Origin: Paramecium tetraurelia
Taxonomy: Eukaryota > Ciliophora > Oligohymenophorea > Peniculida > Parameciidae
Direction: 5' to 3'
Assembly (NCBI RefSeq): GCF_000165425.1
Contig: NW_001799588.1
Span: forward strand, 4,920-68,919
Length of the DNA stretch: 64,000 bases
The translations under genes were made by a program, and so were the position numbers. Of the stretch, positions 1 through 64,000 are shown one piece after another; within the stretch, counting starts at the first letter, position 1, and every line of letters starts with the position of its first letter. The notes below the pieces were generated by a model that saw nothing but the letters and a program-made list of their open reading frames with translations, made no database searches and was not told where the DNA came from.

Positions 1-425
1 GGTTAAGGCATTCGCTATTTATTATTAAAGTAGGAGATATATAATATTATAAATTAAATATAATATTTAATCTGTTCTCGCTTTAATGAGGAATAGAGAT
101 TAGGAATAACTTTATGTAATTTATTTAATATCTTGATTCAAATTATCATAAATAATACATGTTACTAACACCTATAAAATTGATAATTAATTATTCTAGT
201 TCTTATATTGAAGAACAATTTTCAAAAGATTGCATTTTAAGAAGTTTCAATATTTTCATTTACTATCTAATAGAAGTTGGAGTTGAATTACAACAGATAA
301 TAAATATAGTCTAGAATACTGCGAAAAAAACACTACTTATTTAAGAGATCAATTCTTATGTATATTAACTACAAGAAAGAGTAAATGATATTTTAATATA
401 ATTTTGGCGAAAACACGTTATCAAA
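1..425. other. AT-rich region without a recognised gene
   Basis: No long TGA-free frame with protein-like composition is seen on either strand. It lies downstream of the stop of the Cys-rich surface protein gene. No telomeric repeat is present, so this is not a chromosome end. Confidence 0.5.
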
Positions 426-1322
426 TCATGCAATTAAGGCTAATAGGATAAACGCACCCAAAATGACTGAATTACTAACCTCATCATTGTTGGTTAAATT
501 ATCACAAGCAACACATTTATTATCAGATGTCCATTTGTAATTTTTATAGGTTCGTGAAAAGCAGGTATCTTTTGTAAAGATTGAAGAATCAACAGCATCG
601 TCACAAGCACCATTCACCCAAGCACATAAATAATAGTCAGCAGCCTCTACTCTGATAGAACCACATTCTGCTTCGGAGCCAAAATCTGAACATTTTATAG
701 AACGGCAAATTGATCCGTCGTATCTGCAACCATCGCGGTCATTACAATCAAGTTTGAAGTTGTTAAGATCTGAGCAATTGCTGACACCCGTCATTGTTTT
801 ACATGTATTATCGTTAGCCCAAGAACACCATGAGGTTTTTGAAGCAGCTCCAGTACATGTATCAGCAGTTGTAAATGATGAACATGTTACAAAAACATAT
901 GGAGCACATGATCCTGTTTCTGGTGAACACCATTCATATATAGGGCAATTCTCAACTGAATAATCAGAACAAGATGTAAAGAAAGAACACTGATTTTACT
1001 TATTCCAGAGACATCCAATTCCAGTAGGACAAAGTTCTGCGCTTGTTCCATCTGCACATGAGGGATAATATTCTTCACAAGTGGAAGTTTTCCATTTGCA
1101 GAAGTCTTCAGCATCACAAAGGACTTAAGATGATATATCTGCACAAGTAAACGTATGGTCTTGACATTCAGCAGATGACGTATTCCAAAGACACCAAGAT
1201 TATGCTTATCCGCAATCTTATTGATTTAGTTCTGAGCAGACACAATGTTGGGAAACATCTACATTCAAAGTTGCTGTTGCTAAACCGATAAGGCAAAGTG
1301 AGAATAGCAGTTATCTAAACAT
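426..1322 (-). CDS. Cys-rich GPI-anchored-type surface protein (antigen-like)
   Basis: 298 codons, no intron. The protein starts with a hydrophobic signal peptide (MFRQLLFSLCLIGLATA), continues as a Cys-rich body with recurring C-x(n)-W-C units (for example SWCSWANDNTC and CRYDGSICRS), and ends in a hydrophobic tail (SVILGAFILLALIA) directly before TGA, as expected for GPI attachment. Paramecium surface (immobilisation) antigens and smaller antigen-like proteins share this plan; this one is far shorter than a full antigen, so it resembles the small antigen-like class. The start is the first ATG in frame and gives the signal peptide. TAA and TAG occur inside as Gln. It would sit on the outer cell or ciliary membrane. 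The family assignment is inference from composition and topology. Confidence 0.8.
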
Positions 1323-4312
1323 TTTATTTAATTAAAAAAGAGTATCTTTTATAAACCCCTTTTAAATAGCGACAGGTAAATTAAAATGGCAACAATAACT
1401 AGGATATTTTTAATTGATTTAAAAATAATTTATTGTACGTGTTTTGTATCTTTTTTTTCATTAATTTTTTTAAATTTTTGGAAAACAATTTTTAATTTGA
1501 GCAATTTATGAAGATATTTAAATTTAAAATGGCTCGAAGCATCCATTCTCTTTGCTTTTGATAGTGATCTGCATTTTTTTACTATTTCAACCAAGTGCTC
1601 ATTCCTACTTTTAATGAATTTGATCTTAATTTAATTATTTCTGAACTTAGGAATATCATATCAACTACCCATATTTTTTTCTTTACTTTTTACTCAATTT
1701 ATTGTTTGCATAGACAATTTAAAATTGACACTGGATATATGAACTTTTCATTACTCATTTTAATAATTTTTGCCATTTATGCAATATAATTTGATCCTAG
1801 AAAATAAAAAAAAGTTCTAAAGAGAACATTATTATCATAATCTATGCCTGATATTATAAAAATCAATAATTTGTAGTCAATATTGCTTTTTTTTACCTTT
1901 CAATATTAATATTGATTCTAACAGCTACACATCTAGACATGAAAAGAAAGTTCGGCATAACTGATAAAACTTAAGAATTATAGCAAAAATAAGGGAATTA
2001 TATTTAAACGATTCTATAAAGACCTCTATAGGTCTATTAGTAAAAATACTAACATGCAAATTTATTTAACAGAAAAATACCATATATTTCATTCAATTAA
2101 AAATGAAATATATAATTTAATATATTAATAAAGGATTTTAATTGTCTAATAAAATACGTTGCTTATTTATTCTTAAGAAGAACAACTTAAGTTTTGAGAG
2201 AAATTGCATTTTACATATTTTCATTTTTTCGAATGTTTGTTAGTTAAGATGAATAATATATATCTTGTCTATTGACTAGTTTTTTTTATTTCAGCAAGAA
2301 TTCTTCTTTCAATATTTTATCGGATCAATTAAATTTTCTTTAATTTTAAAATTGAATAATTTCAAAAATTGAATTTGTATTTGTTAACATTGAATAATTC
2401 TTTCTTAAATTTTCACAAAATAAGGAGAGAGTTTTACAATTATTCTAATTCTATTTTTGGATTAATACATTATAAATTATAGTTGGAGGTGAAGTTTGAT
2501 ATTATTCAATTTATGTAAATAGTTTACTTAATATGTCTGTAATTTTTAAGAAACATAATTCCCATTCTCCTTTTTTTAATAATATAATTGATAATCTTTA
2601 CTTAAATTTGACTGCTTTCATTTGAGTTATTTCTTTATTGATTTTAATTTATGAAAGAAATACAAAAAATGAAAACGCTTTATTTACTAAAATTCTTTTT
2701 TAATCCGCAGAGTGGTCAATTCTTGTATATAATTAAAGAATATGCCTCTTAAAAACAAGAATTAAAATACCTATCTTATTAATTATTATATAATATAATT
2801 CATTATATATAATTATCAGCAATGATAATCGTGATCAATTAACTGTACTCAATGTTTGATTTATCACTCTCTACATTTAAAAAAGGATAATATTTTTCTA
2901 CTCTTGCGCTTCTCTAGAGCAAGCTCCCACAAATTATTTAAATGATATTTTGTCCTGACGATCTCAATAAGAAGAAGAGGATTCAAAATTTTTATCTTAT
3001 GAATCATTATATCTAATTAATTATGTTTTAAGGTCTTTAAAAAAGTTTAAAAGTAATAAATCCTTTAAATATTTAAATACCATGATTTATTAATTAAAAT
3101 TAAATTTTATGTCGATTATTTCAAATAAGAAGGGAATTCTTTTTTAGAGATTTCTAGACTGCATATAATAATCTCTTTTTTATTTAGGTGAATTCCTTTA
3201 ATATTTATGATTATAATGATCAATGATGATTTATTAAAATGATTATGTATTAATACTATAAAAACCCGAAGAATGTATTATTTATAATAGTAAATTAATT
3301 CGGTCTTTCTTAACAATCGTTTGAGAAAGGATATCAAAAAAAAGATTCCTATAAATTAATTTGTAATTCTGTTCCTAATTTTGGCAAACCCTCATGAAAT
3401 TAAAGGAATTACTAGGCCTTTGGTTATGAATTAAAGAGATTATTATTAAATATAACTAGAATAATATTCATAAAATAAGTGATAAATAATAAGTTAGAAT
3501 GTGATTTCAAAGGATAGAGAAGCATTTAGATGTAATTATTTATTATGTAAATAGTTATATAAGTAGTTGAGGTTTGATAAGATAAACAATTTCAAGTGTA
3601 ACAACACTCTAAAGTCTGAATTATTATTGCCAAATAGTGATTCATTTCATTTTATTACTGATCCAAAATCATTTTAAGAATTGACATTATTAATCAATTC
3701 GAAAATTAAAAATCAGGTCTTGATAAAAAATATCATCTGTTATTTTTTAAAATAATTTACAAACATATAATTATTATATTTGTAATTAGAATAAATATCA
3801 CAATCAATTAAATATGTATCTAATTTGATGGTAAAGCCATTTACTTTTAATAAAGTTGAAGATAATTCTATCAAATAAAATGAATAGTGTTGGGCACTTG
3901 TTTTTTAATAAATATTGTTCGATTGTTGTAGCATAATCTAAAATTATAATAAAATTATATGATTGAATGAGGAAAAAGATAAGACTTTTATAATTATTTA
4001 CAGTACTCAAATAAACTATATTGTAGAAAAATAACTTAAATAGGATAGTGTCTTTAAAAAAATGATGATCTATTTTATTTAATGATTTTTGAAGTAACAT
4101 CAATAAAAATTGTAAAATTGAATCCAAAGATTTCAATTAATCAATACAAATAGTTTCATTTACGATTGATAAATTGATAATCTTGTTTAATTGTCATATA
4201 AAAGATGCATTAATCTGAGATGATAATTTTAACAATAAATATTTAAAACATATTATTAGATAATTTTAATTCTTAATAATGAATTATAGATATATTATAA
4301 TAATAAACTAAT
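1323..4312. other. 3-kb AT-rich region without an intact gene
   Basis: Frames are broken by TGA every few dozen codons. Two stretches look weakly protein-like: about 1568-1918 on the + strand (hydrophobic, no ATG start), and about 3850-4000 on the + strand, where a short reading (CSIVVAQSKIIIKLYD) resembles a WD-repeat blade like those of the next gene. Both are too short and interrupted to call genes. An inverted repeat at 3130-3199 is listed separately. Confidence 0.45.
3130..3199. repeat. short imperfect inverted repeat
   Basis: Outer arms aagggaattc (3130-3139) and gaattccttt (3190-3199) are inverted with one mismatch. An inner pair, agagatt (3146-3152) and aatctct (3170-3176), continues the stem. 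The spacer is about 17 nt. It could be a stem-loop, a remnant of a small mobile element, or chance in AT-rich DNA. Confidence 0.4.
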
Positions 4313-6060
4313 ATGTTTAAAATATTTTGTTTAAATCATAACAAAGAATGTGTTATGGTAGATATTAATAAAGAAAGTATTTTAGAAGGAGATTTGGTTG
4401 TTCAAAATGTATTGAAGAATCAATAAAATCTAATATAGGTAAGTTTGATTAAATCAAAAGTTTGGATTCCTTTTGGGCATAATGGGAAATAATTTCTAAA
4501 GATAACAAAAGTTTTATATAGGAAACTATGAAAAAGATTGATGAGCATACTAAGGAATTATCAACATTCAACAGCATAATACTAAATAGTATAATTGAAG
4601 TAACTAATTTCTTTTTACAAAAATTATAAGACTAATTATAGGTTTTTGAAGTAGAACCTCAATATTTATCAGAAGAACACATTTTTTAAATTGCAGAGAA
4701 TCTAAGTAATTAAAAGGATTATTTGGATAATTTTAAAAGTTAATAACAAGATTATTACCATTCATATTTAAAAGAGATTTAAAATATATTGGATTAAAAT
4801 AATATTACAATAATTTAGAAGGTAAGAAAACATAATTTAAGTATAGTTCATCAACAAATTAACATTAAAATTAAACTTCAAAAATAATCATCTAAATAAA
4901 AAGGAATAATTGGTATTGGTATATTAATAGGTTGTTGTATAACAATAATGATTAATTTTAATTTACCAATAGGTTAGATTAATTAATATCTAAAAATTAA
5001 TCAAAAAATCATAAAAAATGAAAAAGAAGTTAATGATTTTTAATCAAAAGAGTGTTTATCAATAGATTAAATTAATTAAAATCAAAAAATCATCAAAAAT
5101 GAGATAGAAGTTAATTAGTTTTTATATTAGCCTATGTAATCAAATCTAAAAGATATACAACTAAAATGTTAATTATTTGCTTTTAATTCAAATAATTCAA
5201 TAATGATAGCTGGTTGCGAAAAACAGATTTAAGTATTTTAGTTCGTTGATGGATAACTATATTATAAATAAACTATCAGTTCCCACAATGACAATCTTAC
5301 CGCTTTATACCATATGAATAATTCTGAATAATTTGTTTCAGGTGATATGAAGGGAACAATGATGATTTGGAAATACAAGATGGCAGATAAATGGGAATAG
5401 AAAGAACGATTTGAGTAATTACATAAAGGTAGAATAAATGAAATCAGAATGAATATTAAAGAAGATATTATAATTACATGCGGGGATGATAAATCTATCT
5501 AAATTTTGAAAATTGAAAAAAAATGGAAGCCTTAATAGAGAATCGCTTAATTTAAGAGTAAGGTATTAAGTCTTATTTTGAATGAAGTTGAAGATTAATT
5601 AATATCCTCTGATTATGACGGGATTATATCAGTGATGAAAAAAACAAATTAAGACAACTGGAAGGTAAACTAAAATATTACTGCAATTCCTGGATTTAAA
5701 TTAACTTTAATCGATGCTAATTAATTTGTTTATCAATCAAATAAAGGAGATATGTAAGTATTTAAACTGAAAGGTGATTAATACAAGGAAATTTAAGCTA
5801 TTAATTTGAAAGGAGATGGAGGCGAAAATATTTGCCATATCTCTTCAGTATTTGTAAAATAGAAATCCATTCTGATCAGTATTAATAATAAATAATTACA
5901 TATGATCAAGAAGAAGTAGAATGGAGATCTTGAAATTTATAAATCAATTGTGCATTAACAAAATCCTGTCTATGGTGGGTTAAGCAACGATGGAGAATAT
6001 TTAATCACATTGGACGAAAAAAATTAGGGGCAGTTACAAAGATTTGTTCAGCAAAATTGA
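4313..6060 (+). CDS. WD-repeat membrane protein with N-terminal Cys/His motif
   Basis: 575 aa after removal of one 20-nt intron (4358-4377, GT..AAAG), which brings the frame into register. The N-terminus has a zinc-finger-like CxxH...CxxC pattern (CLNHNKE and GCSKCIEE). It is followed by a coiled-coil region, one hydrophobic segment (GIIGIGILIGCCITIMINFN, about residues 195-214), a second Gln-rich linker, and a C-terminal half made of WD40-like blades (for example IMIAGCEKQIQVFQF, SGDMKGTMMIWKY, IIITCGDDKSIQIL). Ciliates have a large family combining an N-terminal Cys/His motif, a coiled coil and WD repeats. Inference: a scaffold tethered to a membrane. The substrate or partner is unknown. 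The intron ending in AAAG is atypical for Paramecium, but other introns here also end in AAG. Confidence 0.75.
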
Positions 6061-7129
6061 AATTATTAATTGCTAATGTAATTTATTATAAGTTTTCAAG
6101 TAAACTGATTGTATCTGTCTGAAAATCATGATCAATTATTCTTAAATTTCTATATTTATTAATCTAAATTATTAATTGACATTTAGTATATCTGTTGACT
6201 ATATCTTCATAAATTCAATAAAATCACAGAAAACATATTTTATCGATTCTATCTGAACATTTTTATAATAGTAATTGACATATATTTTTTTAGTTTATTG
6301 AAATGAATATATTTTCCTTAATTATTTCAGACTTTGGACTTTGGATTAATTTAAGTTTACTTAATGTTAATTGTATTTAAATTCTTATTTAGTATTTTCT
6401 CGACATAGATAGCAAGATTATATTTTCAATAAAAAAGCCTTTTCTAAAAGTATTATATTTATTGACTATCTATGTCTAAAGGACATGAAGATGCAGTATA
6501 TTATCCACTTAATTATTGACGATTGCATATAATCTAATTATTTAATTGATGGGTATCATTCATATGCACAACTAATTTTAGAATTACAAGAATTAAGTTA
6601 TATTGACTATTTTTAAATTAAAAATATCTTGATGTATTTTTATTTTGGCAAATTTAACTTTATAGAAGATTCATCTTTGAAAATATAGTGTTTTTTTAAT
6701 TATAATTTCATACGATCCTAACCTCCCCCTTCACTTAGGGAATAATTAAAAACGTAATTAATAAATATAATTGTTATGTAATTTTGACTCCTCTTTGTAA
6801 TAATAAAAATCTGAAGATTATGGAGAAATCTAAAGCGAAACCAATAATATAGTAAAAGGCTAGATCTGGTAGTAGGAATAATATAATAATGAAAATCTAA
6901 TATTGATTTTCAGTTCTATTAGAGAGAATTAATAAAAACCAAGAATAATATAGTTGAATCAATATCATTGTTAAATATTGTTAAACTCAGAAATTACAAC
7001 ATTGAATTAGCTATGTTTATGAATTTATATAATTTATTACATTGTCATAATTCCTTTGAATTTAAACAATTATCAATACTTTATAAACCTATTCGCTATA
7101 ATTTCATAAATGATCATTAGTAATTTCAC
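6061..7129. other. AT-rich region without a recognised gene
   Basis: No continuous coding frame. A short open stretch from ATG near 6821 (MEKSKAKPIIQQKARSGSR) looks protein-like but meets TGA after 28 codons and has no supported continuation. It may be the eroded start of a gene. Confidence 0.4.
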
Positions 7130-7480
7130 TAAAAACAATTATGGATTTCTAGGTTTAACTTTAGCATGTTCTACAATCACTTTTAGAAAGTTCTCTTTTG
7201 AATTTACCCCATAAAATTTTCAATAGGACTCAATTATTGAGTATAAGGAGGCAAATAAAGGTGGTTTAGATATCTCAAAAAATTATTTCTTAAATTTGTT
7301 TCTATATACACAGATGCATTATCAAATTCAGATACATAATTTCTAAAACCATTTTCTAATTACAAACTTGATTGGTTTAATTAAATAGTTTTAAACCAAA
7401 ACAGAATTTAAATTATATATAAAGCACTAATACTTTTTCATGCTACCAATGAGATATATTCTTTTTTACTCTATCAATAT
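7130..7480 (-). mobile_element. decayed Tc1/mariner-type DDE transposase relic
   Basis: On the - strand one frame reads a run ending in LPPYTQQLSPIENFMG (about 7200-7260). This matches the block around the third catalytic residue (Glu) of Tc1/mariner and IS630-like transposases (typically LPPYSPxLNPIE). About 35 residues upstream the same frame has FDNASVY (about 7315-7335), matching the second catalytic Asp block (typically LDNAxxH). Further upstream, readable only across TGA and frame changes, are ALYIIQ and NQSSL, in the position of the preceding strand. The N-terminal half and terminal inverted repeats were not found, so the boundaries are approximate. The frame is broken, so the element is dead. 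Confidence 0.7.
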
Positions 7481-7942
7481 ATATAATATGTCCAATTTTT
7501 CTTATACCACAATAATAAATTCTTTAAAGTAAGGTCCAAAACTATAATAATCATTTAATAGGATACCCTAGCATGGAAGATTTTAAATAATTCCAATTCT
7601 CTATCATTGTTAATATCACTTTTTAGCTATTTAATATGCAATTATTATAATAATGTGTTTAGTATTAAAAAATTTTGTGAAAAAGTTAATAATTAATTCA
7701 AAAATAAACTATTAAGTTTTATATATAATAGCTTGGTTTTAATTTTCATCATTATTTAATTAGAAGTAAATCTTGGGTTCTTGATGTATATATCTACTTG
7801 TAAAGTAAATTTTAAAATTATAAAATAAAACCCAAAATTCAGAATTTAAATAATTTATATTTTTTCTTAACAATTATGACAATAACCAACAGACTACTTA
7901 TTTAAGTAATGACCAATAGAATATTTCGGATAAAAAAAAATG

Positions 7943-8330
7943 CTGAGAAAATTGGTCAGATGATTTAGAAACAGGCTCTTTGAGATTATAGGAGAGTTTA
8001 TTAGAAATTGAAGTTGGTAAGCCATAAGGCGCTGATAAAGATCAGTTTCCAAACAAAATTGGATGCTAAATTTATTCTATACATCGAAACCAAATCATAT
8101 ATTATTTAAGAATTCTTTGAATGAATGTCTCTCTATCTCCCCACAGAGAACTTGAGGTAATTGTTCATTAAATATTTACAAGAATTATTTAATCATTTAA
8201 AACCTCCTTTAATAGAAAGCAATAAAAACAAATTCTTCAAGAGGTCACAAACAAATTAAATATAAATAAATAAAAGAATAGAAGCATTTGCAATTCAGGA
8301 GGAGCAGCAAGATTAAAGTATTACTATCTC
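7943..8330 (+). pseudogene. PX-domain (sorting nexin-like) pseudogene
   Basis: One frame reads ENWSDDLETGSLRLQESLLEIEVGKP and on to a PNKIG block, resembling the first strands of the PX domain of SNX proteins (LEIxVxxPxTxG). After frame breaks near 8120, another frame reads KYLQELFNHLKPPLIESNKN, matching the part of a PX domain just after the RRYSDFEWL motif (LxxYxxPPLPEKN). No single frame covers both and several TGA codons intervene, and no combination of small introns was found that rescues it. PX domains bind phosphoinositides on endosomes; this copy is probably dead. Similarity is by eye. Confidence 0.55.
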
Positions 8331-8829
8331 TTTATATATAGAATTCTATTGCTTTACATTATTAGTTTTTAATACATAATTGACTAATTAATGTAGGATA
8401 ATGATAAAAATAAAGTGAAAAATATCTATCACTGGAGCCGCATAGAGCAACCTTATTTAATAATATATTTTCAAGACCTAAATATTCAACAATAAAAATA
8501 ATTTAATGTGTTGTATTATAAATGCTTAACTTAATTATAAGTCTAGTATTTAACCTATTAATTGCCAATATAATACGATGATTCGAGGGGAAATCACAAA
8601 GTTAACGAAAAATTTTTCAAAAAGAAGAAGATGATTGAGATAAAAAATTTTGAGGTAATATTATGGTGAATGAGTGAAATTTCAAAATGTATTTTAGATA
8701 TTCAGATGGATTTGAATAATTCTATATATAGCATCAATTAAAACAAATGGTAAAATAGTAAACAATAGCAACTTGCATCTAAGAATTATATATTTAATAT
8801 TTATATAATTCAACAATCAGTAATCATCT

Positions 8830-9108
8830 GTTTCAGTACGTTGGTCATCATCTTATTCAGGTTAATCCTCAAAAATTGAGAATTCTGAAAACTCTGAAAA
8901 ATCATATGTTTATGAGGATGTTATTGATTCTAAATCATTAATAACTCTAATTATCAATTATCTAATTCTTTCAATTTAAAAATCTTAAGAGGAGGATTGC
9001 GAGCTCTGATGTGAGGTATGTGAGCGTTAGGAAGAAGATTGCAATGATTATTAAGGTGAAGTTTAAATAGATTATGATAATGATTAAGATTCAATCGAAA
9101 ATTGTTGA
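8830..9108 (+). pseudogene. unassigned coding relic, Ser-rich then acidic
   Basis: A 93-codon stretch reads as protein with one internal TGA. It is Ser-rich at first (WSSSYSGQSSKIENSENSEK) and acidic and Cys-containing later (CEVCERQEEDCNDYQG). No ATG start or conserved domain is recognised. Composition differs from the surrounding AT-rich DNA, so it is probably the remains of a gene tail. Confidence 0.35.
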
Positions 9109-9179
9109 TATAGTTATATCAATTATGAATATTATTGTTACAGTCTTGATATTTAATGTACTGAATCAGTATTTATAAT

Positions 9180-9820
9180 GTTTGGGAAATTCAATTCAAT
9201 TCCTTCATATAAATTTAACTTACATATTTCTACCGCCAATTAAATATCAGATTCCTAATTTCCTTAAACTACTTCATATTTATTTAATGGCGACATTAGC
9301 CCGATAAATTGATTCGTTATCTTAAAACATTCATCCTCTTTATATAAAAATAATTAATTCTCTTTTTGTTATGCTTAAAATAGATTTCTTTTTTCTTGAA
9401 AAATTAGATTTCTCTACATCTTCCTAATTTTATTGCTATAAATTTCTCTACGATCGTAAACAATTTCTAAAATATCTATTTGATAATATTTTTAGAATGC
9501 ATTTTCTTATTGCTTGATTTAAAAATTGAAATTGATGTGATTTATATTGTTTAGTGCTTAAAGTTTGCAATACTCTTAAATTTTTTATTGTCGTATCATT
9601 TCGAATTAATCTATAATCAACTACTATTTATGGTTTTCCATTCTTAGCCAGAATCAGGGTTATTAAAAATAATATTAAATCTTGGAGTTAGCAAAATGTA
9701 TAATTTAAAACAATATCAACCTTTCTCCTCAAAAAATTTAATTAAGTATTCTATACAATTATTTTACTTCAATTTTATATATAATTTATACCCTTTTATT
9801 AAATTCATTAAATAAGTTAG
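9180..9820. other. AT-rich region without a recognised gene
   Basis: Both strands are interrupted by frequent TGA and no protein-like frame of note is seen. Confidence 0.4.
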
Positions 9821-10009
9821 GTAGACATTTATGTATCGAAAGTTTCTAGGACTGAAAATGCTTTTAAAAAACTACCTATACCTCAAAAGAAATTAAATTC
9901 AAATTATAGTCCTTAAAAATAATACACTCCGAGAAAAAAAGTCATATTTAAAAATGACAACTAAATTTTAAGTAAGCTCTTTTTATTACTTCTAATAATG
10001 AATAGCTGA
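9821..10009 (+). pseudogene. short basic coding relic
   Basis: 62 codons are open, with Lys/Gln-rich composition typical of Paramecium proteins (FKKLPIPQKKLNSNYSPQKQ, then RKKVIFKND), and end at TGA 10007. There is no supported start upstream. It may be the 3' end of a lost gene. Confidence 0.3.
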
Positions 10010-10104
10010 TTTATTCAAATATTACAAAGTATATAAATCTAATTTAAATTTACTGGAAGATCAAAAGATCAAATTTATTTTATAATGATAATAATCGATC
10101 ACAC

Positions 10105-12340
10105 TCAAATAATAGTAAAAACAATTTTTTCTATAAATCTTTTTGTATATTCTTAAGGATTTTAAGCGGAAGTATCAAGATCTATTTTTACATTTAAGGC
10201 TTTTTTTGTGACTTATTCAATCCTTTTTTCAGCATTCCATTCTTGTAGGTAATCAATAATTGCAATATGGTAGTATACCCCTTATTCTTTTATTGATGGT
10301 ATACAAGATAATTCTGAATTAAAAAATTTGAAGATCTAAAACTAATATTAAATATTACATCTATTTAAGGTTATATCTATAAGTAAGATGACCAATTCAT
10401 TTTTATAATTAACAAAGAATAATCCATTAGATTTAACTCTGAAAAAAATTTGGAATCTTGAATTAAGCTGTTTTTTAATCTATCTTTAAATTTTTCAGGA
10501 ATAAATAATTTGCCTTCTTCCTCTTTAAAGTCAATATCTTTGAGAGTAGTCTTTGTCAAATCCTTAGTGAAATCATTTTATTTCAAAACTTTTCTTTAAT
10601 ACTCAGATCCTTTTAGGTCATAGGTTCTCATTACATAAGATGATGGAATTTGGAGAGCATTTCTCATCACAATAAATATTTGAGATTCTTATCCCTATAA
10701 TTAAAACAAATTTTACATTTTGTAACACAAACTTAAAGATTCCATAAATTGGGGAGATTAGGGACTCATTTCTATTTAAATGTAGGAAGTACCTGCCCAA
10801 GTTTTTTTGAATTATTAATAATTCTTATTCAACAATTGTTTTGATTAAAAGTTTATTGTCAAAGGTAAAAAAAAAGAACGCTCCTCCCTTTCCACCATCA
10901 GGACCTTTAAAAGAATTGATTTATTCTTAATTAGATATTGGATCAAAAGACTAAGAATAATTATTTATTTTCCTATCTTTTTTTCTCAATTTTTGAAAAA
11001 CTTTTGGAGCATAAATAATAATAGTAGAAGCCATCAATCTGAGTTCAATCTCTAGGTCTTATTCAGGTGGAATAACAAACTGAGCTTGTTCATTAATTTC
11101 CTCCTCAGTTATTTTATCTTGAATTTCTTGAATCTACTTGGATTAAATTTCTGACGTTTGATTGTTTACTTTGTGATTTTTTTTTAATAAATAGCTACCT
11201 TTTGAAGCATTTTCTATGTAATTATCTTATTAAAATATTTATTATATGCTATAAACAATTGTATTAACCTTATCTATGAGCAAAGTTTTAGCTATAACTA
11301 CCAAATTCTGCTCTTCAGATACTAAGGATAATTAATATTAAAATACATAAAGAACTGCCAACTTCCGATTTGGATGAAAGTCGTTTCCAAATTAATAAGA
11401 TTTACCTGTTTATAGTTGGGTCTCGAAGCCTTAATATTGATAATACAAATGGGGTGCATAATTTAGCAGAATTTTCAATAGTGATAAATATTAATAGCCA
11501 TCCCTTTTGAAATTTTGTGCAATTAAGTCCAACTAGAATATAACTTATTGCTTAAGTTAGTTATATACAAAATTAAGCCGTTATGTATGAAGAATAATAT
11601 CGAGTAACTTTTCCTATCAAATTTAAATATCTTTGATTTTCAGGAACAGCCTTTTTAATATACAGCATTGTATAAACTGACATAAAAGTATTTACAAAAA
11701 CCAAAAACAAACCAGCAAAATTGAATCCAGGATTATACTTTAAACTACAAGTGCCAAATAAAGACAATCCATTATAATTAAAAATTTTTGCTATCAAGGT
11801 TACAGATATCATGGTAAACCAAGCAATAACATGAAGAATGAGGCGTAGTTTTTTTTTTGTTGCAAATTAATCCTTTAGAGTTATTCTTACATAAAGACAG
11901 AATATTAAATTATAGGTGATTTCTCCAGCTCCAGCAAATATGCTTACAATTGAATTAATTTAGCAAAATATATCATCACTTAGAGGACTACTCTCATTTA
12001 TTATAAAGTATATGCATGTGCTAAACCAATGAACACATAGGATGGCCTCACAAAAAGAAATAAAGAATATGATATCGCCAGGCATTTTCCAAGTTTTTGG
12101 ATAAATCATAAAACTTAGCATAATAATCATTGTTAAAATGAAAGCTATTATTGCTAATAATTACAAAAATTACTTACGAAAGATGAGAAAAATATATTAG
12201 TCAATAGTCTAAAGTCTTATAGCTTACGATAGCTCCTCATTACTTAAGCCTGAGTTACAATCAACTACCTCTGAATCACTATAAATTCCCTTAACTTAAC
12301 TCATTATTATTAGAATTAAGGCTGCATGCATTATTTACAT
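10105..12340 (-). CDS. 7TM receptor fused to a phosphatidylinositol phosphate kinase (GPCR-PIPK)
   Basis: 721 aa after three introns (11322-11346, 10695-10716, 10336-10358). Residues 1-20 look like a signal peptide. Residues about 50-310 hold a series of hydrophobic helices in 7TM arrangement, with ciliate-typical loops. Residues about 460-720 are a PIPK catalytic domain: glycine loop GGKGGAFFFF, lysine strand KLLIKTI, DLKGS (YDLKGSEYQRK), LKDIDF, the catalytic loop NLMDYSLL, the metal-binding IIDYLQ, and a basic segment EKRIEQVTKK at the activation-loop position. All the expected catalytic residues are present. Known 7TM-PIPK fusions are Dictyostelium RpkA and the oomycete GPCR-PIPKs. Such a protein could couple a cue at the plasma membrane directly to PIP2-type lipid production without a separate G protein; that function is inference. 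The first ATG was taken as start (a second Met is at codon 4). Confidence 0.88.
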
Positions 12341-12862
12341 TTTCTGTAGAATTTTGTATCGAAAATATTATATGATTTTATACTAAAACCAAAAGTGATA
12401 ATATGGAATACAACCAGAAATTATCAAAGTATTTTAATGAGTGTATTTGTTTTTTCCTTAATGAGAACTTTGTAAATAATAAAATCAATATGAGCTAAAA
12501 CTCTTAACCTTTGCTTTTTTATTTCGAAAATACATTAAATAATTACATAATAGCCCAATCTTTCCTCGTACTATTTTACATTAAATGATAAGGGGAAAGA
12601 AAGAGTAATAAATTGATATCTAAGTTAAAACACTAACAAATTATGTAAAATCTAACCTTAAATTGATTAATTTTATTAAAGTATTTATTTAATAAAATGA
12701 ATATTAATAAGGCTTGCACATTCAAATTTATGTTGTAAAACTCTTTCTATTTGATTATTAAACAAAAAATAAGTTAAGGGAATATTATAAACAAGTTTTG
12801 TTTGCTAGATCTAATTAAACCTATAAAATAATTAAAAGAAATTAAATTAAATAATCGGAATA
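12341..12862. other. divergent intergenic region
   Basis: 522 bp separate the start codons of the GPCR-PIPK gene (-) and the Arf-like gene (+). It is AT-rich with no coding frame and probably holds both promoters. This is the longest divergent spacer among the gene pairs here. Confidence 0.5.
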
Positions 12863-13336
12863 ATGGGTTAAATTTCTTGTTTTTAAGGAAATGAATTAAC
12901 AGAGTTTAATGTATTATTACTTGGCCCATCTGGATCTGGAAAGACAAGAATTGTGACAGAAAAAACTTTAGGACCTACAATTAGTAATGAAAAATTTAAT
13001 TTTATAGAGCTATAAAAGCACTTAATAAAATTGAATGATAACCATGGATTGAATTTTTATGACACCCCTGGGATTCTTAGTTTATTCAAATAATGTCTGA
13101 ATTAGGATATTATACAAAGTGTTGATATCATTGCGTGTTTTCCTAATTCAGAACAATACAAGGACTATATAAAAGAATTATTACAAAATAATACAAAGTT
13201 ATTCAAATAGATTCCATTTTATGATATTCCAGGAGATTTAGACTCAAAGGAGATAAGGAATAAGATTTATTTGTTTATTTTATCATAGAGTAAAAGAAAA
13301 TCAAAAAAACCAAGTTATAATTAAGAAATTGTCTGA
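12863..13336 (+). CDS. small Arf/Ras-type G protein, divergent
   Basis: 157 aa, no intron. The N-terminus MGQISCF fits N-myristoylation plus palmitoylation. It has a P-loop (LLGPSGSGKTRIV) and a DTPG motif in the DxxG position (NFYDTPGIL), but the Thr of switch I and an NKxD base-recognition motif are not clear. The order myristoylated N-terminus, P-loop, DxxG resembles Arf/Arl or SRP-receptor-beta-like proteins. It lacks the C-terminal Cys prenylation box of Ras/Rab. Expected at a membrane. Nucleotide specificity is uncertain because the G4 motif is missing or degenerate. Confidence 0.7.
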
Positions 13337-13382
13337 TTTTGATCAATTTATTGTTTATGTTTCTTATATAAATGATAATCCA

Positions 13383-14563
13383 TCATTTTTTTACCATAAT
13401 CTTATGCGGATCAACATTTGATCCACATAATACAATTAAACATGAAAGACGCCCTATAGGATAGTTCATAAAGCCAGCATAAGCTAATGCTGCAGCTCCT
13501 TCAACAATAAGTTTGTGCTCATTTAATAATTTTAGTTAGGCTTCTAATATTTGATCTTCTTTCACTAAAACCCAATCATCAACCAGATGCTTGCAAATTT
13601 CAATCGTGATAGCATTTTCTTCAACTCCACCAGAGGTTCCATCAGATAGAGTGTCAAGCAATTTGTATTCTCCTTTATTACGTAATATCTAATTGTATTT
13701 TTAAATTTACATTGTACATAGCTGCATTATCTTTTGGTTAAACTCCAATAATTTTAGTACCCTTATTTTTTAGATACTTAAAATATAAGGCAATTCCTCC
13801 TATCAAACCACCGCCCCCGCATGAGACAAATATAAAATCGAGTTCTTCATTTTAAGCGTTAAAACTACATAAACATATAGAATTACTATTAATCTATTTC
13901 TTCTCCTATAGTGCAACTACCCAAAATCATATTTATATCATTATAAGGAGAGGCATAAGAGCAATTATGCTTTTCTGCGTATTATCGAGCTTTTTATTCA
14001 CTTTCAACACAGTCCTAGCCTGCATAAATTATGGGACAAGTAATTTCTTTTAATTTATCTCTATTTACATTTTTAGGTACAAATATGATTAAATTAGATT
14101 TATCAAGTTCTTCTTAAGAGTATTATTATTGTTATTATTATAATTCCTAATAATCAGGTTGAGGAGTTGGAGTATTGTATTCGTTTGATTAAATCTATTA
14201 AATTTATTTGTAATCCTGTTAAAAAATTTCACTCTAATTCTTTGTTTCTTCTGAACAACTTTTGTAAGCATAAAAACAAGCTTTTGCAAAATTACCTGTA
14301 CTAGCAACGACAATTTATTGATTTGGCTGATCTTAAAAGTATAGAAAAGCTCCTCTAATTTTAAAACTTCCAGATGTTTAATGACTTTCAAGTTTTAAAT
14401 AAGTTTTATCTTTGATTTTTAGGATTGGTGTATTGATAATTGGAGATATATCTGATTTAAGCGTCTGATGGGCCACTGGAAATTTCTTTTTAACTTTTTT
14501 AAGGAATTCTTATGAGATAGTATCTAAGAGAGGTTTTCTAGAGGTAGAACAATCTAATCCCAT
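13383..14563 (-). CDS. Ser/Thr dehydratase-family PLP enzyme (serine racemase/threonine dehydratase-like)
   Basis: 378 aa after two 22-nt introns (13865-13886, 13689-13710). The PLP-lysine motif is SGSFKIRGA (Lys68). ASTGNFAKA matches the substrate-binding loop (usually SxGNHAQA), SCGGGGLIGG is the phosphate-binding glycine loop, and LCGSNVD is the C-terminal cofactor strand. The fold type II enzymes deaminate or racemise serine and threonine in the cytosol. Odd: a Gln-rich insertion of about 50 residues after ASTGNFAKACFYAYK, with a run of TAA codons read as Gln. In addition the N-terminus MGLDCS could be myristoylated, unusual for the family. The start codon lies only 27 bp from the divergent COX20-like gene. 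Confidence 0.85.
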
Positions 14564-14590
14564 TTTTAATTTATATATTAATAATAAATT
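14564..14590. promoter_or_regulatory. 27-bp divergent start-to-start spacer
   Basis: Only 27 bp of A/T-rich sequence lie between the ATG of the dehydratase gene (-) and the ATG of the COX20-like gene (+). Any shared promoter must overlap one or both 5' ends. Confidence 0.4.
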
Positions 14591-15102
14591 ATGAGTGAAG
14601 AGGAATAAGTTAATGGAAAATTTGATTATTTAAAAGCCAAATATGTTTTTAGATTCCCTTTTACAGTAACTGCATTAAAATGGGGATTCGGATTATGTAT
14701 GATATTAATAAATTGATGCAATTTATACATTTTTTGGAATTCATCAATATATAAAATCAAGAGATGGATGGCTAGTATGAGATGGTTTATTTGGGGTAAT
14801 GTTTTAACTACTTTACCTATTTGGGGTTTCTTTATGATGAAATATTCATTCTATAGCAGCACATTAAGGAAATTTGAATCTGAATAATCAAGATAATATG
14901 AAATTTAAGGTTAACGAGAGTTTATTTGGCTAATAAGATGGGAATAGATCCAGAAAGCAGTGATGAGGATCTTTTGAAGTAAAATATATATCTATGATTT
15001 AGAGAGTATCAGAAGAAGAGTGAAAAAATAAAGGAAAAAAATAACCTCTTGGACAAATTGCTAGTTGGAGTTGAATTTTCTTAATTTGAGTTTCCTAAGT
15101 GA
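14591..15102 (+). pseudogene. COX20-like (cytochrome oxidase assembly) gene with frame breaks
   Basis: The starting frame reads MSEEEQVNGKFDYLKAKYVF and RFPFTVTALKWGFGL, then meets TGA at 14714. A second frame gives DAIYTFFGIHQYIKSRDGW. The first frame resumes with SMRWFIWGNVLTTLPIWGFF and QSRQYEIQ. A third gives VYLANKMGIDPESSDEDLLK, then a 24-nt intron and a coiled tail ending FSQFEFPK. Two hydrophobic segments separated by a short loop, followed by a charged tail, fit COX20/FAM36A, an inner-membrane chaperone of COX2. No set of small GT-AG introns joins the frames, so it is either a decaying duplicate or has assembly indels. A 28-nt segment bounded by TA near 14697 would restore part of the frame if removed. 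Confidence 0.55.
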
Positions 15103-15283
15103 ATTATTAAATATTATAATTGGTTTAGAAGCACTATAAACTAATTAACATCATATAATTAATATGAATAATTTATTAAAATATTTCATAATTATTATTA
15201 TCATTGCGTAATTTTACTATTTAAAAACATTCTTGTAAATTATTATGGCACACATTTATTATTTTGTTTAAATTAATATCTAC

Positions 15284-16617
15284 ATGGAAGGAATTTTAAG
15301 TTAAGCTAAACAATATATTGGAACTATCAATCAGGCTGCGAAATACTATACAGTTGACAACATTTTCATCCACACTGGGTATAGAATCAACTATTCTACT
15401 CCTTGGCTAATACTAAAATCACTCTTTTAGAAACATAATGAACTTATCAATGTTTGGACTCATATTATAGGATCATTTCTTACCCTCCTGTTAATAATAT
15501 ACATTGTTAGTTATCATTATGATTATAGAAAAAGATTAGAATAAGACATTGATCAAATATTTAGTTTTAATTCAACTCAATATTCAACTTCAATTAACAA
15601 CCAAAACATAGAGGCAGATAAACTCAAATACGAAGAAATTTTTAATAAAATTGATCATTTTCAAAATTCAATGCTTACTTCTGAATCTTACAAAGAGATT
15701 GTTCATTTAATGAAAATTACAATAGAAATACTCCATTTTGAAGAAGTAAAAGAATACACAATTGTATTCTAAAATAAATTTAATTTATTTAAAGATAAAA
15801 TAATATAAGAAGTAAATATTATTCAATATCATTAAGATCGACAGTGAACAATTCGATTGGGTCGAAATCTACAAGCATGACTATTCCCATACTTCTATTT
15901 TGAAATAAGAACAATTTCTCAGGAAAAATTCTGATCCTTATAATGTTTCAAGATGGCCCATAGTTGTATTTTTGATCAGTGGTTTGATGTGTATGACAGG
16001 TTCAGCATTATTCCATCTTTTTTATTAAATGAGCGAAGCAGCTAATAAATATCTTATGAGAGTTGATTATGGTAGTATTTCACTGCTTATTTTGGGTTCT
16101 TGCTTTCCTCCATTTTATTATGGATTTTATTGTGATACATTTTTGAGATACTTTTATCTGATTACTGTTGGATCAGCTTGTTTGGCAGCTTACATTGTTT
16201 CTATTTTTGATTTCATTCATACTGAAAAGTGGAGAAAAATTAAAGGCCTTATGTATGGATCTTTAGGGTTATTCGCAGGTGTTCCAGCTTTTCACCTTTA
16301 CTTAAGAGAGTATAAATTTCTTTTAATTTCAAATAGATTTTATAGAGAGGATATTTCAGATTATTTACCATTCAAACACTCATTTATATTTTATATTTTG
16401 ATGGGATCAAGTTACTTATTTGGTTTGGCTTTGTATACTTTAAGAATTCCTGAGAGGTTTATGCCAGGCAAATTTGATATTTTTGTAATGATCAATTTTA
16501 TTTTAGGGTCATAGTCATTAATGGTGGCATTGTTTTGTTTTTTTAGGAGTCTTTTTCCATTATTTTGGTTCTATATACAACATGGGAGATAGAAAATTTA
16601 CATTTTGTCTAATTTGA
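15284..16617 (+). CDS. PAQR-family seven-helix receptor (adiponectin/progestin receptor type)
   Basis: 428 aa after two introns (15812-15836, ending AAG; 16485-16506). The amphipathic entry motif HTGYRINYSTPWLILKSL and the block HNELINVWTHIIG mark the start of the PAQR core. GSALFHLFYQMS carries the first conserved Ser/His, and FGHSHQWWH supplies the two His of the zinc site in the last helix. Between the first and second helix is an unusually long cytosolic insertion of about 140 residues. PAQR proteins are zinc-dependent membrane hydrolases, many with ceramidase-like activity. The start ATG at 15284 was chosen because the upstream in-frame ATG adds only hydrophobic AT-rich sequence. Confidence 0.88.
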
Positions 16618-16645
16618 ATTATTTATTATTATATTATAGTATTTA

Positions 16646-17891
16646 TCAGTTCTTTAAATTCTAGTATTGAAATGATTTTGAATTAGGAGTGATATTTGAA
16701 AATGTCATTTCTCCAGTACTTAGTCTTTGTTAATTAATTTTTTAAAGTCCTTATAAGACTCTCTAGCCGTTTTCTTTGCCATTGGATCTTCCTCTTCTTT
16801 AAATCTCGGCATTCATCACAAATATCTAGTTTTCCAAATTGTTAATTATTATTTTATACTCTGCCACTTATTCTGACAACGCATTTGCTTGTTATTAAAA
16901 GTCTTCTGAATAACTAAAAATGATTAATAATGAAGGAATACTTTTATGCTAATAAATCTAGTTGATTTTGTAATTACAGATTTTCAGAATATAATTATTA
17001 TGCTTAATTTTGTAAATCATTTACTTAAATTTCTAAATGATGAATTATCTCATCTTTATTTTCTTATTATTATTCAAATTCTTCTTATAACTCTTATTTT
17101 TCTTTAGCGAACTACTCTGCTAAATTTGACAATTATTTCTAAAAGTTTTACTCAATTTCTTTTTCTTTCTTGCTTAATTGATCAAATAAATAATTATTTT
17201 GCTCCTTAATTTCATTCATTTAAAGTTGTAATTCTTAATAGATAGATAATTTTGATTCTTAGAAACTCTTACTTTATAACTGAGCAATCAATGATTATTA
17301 TTCTTATTCTTTAATTAAAACTTATAGTTTGTATTCTTAAAATTATTATTATAATGACTCTTATTCTCTATTCAATTTTTATAATAATCTCTTTGTTTCA
17401 TCTAATTGATTATTATACAATTCATTTTATTATGTTAAATTCTCATTCTGTAATTATAGCTCTTCTAATTTTTATTCTAACTGATGAGTTTATTATATGG
17501 AATCAAGATTTTCTTGATAACTGTGCTTCATAATAATTTTTTCTAATTTTTCCTAGAGTTCTTTCTTATCATTCAATAATTTAGAGATAGAACATTATTA
17601 TTATGCCAAGAGATTTTGATACTGTTCAAATTTCATCTCATAGTAATATTTATCAGCATATGCTTAGGACAATCTTTAAATCTCATTTTCCTATAAACAA
17701 ATAGATTTTTGAACTTCTGGATCCTTACTAAAAATGACACTTTATTCATTAGTTTCTTGATCATTGTAATTAGTGCTATTGTCATCAATATTTGAAAACT
17801 AAGAGGTTTTTTCGAATTATTATTGATGCTCCTCAATGTAACTATGATCATAAGCCTTATTTTCATAAGAATGGGTTTTATCAGTCAACAT
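16646..17891 (-). CDS. long Gln-rich coiled-coil protein
   Basis: 405 aa after one 28-nt intron (16914-16941). From about residue 100 to 350 it is a heptad-rich coiled coil full of Gln (mostly TAA/TAG) and Glu. The tail GRSNGKENGQRVLQGLQKIN and GEMTFSNITPNSKSFQYQ is polar. Start at 17891 (MLTDKTHSYENKA) is preferred. An in-frame ATG at 17963 would add 24 hydrophobic, AT-rich residues that look untranslated. It is convergent with the PAQR gene, 28 bp between stops. Probably a cytoskeletal or scaffold protein; no specific family recognised. Confidence 0.75.
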
Positions 17892-18049
17892 TAACGAATT
17901 TATTTTATTAATTAAAAATATATTAAATGAATCAAATAGAAATGTAGAAATGTTATAAGTCATTTTATTGCTAGTACTTTGTTTAAATATATACAAGTAT
18001 AAATACATGAAATTATCTTATTTTATATAGAAATAAAAATTATTAAAAT

Positions 18050-18892
18050 ATGTCTGAGAATATCTAAAATAGAGTGTCTTCTATCTTTGAGAAATTAAAC
18101 AACATTTCCTCTAGTGTTCAGGATGAGTAATAATTTATTTGATGATTAAGAAAGAACAATCGTTTTCATGCAATCAGTTAATTGATCATGGCTTTTGAAG
18201 CATAATTACAACATTAGTCCGATTAAAAGGAGGAGAAGTTTACTTACATTGCTGCCAAAGTCAGACAGATAACTGAATTTTTAGAATAAGAACAGGAGAA
18301 GTATTTGAATAATTATACATTAAGTCGCGAAAGACAAGAAACAGAAACATTCAAATTAATTACAGACTTGGAAAGGCATGCAAGAAGATTGATTGAATAA
18401 AACTCTAAAGAGAGAGTAGAGTAAGAAAAAAAGGTTGTGTATTCAATTGGATAATAAATTGAATCCTTGCAATAGGATGTAACTAAAGAAGGATTGGTAA
18501 CAAATATATTAATTTAGGCATAATCAATATCTCATGAATATATTGATTCTTATTTGAATGAAGATTTACCAAAAATTGCTGATGAATTGTAAAATGAAAT
18601 CACAGAAAGAAAGGATGTAGAGGAAAACATTTATCATTAATTTGTCGAATAGTTAAATGATTTAAGATCACTATTTGAAAAGTAATTAAAAATTTATATT
18701 TAAAGAGAAAAAAAAGAGAGAGAAATAAAAGAAGAGGAAATTGTGGAAAGTTTAAGAGAGATCTCAAATAGAATCTAAGAGTAATTGAGAAAAACAAGAG
18801 GAGAAAGGGAAAAGACAGAGGAGACATTAGTCACATTAGTTGAAAAAGTTATTGAAAAACTGAAAAGAGAAATGTTAGAAATGAATTTATGA
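18050..18892 (+). CDS. SF-assemblin (striated fibre protein)
   Basis: 272 aa after one 24-nt intron (18127-18150). Almost the whole protein is a segmented alpha-helical rod with the spacing of SF-assemblins, starting NRVSSIFEKLNNISSSVQ and continuing FEAQLQHQSDQKEEKFTYI and VEEKVVYSIGQQIE-type segments. In ciliates SF-assemblins build striated rootlets such as the kinetodesmal fibre attached to basal bodies. The length is that of the family (about 270-290 residues). It starts 158 bp from the divergent coiled-coil gene. Confidence 0.78.
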
Positions 18893-19354
18893 ATAAAATA
18901 TAATTCAGAGTTTATAAGAAAATATGTTATTGAACATTTTTTCTGGAAGAATAAAATATTTGATTTTAGTTTTAAAAGGGTCAAAAGTTTGACTTCCATC
19001 AATACATTACTGATTTCTGTGTTGAACAATAACACTTCTCACTGCTTTATCTATAATCATTTATTTTTTTCTCATTTGAGTTTGAAAGGGGAGAATAAAT
19101 TTTTGAATTTATGTATTATTTTTTAATAAAGTCTAATAAATGGTCAACTGAAAGTTCAAGTTAAGATATCAATATGATTACCAAATTCTATTATCATAAA
19201 AACAAAGAGAACAATTTATCTGATTTCTTTATTATTAAATGAAACAACCCTAAAATATAAATACATTAAATATGCTACAAAAGAATAAATTTTTTGCTTT
19301 TAGTATTATTTTAATATTCATAATTATATTAAAAATTAATGCATCAATTAATTA
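18893..19354. other. AT-rich spacer
   Basis: No coding frame recognised on either strand; an ATG at 19273 opens only a hydrophobic AT-rich frame ending at TGA. Confidence 0.4.
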
Positions 19355-20586
19355 ATGTTTGATATAGTAATTGCGTTTTTGAAATCCCATTATCTTCGGT
19401 GCTTTTATAAATAGGCAGTTATTAAGATAATTGAAAAACAAAATTGCTTTTCAAACTATGAAATTTTAATATTTAATAATGCAAAATATTTTATTACCAT
19501 ATTCAAAGGAACTTTAAAGTAAAATAACTTCTTTATAAAAGAACTTGAAACTAGAATTGAAAATAAGGTTTAGAGTGGAGTATATTCAAATCCACTATAA
19601 GGTAAATACATAAATAACTTAAGAACAAATGCAAAGAGCAAAACTAAATATCATTCGATTAGAATCCATTCATTTGAAAAAAAAAAAATTAAGTTCCAAT
19701 TACAATGAAAAGCTTTAGAAATTAAATGAAAAATTATCTAACCAAATGGAAACAAGTTAGCAGAAAAAAGAAGAAAAATTAAATGCATTACAGAATAAAT
19801 TGAAAAAACTTAATTAACCAAAAAAACCTCTTTAAATGTCATTTCAAGAAGAGACTAGCAACAGATAATCAGAGTCTCCAATTAAGAAGGAAATATTATA
19901 GACTCCTTAAAACAAGGCTGTTTAGAAATAGGAGATTCATGAGCATAAAATTCAAAAGATCAAATTAGCTGAACCCAAAAAGGTTAATGAAGTAAGATTA
20001 ATGGATTATTAAAGAATGAATTATTCGATTAATTAAATAGGAGTATGGATGCAGCAAAGTAAAGGAAATCTGAAAGAATTGATATTATTAAAAAAAAGTT
20101 GCATGGTCAAGATGAGATTGTATTGAGTGTTATAGACTTTAGGTTCATTAACATATGGAAAAGTCGTAAAAAAATAAAGAAGAATTAGAATAGTAAAGAT
20201 TAAATTAGATTTATCAGAAATTATTGCATCTAGCATAAAGGACTTAGGAGAAATAAATGAAACAGCAGAGTAAAGAAAGAAGAAAATCAATGCATTAGGA
20301 ATTATCGAATAGTGGATCATAAAATAAATATAAGGAGTTGAAATAGTAAGATTCAAAAGCAGAATCAATTAGAACAGCGAGATCTGTTTAAAATGATTAT
20401 AAATTTATATAAGTGAGGCAGAGATTAGAAAAATTAAATATTGAAAGAGAAATGTAAGCTTAAAGCATTCTGGACAAACATTAGCAATATTCAACTAGAA
20501 TTCAATAAAATAAACAATTATTAGATGAATTAGCTAATACGTGTTAATATTATAATTTTAAGATCAAAGAATAATATTTGTTATGA
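19355..20586 (+). CDS. coiled-coil protein of unknown function
   Basis: 387 aa after three introns (19602-19623 ending AAG, 19992-20014, 20120-20142). The first 80 residues (MFDIVIAFLKSHYLRCFYKQ, then NNAKYFITIFKGTLKQNN) are mixed and may fold. The rest is charged coiled coil: KKKKLSSNYNEKLQKLNEKL, QLNRSMDAAKQRKSERIDII and QVRQRLEKLNIEREMQAQ. It ends in DELANTCQYYNFKIKEQYLL. With the first intron included, the frame is continuous across the 12-A run at 19677-19688. No domain is recognised. The start codon is the first ATG of the good frame, but an upstream exon cannot be excluded. Confidence 0.65.
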
Positions 20587-20667
20587 TTTATTTATTTATT
20601 ATACATATAAAAAATTGTCGAAGATAATTTACGCCTTATCAATTATATAAATAGATTGTTTTATTAT

Positions 20668-20689
20668 GCTCAAACAAAGCTCAAACAAA
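20668..20689. repeat. two tandem copies of an 11-bp unit
   Basis: gctcaaacaaa is repeated twice without a spacer and is followed by gctttg, so the junction also contains a caaagctttg palindrome. It lies in noncoding DNA between genes. Confidence 0.6.
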
Positions 20690-20793
20690 GCTTTGTTCTG
20701 ATGTAGCTAAAATGAAAGTTAAATCCATAATTAATTTAAAAACATATATTAGATTTTTAAACTTTGGAGTACAAGGAAGGTAATGTACTTTGA

Positions 20794-21060
20794 AATTAGA
20801 ATAAATTAGCTGCCAATCGATTGAGAGAACAATTGTGGAATAAAAAATAATTTAAAAAAATTAATAGTGAATAATAATGGAAGTAAATTAAACACCTGCA
20901 AATTAGAAATTGCTAGGTGCTTTATTCTAATATACCTATAAAAAGTAAACAAAACCCTTATTTAAGAGTAAAATCTCTTTCATAATAGAAAGATAAAAAT
21001 GGAATAATTACACTTGATTGGTTGGACAGGAAAATTTCAGAATGTTCCTAACAAATATGA
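20794..21060 (+). pseudogene. unassigned coding relic upstream of the trichocyst gene
   Basis: 88 codons stay open and look protein-like: NQNKLAANRLREQLWNKKQF, then KQNPYLRVKSLSQQKD and GIITLDWLDRKISE. There is no ATG start and it is preceded directly by TGA. Probably the end of a lost gene. Confidence 0.3.
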
Positions 21061-21160
21061 TTATTGCACATAGTATGCAGTTTAAATTAAATCCGTTTTT
21101 CATTATAGATTTTTTCATTTTAAAACTGATTTACACCATGGAAATTTATCATTATAATTA

Positions 21161-22256
21161 ATGAGAATCGCCTTGTGCTTATTAGTCATTTTAGCTGTTG
21201 CTAGTGCTACAACAAAATTCAATTTAGATTATTCTAAGAGGAAGGTCTATGACAGCTGTTTTAGCTGAAGTAGAAGCTAAATTGAAGAACAAATCACCAC
21301 TTGAAGCAATTTTGAATGTTTTAAGAGATTTCAGAGATGCAGTCAATACAGAATAAGTCAGTCATGATGAAATCTACAATATCTAACAAGTTGAATGTGA
21401 TTCTGAGAATTAATTCAGAAGTGCCGAAGTTCAAGATGCTAGCAATGTTCTTAGAGACTCAACAGCTGCTTTAAATGTTGCTTAAACATCAAAAATTAGA
21501 GCTACAAACCAATAAGAAGTCAACCAATAACAATATTTCTCAGCTCAAGAACATTTGACCTCTGTTTAAACTTCCGCTGAAGGTGAAGCTGGATATTTCA
21601 AGAAAAGAGGAAGAGATTATGAAGATGCTCTCCATGCCATTGATGAGGCTTCCGATATTTTGGCTTCCATTTATAGTGGATCAGGATCATTCCTTGAAAT
21701 TAGTAGAGTTGCTAAGAGTATGCTCCAAACAGCTTTCAGTATCAAAGAAACCACCAGATTCGCACCAATCTTCTATGCCTTTGCTTAATTGGCTACATAA
21801 GAAGGATAACTTGATGAATCAGCTCTTGAAAGAGTCGCTTAACTTTTGGAAACCTTAAGAGCCAATATCTAAGAAGCATATAATGATTATGCAGAATCAA
21901 ATGCTGTTTCAGTTGCAGCCTTTAATGACTAAAAAGAAAGATTAGGATAAACAATTGCCAGACTTGAAGCTTAAAATGAAAGACTTTAAAATAAATTAGA
22001 TTCATTGAATTAACAAATTGGATCCTAATCAGCTATTGCTTAAAGAGCTTCAGGAAAACTCTAAAGAAACCAATAACTTTGGGATTAAGCATAAGCCTTA
22101 TGCTCAACTTTTGCTAATGAATACAATTTTGCCACTTAAGCTAGAAGAAATGAAATCTAATTGGTTGCTTAATTAGAAGAACTCGTTGAATCCAGATTTA
22201 ACTAAGTTGATGATGAAAACCATGAAAGAAATTAAAGAATTGCTAGCCATGCTTGA
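21161..22256 (+). pseudogene. trichocyst matrix protein precursor, copy 1, with a +1 frameshift
   Basis: The signal peptide MRIALCLLVILAVASA is followed by TKFNLDYSKRK, and then the frame breaks. Compared with the intact copy at 49274, one extra base lies at 21243-21245 (aaggtctatg where aagtctatg is expected). Removing it opens the rest: MTAVLAEVEAKLKNKSPLEA, GYFKKRGRDYEDALHAIDEA, and so on to RNQRIASHA. The total length exceeds a multiple of 3 by exactly one. The downstream frame is otherwise undamaged over 330 codons, so the lesion is either very recent or a sequencing error. Trichocyst matrix proteins are proteolytically matured and crystallise in the exocytotic trichocyst. No intron. Confidence 0.85.
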
Positions 22257-22306
22257 TTTGATTTATTTCATTTTATTTCCATTAAATTTAAATTTATAAC
22301 AGAAAA

Positions 22307-24103
22307 ATGAGTATGTAACTAACACAAAAACCGAATCCATTTTTTTAAGTCCGCTAACATAGCTAAAACCACAACACAAATACCATAAACTGTTAAAAAA
22401 TGAGAATGTATGTAAACTTCTTTTCTTTAGGAGCATAATTGATTAAATATCACCCATCAAAGGATAATAATAAAAGAGCACTCAAAGAGATTCATTTTAT
22501 TAAGTTAAAGGTCAATCTGGATCTGCAGCCTGTCTTCTCTCTAACAAAACATTCCCAAGTAGATTCTTAGATAGTTTATATACATCCTTAAATTATACTC
22601 AGGAAAGTAATGTTGAAAAAAAGAATGGTACTTTGAATAAAGGACAAAAACTCAACTTTGAAACACTCAAAGATCATTTTAAATTTGTATATGATTACTT
22701 AGATGATTTCAAATAACAATTCGATAAAGTTATATAAGCATAAATTGATTAAGTTGTTTAAGTTTTGAAATCAGCTTCTTAATTATCAAATGCCTTAATA
22801 GAAGAAAACGCTTAGATTAAAAGCTAGTTAAGCACTGTTGATATAAATAAATTTTAATCACATCTGGAATAGTAAGAATTGAAGATTTCTCAAATTAACA
22901 GTGAAAATAATCAACTAAAATGTTAAATAAATAAATTATAGGAGGAAAATTAAAAATTAAAAGATGGAATCTTGCATTCTGAAAAAATGTAGTAAGAAGC
23001 AGTCACAAAAAATGATAAAGAGAATGTAATTTCTAATAACAATAAAGGAAAATACACTTAAAGAGAATTAAGCTATAAATTTGAATAAGCAGAAATTAAA
23101 TTATTGACTCTTTAAATAAGCAACGATTAACTTAAATAACAATTATAACATTACTAATTAGATTAGCAAACTATTTCATAAATGAAAGATACCATATCTA
23201 CTCTAGAACTTAAATCCTAAAGTTTATTGAATCAAAAAGATGCATTACAATAAGAAAATGATCTTTTAAATTAAAAAGTAGAAAATCTCGAAAAATAATG
23301 TAAAGACAAATAGAAGACCTAGGAATTCTTGATTTATCAAAATTCGTTAGAAAATGAATTAATAAAGTTTAAATAAGAATAGGCCCAGAGTCATTAGACT
23401 ATTTTATCCTTAAACAATACGATTTAATAGTTAAAGGAATAGATTAATATATTTAGAACATAAAAAGATTAAGCCGAAGTATCAATATAAAATATAGTTA
23501 GAATGCTTTTCAATTAGAGTTAGTATAATCATAAAATGAATTATAATAAGCTACTGCTAGATATTAAGTTTTGTGGCAAGAAATATCTGAAATGAAGGAT
23601 AGATTAGAATAAAGAAAAATTGAAGAAGATAGCCATTACATGTTATCTAATGCAGAAAAAGTATTATTTGAAACTTAAATTACTAATCTGAATGACAAGA
23701 TCAAGGAATATGAATAAATTTTATTACAAAATGACTCAAAAATAAAGTTTAAAAATTATTAATCTTTTTAGGTCCTTAGAATTATAGATAAATTAGATTT
23801 AATAAGAGAAGGAGAACTACAAATAGCAATTAGAAAAGAATGGATCTTTAAGCAGCAAGTCTTTAGATTTCTAAGAGCAATAATGGAAGATCACACAATT
23901 AAGTAGATATTATCATATAATAGATAAAAGATTTAATCATTAATAAAAAAGATAAAGAACTATCAAAAAAGTCAGAAGAATTAGCTTAATTTAAATAGGG
24001 ATATGATTTGCAGATGAAAAAGAATTAAAATTTAGAAGGAAAGATCCTTTAATTAATGGAATAGGAGATTAAGATCAATAGTAATTTGATAAAAAAGCCA
24101 TGA
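22307..24103 (+). CDS. large coiled-coil protein
   Basis: About 564 aa with introns 22408-22430, 23479-23501 and 23747-23771. A fourth step is needed near 23856: either a 31-nt GT..AAG intron or a -2 indel. With the 31-nt intron the spliced length is a multiple of 3. The N-terminal 150 residues are polar (VRQHSQNHNTNTINCQKMRM; NKTFPSRFLDSLYTSLNY) and the rest is long coiled coil (LEQQELKISQINSENNQLK; NDQLKQQLQHYQLDQQTISQ). It ends KINSNLIKKP. It resembles generic centrosomal or basal-body coiled-coil proteins, but no family is identified. It starts 50 bp downstream of the trichocyst copy 1 stop. Confidence 0.65.
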
Positions 24104-24254
24104 TGTTATATATATTATCCTTACTAATAATAATCACAACAATTATTTTTTATATTCTTAAATTGCACTGTTAAAAAATCATTCGAGATATTCAATTAAG
24201 ATTCAGGTGATATAATTAATAAGAATTTCAATTTTAATAAATGCATAACAGTAT

Positions 24255-25046
24255 TCAAACATCATGGATTGACTACATTCTCTTTTGCTTTACAGGCTTT
24301 GTCATCTGATCAGTGATGTGAATTGTATTGGATCTAGTCTTAATTGCACTCTTAGGTTTCTTCTTTCCATACAAGCTTGCTAATTCCTACATCCTGTCTA
24401 TCGTTATAGTCTACCCTAAGACTGATATCGAATTTTTTCTACGGTTTTAATTCAATTAAATACAGATTTTGAGATGTCTTCTTTTTTGGCAACTTAATCA
24501 TTGTTTTAGGTTAAACTTATTATTTCTGTTATGATATTATTGTTGATAATCTATCCTATGTAGTATCAGTCATCAATCTCTCTTGACTCGAAATTTTAAT
24601 TTATTTCTTCATTCTAACAATCTCTTTTGATAATTGCTTCCGAAATATTAATCATTTCAATACTATTATTTATGAATTAGATTTCTCTAATTGTTTCTAC
24701 ATCTCCTCACATGTGTCTTATAAGTCTTCGGCATATATTTTTAATTGTTATTAAATCTAAATGTGCTTTCTTGCCTCGCTCTCTTTTTGAATTAATTGAT
24801 CTTCCAATAATTTATATTGGTTCTTAAGATCATGGTATCCTTAGAGAAACGAATCCACAATTTGGCACATTATTCGGAAACAAACCTAAACATCTTCAAC
24901 CATATTGTCTTGGCATGGTAGCTCAGCACTCTCACTTGTATTCTCCATCAATTTTTTATAATAGTTCAGTATCTAATGCGAATCGGCTAAGGGTATACCT
25001 CCTTAAATAACTACTTGATTATCTTCTCTTCGCTCTCCTTTTACAT
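24255..25046 (-). CDS. short coiled-coil protein with basic tail
   Basis: 237 aa after three introns (24973-24998, 24637-24663, 24439-24463), all needed for an open frame. The middle is coiled coil (FLQGYHDLKNQYKLLEDQLI, AEDLQDTCEEMQKQLEKSN) and the tail is basic: QELASLYGKKKPKSAIKTR and QMTKPVKQKRMQSIHDV. The second intron ends CGGAAG, which is unusual. No family recognised. It is convergent with the previous gene, 151 bp between stops. Confidence 0.65.
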
Positions 25047-25903
25047 TTATATATTATAATAAATTATCGATATTATTATAATCATCTCAATCCAATAAAC
25101 AAAATTTAATAATAGTATTATTATTTATCTTATATTTAACACCCAAGAAATTGCATTTAAATAATTATTGCAAAAATCTATAAATCAAATTCTGTTAAAT
25201 TTTGCAATTTAGGATTCATAAGAGTATAAAATTAATAAGTTAAGAATCTCTTATCAGAGATGATTCTATTTTTGGAGAACTAACCGAAGATCTCCTTTGG
25301 AATATTAAATTATAATTCATAATTTCTAATTTAAATCTATACCTTTAGAACAATTCTCTTGCCTAAGATATTAAAGGATACTAATATTTTCATTTAATAT
25401 TATGTATATATGTAGTTTATATACCTTTCCAAAATTTTAATTTTCTAACGTAAATTTATCATTTAATGAATTAATTACAAAAATAGGATCAGATATCTAA
25501 AATACGTTTTAACTTATTTCTAATCTAAAAATTCCTAATGAAAAAAATTGGCAAGGAATATTATATTACTCATTATGAATAATGATATGAGGAAGTGCAT
25601 TAACAATATTTCAAATCTAGAGTCAAGTGTTTTCTCTACATTGATAACAGAGTGATAAAATTAACAAAAACAAAACAAATCCTAAATTAATATAGAGATT
25701 CATTTCAACTAATTAGTATTTGTAGACTAATCTATTAACCGAGTACTAATATTTTTTTTAAGCTTTTATAAAAATCATACATAATTTAACCAAAGAAAAA
25801 ATTCATTTTATGAATCTTTTATTAAAGAAGAATACAATTGGGATTTTGTTAGCTTTAATTTATTATCAAAATATATCTAATATATAAACAAATTCTTGTT
25901 TTA
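25047..25903. other. AT-rich spacer between two - strand genes
   Basis: 857 bp with no coding frame on either strand. It should contain the promoter of the coiled-coil gene at 24255-25046 and the 3' end of the TBC gene. Unusually long for this window. Confidence 0.45.
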
Positions 25904-27117
25904 TCACTTTTAATTCTTTTTATACTTCTAATCTAATTGTTGAATAGTAGTTTTGGAAAATTTGTATTTGCTAAGCATTAGATTAATAAATTAATTAGAA
26001 TCCAAATGAAGTAAATCCTCATTTGATCTAAGATATTATAAACCATTTTCAAAATCATTTAATTGAATTAACTTTTATTCTTTATAATGAATGATTGCTA
26101 AGGCACATCTAAAAATAGTCTTTTCGCCTTCCACCAAGAAAATCTCGAAAACTCTATAAAATAAATTAATTGGTAGGGCAGTTGAGAATAATGTAATGAA
26201 CCTAAAATTTATGAATTATGAATAACCATTCAGTTGTAAAATAGAACAAATCAATATTATGACGTTTTAGTATTTTTGAAGTAATTGGATGATATTATTA
26301 TATCAAATTATCAAGAATGTAAAATTCTCTATAAAGAGAATTGGGATCTTTGTATTTAGCTGTTAGATTGTAGTGAGTCATCAAGCGATAGAGAATCCAG
26401 AAGGCCTCAAAATTATTAAGGATTCTTACATTTTCATCATTTGTAACCATAATAAGAGCTGCAGTTAGAAAATTTAATCCTTAACAATATCCCATGTCTG
26501 GAATAGCTTCAGATAAAGCTTTGAGCACATTGACTAGAGATTCAGAAAGGACTGTTTAATCCTGAATTTAAAGAATAGATACTTAAAAGTTAATATTGTC
26601 TGGGAATGTGCGATGAACGTCTAATCTAATCTGATGCTCGAATTTAAATTCATTTTTTGTTAAAAAATCAGAGTATTTCGATGTTTTTTAAATGGTATTT
26701 GCTGTTTCCTTAGCCTTTTTGATATTGGCTAGAAGTGGCCAAGCTAGAATTCTTAAGCCATCAGGTATCCCCTAAAATAAAATTAGGAAATACCTTTCGA
26801 GTTCTTTCTTTGATTAATTAAATATTTTGCTTATCAAACTCATTTATCATTTATCTCCACTTTTCAACTCTTGCATTAAGTGTTTTTCTGTCTTTATAAT
26901 GTTTTAAATTTATTTATGATTTGAATCCATATTAATCAGTTTGCTCAATTTAAGCTTAGTGTGAGATTTACGAATGAACCTCATTTTGCTTAGTAGCCTA
27001 GAAATCAGGAGTCTATAAATTTTATTAAGGTTCAGATTGGTTATCAAATTCATATTAAAACAATTCATCTTCATCTTCTTCTTTTTGTATGCATTATGTT
27101 AATTAGGTTGTTCTCAT
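25904..27117 (-). CDS. TBC-domain Rab GTPase-activating protein
   Basis: 388 aa after two introns (26772-26793, 26202-26226). A Gln-rich N-terminus of about 90 residues leads into the TBC domain at about residue 115: KGIPDGLRILAWPLL, the Arg-finger motif IRLDVHRTFPDN (IxxDxxR), the Gln-finger motif MGYCQGLNFL, and the C-terminal helices WFITLFSTALPINLFYRVFE with RCALAIIHYKE. Both catalytic fingers are present, so it should stimulate GTP hydrolysis on a Rab in vesicle traffic. Partner Rab unknown. The start codon lies 14 bp from the divergent beta-propeller gene. Confidence 0.88.
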
Positions 27118-27131
27118 TATATAATAATAAA
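27118..27131. promoter_or_regulatory. 14-bp divergent start-to-start spacer
   Basis: Only tataataataataa-type A/T sequence lies between the two ATG codons, so the 5' ends must be nearly leaderless or overlap the opposite coding sequence. Confidence 0.4.
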
Positions 27132-28813
27132 ATGATTATACTTTCAATTATTTTTGCAATCGCGTAATCTCAATAAATCAAGCCTTACGACTTTGCAGTA
27201 TCTTTAATATAAGGTATCAGTTTATTCCCATTGATAGTATAGTCATCAATTCATTATGATATGAGAGTAAACGAAGATGCAATTCTCTACACATATCCTA
27301 AGGGAGCAATTTATAAAAGCAATATCTCAACTAATAACGAGATTTAATTGTGCAGTGTATAACATGACACAATAACACTAACAAATAACATTACTAAATA
27401 GATAATTAATTCATCAACAGATAAAATTGATTAGTAAAATGATCAAATTATAAATGCATTTTACATGAATAAAAATTTGGGTTTAGTGACAGAATTTAAT
27501 AATTATATTGTATTCTGCTTAGATAAATTAGAAATTATTAAGAAATACGAGTTATCTGATTTCATAAAAGCAAAAAAAGAATAATTTTAAGAAGGAATTT
27601 TTAGTGCTGAATTGAATATGGCTTTTCTATTTTATTAAACAACACTAATCATTTAGGAGGAGAAAGGCATTTTGGTGTCTTAAACTATTACAGAAATGGC
27701 AATTAAAAAAGTATTATGTAGTTTGGGACATATCTTTATTGCTACTAAAGATGGAATGTTAGTCTATTAAATAGATGTAGGAAATCAAATGATTACGTTG
27801 AAAAGTCATATAGAATAGAATCATACTATTAATGATATTGTTTTAAGTGCAAAAAATTAATACATATTTCTATTGGAAGAAGATGGAATACATATTTACA
27901 GAATTCTCTTTGATAATGAAAAATAGATTTAAATAAAAAAATATTCTATATTGCCATTTATACCTATTGAATCTTCATTTAATTTTAATTAAAATAATGA
28001 TTCAAGCTTTGCTGTATTGAAAAAATCTCAGAAGTCAGTGATCTTCGTTGATTTAGAAATTAATTTAGATTAAGGAGTTTGGTTTATAGTCAACTCTCAT
28101 GTCCTCAAAATTGCTGCATAGAATTTAGAAATAAATAACAATTTTGTTGTTATCAAAGGTTCAGAAACTCACTGTATAATTAAGCATTCATAACCAAGTA
28201 TCTTTACTGTATTTAAAATTCATAATAATAGAATATTTTTAATTATTATCCATTTACCTTAGCACATACAATTTATCTGAATTTTTATTAATTTAATGTT
28301 GAAAATTCATTAGATATTTTATATGGCGTTGATTCAGATTCAATAACATTATTTTAAATAGATCAAATTTAAGGTAACATAGTATGTTCAACGAATGACA
28401 CTGGCTTAATTGGATAGGTATTTTTCATTTAAATTTAGAATTTTAATTATTAAATATTTTCTAATTTAAGCGATTGTGAAAAAAAGTAATAATATTCTTA
28501 AGAAATTCAAAGTAAGGATTTAATAGTGTGTTAATTTAATACTGAAATTGGAATTAATATAATTTCAGATGATATAAATCCTTTTAATAGGCAACTTTTA
28601 ATTATACTGATTGTTTGTTTGGGAATAGCTTTATTCTTAAGTATTCTAGCCTTGATTTGCTATGGAAATAAAACAAGGAAGCAGCTTAGTTCATACTAAT
28701 AAAAAATTAAATTATATTAACAATTTTCAGGTGATCAAAATGACACTATTCGTACAAAATAGCCTCCGCCAACTATTGATAACAAATTTAAGATAGACGA
28801 GTTTGAATAATGA
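27132..28813 (+). CDS. type I membrane protein with luminal propeller-like domain
   Basis: 552 aa with intron 28209-28231; a further in-phase 21-nt intron at 28418-28438 is possible. Signal peptide MIILSIIFAIAQS. A luminal body of about 450 residues is built of short repeated beta units (LVTEFNNYIVFCLDKLEI, HIFIATKDGMLVYQI, YIFLLEEDGIHIYRI) typical of a beta-propeller. One transmembrane helix follows (LLIILIVCLGIALFLSILAL), then a cytosolic tail of about 55 residues with a Pro stretch (RTKQPPPTIDN). Expected at the cell surface or in endomembranes. Function unknown. Confidence 0.75.
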
Positions 28814-29826
28814 GTATCTTTTCTATTTAAATCATTAGTATTTTATAAAAAGGTTATCAAAAATCACTCTTCCCTAAGTTTAATCATTAATTATCTTTAC
28901 TCTAATTAATTGTTTAAGTAAGTAATAATTCACGAATTCTACTCAAAAGGAGAATAATTGATTAGGACTAATAAATTATATGACAATTTCAAATACACAT
29001 TTAGGTTCAGCTAATCATTTCTATAATATATTGAAAATGGCATTTTGTAATAATAGATGTATAGAAAATATTAATTATACAAAATAAAAATAGACTAGAA
29101 TAAGATATAACTGCAGAAACAGAAATCGAATTGAATTCCTTTTTAAATTAGAATCTCTTTGAAACTTCATTTATATTTTACAATTCTATCAATCCAAATC
29201 TGTGACTCATAATAGGAAGTCCACATTAAGTACATTAAATTAAGAATCTTAAGTAAATAGAGTTGATAAATAGGATTGATCGCTCCTGTATTGGGATTGT
29301 GAAAACAAGTTATGGATCAATAACTTTTGCTCTTGAATTTATCAATCGTTCGAAGTGCAAATTCTAAATGTTCACTTCAATGTAATTCTTAACTTGTCCA
29401 TATGTAGATTACTCCTTTATAAATATATATTAATAATGAAGTAACGGAAATTATATATAAAAAAATAATATATCATGATATTAAATTGGTCTCAATACTA
29501 TTATTCTTATGGTATTTATAATCATTAAATTATAGTCTCATCACCTATAATTCAACCTGAGTATTTAATATTATATTTATTTATTCATGTTCTCTGAATT
29601 ACAATGTAATGTAATTTATTGAGTTAAATGATACTTAGGCTTTGAGTCTCTCACCACTAAACAGTAATTTAATTAGATAATTATCAATATTATCAAAAAA
29701 AACTTCAATAGTTTTTATAAAAAAACAATTGAAAAATTATTTAATAATTAATAAAGCGAATAAACCGAATTTGTATTGTTAATATATTAAGGCTTACGGT
29801 TGTGTTTATTTATTTTAAAAAAATTG
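28814..29826. other. 1-kb spacer with a coding relic
   Basis: AT-rich; the only protein-like stretch is the relic at 29165-29405 on the - strand, listed separately. Confidence 0.4.
29165..29405 (-). pseudogene. unassigned coding relic with internal TGA
   Basis: Reading on the - strand gives EHLEFALRTIDKFKSKSY, a TGA, then SITCFHNPNTGAINPIYQLY and YYESQIWIDRIVKYK before the next TGA, all in one frame. It has no start. It looks like a gene fragment eroded by point mutation rather than by indels. No family recognised. Confidence 0.3.
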
Positions 29827-30508
29827 ATGCTAAATCCTAACTTTAATGCTTATTATGTACAATAACCATTGTTCTATCCATTTGGATACTAATATTTCAT
29901 AATGCCAGCACCTCTTACATTAACTAGCACTTAGATAATTAATCCTCAAATACAATTTTATGATAATCTAACTTAAACAAATAATGTATCTAGTGGGTTG
30001 AACTAACAATAAGGAGAGCATAAACTAAAAAATATCTCTGAAACTTAAAGCTATCTCAATTCTGATAGTGATAATGATGAACATAGAGATACTCCTTTTC
30101 ATCCTAAATCAACTAAATCCAATCTAACTAAGAACATTTAGAAACCAAACCTTTTGGTCAAATCTACTAATATCCAGAAGAATTATGCAAAAGCTATAGT
30201 GTCCTATGCATGCAGATAAAGAACAATAATTTTTGAAACTCTTGGAGAAGAGAAAGGGGAAGAATTCATAAAATTGATGAATCGTCTCAAAAATAAGCTT
30301 AGAAATATTGCACACATTACGAAGTATACTCATGCAGAAGAATTTTTATCATTATTCAGAATTTTAGGGTATGTTAAGTGATCATAATTTTAGAAACAAT
30401 TTCATTAAAAAGGACTCAGTTAGTTATATCTATAACTCTAAGATAATGTAGAAGAGTTGTCATTTGTCCAACATGACAGTAGTAAGGAATTCTCTATTAA
30501 AGTATTGA
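29827..30508 (+). CDS. hypothetical protein with conserved-looking basic helical domain
   Basis: 218 aa after one 25-nt intron (30369-30393). The first 100 residues are low-complexity Gln/Asn/Ser. The C-terminal half is compact and likely folded: KNYAKAIVSYACRQRTIIFE, GEEFIKLMNRLKNKLRNIAH, HAEEFLSLFRILGNNF. No domain is recognised. The start is the first ATG; there is no upstream frame. Confidence 0.6.
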
Positions 30509-30652
30509 TATCATCAAAGCGATAATGAATTTTTATAGTGTTTTTTTATTTCATATAATGAATGAATAGAATTAATTATTTTGATTGATTATAAGATTGT
30601 TTTGCAATTATTAGTAGTATTTCATTATTATATATTGAAATAAATAAAAATA

Positions 30653-32215
30653 ATGAATATTAATTAAGAGGCAGTAAAAGCACATATATCTTAAATGCTG
30701 GCTCAGTTGAGATAGTTGAAGGAAAAGATCTAAAATTTAGAAATACCTGAATTGGGAAATCAAGCCAGTTATAATAAAAACACTGATTTAATTGAAGGTT
30801 CAAAATAACAACTACATCATATAATTACTTAATATTTCAAAGACATCCAAAACATTTACATCTATTTAAGTCGGTTCTATCCAACCACAGCCTTAAAATG
30901 TATTGAGTTATTTGATATAATTATAGAATATATGAAATAAGAAATTGAGAGTATATTTGCCTAATTATCAGAATACAAGAAGAAAATGAATGAAAAATAA
31001 TTTTCCTAATTGGATTATGAGGAATTTTAGGCTGCTAATTATCCTGCAAAGAAAGATGAAATACAATAAGAATGCATGCAAATATAAACTGAGAGCTATC
31101 CCAATCATACAAGCGAATGTATGCCAAATATCAAGGTTCAAAATAGAATTACAGAAAGCCTTTACTTTGGTCTCAATTAATATGCTTCAGTCTATTGGCC
31201 AAGCAAAAAAGGAAAGGCCGAGAGTCTTTTCATTAACAAACCAAATTTCTTTATTGAAAACACTATGTAAATTATAATTGTTTATCTCTTTCAGTTGCAT
31301 ACCATATGCTCAAGATAATAAATTATATGCCTATGATTATGCTTCCTAAAAGATATTCTAAACAGAAATGAACGAATAAATACCAGATCACAGTTCCTTT
31401 TTGAATTTACCTGGTGGAAATTTATTCATCAGTGGAGGTGTAAATGCATAAGGATAGGTCTTAGGAGAATGCAGATATATTGACATCTCAAAAGGAACTG
31501 TATTGAAATTACCTGACATGCTTGTAAAGAGAGTAGGACATACTTTGGTATACATTTAACCAAATACATTTTGGTCAGAAGCACCAAAAGGATATATTTA
31601 TGCCATTGGAGGTAGAACACATAACAATTTCAGAACAAAATTATGTGAGAGATTCAATATAGAGAATCAATAATGGGAGGAGATTGAAAAATTAAATGAT
31701 GCTCGATCAAGGTCTTCTTGTGCTTATTCAGAAGAATAGCATGGCATATTTGTATTTTTTGGAACATCAAGCTAATAACTAAATGTTGTAAGTGCAGAGA
31801 AATATGATTTATTGTCAAAGAAATGGGAACGGTTGTTAATCCATAATCAATTGGAAGGGTTTGATGTGAGTTGGGGAAGTGCAATTTGCATTAATGAAGA
31901 TTAGATTCTGATTTTTGGAGGATTGAAGGATAGCCAATATTTTGAAAACAATCTTTATTTCAGTAAAAAGATTTTGGTTTACAACATTCAGAATGAAAAG
32001 TATGAATATTTGATGAATTTTAAAGTATTACTGTAAATGATAGTCAACTTCCAGTAGATTTGTTACCTTTAGCCACAGTGATTCATGAAAACAAAGTGTA
32101 TAGTGTTGGGAAATACATGAGTTGTGTTCAATTACCTCCTCATTAGAGTTTGGGAGAGGGAGCGTTCTTGGTTGAATTGGGAGAAGTCAATTCAATCATT
32201 TGCTTTTTTGGATGA
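30653..32215 (+). CDS. kelch-repeat protein with N-terminal coiled coil
   Basis: 502 aa after two introns (31267-31294 ending CAG; 32000-32025 ending AAAG). The N-terminal 200 residues are helical and charged. The C-terminal half has kelch blades with the GG-(x)-hydrophobic and W/Y pattern: LPGGNLFISGGVNAQGQV, GYIYAIGGRTHNN, NENQWEEI-type (ENQQWEEIEKL), DQILIFGGLKDS. Kelch propellers bind protein partners, often actin or E3 ligases. Without the second, AAAG-ending intron there would be a frameshift in the fifth blade. It is followed by another + gene after 30 bp. Confidence 0.8.
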
Positions 32216-32245
32216 TTATAAATAATATTAATAAATAAATAGATT

Positions 32246-33545
32246 ATGCAAGAATAATATGAATTGTATTATACTACATATAATCAGGAGAGAGAGAGGA
32301 TTAGAGTAAGAGAGTTTCATTACATTAGAAATTTTACAGTAGTTTGAAATCTGAGGAATCCAATCGATTGTTGAAGAGTTAATCTCTTAACGAATCTTTG
32401 AAGAAAGCTGAGGGGTATAAAAATGAGAAGAAGTTGCAGATTAAACAAAAGGCTCACAAATTTAATATTAAAGCTAAAATTATACAGAGAAAGAACAATT
32501 AGATGCAGGAGCATCAATTTCTGGGTATTATTAAATAGAAAAATGAGTTGTTCAAGAAGGAGATTGAGCTGTAAGATATAATTTAAATTCAGAGAACATC
32601 GTCTTAATATTTTGAATGCGGAATAAAAAGAGTAGATCAGATAAAATTAAATCTATAAATCGATGAAACACAAAATCTATTTAGAGAAGGTTGAATAACA
32701 TCAATTAGTAATAAATTAATAATAAAATAGAAAATAGAATAGGAGCATCAGCAAATGTTGGAATAGATGAATAACAAATTCTAGAAGGTCGAATAATATA
32801 TTCAGATTACAAGAGATTCTTAAAAATAGAAATTTAGAAGTCTTAGTTACAAATATCTGACTTATAAACACAAAGCAGAGAATCTAATCTTGGAAAAAAC
32901 AGAAAACACCTTTTAAGAAGCCCTTGATAACATGTCTAAGAGAGAATAAATCTATGTATTCATCCTTATTTAAGTTAAAAAGGAAAAATATCTTGAGACA
33001 AAAGAAAAAGAGAGGAAAAAGATTGTGAGAAGAAACAAATTGGAATTAGTCAAATTTAAAAGAAACAAGAAAAGACAAGAGTCTATTGAAAAAGCCTAAA
33101 AGCAATTGTAAGAATAGGAAAGACAAAGAAGAATACTTAATAACTCTACTTCCATACCAAAAATCATCATAACTGAACATGATGATTAAGGTAATAATGA
33201 TGTTGAAGTAGAAGTCTATGAAGTACCATAATCTCATGAATAAACTTAAACTTATGAAGAAAAAGTTACATCTTCAAAAAAGAATTAAAAGGAAGAATAA
33301 TCTATTTTCACTAATATTAACGAATCATCTATGCAAGTTACTTTGCCTGAAACCAAAAATATTGAATCTCCCAATTATAAGAAACCAAGGAGGGAATCAG
33401 AAAAAGAACGATAATATTAAATTTTAATGTAATATAATTTAAATAAGGACTTAGGAAATTAAGGTTGAATCTAAAATAAGAAAGAGAGAAGTTGGATAGA
33501 GAATTGAACTCATTCTTCATTAGTCAGCCAATAAATTTAAATTGA
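32246..33545 (+). CDS. basic coiled-coil protein
   Basis: 401 aa after four introns (32306-32328, 32571-32592 ending CAG, 32708-32730, 33429-33454). A continuous Lys/Gln-rich coiled coil (LKKAEGYKNEKKLQIKQKAH; KSMKHKIYLEKVEQHQLKIE; KEKYLETKEKERKKIVRRNK) ends in an acidic linker (ITEHDDQGNNDVEVEVYEV) and a second short coil (KQEREKLDRELNSFFISQ). Strongly basic rod proteins of this type are often cytoskeletal. No family recognised. It starts 30 bp after the kelch gene stop. Confidence 0.7.
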
Positions 33546-33605
33546 TATATATATAATACTTATGTGATTATTAGATAAATTCTTTTTGGATATATCTCAT
33601 TGTTA

Positions 33606-34459
33606 ATGAATAAATTTGAATTAGCCCTCCAAACTTAATAAGAATTATTAAACTATATTCTATCAACGTAGTGGAAGGATGATTTGGAGAAATAACAATT
33701 AGGAGAAATATTTTCGAAAGTCCAAGTATAATTAATATCCTATTAGACCACCTGCAACATTAAATTGGAAATCGATGAATTCTTTTCTAAAGACACGTAG
33801 GAATAATTAAAATCCTATATATATGAGAAGCAATAGCAAGTATTTACAGTCTTAATTTTTTAAGATCAGATAAATTAATAAAAATCTACAGGAAACTCTT
33901 AACAAATAGGCTCAAGTGAGGTAATCTCCAACATGTGTGATTGCTTAATTGCCTCCCAGATTCAAAAATAACAAAGAGTCATATCTCTAATAAATGTAAA
34001 TATATTGGAAATTCATATTGTAGTAATTATTTCAAAAACAATTTGATAGAAATGAAGAGTTGCCATACAAAATTATGTTTGGAGATAGAGATAAAATAAT
34101 AGAGGGAGGCAATCACAAAATAAATCGGATTATTATAAATAGCGGAAAATTTTAAATTTGAACTAAATTGTTTAGAAAGCGAATTGATGCAAAATCGGCT
34201 TTATTTAAGTGAATAATTTGAGAGTATAAGAAAATTAATCGAAATTACTATTGAGGACAATTTGCTTCAAAATTTAATTAGTTATTGCTCTGCGATATCT
34301 AAGGCGAATATTCTTTTGAAGAAATAACTTATTATAATAAAACAAATATATTCATTTGACACAAAAGATTTGTAATTTGATATGAATTTATTTTAGTTAT
34401 TTATAGATGATGGAAATGGATAAGGAAAATAAATAAACTAGTTACTCACAAGATACTGA
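33606..34459 (+). CDS. hypothetical protein with Cys/His cluster and coiled coil
   Basis: 267 aa after two 25-nt introns (33840-33864 ending AAG; 33935-33959, starting GTG and ending CAG). The N-terminus is helical (MNKFELALQTQQELLNYILS). A central Cys/His cluster, HISNKCKYIGNSYC plus MKSCHTKLC, has the spacing of a zinc-binding finger related to a B-box. A coiled coil follows (IKQQREAITKQIGLLQIAEN). The stop at 34457 is preferred. A further 28-nt intron would extend it to 34556. The zinc site is inference. Confidence 0.55.
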
Positions 34460-34626
34460 TGTTACAAGTTAGTAATCACCATAAAAAAATTATGATTAAA
34501 ATTAGATCATCAACAAAAATCTTAGGAATCAAGAATGTTTGTGTGTAATCTTTTGATGAGGTTTTAATTGTGTATTATAAAAAAAAGAAAATAATATGAT
34601 CATTTAATGTGTAATTTTAATAAAAA

Positions 34627-37066
34627 ATGTTAAATCAAAAATGTCTTATGGCAAATTTTATACACTTCATGATAGTCTCATATTCAATATATTTCTATTT
34701 GATAAGTTCCAACTTACTTAATTTGATAACTTTGATTGTTACTACTTCAATTACAATAGTATTTTTGATGCTTCAAATTTTATAAAACAAGTTCGTGTTA
34801 CAAGGAACTATTATATGTCTTCAATTGGATTCGGTTTGTTTGATTTTGATGAATGTTTCAAATATATCTAGAATACCCTTTTCATAGCTCATCATTTCAC
34901 AACTTTTAACAAAAGACTTATTTCTTGATTTAAAGCAAACCAAAAAATCCCCTATTATTATCCTCCAATTAATGGTATCAATATTTTTGATTATTTATTC
35001 CTTTATACAAATTGAACTTGACATTGAACACCCTTAGTTGTTAATAACCTTGTGTATATCATTATATTGCTGCACTATATCTCTTAAACCTCAACAATCT
35101 TAACCCAATGTATTATTGACTGAAATAAGCAATACGAATAGACCAGACAATTTGAAATTCAATAAGAATACCTCATAATTTGATTTAGATTAAAATCTCA
35201 ATTCTGCATGTCTAAGAGAAGCAGCAATCAATGACTCAACTATTTTAGAGACCACTTATCACTGTTTGTAATATTTAAATGAGGGTTTAATAATATTGGG
35301 TTTTGATTCTGAGAATACTCACTTTCCATACTCAATTAAATACTCTAATCAAGCAACCAAAACTATATTTGGAAAGGAAATGGATTCTGAAATATTAAAT
35401 TTATTAGAGAACCTCACAATCTTCACTGGAAATGATCACACAGAAGGCTTATAATTTACATCCCAATATTAAATTAGACCCTCATATAATTGTTTAAAAC
35501 AAATTGAATTAAAAGATCAATTTACATCTTAACATAAAAATTCAAATTAAGATTCCTTATATGATTAATTACACAAATATCAATTTAAATAAGTATTGGA
35601 AATGCTTTTTAAATAGTAAAATTGTGAGTAATTAGTCGTTTAAGCACATTTTGCAATAACGATTTTCAGGTCCAACAAATCAACCATAATAGACTTCTTA
35701 AACAATTATTAATACTGAGAATTTCTAATTACTTGAATTAACCTTTACTCTTAATAAGAACAATATCATCATCATTTGTAGAGATATTACTCATAGATAA
35801 AAAATAAGATATCTTAGGGAATATGATAAATAAAAGTCTAAAATGTTATCATTTGTTAGTCATGAATACAGATCACCATTGAATTGTATAATTTAAATGC
35901 TTGAAAGTGTAATTAATGATCAAGTAATTCAAGAAAATCAAGATTTGACTGAGCAATTATAAGTGGCATTAGATAATTCAAGTTACATTCTTAATTTATC
36001 CAATGATTTATTGGATTTGGCATAAATTAAAAATGGGAAATTTAGAATTGATAAAGTACCTTTTAATTTAGAAACATTGATTTATGAATGTATGAAAATG
36101 TTTGAATTGAAGGCTAAAATGAAAAAAGTATAATTAAAATTTAATCTTGGTAGTCAAATACCAAAAGTTGTATTTTCTGATAGAAGTAGAATAAAACAAA
36201 TACTAATCAATTTGTTAAGTAATGCATTCAAATTCACTTAAAATGGAAAGGTTACGATCAATGTTCAGAAGATAAATTTAAATATTTTAAGAATAGGAGT
36301 TATGGATGAAGGTATTGGAATCTCAGATGAAGATTAAATGTAATTGTTTAAAGCATTTTCAAAAGTGAATTCAGAAGAAAGCAAGAAATTAAACCAATAA
36401 GGAGTTGGCTTGGGTTTAGTGATAAGTAACCAAATTGCATAAACCATAGGTTCGACTGGATTGAATCTCGAATCTAGCAACAAGAAAGATAATCACTATT
36501 CAAATTTTTATTTTGATCTACCTTTAGAGTAGCCATTAAGAAAGAAGGTTTCAAGTTTCAAGATACCTGAGATTTCACTCTAAGTTTAAGAAGTAGAGGA
36601 AATTGCAAGTTTTAAATAGATTCATACTCATATCAAGGAGGATTGGTCAACATAATAAATATGTTAACATTATTTAATAGTGGACGATGATTGCTTTAAC
36701 ATCTTTGCAATGAAAAGGTTGTTTTAATAATTACAAAAGAACAACAAATATTTATTTTAGAATGGATTTGATGTCGATTCAGCTTTGTCAGGGTAGGAAT
36801 GTATGGAGAAAATAAAAAATAAAAAATGCAGTAATTCTTGTTAAGGATACAAAATTGTATTTATGGACATAGAGATGCCATTCATGAATGGTTAAGAAGC
36901 ATCATAGAAAATTCTAAGTATCTATCCTAATTATGTAATTGTTGGATGTAGTGGGTACTCAGATCAATAGGAATATGAGAAATGTATAAGAAGTGGAATG
37001 TCAGACTTTATAGTTAAACCAATAAATGAAATTTAATTAATTTAGATAATTAGAAAGTTTCATTGA
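34627..37066 (+). CDS. membrane-bound hybrid histidine kinase with receiver domain
   Basis: 798 aa. The first 170 residues contain about five to six hydrophobic helices (MANFIHFMIVSYSIYFYLIS; LITLIVTTSITIVFLMLQIL; IILQLMVSIFLIIYSFI). After a linker comes the kinase core: H-box MLSFVSHEYRSPLNCI (His about 396), N-box IKQILINLLSNAFKFT, G1 DEGIGIS, G2 GVGLGLV. A receiver domain closes the protein: acidic pair IVDDD, phospho-acceptor VFMDIEMPFMNG (Asp about 731), Ser GCSGY and Lys FIVKPI. All the phosphorelay residues are present. Two introns of 20 and 23 nt between about 35611 and 35708 are inferred because the frame has to shift there. Ciliates are rich in such hybrid kinases. The sensed signal is unknown. 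Confidence 0.88.
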
Positions 37067-37314
37067 TTTGATTATTATTTTTATTTTTAATGAGTTAGTG
37101 TTACTATGGAATTGTTAATAATAGTTTGAGTAATGTTAATTAATAGACTTTAAATAGTTATTTCTAATTTATTTTTGAAAATGTATTAGTAGTTTCAAAT
37201 AGTCGAAGAATTCTTAAAAGATATTTAAGTTAAATTCTTATCTCTTGTAATTTGAAATGACGAAATTTGTAATAAATTTATTCATAAAAGTATTATAATT
37301 TAAATTTATATATA

Positions 37315-38944
37315 ATGTTTTATGCTGGCATTGACAAAAACAAAAATGAATTTTAAATCAAGAATGCTCAACAAGAATAACAAGGAACTCCTGTTTAATC
37401 TAATAGAAAAGCATAAGGCTCTGATTAACCTAAGCCTGTAAGTGCAAAACCACCAAAAGTCTTAAAGGATGCTGGTTCAAAAGCTATTAATTATCCATAG
37501 ATTACTCATGACATCTTAGATTAATAAACTGCAAATTTGATTTTAAAGGATCTTCCAATTGGTATTTAATTATAATAATAAAATTCAAATAGGATAACCA
37601 TCGCAATAATTTGATGCTGTTGAGGCTTTATTAAATCAACATAAAATACAAAATTAAAGTCCAATAAGGAGCAGTTAAAAGGATAGTGGAAATTCAAAGG
37701 ATTTAAATAGTGCAATGGCAAGAAGATTGGCAGATGTAGAAAAATTAGCATAAAATCAAAAATTAGAATTGAAGGAGAAATACAACATCATTGAGTAATT
37801 GAGAGAGAAAGTGCAGGAATTAACAGAAATTAATAGGAAATTGGGAAGTGGGGATAAATAAGCATATATGAATGAGATTAATAATTTAAAAGAGGAAAAA
37901 CAAAAGTAGTAAAAGAAGATAGAGGATATGGAGAAATTCTTATAGAAGTATGGAGTAAAATGGGTTGGTGATAAAATAAGTGATGAAGATGATAAAAAAA
38001 TGAAATAGATGGCATCAGACATGAAACAAATGAAACCATTATTTAATTACCATCTACCCAAGGAGATCTCAATAGATGTGATAAAAAGAAGAATTGAGGA
38101 GTTGAATTATATAATGGAGAAGGATGGAGCCAATTAAATAGTTAAGAATGCAAATGGAATGCATCAATTTTAGAAGATGGAACCATTGCCTATTGGATTT
38201 TATAGGAATGGTATTGCGATGAAGGGACATAAGTTTTTCAGTTATGGTTCAAATGATGCTTATTAAATATTGGCAGATATTCTAGAGGGTTATTTTCCAT
38301 ATTAATTGAAGTAAGTAAACATATATATAATAGATAATAATTTCCTAATGGGACACCATTGAAATTAATTGACAAAACTGAAGAAGTCTATGAGGCTAAG
38401 GCTGATGACAAAAAGTAATGTGGATATGAAGATTTGGCAGAGAAATAATTGAAACCAATGAAGAAAGAGTAGTTTTTAGAAGTATCCAAATATATCTATC
38501 TTAAAGTAATTGCCTGAGTGTGTAATTAAGAATGGAAAGATAATACCAATTAGATCAGATATTGAAAAAAGACTATCAGGATAACCAAATTTAAATGCTA
38601 CATAATAATTGAGATCAGCTGGATGTAGATAAGATCCAATTGATGGAAATTGGATAGTAGACACTGAAGCTCAAAGAAGAGTTGATAATGGAGAAGATTT
38701 GGAGGATGTTTGTACTTTGAAATTCAGAACAGAAACAGGAAAATACAGTTTGATTGCTTTGATGTTTGGAAATCAAAGGATATGTGATATGTATTAATTG
38801 GTTTCAGGATTGAAAGAGTATTAAGATAGAAATATTCAAATTATATTGAACTTCCCTAGAACAGTATTTTAGAAAGATGACTAAACAACTTTAGAAGAGG
38901 CAGGATTGATGCCCAGTGCATAATTATTTTTTAATTTAATATGA
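37315..38944 (+). CDS. UBXN11: SEP and UBX domain protein (UBXN11-like)
   Basis: 516 aa after three introns (37562-37592, 38311-38333, 38482-38506 ending AAAG). Order: low-complexity N-terminus, coiled coil (QKLELKEKYNIIEQLREKVQ), SEP domain (LPIGFYRNGIAMKGHKFFSY, then QILADILEGYFP), linker, and a C-terminal UBX fold beginning DVCTLKFRTETGKYSLIALM and ending TTLEEAGLMPSAQLFF. This order is that of UBXN11 (socius). UBX domains recruit the p97/Cdc48 ATPase; whether the p97 contact loop is kept is uncertain. Convergent with the PFK-like gene, 34 bp between stops. Confidence 0.8.
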
Positions 38945-38978
38945 TTATTGATTTAATTTGATTTAATTTTGTTGTTTA

Positions 38979-40693
38979 TCAAATATCTTATTCATTATTT
39001 AAGAATGATGGTTACCCAGTACCTGCTAACAATCTCTACCATGCTATATTTGATGGCTAAATATATATAAGATATGAATTACTGTAATTCTATTGGCATA
39101 ATTTCCTGAATTCATTTCATTCAATGGAATCATGCATGTCTTATTGCTGACATGACCAACTGCAAATCCAGTGAAACCAGCCATTGAAGCGTGAATTGCA
39201 TTTTAAGCCAATTAACTGCATAGTTTAGAATCTAATGAATTGGCTTTACCAGCTCTGACCATGTATTAAGGATCGATGTATTTGACTTCAGCATTTAAAC
39301 CTTTTTCTCTGGTGAACTCTAAAATAGCATTCTTCAAGAATAATCCAATGTCTCCTTACTTAACATTTCCAGAAGCATCTCTACCTTTGTCATTGATCTT
39401 GCAATCTCTCAAAGAAGCAGCAGCTCCTTCAGCTACTACTATCACACAAGTTCCTTTGAGTTACAGTCTTGAATACACGTATTATAATAATCCTTTTTCT
39501 CCATAGACATCGAATTCAAATTCAGGAACCAAACATATATTCACACTTCTAAAGGCCAAGGATGCATTCAAAGCCAAAAATCCTGTATGTGAACCCCAAA
39601 GTCTCACAATTCCAACTGAATATTTTTTAGAATGAGTTTCTTGATATGCTGCTTTTAAAGGATTCTAAGCTTCCTTTTAAATGGTTAAATAATAAGATTA
39701 CTTCAATTGCAGTCTCAAATCCAAATGATTTGTCTATGATTGGTATCTCATTTTCAATACTTTTGGGAATAACTACAATACTAATTTTGAGATTTCTGGT
39801 TTTAATGATTTCATGTAATTATTCAGCACTCTTCATACAACCCAATCCACCAATGAGATAAACTTAATTAATTCCATTTTTAGCCAATTCATCCACTATC
39901 AACTCACCATCAAATTTAGATCTGGCTGTTCCCAAAAAGCAACCTCCTTAATGATGAATAGTCTTCACTATTTTTGGATCTAATTTTAACCAATCATTAT
40001 TGTAGATTCCATTGTATCCATATTTAGCACCAAATATAGTCTATACTTTGTAATTGTAAAATAAACACATTGTTAATTCTCTGATAATGACATTCAATCC
40101 AGGCAACAAACCTCCTACGACTACAATGCCTGCTTTGACTTCATCTGGACTAAATAATAAATGTTTTCTTGGACCAGATCTAAGCCATCTCTTTGTTCTT
40201 GATAATAAATCATTGGGTCCAAAGTTAGGGTGTTCTAAATTAATGAGATAATTTTACAAAGGATATAGCAATCATGATTGACAAAAGCAGTCTCAGGGAG
40301 AAAACCTTCACCACCAAACACACTTCTATAATTCGAATTTCCAAGCATGGGATTTACATTCAATGGTAATACTTAGAGTTTGAGATCATAAGCAAGATTA
40401 GAAACTCTTTCAATCTCACAAGTAATTTCTTCTAAATTTTTTAATTCTTTGACTAATTCATTTTCATTTGCATTTTTTGCCATCAACTTATTAATTGCAT
40501 GTTTTTTAATTGGTCTTTAAGGAGATGAAGGAGCAGATGCAGTTGCAGACATATTCTCTTCAAAAACATGTTGAGCAGTTTCAGAGCACCCTTTTCTTAA
40601 AGCATTAAAGGCAGCAGCCCCGATTGTACCCAAGGCTAATGAGGCTAATAAATACAAGGGATTGATGGTTTGGGTAAGATTTTTTGATTCCAT
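38979..40693 (-). CDS. phosphofructokinase homologue, membrane-anchored, probably inactive
   Basis: 545 aa after three introns (40235-40257, 39674-39701, 39057-39082). A hydrophobic N-terminal segment ([19 protein letters not shown]) precedes a PFK fold: [86 protein letters not shown] and VVVAEGAA. Active PFKs have GGDxS, PKTIDNDI and MGRxxGF at these places. Here the GGD Asp is Leu, TIDND is SIENE, and the Arg of MGR is Ser. The catalytic Asp is therefore replaced by Glu and substrate contacts are missing. Likely a regulatory pseudoenzyme on a membrane. Start codon 10 bp from the dynein gene. Confidence 0.82.
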
Positions 40694-40703
40694 TAATTAA
40701 TAA
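40694..40703. promoter_or_regulatory. 10-bp divergent start-to-start spacer
   Basis: Only taattaataa lies between the ATG of the PFK-like gene (-) and the ATG of the dynein intermediate chain (+). This is the shortest spacer in the window. Confidence 0.45.
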
Positions 40704-43536
40704 ATGTAGTCGATTTCATCTGAGGTACTAAAAGCAGGAGTAACTAAATCTAACATCCGTTCTAATGTGACAGCCAAGAGGTACACTCAATATGTATATG
40801 TAGACCGAATCAATTAGGTGGAGGCAGAACTTAATTGGGTCCTCCTTAGACTGGGAAGGATACTCAATAATCATCATAGGATAATGTGATAGTGAAGTAT
40901 AAAGATAGCATAGTAACACCAAAAGAGTAAGATATTGATATGAAAATAGATTGATTACTAAGAGATTCCTATAATTGGCTGAACAGTTGAAGTAGAGAGG
41001 AAGAATAGAAACTAAAATAATTACAGAAACCGGCTGATACAAAAGTGAGTGCGAGTGTTATGGATAGCAATATGAAATCATTCCATCAGAGTGCTGTACT
41101 ATTAATAAAGTATAACAGGATAAATCATCGAATTCAGATTTGAAAGTTTCATCTTCCAATAATCCAGAGAGGAGCAGTTTTGTGGAATCTAAACAGTCAG
41201 ACACATACTCTGATTCAGATTCTAAAAGAGATCAATCTGAATAACAAGAGAAGAAACCCAAATAGAAGAAAGGTTTGAAAGAAGAGGACTTGGAAGAGAA
41301 TATCCCTATTAATTTAAGTGAAACTCCAACTCAATGTTTAATGTTTATGTAATTAATGATTATAATGTATAGACCATCCTCATTTGTGAATAGTGAGTAA
41401 GGCAAGAAAACTGGTTAGATTCAAAGAACCCAATAATATGAATAATTCATCATTGAGAAAATTGGAAGTGACAATTTTCACAAAGAGGTTTGCTTAAACT
41501 TTCAATTACATACAAAAACATAAGATACAGTAATGTAACAAGATTGAGAAGAATGACACTGGAGCATTTACAGCAGTTTGGGATTTGTATGATGCTTCAA
41601 TAACTGATCAATTGAATGAATTCGAAATATTACAAGAAGAGATCAAGTCAAGCATTGAGAATGAGTATAAATAATTGAATAAGAACCCTTATTTCTTATT
41701 GCCTACAGAATTGGAAGCAATTAAAATACATGCTGAAAGACCTGTATTGGGTAAGGAAACAGCTGAGAAATCATAAAGGTAAAACAAGAAGTGGAATTGC
41801 AGCCCAATACTAAATAATAACCTATCAATAATTTGAGTGGTGGATTAACTGGACAAGGGGGAGATGAGAGAATATAAGACAGTTCATCTAGTCATACTGG
41901 TACTAAAGGTGTTACTAATATGGGATCTTAATAAGTGAATATCCAATAGCAAGTAACTAAGAGTCATGGAAAGACAAGCAATCCTCTACCTGAATAATAA
42001 TAGAAATAGTATGAATAAAAATAGGATGAATAGGATGTTAAGGAGGAAGAATACATGAAGTAATATGTCTAAAAAACCAATTCTCAAATTAGTGAACAAG
42101 AATAGATCATTTATTAGAGTCAATAAGTGCAAACCAGTTTGAAATATGTGGAAAGAATTCTTAACCAGAATCTCTATCATAAAATAATATATTCAATATA
42201 GAAACTATCCAGAAGTCAAGTTTGAGAAGATGACATTGAATGAAGATCCTAAATAGAGAGGAGGAGCATTCAAAAAGGAATTTCTAAAATAAATTAGATG
42301 ACGAGGAAGTTGTTGAAAAGAAATAATAAGATCCCATTACATAATTATTTTCATATAAATGCTAATTAAGTGAACAATGCAAAGTAACCAGTGCCGATTG
42401 GAATCCAGTCAATAAAGATTTATTGGCTGTTTCATATGGCAATAGAGAAACCTCAGATGGACACATTATGTTTTGGACGCCTAAAGAACCCTACATACCC
42501 TGAACGTATCATTACTTATCCATCCAAATTTAATTGTTGTAAGTTCTCAGAAAGCTAGCCCAATCTCATTGCTGCAGGAACTGTTGATGGTATTGTAGCT
42601 GTATGGGATATCAGAAGAAAGTCCAATAAACCTATTACTGAAAATAAAGAAATGGCTGGGAAACATAGTGATTCTGTTTGGGAAGTTTAGTGGGTTGGAA
42701 AAGGAGCTAAAGGAACAGATAAGGGAGAATCCCTTGTCAGTATTAGTTAGTGATAGTAGAATTGTTGAATGGTCAATGAAGAAGGGATTGGAATATACTA
42801 ATTTAATGAATCTCAAAAGAGTTGGTTCAATCATCTTAAAAGGAAAACTTATAAGAAGGAGTCAATTTTAGAATGTCAGCTGGATTTTCCTTTGATTTCT
42901 TTATAAAGAGAATCAGCCATGTATTTAGCTGCCACTGAAGATGGTACTGTTCATAGATGCTCAAAATCATATACAGAATAATATTTGGATAATTACTTTT
43001 GGACATTCAGGACCAGTTTATAAGGTTAGATGTAATCCTTTCTTTGGTGATATCTTCTTAACTTGTAGTGCCGATTGGTCATGCAAATTATGGAACTGGA
43101 CTGAAGGGAGTTACCCAAAGCCAATTTCTAAGTATTTATAATTTGAATTATTAAGCAATAAAACTTATAAGACGAAGTGTTAGACTTTGAATGGTCTCCT
43201 CACACTTCTGTATTATTCGCATCAGTTTGCAAGGATGGTAGATTGGAAACTATGGGACTTAACCAAGAATAATATGTTAGATCCATACTTTACCATTATG
43301 CCCTAGGATTAATAAATTTGGCCAGCCAAAACTATGGTCAGATTTGCTCACAACAGTCCAGTGCTTATTACTGGGGATGCTAGAGGTGATATTAATGCTT
43401 ATAGATTATATGGTATATTCGTATTTGTATTGTGTTAGGCTATGAGGATAATGATCCATTATAAGAGGAAGAGAAGTTGAGAAAATTGTTATACCCCAGT
43501 GGATATTCAAAGGGGCAAAAGGAATAAAAGGATTGA
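40704..43536 (+). pseudogene. DNAI1: axonemal dynein intermediate chain (DNAI1/IC1-like) with several frameshifts
   Basis: The protein can be followed over about 900 residues only by changing frame. Recognisable parts are the N-terminal VYVDRINQVEAELN, TKRFAQTFNYIQKH, and the WD region: VTSADWNPVNKDLLAVSYGN, LKNPTYPERIITYPSKFNCC, GTVDGIVAVWDIRRK, YLAATEDGTVHRCSKSYTEQ, FGHSGPVYKVRCNPFFGD, TCSADWSCKLWNW, LITGDARGDINAYRL. Real introns are 42821-42842 and 43413-43438. Single extra bases break it at 42480/1, about 42747, about 42900 (T run), 42997-43000 (T run) and about 43246, plus others in the N-terminal half. Coding sequence between lesions is highly conserved. Outer-arm dynein intermediate chain of cilia. 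Decayed duplicate or indel-rich assembly cannot be told apart here. Confidence 0.8.
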
Positions 43537-43563
43537 ATGATTGAATGAATTTATATATATAAA

Positions 43564-43917
43564 TCAGTGTAACTTCATATGTATACTGGACTTCACATAC
43601 TTCTTTCTGTTTAGCAATTGGTCTATTTTGATATTCATTTGACCTGATTAAAATATGCTTTATAATCTAATTGGTGATCTAGCTGACACACTTAGAGATT
43701 AGTTGGGTGGGAAATCATCTTGAATTTTGATAGATTTGAATTATTTCTATTGTCCAAGATGTATTCTATGTTCAGTTAAGAAATTGTCATATAATAATGG
43801 CAATTATACATGTTCAGTAGTATTAGACTTCTTGTGTTGTGATGATGATTTCTTATTCATTCTGTCTCTCCCTAGAATCTGAAATAGAGTGACTCTTCTA
43901 TTTTTATTGAAATTCAT
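43564..43917 (-). CDS. small basic hypothetical protein
   Basis: 117 aa, no intron, first ATG 43917. Lys/Arg/Gln-rich: MNFNKNRRVTLFQILGRDRM, QKQFKSIKIQDDFPPNQSLS, and QLLNRKKYVKSSIHMKLH at the end. No domain recognised. It is wedged between the dynein stop (27 bp away, convergent) and the TTL-like start (21 bp away, divergent). The clean frame and spacing support a real gene. Confidence 0.5.
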
Positions 43918-43938
43918 TTTAAATCATTATTTTAAGAA
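43918..43938. promoter_or_regulatory. 21-bp divergent start-to-start spacer
   Basis: A/T-rich 21 bp between the start of the small basic gene (-) and the TTL-like gene (+). Confidence 0.35.
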
Positions 43939-45377
43939 ATGCGTCCAATTAAATTAGGATTACGACTAATTTTCCTTCTCTTGTTGAATTGGACATTACT
44001 TATATTCTACTTTGCTTACATTACATAAGATTAAGATTTCAGTATAAATGAGACTAAACTATTCATAAACAGCATCTTTGAACATCACATCTAAGAATCT
44101 AATACACAAGATTAGAATTAAATTGAAATCTAAATTGAAATGGGGGGAGAAGAAGAATTTGAGTTTGCAGGAGAAGATGAAAGAGAAATTTAATTTATTG
44201 ATGATCCAAAAGGAGATCTCATAGCTGTAGGAGATGATAATCTAGACACTAATTATGATTATACTATATAAGCCATAAAAGACATCAACCCAATCGAATA
44301 AAATATTCTGGGTACAAATGAACCTATTCGTTAACAAACATAGCTCAATATCCTTAAGGATAATCATTATTGTGAATTGAATAATCTCTACGTTATTACT
44401 CATCATCAATTACCAATCAATATCATAACAGATTATCCAAATGATAATGTTATCACTTTTGCCTTAGGTGCTGCAGGTTAAGATCTACTACCAGATGTAA
44501 TACTAGAAAGTAATAAATTATATCATCTTCCATTCAATGCCACCATATTCTTTATGGAGAACCTTAATTTTCATAAATATTTTGAAATAGGCTCTTAATT
44601 TCTATGTAATTTCTAAGCATACAATCACATCCCTGGTATAGAAGTATTATTCAAAAAATCATCTCTTTATGAAATTCTTCAGAAAACAGAAGTACCTATA
44701 CCAGAAACCTTCATCATGAATAGTACATCTTCATTTACTATACTTAGATACTACATAATGTTAATAATATTTTAAGCAATATAAGAATCTAGAAGAATCG
44801 GAATATTTGATTAAGAATCATATTAAACGATAAGTTTAGTAATAGAGTCTTGATCATAAATTCATCAGAAGGAAATATCAGGATGGCAAAAATTGTGGGA
44901 TTGTGATAGATGATCTTATCATACAAAAGAAGGTTGAAAATAGACAAAAGAGATTCTTTGCAATGCTGTTGATTAGTTTTTTAGATCCATTCTAATATCA
45001 GATTTTCGATGGCTTCTATTATAAGATATAAAAAGTAAATATATTCACAATTAGGGTGTTCCTGTAGATCATCAAAGATATAATGAGACAATTAGTAAAA
45101 TGATCACCGGTCAAATTGAACAATTTATTCACAAAATTCCAATCCTCAAGGATAATAGATTCTTCTCACTTATGAGAATGGAGTTCATTGAAGCAGATTA
45201 AATCTATCTTATGTCTATAAGTATCATTTTAATTAGTATATAGCTCCAAATATCGACAAAGATGCATAGATCAAAGATTATATGACCAGTCTTATAGTTT
45301 CTACGTTGTAATTAATTAACTTCCAATAAATCCAAAGAGTATCCCTGTATCAGATTGAAAATCATTATCAATATTGA
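43939..45377 (+). CDS. membrane-anchored, divergent tubulin-tyrosine-ligase-like protein
   Basis: 456 aa after three introns (44723-44747, 45035-45054, 45221-45243). One N-terminal membrane helix (LGLRLIFLLLLNWTLLIFYF) is followed by an acidic linker and a region with TTL landmarks in order: NFQAYNHIPGIEVLFKKSSL (TTL: QxxNHFPG..xxxRKxxL), RFFAMLLISFLDPFQYQIFD (TTL: FDLRVYVLVTSxDPLxxxxY) and LMRMEFIEADQIYLM (TTL: GFDxLLDxxxxxWLLEVN). The ATP-grasp residues are not kept: no KPxxxxxGRGI lysine loop, the Arg of DLR is absent, and the Glu of EVN is absent. It is probably inactive, with a type II topology. Directly followed, after 34 bp, by CEP41. The TTL assignment is moderate. Confidence 0.6.
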
Positions 45378-45411
45378 ATATAAGTTAACAGATTATTTAA
45401 ATTAAACAAAA

Positions 45412-46401
45412 ATGGATAAATTACCAATTGGTTATATCAAAGGGAAGGGAAATGTATTCATTCATTCTGATATCCTCCTAGCCTTTAGATAAGAAAGTAC
45501 CTAGAAATAAAAAATATGATTATGTCAAACAAACCCTTAACACTGGACCAACTGTACGAGATATTGAAGTTATCAGTAATGCAACAATAGCAAAAAAGAG
45601 ATCTGAGATATTCAAAAGAATTAAATGCTCCACTCTGCTCAAACTGATTAGTGTAATTAATGCTTAATTTCTAGGAAGAACCTGCACAGGAATCAATACA
45701 TAATATCATTGATCAATAAGAATAAGATCAATTGAAATAATTTGATGCTCAAAGTCAATACAGCTAGAAAACAAGATTCACTGAGGTGTCACAGGTTTCA
45801 GCAATTACATATGCCACTGAATAACTGGGTCTTACTGATTAATCTGAATTTCTTCTCATTGATTTAAGAGATCAAGACGAATTCTAAATGTATCACATTA
45901 AAGAAGCTGTCAATTTCCCTGCTCCTTTACTTCGATAGGATAAGTTAACTCAATAAATGTTTCGATTTGTAAGTGTGTTATGATTAATCCATTCTTAGAA
46001 AAATCAAGTAGGAAAACTAATCATCATTTATCATTTTGATGAAAAAAATGGCATACCATCTGCAACACTCTTCGCAGAAAAAGGCTTTGAGAATGTCTAC
46101 CTTCTAAGTGGAGGAATAGAAAAGTTTCTCCAAAACTTTCCAGAAGCAGTTATCGGAACTAAAGTACCCTCATTTCCAAAACCAGAAGGTAAATGTTTAT
46201 AAATAATGCGCAGAGAACCAGAACAAAATTATAAAGAGATCAAATTATAAAGAAGGTGAATCTTAAATAAATAAATCAGAAAAAGCTATTAGTGACACAA
46301 AATCATAAATTAGTTAAAAATCTAAAATAACTAGATAATCAAGTGCTTAAAGATAGCAACAATAATAATAGTAATAGCATTCATAATTCATAGATAAATG
46401 A
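45412..46401 (+). CDS. CEP41: CEP41-like rhodanese-domain ciliary protein
   Basis: 294 aa after four introns (45454-45481, 45653-45674, 45969-45998, 46189-46213). The N-terminal NPLDKKVPRNKKYDYVKQTL and EIFKRIKCSTLLKLI match the conserved start of CEP41. The rhodanese domain runs from about 110 to 240: FLLIDLRDQDEFQMYHIKEA, KLIIIYHFDEKNG and GFENVYLLSGGIEKFLQNFP. The catalytic Cys position is occupied by the YHFDEKN loop, as in CEP41, so it is not a sulphurtransferase. CEP41 localises to basal bodies and cilia and is needed for axonemal tubulin glutamylation in vertebrates. The Gln-rich tail (QQQQQQQQHSQ) is encoded mostly by TAA/TAG. Confidence 0.82.
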
Positions 46402-46420
46402 TTTTATTAATAAATTAATT

Positions 46421-46880
46421 ATGTTGTAATTATAGGAATCAAATTCTTATTCAGAGATCAAGCTTCCCTCTATCGACATACATACTACTCATAGACTTCC
46501 TATTAAAATGAACCCTAGTTATAGATTAAAACACACTAATCCGATAAGAGTGCAATACTTAAGATATTTAGATCGCAGGAGTTTGGATTAAAAATTGAAT
46601 GAGCCATTTTGTTTAGAAAGATTTGCTAAAATTAACAATTACTCCTATGAAACCAGCTATGAATAGTAAGGCAATCTATTCTAAGATTTTAAGTGAATTG
46701 AAATGCAGAAAACCCTAGAAAAAGACTTAACCTAAAGAGAAAAAAGTATATCAAAAGCCAACTCTAAGATATTTCAATCCAGAAGACTCAGTAATCCGTT
46801 AAGACGAAATGGATTTTATATTGAATCCAAAGCCTAATAAATCTGTAACGTCAAATAGCAAAGTCTATATTTCTGAATGA
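46421..46880 (+). CDS. small hypothetical protein with one A-run frameshift
   Basis: About 152 aa. The frame MLQLQESNSYSEIKLPSIDI to LEPFCLERFAK-type sequence (NEPFCLERFAK) changes at a 4-A run near 46630 to LTITPMKPAMNSKAIYSKIL and ends NPKPNKSVTSNSKVYISE. The length is one base more than a multiple of 3, consistent with one extra A. No intron fits. Basic, Pro/Lys-rich, no domain recognised. It starts 19 bp after the CEP41 stop. Confidence 0.45.
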
Positions 46881-47169
46881 ATTTGAGGATTAATGATTAT
46901 ATTGATTTGATATATTCATTAAATTTAAATTATTGTTGACTATTAAAGTGTGAATTGTTTTCACGAAATAGGATTTATTGTTGTATCTTAGTATGAATTC
47001 AATATAATAAATTGGACTTATTTGATTTAATTTCAATTTACTGGTATAAGTAGGTTTAAATAATCCAAGAATTCTAGAGGATTAATTGGAAATACAAATA
47101 CTTAATTAATAAATTTGATTGTTAAGTGAACTTTCTCGAGATTAATTTTCTTAAATAATTTTTGGTATA

Positions 47170-48753
47170 ATGATTGGGAAGGATTGCTTAATTAAAATGT
47201 TTAAGACTTGGAGAATACGAACATAAATACTGGTTACTCAATTGATCACGATGATTGTGTCTGTTACGATCTTGGGATTATGTCTATTTCTAAACTTTGA
47301 GGGGATATTTTAGGCTTTGTCGAATGATGCAGAGAAGAAATTCATTATGAATTTTATTTATCGACAAACAAACTCATAATTAAATGCTTATACAAGGAAT
47401 CTCGAAAACAGAATTCGATAGGGTATTTATGCAATAAATGATATCAACCTCTTGAATTAATAAATTTACAACACGAGCATGACTTTTGCGTAGAATTCTG
47501 ACAGATGTCTATAAGAATCATATCTTAATGGAAGTTTTGTTTTAAAATGCTAATATTGTTACGGTGTTTTTGATTGTTCAAATCAAGTTCACACTCCTGA
47601 ATAATACAGTTAAGAATTTCTTTAACTTTCTAATTTATTAACATCATTAATCCCTATGTAAATTTAATTAGACATGTATTTCACTTCAATCTCAAAAGAT
47701 TGCTACTTTTCAACATATCCAGGTCAACCCTTTGGTGATTATGTGCCATCCTCAAGAAGTTGGTTTCAAAACCATATGGCCAATGTAAATAAATCTGAAT
47801 ATATAATATCAGAACCTTATACTAATTATTTTGGAGGTGTCTACATATCTGGTACGACTAACTTGTACAATGGAATAGATAAGGAGAGAATAGGGATTGT
47901 TGTGGTGGATCTGAATTTCTCAGATATTCATCAATTCATGGAAGAGGATCAATAGATGTTAGCTATGGATTCAAAGGGAAGGATTTTGATAAGTAAGTTG
48001 TATACTATCAATACATCAGAAGTGTATTACTTATACAATCAAAGTATTTTCGGTTTCGATTAATCAGATGTTAATTTAATACTAAACCATAGTAGTGGAT
48101 AGAACGAGTAAGCATGTGAAATATAAATACCTCAAACAATTTGCATTGAAAATAAAAACACTGGGGTTTTGTGGTATTTCAGAGTAAAGAGAATGACTGG
48201 TGATTATTATGTTCTCTCAATGTTTAATTAATCAGCCTACTCGAACTATTTTTCAACTTTGAGGACAACACTTTCGAAAATCTATGCAGAAATAGTTACA
48301 GAATTTGTATTGGGTTTACTTTCAATCATATTGTCATGTTTTTGTATATACATAGGTTGTTTTGTTATACTCTAAAAACCAATAGATAAGTTGATAAATA
48401 GTTTCAATAAATATTTGCTTTATGGTAAATAATTGAGTTATCTTATGTTAAAAGTCGATCATCATGATTAGTTAGATAAACTAAGTTAGGCCTTTATAAG
48501 AATTATGACGAGATCTATGTCAAATAAGGAGAACAGAAAGAGGACTGTAGACTAATACATGAGTTAATCTTAATATCCTATCAATTTTTATGTAAATTCC
48601 AAAATAATGAATGCACAAACTAAATTACTTCTTTAAGTAAATTTTTAAATATGATCTTAAAAGAAATTAGAAATGAGTTCATCAAGAAACAAATTCATTG
48701 ATAAATTCTTTCAGCGATATAGAGAGGAGAATTCTTACCAAAAATCATTTTGA
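47170..48753 (+). CDS. Cache-domain transmembrane sensor
   Basis: 518 aa with one 27-nt intron (48637-48663). A cytosolic N-terminus is followed by a membrane helix (LITMIVSVTILGLCLFLNF), then an extracellular region with the dCache signature: YFSTYPGQPFGDYVPSSRSW, FQNHMAN, ISEPYTNYFGG and IGIVVVDLNFSDI. A second helix (FVLGLLSIILSCFCIYIGCF) leads to a HAMP-like stretch (ILQKPIDKLINSFNKYLL) and a short tail, with no kinase or cyclase domain. dCache modules bind small extracellular ligands. An alternative start at 47197 is in frame. The output partner is unknown. Confidence 0.78.
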
Positions 48754-49273
48754 TTAAAGTACTTTTAATTCTCTAATTCAAATATTTATTACAATCTTTA
48801 TTTTATATTATTATGATATAGCTAATTTACATACAGGAATTAACCGTTTTAATTCTTATACTAATTTGTAATGTTTTAGTATCCTTTAGATTCCTATCAC
48901 AATTTTTGTATATAGATATCAAATAGAAAGTAATTAATTTTTAGGAGTTTAAAAACCATTTCTTAAAATTTAAAATAAATATCTACTCTTTTTAATAAAC
49001 ATCAACAACAGAATTGATATTCAAAATTAATTCACTTGTTTGTAAATTCATATGAAATTATCAATAAAATTGTAATTCAGTTTATAAATAAATGTCAAGA
49101 ATTAAAAGATTCCCTATAGATAAAAGTAGAAGAATTGTTCTTAAAGATTCTAATAAATATAATTAGATTTATAATATGAATTGTTAATTAAAAATACAAA
49201 TTTTATGAAATCCGTTTTTTAAATTGGTTATTTATATTGGAAATGAGATGGGTAATGAGCATTAATAATAAAA
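48754..49273. other. AT-rich upstream region of the trichocyst gene
   Basis: 520 bp without a supported gene. A 36-codon ATG frame at 49093 (MSRIKRFPIDKSRRIVLKDS) is too short to call. The region probably includes the promoter of the strongly codon-biased trichocyst matrix gene. Confidence 0.4.
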
Positions 49274-50374
49274 ATGAAATTGATTGCAACATTATTAGTT
49301 GTGTTAGTTTGCGTCAGTGCTGCTCCAAGAAATCCATTTGACTATTCAAAGAAGAGATCTTTGACAGCAGTCATGGCTGAAGTTGAAGCAAAATTGAGCA
49401 ACAAGTCACCACTTGATGCCATCTTGAATGTCTTGAGAGATTTCAGAGATGCAGTCAACACTGAATAAGTCAATCACGATGAAATCTATAACACATAATA
49501 AGCTGAATGTGCTTCTGAAAATGAATTCAGATCCAGATAAGTCTAAGATGCTCAAACAGTCTTGAGAGATTCCACTGCTGCCTTGAACGTCTGCAACACA
49601 TCCAAGATCAGAACAACCAACGTCTAAGAAGTCAACTAATAATAATACTTCTCAGCTTAAGAACACTTGACCTCAGTTTTGAGTGCTGCTGAATCAGAAG
49701 CCGGATATTTCAAGAGAAGAGGAAGAGATTATGAAGACGCTCTCCACGCCATCGATGAAGCCTAAGATATCTTAGCCACCATCTACAGTGGATCAGGATC
49801 ATTCGCTGAAATCAGCAGAGTTTCAAAGAGCATGCTCTAAACTGCCTTCAACATCAAGGAAACAGCCAAATTCGCCCCAATCTTCTATGCCTTTGCTTAA
49901 TTGGCTGCCTAAGAAGGATAACTCGACGAATCAGCTCTTGAAAGAGTTGCCTAACTTTTGGACACCTTGAGATCCAACATCCAAGAAGCTTACAACGATT
50001 ATGCATCCTCAAATGCTGCCTCAGTTGCTGCCTTCAACGACTAAAAGGAAAGAATTGGATAAACCATCGCCAGACTTGAAGCCTAAAACGAAAGACTTTA
50101 AAACAAGTTAACCAACTTAGTTCAATGCATTGGAACTCAATCAGCCATTGCTTAAACCGCCTCAGGCAAACTCTAAAGAAACTAATAACTTTGGGACTAA
50201 GCCTAAACCTTATGCTCAACCTTTTCCAACGAATACAACTATGCCACCTAAGCCAGAAGAAACGAACTCTAATTGGTTGCTCAATTGGAAGAGATGGTTG
50301 CTGAAAGATTCGACTAAGTTGAAGATTAAAATCACGAAAGAAACCAAAGACTCGCTTCATCAGTTGGATTTTGA
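49274..50374 (+). CDS. trichocyst matrix protein precursor, copy 2 (intact)
   Basis: 366 aa, no intron. Signal peptide MKLIATLLVVLVCVSA, then the prosegment APRNPFDYSKKRSLTAVMAE and the mature helical segments: LDAILNVLRDFRDAVNTEQV, GYFKRRGRDYEDALHAIDEA, KFAPIFYAFAQLAAQEGQL and RNELQLVAQLEEMVAERFDQ. Almost the same protein as copy 1 at 21161 but without the frameshift. Codons end in C or G far more often than in neighbouring genes, as expected for a very abundant protein. The long central coiled-coil structure and repeated Gln/Ala pattern fit trichocyst matrix proteins, which form the crystalline core released at exocytosis. Confidence 0.92.
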
Positions 50375-50793
50375 TTTTATCAAACATAAATATTTTAAAC
50401 AAAGTATTTCTTATTGCTTTTTCTAATCACAACTAAAATTACAATCATAATCACATTTCATTTTTTATATTTCTATTATTCCAATTAGCTTCTCATATAT
50501 ATTAATAGGCCTAAATCTAAAAAAGATATTATAATACTTTGTATTATATTGGTTACAAGAAAGTTAATCATTAAGACCATTTTTAGGAGATTATTATTAA
50601 ATATTTCCAAAATTATTGATAATTGTATGTTTATCTAAACTAAGACTAAATTAATCAAAAAGAACAACGTAATTATATCAAGTGAGTGTTTTTTGTCAGT
50701 ATGAATCAATAATATTCCAAAATATTAAAAAGAATTAATACCACATTAATACAAATGTAATGCAATACAATACTATAATTTAATAATTATTAT
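50375..50793. other. convergent AT-rich spacer
   Basis: 419 bp between the stops of the trichocyst gene and the E2 gene; no coding frame on either strand. Confidence 0.45.
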
Positions 50794-51510
<717 letters not shown>

Positions 51511-51534
51511 TAAATATTATTTTATATATTTGAT

Positions 51535-52942
<1,408 letters not shown>

Positions 52943-53058
52943 ATTAAATTTAAATTAATATTATACTGATGTATAATCAAGAAAAAAGTAAAATTTGCAT
53001 AACAAAATTACTCAAAAGCATTTCTTCTGCCATCTACATCTTTATAGCCTTATTACTT

Positions 53059-53175
53059 TCAAAATTTAGACATAATTTAAAGATTACTATTGTTATTATT
53101 TAATTAACTTTGACTTTTTCTATTTGAATAAATATCAGATTGATTATATAACCATTTTACAGGATTATTACTCAT
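53059..53175 (-). pseudogene. short coding fragment with TGA
   Basis: MSNNPVKWLYNQSDIYSNRK and QSQLNNNNSNLQIMSKF end at TGA. The same frame then reads GYKDVDGRRNAFEQFCYAN toward the RPT5 start. No small GT-AG intron removes the TGA. Probably a gene start that has been lost, or a very small gene of 38 codons. Confidence 0.3.
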
Positions 53176-53286
53176 GTTATACACTAATAATGTGAAAGAG
53201 GGTATTCAATTAATTTATAATATTAATATAGTATAAATCATTGATTACAATCCTATTACAACTACAAATAATATATAGTCCATCAA

Positions 53287-54771
53287 TCAAACTATAATAG
53301 CAAGATTTTATGTAACTACATTCATCATTTTTTTATTTGATTACAACCAACTCTCCTTTCTTAATATTAATTGCATTTATTATTCTGTATAGACTCCATC
53401 AATTAAATCATCTGAATTTAATTATTAGTTTTATACAATAATCAACTAGGATTATTTCCTTCCTAGATGATACTGTGAATATTTAATAATTTAATTCTTT
53501 ATTTCAATTATTGGATATTCAGAAAATTGTAGTACAAAGAAATATTAAAAGAGGGAAATCATGCATTTAATCAAAAATTCTACACTTGGTTTATTACAAT
53601 TTAAAGAGTCTAAACTTGTTGTTAATTTTATAAAACTGGGGATTAAATTATTAATTATTATGCATTCAGAGAACACTATTTGTTTCTCTTATTCATTCAT
53701 TTCAGGATAATGGTAGGTTATGTAATTTGCTCTTTAACTGACAAATTTACTGAAGTGCTTTCGATATTCAAAGTATTAATCCTAATGCATTTAAAGACTC
53801 AACTCATTTAATAGATTTTTACTTGTTGCCATCACTAAAAGATTGGACATTGCAAATGTAAAGCTGTTCTGAATATAAATAATTGCCTAATCTATTTCAA
53901 CGGGTTTCATTGTATCTGGACAGTCCTTAATTTGAATAATTAAATATTTACAATAAAATTCAATTGTTATTTTTGTAAATTTATCTACTGAATAACTGAA
54001 ATCATTTTCGTAAATACCATTTACGTCCATTATTTAATTTTTATTTTTGTAATACTCTCATTATAATGTAGAATCATCTAATTCTTTTTGAATGCAGCAA
54101 TCTTCAAATCCCAAGTTTATTTCTTCTAACTAGTTCTTAAACAATAAAATTTACTTTTATAACATTTTCAATCTAAAAACAGCCCTAATAACCTGAAAAC
54201 AACTTCGTATTGGTTTGAATTTCGCTATGTCCATTTTTTGATTTGTTTGAATGTCATTTTTTGAAATTGGTTTATTTAAAATACTAATACTATTTAATGA
54301 TCTAGGTGTATTATCATTACTATCGCTTTCATAATGATCATTCAAATTTTCATAGGAATCTTAATGATTTTGAAATGTTTTTGTATTCCTTTAGAGAATA
54401 TATGGACTTTCAGACTTGTTTACAAATTAATCATTATTATTGAGAATTTCAATACTCTACCCACTTGGAATGAAGAATTACTGAATTTAGTGATTTGTAA
54501 CTTTACGAACAGATTATGTTTCAGTGGAAACAAGGCTTGCTTTCGCAATCTATTAGTTCAGATCTTAAGAAACTGAGTAGCCAACTTTTTAAAATATGGT
54601 CTAATGATATGTTCTCACATCTTAAGAATTTAATTTAAAGAATACTTCCATAGAAGTTTGAATTTGCTGGAAATTAAGAATCTAATTTGATACTAGCTTT
54701 TCCAGCAATTTTAAACCTGGCTTGATCTTGATCGAGATGAGAAATTAGTCTATCAGTCTTTGTTATTTCAT
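53287..54771 (-). CDS. unknown protein family, tandem copy A, one in-frame TGA
   Basis: From ATG 54771 the frame is open for 495 codons to the TGA at 53287, except for one TGA at 54058 (codon 238). No intron is needed or found. The N-terminal part is MKQQRLIDQFLISIKIKPGL, then a polar Gln/Asn/Ser region and a basic helix (FKPIRSCFQVIRAVFRLKML). The second half starts MDVNGIYENDFSYSVDKFTK and is folded-looking: FTFAMSNLLVMATSKNLLNE, LIKCMISLFQYFFVLQFSEY, SDDLIDGVYTEQQMQLILRK. The second half is homologous to copy B, so it belongs to the same protein. No known domain recognised. It may be a full-length gene with a nonsense codon, two adjacent genes, or a readthrough case. Confidence 0.6.
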
Positions 54772-54985
54772 TATCGCTCTTCATAGGGAGTGTTGAATAA
54801 AATGAACCCAAATTTTTGTTAATAAATTCTAAGAATAACCACTTAAATGTTAATTGAAGCTTATGATGTCATGTAAATATATAGCTTCTTCACATGAAAT
54901 TGATTTATTATTAAAATTTTTATATAATAAAATATAACTGATACGTACATTATAAAAAATTTCATTTAGAATCAATTTATCCTAT

Positions 54986-56395
54986 TCATAATTCATGTTA
55001 TTCAAGATTTTAAATAACTTTCTTAAAGATTGACTTCATTTACAACTTCCATCTTTAAGATTCCAAAATTGGTTTTAAAGATTCATAATTGTATATTCCG
55101 ATAATCAAATCTTAACTATCCTTACTTGAAGGAACATCAATCAATTAGACATTTTAGTTGATGATTAATTGTTTTTATATTAACTGTTTTTTTGTTCTGA
55201 TCTTAACGATTTCTAATTTTGAGAATATATTCAAGTAGAGATAGTGTAGAAATGAAATTAGTAATTTTAATAAGTAGCTTATGGTATTGTTTTCAGTATT
55301 CAGTATTTTATCCTGATTGATTAGTACTTAGATATTTTGAACTATTATCCTCATTATTAAAAATTCAACAAATATCATAGCTCTCTGCATTGAAGGTAAT
55401 TCATCTCTTTTATTTTATAAATACATAGTCCTCAAACTAGTAAATAAATAAAAACAGTTCCTTTAATCTTAAAATTATGATATGTACATTTCCCCTACCA
55501 ATTCCTTTAATAAATTTGGCTTATTTGTCATTACCAAAAAACCTTCTAACATCAATTAAATAAAATAGCGTAATTTAAGTACACAAATATCGTGCTCTTT
55601 TGGGCTTAACTATTGGTAAGGGCCATCCTAATTGATAAATTATATTATTACTATAATATTCAAATTTTAATATTATTCTAATCTCTCCTTTTTAATCTAA
55701 TTAAATACTTTCGAAAACACCATCTAAGTCCATTGTTTAAATTTGATTGCTTTGATCTAATCGTTATAAATTACTTCCTTAAAGCAATTACTATAAAAAA
55801 AAGAATTCAATCTTTTTTTCTGAATTAGAGATCTTGAAATATGAGGATGAAATACTTCACTAATTTTGCCCATCTAACTAAAGCTTTGATTGCTAAAAAA
55901 CAAGATTTTAATCTTTGCCTCAGTTTCAGCTTAGGTACTTTATCAACAAATTTTATAGTGAATTTGACTAGTTGTTTTAATTGTTAATTCTCTCTCTCTT
56001 GAACACTTGGTAATGGTGGTAAATAATGCTCCCATTCACCCTTTTTATCATATCTCCCTGCAAAACCTTTTCTCATATCAATCTAAGGCTAAAATTTCTA
56101 TTATTCCTTAATGACGTAATTTGATTTTTCTGGCTTATCAGAAGCCTCCCCAACTAATGAATTTTCAATTGACTTAGTCCTATCAGTTGTGCGACTTGAT
56201 CCTTAATTTTAAATTTCTTATTTTTATTTTTACTATACCATAAAGGCTGCTGCTTTTTCTCTGATTTTAATTTCTTATTGCTTCTTAAATGCTTTCAACA
56301 TTTTGACTTGTATTTGATACTTATTTAAAATCTGAGATTGTTTATTCTAATTCTGTTCGTTTCTTAATTAATGGGAGCTTCAACTAAAATGTCAT
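54986..56395 (-). pseudogene. unknown protein family, tandem copy B, frameshifted
   Basis: The first 188 codons are open after one 22-nt intron: MTFQLKLPLIKKRTELEQTI, GFAGRYDKKGEWEHYLPPLP, LKSCFLAIKALVRWAKLVKY. The frame then breaks at a 7-A run near 55812. Further homology to copy A appears in shifted frames: MDLDGVFESIQLDQKG, then GFLVMTNKPNLLKELVGEM, LLKLLISFLHYLYLNIFSKL, SQDLIIGIYNYESLKPILES and KKVIQNLEQHEL. The order and spacing match copy A block for block, so A and B are tandem paralogues. At least three frame changes argue that B is decaying. Confidence 0.6.
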
Positions 56396-56635
56396 AATAT
56401 AAGTTATTATAAAATAGTTTATCTTAAAATTATTTGTAATTATAAAAAACAATATAGTATAATTTACTGAGATTGATAAATTATTCGCTTAACCCTTTTA
56501 GATAAAATCGAAAATACTAGCAATCTATTGAGATGAATATATGAATAAAATATCTTATTTATAATTATATATGAGTTTTATAAATGGAATGATTTCAAAC
56601 AAAATACAATCTCTTTCTATCCATTTTTGTTTTTC

Positions 56636-59284
56636 TCATCCTTATGCTTAATATTAGGATTATAATAAATTAAATTGGAATTAATTAATTTATTCTAGTT
56701 ATTATTTCTGTTTATGCAATTCAGCTAAATAATTCTTCCTTAAATGAAGATTTTTGCGTTAGTCATTGAGTAAGTACCATGATCTGACTTCATCTATTTT
56801 TGTAATAACTATTTTAATCTTTTTAACAAGATTATCAATTTTAATCTCAAACGGTGCTATTTTCTTAATTTTTTAGCAATATTTTGATATTTTTAAAATA
56901 GATTTCATATCTTCTATGTATTATTGTATGAAAATGTCATTCTTTTGTAAGTAAGGATTACCATTAACCCAGTTTGATAGCTCCTTAAGAATGATTTCAC
57001 AGTTATTATACGTTATTAAGTTAATCATTTGCTTTGTATTTTAATCTAACAAAATGCTTTATATTTTTTCGAATTTTTCTTTCTTTATTTCTAAATTATC
57101 ACTACTTTCCAATATATACTCATCTAAATCCTCTAGAAAGAAATTTAGAATACTCTCTAACTTTTATTTAACCTTAGGTATGCAATGTTCATAAAGCGAC
57201 TATACTTTAGGATCAAGGACACCCTGAAATTTTGGTGTAAAGGCTTGATTTGATTGAAGTTACGAAGATGACATTTTGATAATTTAATTTGTTAAACTTT
57301 GAATAATTTGTTCAATATCTTGTGTCTTTGGTTTTTCAAATTCTACACATCTGTTTTCAAATAATTTTTTATAAAAACTATAATTTTCATCCAAATACCC
57401 TTTATACACTTACTACCAATTGTCAAGATAGTATTATCTTTATCCTTTCTTTGCTTTTGTTAGAATTATATTTGTCCATTTGTCAAAATGAGTTACTAGG
57501 TCATTTTTTTCTCTTAAAATTTAAGTTATTGGATCAAAAGTATTCTTAACTTGTTCAATTGATTATTGAGAAATATCAATGACAAAAAATACAATTATAT
57601 TTTTTGTATTTTTGAAATAATTATATAAGCTAATTCTGTGAGCTATTCTCATTAATTCATTAATATTATCATCAAACCCTGGGCAATCGAAAACGAAATA
57701 TTTTTTAGGTATTTTACATTTTTGAATTTATTCTTAGTCTAATATTTCTTCAATACTAAAAACATTTTTTTCATTTTAATCAAAGATTTAATTAAGTTCT
57801 TCCCTTTTGCCAATGTATACTCCATTGATATGTTATGTTTCACTAACTCCACCTTTACCAATCGCAAATTTTGTCTCCGTATTAATTCCATAGCATTTTT
57901 ATGATACAAAATGATCTTAAATAATGTTATCTGGATTAAGAAGTGAATTAATAATGGTCGACTTTCCTACTTTTGTTATACCGATAAAATAGATTCCATT
58001 TTCAATTTCATTTTTTGGTCCATCTTAAATTCTTGAAGTAATATTGTATAACGTATTTTCTAAGGTATCATTACAATTCGCACACCATTATTTGAGATTT
58101 AATATTAATTTCTACACTTCACATATTTTCTCATTTTTGAATATGTTATTATGATATTTTTAGAAAAATTAAATTATGCCCTTAAGTTTATTAATTGCTT
58201 CATCACATAATAATGGTTAAACTATTAATTCTTAAATTTTAACTTCCTCCTTAAAATTTTTCATTTAATGACTTTATGAATTTTTTTATCTGATTTTTTA
58301 TCTGTTATTTATATTCTAAGCATTTTGCTCTTAATTCACTTTATTAATAAATTCATAAACCTCAAAAATTTGTGAAGCATTATCAGTTAGAAGATTCTTT
58401 TCATTCATGAAACCTTTTTGTAAATCATTTAAATATTTTCCAATTTCCTAGACAACTTCGAAATTATTTTTGATGATTGGCATTTATTATAAGCGAAGGA
58501 GAACCATTTAAAATTGTTTAAGATCTTCATTTATCTATTCCTTTAAAGGGTTTAATTCTTTTGATAAATATGACATCATTTTTCCATAATTAATGGCATC
58601 TTCTGATTACACTGTCTTTACATATGTATAATTATCAGATTTAAATATTGCCTCAAGGACTTCATTTTTACTATAAATTTAATTTTTCAATTATTAATTC
58701 TAGGAAAAATAAGAAAAAATTCCACTTGATTTTGAGAATTAGTATTAATCCCACTTATCTTCTTATAAATATCTTAACAAGAAAAAGTTATTTTCATTGA
58801 AAAAATAAGTTCCAAAGAAAAAAATTGAATCAATACAAACATTATCTAACCATCCTCTAACATCATCTCCTCTTAATTGTTGGATATCTAATATTAAATA
58901 GAATTGACAGGTTTCCATTTTTTTTAATGCCATTTCAGCATAAATTTTGGAAATGCATAAATTTTATGCTATTTCATTATTTTGATCATCATATAATAAG
59001 ATCTAAGGCAAATATAATAAATAACTAGTTTTTCCTTTATTTTCTATTTTGATTAGCTTAAAGTAGTTTCTATCTAAAATGAATTATTTATTTTCAAAAT
59101 CTTTATAGAAACTATGAAATTTGTTTTAAAATTTCCCTAAAAACAAAAGTACTGAGCTCTTTGGCGGAATTTAAGAAAACTCATCAAATATTGATCCTCT
59201 AATGTTTTCAAAATTTTCATGAATATTTATGATTCTTTGCTTGATGCTTATTTACTGCACTTCATTTGGTTATTATTAATCCAT
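56636..59284 (-). CDS. large GTPase with long N-terminal region, intronless
   Basis: 882 aa, no intron in 2.65 kb. The N-terminal 430 residues are helical, with a conserved-looking segment (GDDVRGWLDNVCIDSIFFFG). The G domain starts near residue 438: G1 FIGITKVGKSTIINSLL, G3 FVFDCPGFDDNINELMRI (about 530) and a possible G4 IILTKAKKG. The C-terminal part is helical (LKELSNWVNGNPYLQK). The P-loop GxxxxGKST followed by a DxPG motif and long flanking helices resembles the AIG1/GIMAP and dynamin/septin-like TRAFAC GTPases, but the TKxD Asp is unclear. Subcellular role unknown. The start is the first ATG after an upstream TGA. Confidence 0.78.
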
Positions 59285-60354
59285 GTTATTATTATTTATG
59301 AAAAACTTGACGATAACTCCTTTAAATATCAAAATTGTATTAAATAATTATATCGAATTCTATAATTTAAACTGAATAATAGAATTTAAATGTATAATAA
59401 TAATCTCTGATAACTTGATTAGTTGGATATAGTCAACAATGGTAAATATAAAGAAAATCTCAATTTTTTTTATTCTATCATTTTGGAATATATTATATTG
59501 TAAAGGCAATCAAAATATAGAAACATAGCTTTGGGAATATGGCTCTAAAATGTTCATTTTGAAAATACTACAGGTAAAGTCTACTGACTCAAAATTCCAA
59601 TAACTAAATAAAAAGAATTTTATATCATTTACTCTTAATTAAAAATTCAATATAAGTGTAATTAACTATCAGTCTAATTATTTGGAATTAATGAAATTTA
59701 ATATTTATAAATAATCAAATAATCTAATGGAGGTAAATAATCTAGATATCATGAACAAAGTAAAATTTTGATAAACTTCAATTTTCACATTTACAAAAAT
59801 TTATGGTGGCAATTTTGAAGTACCAGTGTTGAATATGAATTCTTCTGAAAATGATAATATTCTATATATAATTAAGATTGAAATATGCAACATCATTTAA
59901 TAATAATAATAAGAGATTTTAAGATTAAAATGATTCCAAATTTTTGTTTTCGTAGAACTATTTAAATCACATAAAGCTGAATTAACTAAAGGAAGGTTAA
60001 AAATATTGAAGAGAATTTAGTATTTTTTAAAACTTCAAAAATTAGACAACTAAAAAGCACTCTGAAAAATGGTTTAGATTATGTTATCAAAAGTTTTATG
60101 TTGAAGTAACTTCAATTAACTATAAATTATATGGTTCGTATCATCTAATTAATATAAGTAAAAATGAGTTATATTATATAGATGGATGAAGTAAAAGCAG
60201 GTAAATAATTAGATATTTTGAATAAAAGTAGATAGATATTAATATTATAAATACAAAAGTTGAAATAGAAAATAGTTAAACATTGAAGAGTTATGGTTAT
60301 AGATTTATTATATGATAAACGTTAATAATTATTAAATTTTGAAATATAAATATT
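59285..60354. other. 1-kb spacer with possible repeat-protein relic
   Basis: No intact frame. Several short + strand pieces (GKYKENLNFFYS near 59440, IWNILYCKGNQN near 59485, WEYGSKM near 59535) resemble the tryptophan- and glycine-containing repeat units of a large Paramecium repeat-protein family, but they are separated by TGA and frame changes. Weak. Confidence 0.25.
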
Positions 60355-61102
60355 ATGAGTATGTAAAAAACTCCTGAGAAACAAGAATTAAGTTAAGCTT
60401 TACTCTTATCTATAAGTTAATATTCATGGGATAAATAAATTAGATTAACAACGGATGAGGATGTATTATGTAGTTATAGTAAATTGTCAAATGATTAAGG
60501 AGTATGAATTTAATGATTAAATTCTTTAGAGTTATTTAGAAACAAAGAAAGATTAAGGAAATGTATTCATTAAAAAATGCAATCAAGTTTAAATTGATGA
60601 TGTTTAAGATCAAGAACATAAATAATTATTATAAATGTTGAAAGAAAAAGATAAGAGAATAGAACAATTAGAGCATTATTAAGTATGGTTATAAGAATAG
60701 AATGAGAATTTGAAATTAAATTAACAAATGATGATGTAAATTTCATCTGAATATTAGTGAAGATTAATCAATGAATTAATTGCAAACAAATTCAGCATCA
60801 AAATAACATTTATTAAAAATAGAAGATCTAGAATTCTAGATTAATTAATCAGAACAACAATACCATAAGAGTTTAAAAAGTCTTGGATAATTCGAAAAAG
60901 AAAATTCTACTCTAAAAACTAAAATATTTGAATATGAGCAAAAGCTATTTTAATAACAACATCAATAAAAAGTCGCTGAATCAATTAATGAGGTAATTCC
61001 TACTTCATTTATATATAGTAATCAAAGATAAAATATGAAGAATAACATTAATTAAATTAATCCAAAATTTATAGAAATATTTAAATATAATATAATAAAT
61101 GA
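60355..61102 (+). CDS. coiled-coil gene overlapping the next frame by ATGA
   Basis: 223 aa after three introns (60502-60529, 60736-60757, 60993-61018). Polar start MSMQKTPEKQELSQALLLSI, then coiled coil (MLKEKDKRIEQLEHYQVWLQ; KIEDLEFQINQSEQQYHKSL; KIKYEEQHQLNQSKIYRNI). It stops at TGA 61100, inside aaATGAgg, where the kinase-like frame begins with ATG 61099. It may instead be the N-terminal half of one coiled-coil/kinase protein, separated by a -1 shift. Both readings are frame-consistent. Confidence 0.6.
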
Positions 61103-63459
61103 GGCCCAATCATCCTTATACAATAACATTTCCTATCTGGTAATGTGATCAATGGACTGCGTTAAGGGGACGTCTGAAACAAACTGATAAATAAGTTATC
61201 ATAGCCAGATGGAGCAATACTATGTATTTAGATGAAGAATTGGCATTATTTGACTAGCATCATCGAATTTAACCATAGAAGGATATTATAATTCATAAAC
61301 CTTAAATATTATTACTTCCATCAATATTATAGATAGTTAGAACTAATACATATACAGATGTTTTAATAGAGAATATTTCTGAATGGTTTTTAACTAATGG
61401 CGATCTTTCTAAATTATTGCTAATATATTTTGGATATGATCTTTATTCAGGTTGTTCTCCACGTGATTGCACTTTAGAGAATATAATTAAAAATGGTGAT
61501 TCAATAATTATTCTAGATTTTGGTTTGAGAAAGCGAACCTAAAAATACTGTGTCTATTGGAATCCCTTAATCCTTAAAGGTATGCCTTGTAGATCTTCTT
61601 ATTAATGGTCTCTAGGAATTATTTATTTAGTTATGACATAAGGGACATACATTCTGAATGAGGTTTAAAAGCATATAACTGCATGGTTGAAAGGAGGAAC
61701 ATTGGACATTGGGTTTTTGATTAACAATAAAAAGTAGTCAATCCAAGATTTAATATCTTCACTTTTGGATCTGGAGAATCCTATAGCTTGGAATGAAATC
61801 CCTAATCATCCAGCCTTTAGAGAAGATAATGCTTGTAAATAAATTTTAAAGGAGTTTAAAGGAAAATTCTATAATAATGAAGTAAAAAGTCGATCTTCAT
61901 CAAGAACTAATAGTAGAAATGAAAATAGTAATTAAATTAGCATTATGCCTTGCCCTTATGGATTATAGAATCCAAAAATTAGCGAGTAAAATAATCATAA
62001 TCAATAACTTATAACAAAGGTTAGCAATTTATAAAAATCTCATCAAGATAGAGTTCGTAACGCTTTGGGCAATTTGTATTCATCTGTATTAAATAGACAT
62101 GCATCAACATCATAAACAAATAGATAAACAATCTAAATAAATAGCAGCCCTAATAAGTTTAATCACTACTTTAACTCTACAAAAATGTTGCCAAAATCTA
62201 TAAAATCCCCTTCCAACCTTGGTTTTAAAGCTTTAAGGAGTTAAAATTAAGCTAGTAATTAAAATACCGGTTCTGATTCTCATAGATAATCTGGTGATGC
62301 TTCGATAGAAAATATCATTAAACCGTCTTAAAAATAAGATTCTTTTAATGTTACTATGAGAATGAGGGTTTCCTCAGCAAAAGAAGACATAACCAGGTTA
62401 TAATAAAGACCGAGAAATGGCTCAACACATTCATTTTTGCATTTAGAACCTAAATAATAATAATAAAATCATCAATATTAGGCATCTAAGAATTACAAAG
62501 AAGTTTAATAAATTTATTAATAAAGTGAAATTTAGAAGGTTGAAGGAGTACAATAATCGATTAAAAATAACGATTAATCAGAATAATAACAACAAAGATA
62601 ATAATAATAGCAAGAATAAAAAAAATAGCAATAGCAATAACAATAATAATAATAATAACAGCAACCTCAATAACAATAACTTCAATAACAACAATAATAA
62701 TAATAAGCAAAACCACAATCTTAATAATCGCAATAATCTTAACCATAACTTTATGAGAATTTTTTAAGCGATACTGAAAATCACATAGAAATAATTTAAA
62801 GGAATTTTGCATTATTTTAATAAAAATATAATAGATCTTTAGAAGCAATCAATTTGATTGGCTAAACAGTAGCAAAATGTTTAACTTTCTTTAATGCATT
62901 ATAAAATGCTTGGGTAATTCCTCTATTCTTAGTCTTCAAGCGTATGCTATAATTAAGAAAGTAGGTTGAGAATTTATTATAAGAAAAAGTAAATTCCTTT
63001 AATATTAATTATTGGGAAGAGATAACTTAAAGTGTTGAATTTGAAAATTATTTAACTAAGGTTTAGTAAGACAATTAACTTGTGTAATCAGAATTAAGTA
63101 TATTGCTAAACTCAGCTAAAGCGAAAGCAGAAAAGTTAGATAAATCTAGAAGGGATAAAGTTGAATGGTTTTTAAATGATGATCTGGAGGATAAAATAAA
63201 AGATGTTTGTAATACATATTTTCATGGATAGATTTACAAGAATATTAAAGACAAGAAGGGAATAGCACGACCAAATATAGAGTGGCTGAAATTACAAATC
63301 TAGGCTTAAGCTTCCATAATCATAATTGAGTTACCTATTTTCACATGTGATAAGGAAAACTTTACTTATGAAGGCTATTTATCAGCATTTGAATTAACAG
63401 ATGAAGCTTAAATTTACTAATACTTAAATAAATATGAGGATTATCTCGATCATAAATGA
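61099..63459 (+). CDS. degenerate protein-kinase-like protein with polyglutamine tract
   Basis: 786 codons without intron. The kinase-like region (about residues 10-190) has the lysine strand as QVIIARWSN (Arg for Lys), DIIIHKPQILLLPS, WFLTNGDLSKLLLIYFGYDL, the catalytic loop CSPRDCTLENI (PRD for HRD) and ILDFGLRKR (DFG kept). It then has a WSLGIIYLVMTQG segment. A Gln/Asn-rich linker carries the polyQ tract (about residues 490-540), and a C-terminal helical domain ends YLSAFELTDEAQIYQYLNKY. VAIK-Lys and HRD-His are both altered, so activity is doubtful. Convergent with the cyclin gene, 29 bp between stops. Confidence 0.72.
62570..62720 (+). repeat. polyglutamine-coding A/T-rich tract
   Basis: About 50 codons of near-pure TAA/TAG/CAA encode runs of Gln inside the kinase-like gene. 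Read as DNA it is a purine/AT-rich trinucleotide tract, so replication slippage is likely. Confidence 0.75.
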
Positions 63460-63488
63460 AAACGAAATTCTTAGTTTATTAATTATAT

Positions 63489-64000
63489 TCATTTATATTG
63501 AATTTAAATATTGGAGACTTCTTGAAATTTTGGTGAACTATATTTTCTTTATATTGCTTATAATGACATAACTTTTGCTTAACATAATTATTAGCATATC
63601 TCTTTTGCCACTGGCCTTATTTGATTCTCATTATATTGTGAATGTATTTCTAAATAGGTAGGCCAGCAATTCTAAGATCTATTCAATAAATTTTGATTTT
63701 AAATACTTTTTATAAATCTTCTGTACTAAATATAGTACGCTGGATGCTTGTAAACTAGGGTTGTATTATATAAATTTATGATCCAACAACATTAATTCTA
63801 AAATGTATTTTCCTAATTAATATGACTTTTAATCTAGTTAAATTAATTGTTAATATCTCTCATAGAATTAATGTTGATTTGTAAAACAAATTTCAAATTA
63901 TAATTGCATTAAAATTTTACCCTCCATTTCTAAAATTTCTTCTTTTGTATAGGTTTTATCTGTTACATCCGAGTAATAATTTAATTTTGGAGGGTAGATT
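63489..64000 (-). CDS. B-type cyclin, 3' part (gene runs off the window)
   Basis: About 160 codons with one 28-nt intron (63679-63706). The reading gives YPPKLNYYSDVTDKTYTKEE and ILEMEGKILMQLQFEICFTN (end of the first cyclin fold), LGKYILELMLLDHKFIQYNP (start of the second) and ASSVLYLVQKIYKKSQ. After the intron it reads NCWPTYLEIHSQYNENQIRP and KVMSLQAIQRKYSSPKFQEV, ending NIQIQYK. The KYSSxKFxxVS end is that of A/B-type mitotic cyclins. The N-terminal destruction box and first helices lie beyond base 64000. Confidence 0.85.

Follow-up and report, generated by a model that had tools for sequence, protein, structure and literature searches.

The gene at 12340-10105 on the minus strand of the window, a 64,000-nucleotide stretch of Paramecium tetraurelia DNA, very probably encodes a type IV PIPK (GPCR-PIPK), in identity as well as in architecture. 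It is an ordinary member of a family already known from Paramecium as well as from slime moulds and water moulds, and no new kind of system. The window lies at C197:4920-68919 of genome G000 (69 Mb, 231 contigs). The gene has five exons and four introns and was translated with ciliate code 6, in which TAA and TAG encode glutamine and TGA is the stop. It gives a single frame of 713 aa that ends with TGA at 10107-10105. The protein consists, in this order, of a signal peptide, seven hydrophobic segments, a linker and a PIP-kinase domain. On the sequence comparisons made here, the match to the family is far beyond chance, with an E-value of 8.8e-46 for Pfam PIP5K and 54% and 61% identity in the 7TM and kinase halves, respectively, to two full-length paralogs, L033 (contig C26) and L036 (contig C13).

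Re-translation recovered the coordinates, strand and single frame of the first-pass annotation, and its model of three introns and 721 codons was reproduced exactly. However, this model had overlooked a fourth intron, and the length was corrected to 713 aa by comparison with L033 and L036. Both paralogs carry an intron after codon 52 in phase 1, and the alignment of the 721-aa reading shows an eight-residue insert at this site, at the start of TM1. The corresponding segment of the window gene, intron 1 (12177-12154, GTAAGTAATTTTTGTAATTATTAG), is 24 nt long, a multiple of three (3n), and contains zero in-frame TGA codons; thus, plain translation passes straight through it. When it was removed, the 8-aa gap closed and TM1 aligned gap-free with the paralogs. 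From its position and phase in the paralogs, we infer that 12177-12154 is a true fourth intron. Once it was included, all four introns had the same position and phase in the three genes (3/3), with 2 of the 12 placements (intron 1 of the window gene and intron 2 of L036) leaning on the paralogs.

In the resulting model, exon 1 (12178-12340) encodes the putative signal peptide (residues 1-19, hydrophobic), a short ecto region and the start of TM1. Exon 2 (11347-12153) encodes the rest of TM1, TM2 to TM7 with a PGD motif at TM2, the cysteines C118 and C190, and the start of the cytoplasmic linker. Intron 2 (11322-11346, 25 nt) is followed by exon 3 (10717-11321), which carries the linker and the N-lobe of the kinase (GGKGGAF, LLIKT). 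Intron 3 (10695-10716, 22 nt) precedes exon 4 (10359-10694), in which DLKGS (residues 551-555, 10619-10605) and MDYSLL (residues 615-620, 10427-10410) are located. Exon 5 (10105-10335), downstream of intron 4 (10336-10358, 23 nt), encodes IID (residues 663-665) and the activation loop EKRIEQVTK (residues 673-681).

The model received mixed support from a homemade coding-score gene finder, whose intron penalties were lowered afterwards for a second run. With the first penalty, it took 11346-11322 and 10716-10695 and overran the third intron of the first-pass model to a stop at 9942. With the lower penalties, it returned all three introns of that model and the stop at 10105, and started at a later in-frame ATG at 12304. 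Intron 1 was never taken in any run. Intron 2 of L036 was left unspliced at one penalty and spliced at zero penalty. The GTA...TAG stretches at 12243-12209, 12227-12209 and 10792-10772 were considered as introns and rejected, because the paralogs code through these positions without a gap. Two 24-nt introns in this gene group, 12177-12154 of the window gene and the linker intron of L036, are 3n in length and free of in-frame TGA; 3n introns in Paramecium are described as being under strong evolutionary pressure (PMC5014332).

When run over the whole window, the gene finder wrongly merged the type IV PIPK gene with its upstream neighbour. This neighbour, on the same strand at about 13387-14563 (minus), is a predicted pyridoxal-phosphate-dependent enzyme (Pfam PALP, 2.1e-47). 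A divergent ORF at 12863-13336 (plus) has a P-loop and is GTPase-like (Pfam MMR_HSR1, E 1.4e-4, 22.4 bits against a cut-off of 21.9). Farther away, a phosphofructokinase is predicted at 38979-40756 (minus; Pfam PFK, 4.9e-50). Two similar proteins encoded at 49274-50374 (plus) and 21249-24017 (plus) resemble trichocyst matrix proteins; the latter gene model is probably a fusion. Pfam gave nothing above cut-off for the product of 49274-50374.

The first-pass annotation had placed the 7TM part and the kinase in a single gene, and both the linker intron and the pattern of selection bear this out. Intron 2 lies within the linker that joins the two halves and is common to all three genes. The reading frame is intact over all five exons in the window gene, L033 and L036 alike. 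In a search of the genome with the 7TM half, all 8 matches (8/8; on C197, the contig of the window, and on C26, C13, C169, C47 and C212) adjoin kinase matches. It could be argued that two adjacent genes, one for the 7TM part and one for the kinase, were wrongly joined through read-through, since splicing is known here by inference from sequence. We regard this as extremely improbable, given the linker intron shared in position and phase by the three genes, the frame unbroken through five exons and the kinase matches adjoining each of the 7TM matches.

Both halves are under purifying selection in the L033-L036 pair. The dN/dS was 0.067 over 265 columns of the 7TM part and 0.071 over 303 columns of the kinase; the linker (114 columns) and the first 47 residues (45 columns) gave higher values of 0.268 and 0.240, respectively. 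In comparisons with the window gene, synonymous sites were saturated in 4 of 8 cases, and the others ranged from 0.108 to 0.943 on a dS of 1.0 to 2.6; owing to this saturation and high dS, these values were not relied on. Identity of the window gene to the two paralogs in the linker was 19-23%. The linker contains a degenerate LR(x)9GI motif at residues 337-349 (11245-11283), which reads LLIDKVNTIVYSI and retains 2 of the 4 key residues (LL...SI); L033 and L036 have LKFDQVNTIIFGI, with 3 of 4.

We then consider the N-terminal half. By hydropathy alone, with the threshold set to 0.95 after an earlier hydropathy result, a signal peptide and seven segments were found in all three genes. Raising the threshold to 1.0 removed one segment from L036 and added one, in the linker, to the window gene. 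Lysine and arginine made up 18/79, 22/82 and 22/83 residues of the presumed inside loops of the window gene, L033 and L036, respectively, against 5/86, 4/81 and 5/79 residues of the presumed outside loops. This excess of positive charge places the kinase in the cytosol and the N-terminus outside. C118, located before TM3, is conserved in 13 of the 15 type IV members of the genome, and C190, in extracellular loop 2, in 12 of 15. For all nine of its Tetrahymena GPCR candidates, PMC3226668 reports a cysteine conserved in extracellular loops 1 and 2. The assignment of the N-terminal half as 7TM, which the first-pass annotation had proposed, is thus based on its hydropathy, its charge topology and the GPCR-type pair of cysteines. 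No Pfam GPCR family scored above cut-off when the 721-aa reading, the trimmed half or the 713-aa protein was searched, which in part speaks against that proposal.

The nearest Pfam candidate was Frizzled (PF01534), which reached 15.7 bits (E 0.0091; cut-off 22.3) on the 721-aa reading with intron 1 kept; on the corrected 713-aa protein, no Frizzled match was listed at E up to 0.1. Among the 7TM halves of the family, 1 of 11 matched Frizzled (E 0.029, trimmed half). A family 7TM profile built from 11 of the 15 members (L017, L018, L025 and L026 were left out) retrieved only Frizzled-4 entries from PDB, with E-values of 0.18 and 1.9. The reversed profile of the same 11 sequences, used as a control, matched six PDB sequences with a best E of 0.093. 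Because the reversed profile scored a better E than the forward one, the Frizzled-4 match is no evidence, and a Frizzled affinity of the 7TM half was rejected. AlphaFold without an alignment gave a mean pLDDT of 42.9, too low to be informative, for both constructs, the 331-aa product of exon 1 with intron 1 retained and the 268-aa TM1-TM7 piece. A search of the 69 Mb genome with the Dicty_CAR profile, carried out without a positive control, gave no match.

The kinase half is readily recognized. The PIPK core claimed earlier was confirmed by the Pfam PIP5K profile (156.9 bits on the 713-aa protein, cut-off 27), and the motifs GGKGGAF, DLKGS, MDYSLL and IID were all found again in the re-translated protein. 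With the 721-aa reading as query and E-values up to 10 admitted, a PDB search matched 22 sequences, all of them PIP kinases (best E 3.4e-19). Besides PI5P4K type 2 (alpha, beta and gamma), they include PIP5K type I alpha and one PI3P 5-kinase; the type 2 beta and gamma enzymes ranked at the top, ahead of the others including PIP5K type I alpha. In the family alignment, K484, D551, K553, G554, S555, D616 and D665 are identical in 15/15 members, as are K674 and E677 of the activation loop. The (di)lysine position of this loop is KR instead of KK in the window gene. The N-lobe lysine motif is LIK where PMC3823935 names IIK; nothing was seen that sets the gene apart in kind from the ciliate type IV PIPKs. 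No confirmed relative of the window kinase was found in the viral contigs. Animal type I/II PIP kinases have the catalytic core in common with the window gene; they are not known to have a transmembrane half.

To place the gene among its relatives, the PIP5K matches in the genome (65 in total) were sorted manually into 31 loci, the window among them. These comprise 15 type IV PIPKs, 15 other PIPKs and one truncated copy (L034 on C109). A locus was assigned to type IV when its gene model showed hydrophobic segments ahead of the kinase; a crude count gave 4 to 9 per model, and several of these models have incomplete or hand-cropped ends. Models of the 15 other PIPKs had 0 to 4 segments at a stricter threshold; therefore, segment count alone cannot split the two groups. 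A tree of 30 kinase domains was constructed without L034, with long branches flagged. In this tree, 11 of the 15 type IV members form one starred clade (100/99), and the window gene groups with L033 and L036 (100/99). L017, L018, L025 and L026 fall together at 90/92, unstarred, outside the main type IV clade. A separate origin of these four is possible; the starred branches also fit a single origin for all 15.

L034 (G000:C109:211500-217300) is an incomplete duplicate that covers 3′ sequence of L033 and the flank downstream of it, with 94.5% and 96.1% identity over 400 and 951 bases. Its PIP5K match begins at profile position 62, and the glycine loop is thus absent. No 7TM match was found on contig C109 in the genome search.

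The family in P. tetraurelia has been described before. According to the account of Leondaritis et al. 2013 (PMC3823935), the organism has 15 type IV PIPKs (the PtPIPK2 group). Eleven of these share an origin, whereas the remaining subgroup (PtPIPK2a, b, c and e) was rejected from the ciliate clade. Here too, 15 members were found, with 4 of them outside the clade formed by the other 11, and L017, L018, L025 and L026 resemble PtPIPK2a, b, c and e in their position outside the main clade. From this agreement in counts, it is likely that the window gene or its direct ortholog has already been catalogued. As far as the same paper describes them, Tetrahymena TtPIPK2a-c and the PtPIPK2 proteins combine a TM region with a PIPK and have MDYSL and IID as in the window gene, and TtPIPK2a has a signal peptide, as the window gene likewise appears to have.

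The first-pass annotation had likened this ciliate 7TM-PIPK fusion to Dictyostelium RpkA and the oomycete GPCR-PIPKs, a comparison that holds for both architecture and catalytic motifs. By their published descriptions, RpkA (PMC3206951) and the oomycete proteins (PMC5784254) have a 7TM part, a linker and a C-terminal PIPK with the catalytic motifs, as has the window gene. LR(x)9GI, degenerate in the window gene, is given as present in all 223 oomycete members and as missing from 9 of the 60 models outside the oomycetes, mostly ciliate ones (PMC5784254).

The protein is likely a signal-regulated PI(4)P 5-kinase, as predicted from sequence. The 5-kinase assignment follows from the glutamate in the activation loop, a residue from which Leondaritis et al. 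2013 (PMC3823935) argued for 5-kinase activity of ciliate PIPKs. In the proposed mechanism, the 7TM part would sense an external or vesicle-lumen signal, which would alter where the tethered kinase sits or how active it is; the kinase would then phosphorylate PI4P at the 5 position and produce PI(4,5)P2 locally. We consider it somewhat more probable than not that the kinase is controlled by its own 7TM part. The first-pass annotation had proposed that phosphoinositides are made directly on activation. PMC12716839 describes experimental support for a role of the family in phospholipid signalling as missing, and PMC6033456 presents direct activation as one among several speculative models.

A constitutively active kinase, for which the seven helices serve as a membrane anchor or targeting module and not as a receptor, would likewise be held at the membrane. 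No family member has a known ligand according to PMC12716839, and the long, fast-evolving linker (19-23% identity between the window gene and the two paralogs) does not suggest tight mechanical coupling. However, purifying selection in the L033-L036 pair acts as strongly on the 7TM part as on the kinase, the GPCR-type cysteine pair is kept in the family, and seven conserved helices are not obviously needed for a plain anchor. We therefore consider a mere anchor rather unlikely and prefer control of the kinase by the 7TM part.

The 7TM part might instead act as a canonical GPCR that couples to a heterotrimeric G protein, and the kinase might then be a regulator or bystander. In Tetrahymena, pertussis-toxin-sensitive binding of GTP-gamma-S, lowered by knockout of another putative GPCR, was reported (PMC3226668). 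An exon-by-exon search of the 69 Mb genome, in which no positive control scored above cut-off among 14 control genomes, gave no G-alpha above cut-off, and all five weak matches, at 23.7-35.5 bits, overlap loci with Arf scores of 118.8-220.6 bits. RGS gave no match in the same kind of search, again with no positive control above cut-off among the 14 control genomes. These results make signalling by way of a G protein quite improbable to us and favour, though they do not establish, direct coupling between the 7TM part and the kinase. Some organisms with GPCR-PIPKs are reported to have no or few G-alpha subunits (PMC5784254). A broader proposal is that, in an organism in which no G-alpha subunit was detected, the 15 receptors act as self-contained sensors: PI(4,5)P2, produced locally by the attached kinase, would be their sole output, and no G protein would take part in this GPCR-shaped route. 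We offer it only tentatively and consider it less probable than not.

Should the kinase indeed be controlled by the receptor half, the family would provide an example of a membrane receptor that itself produces PI(4,5)P2 and bypasses G proteins. Ciliates such as this one, which possibly lacks G-alpha, would be a good test ground for the question of direct signalling from receptor to PI(4,5)P2.
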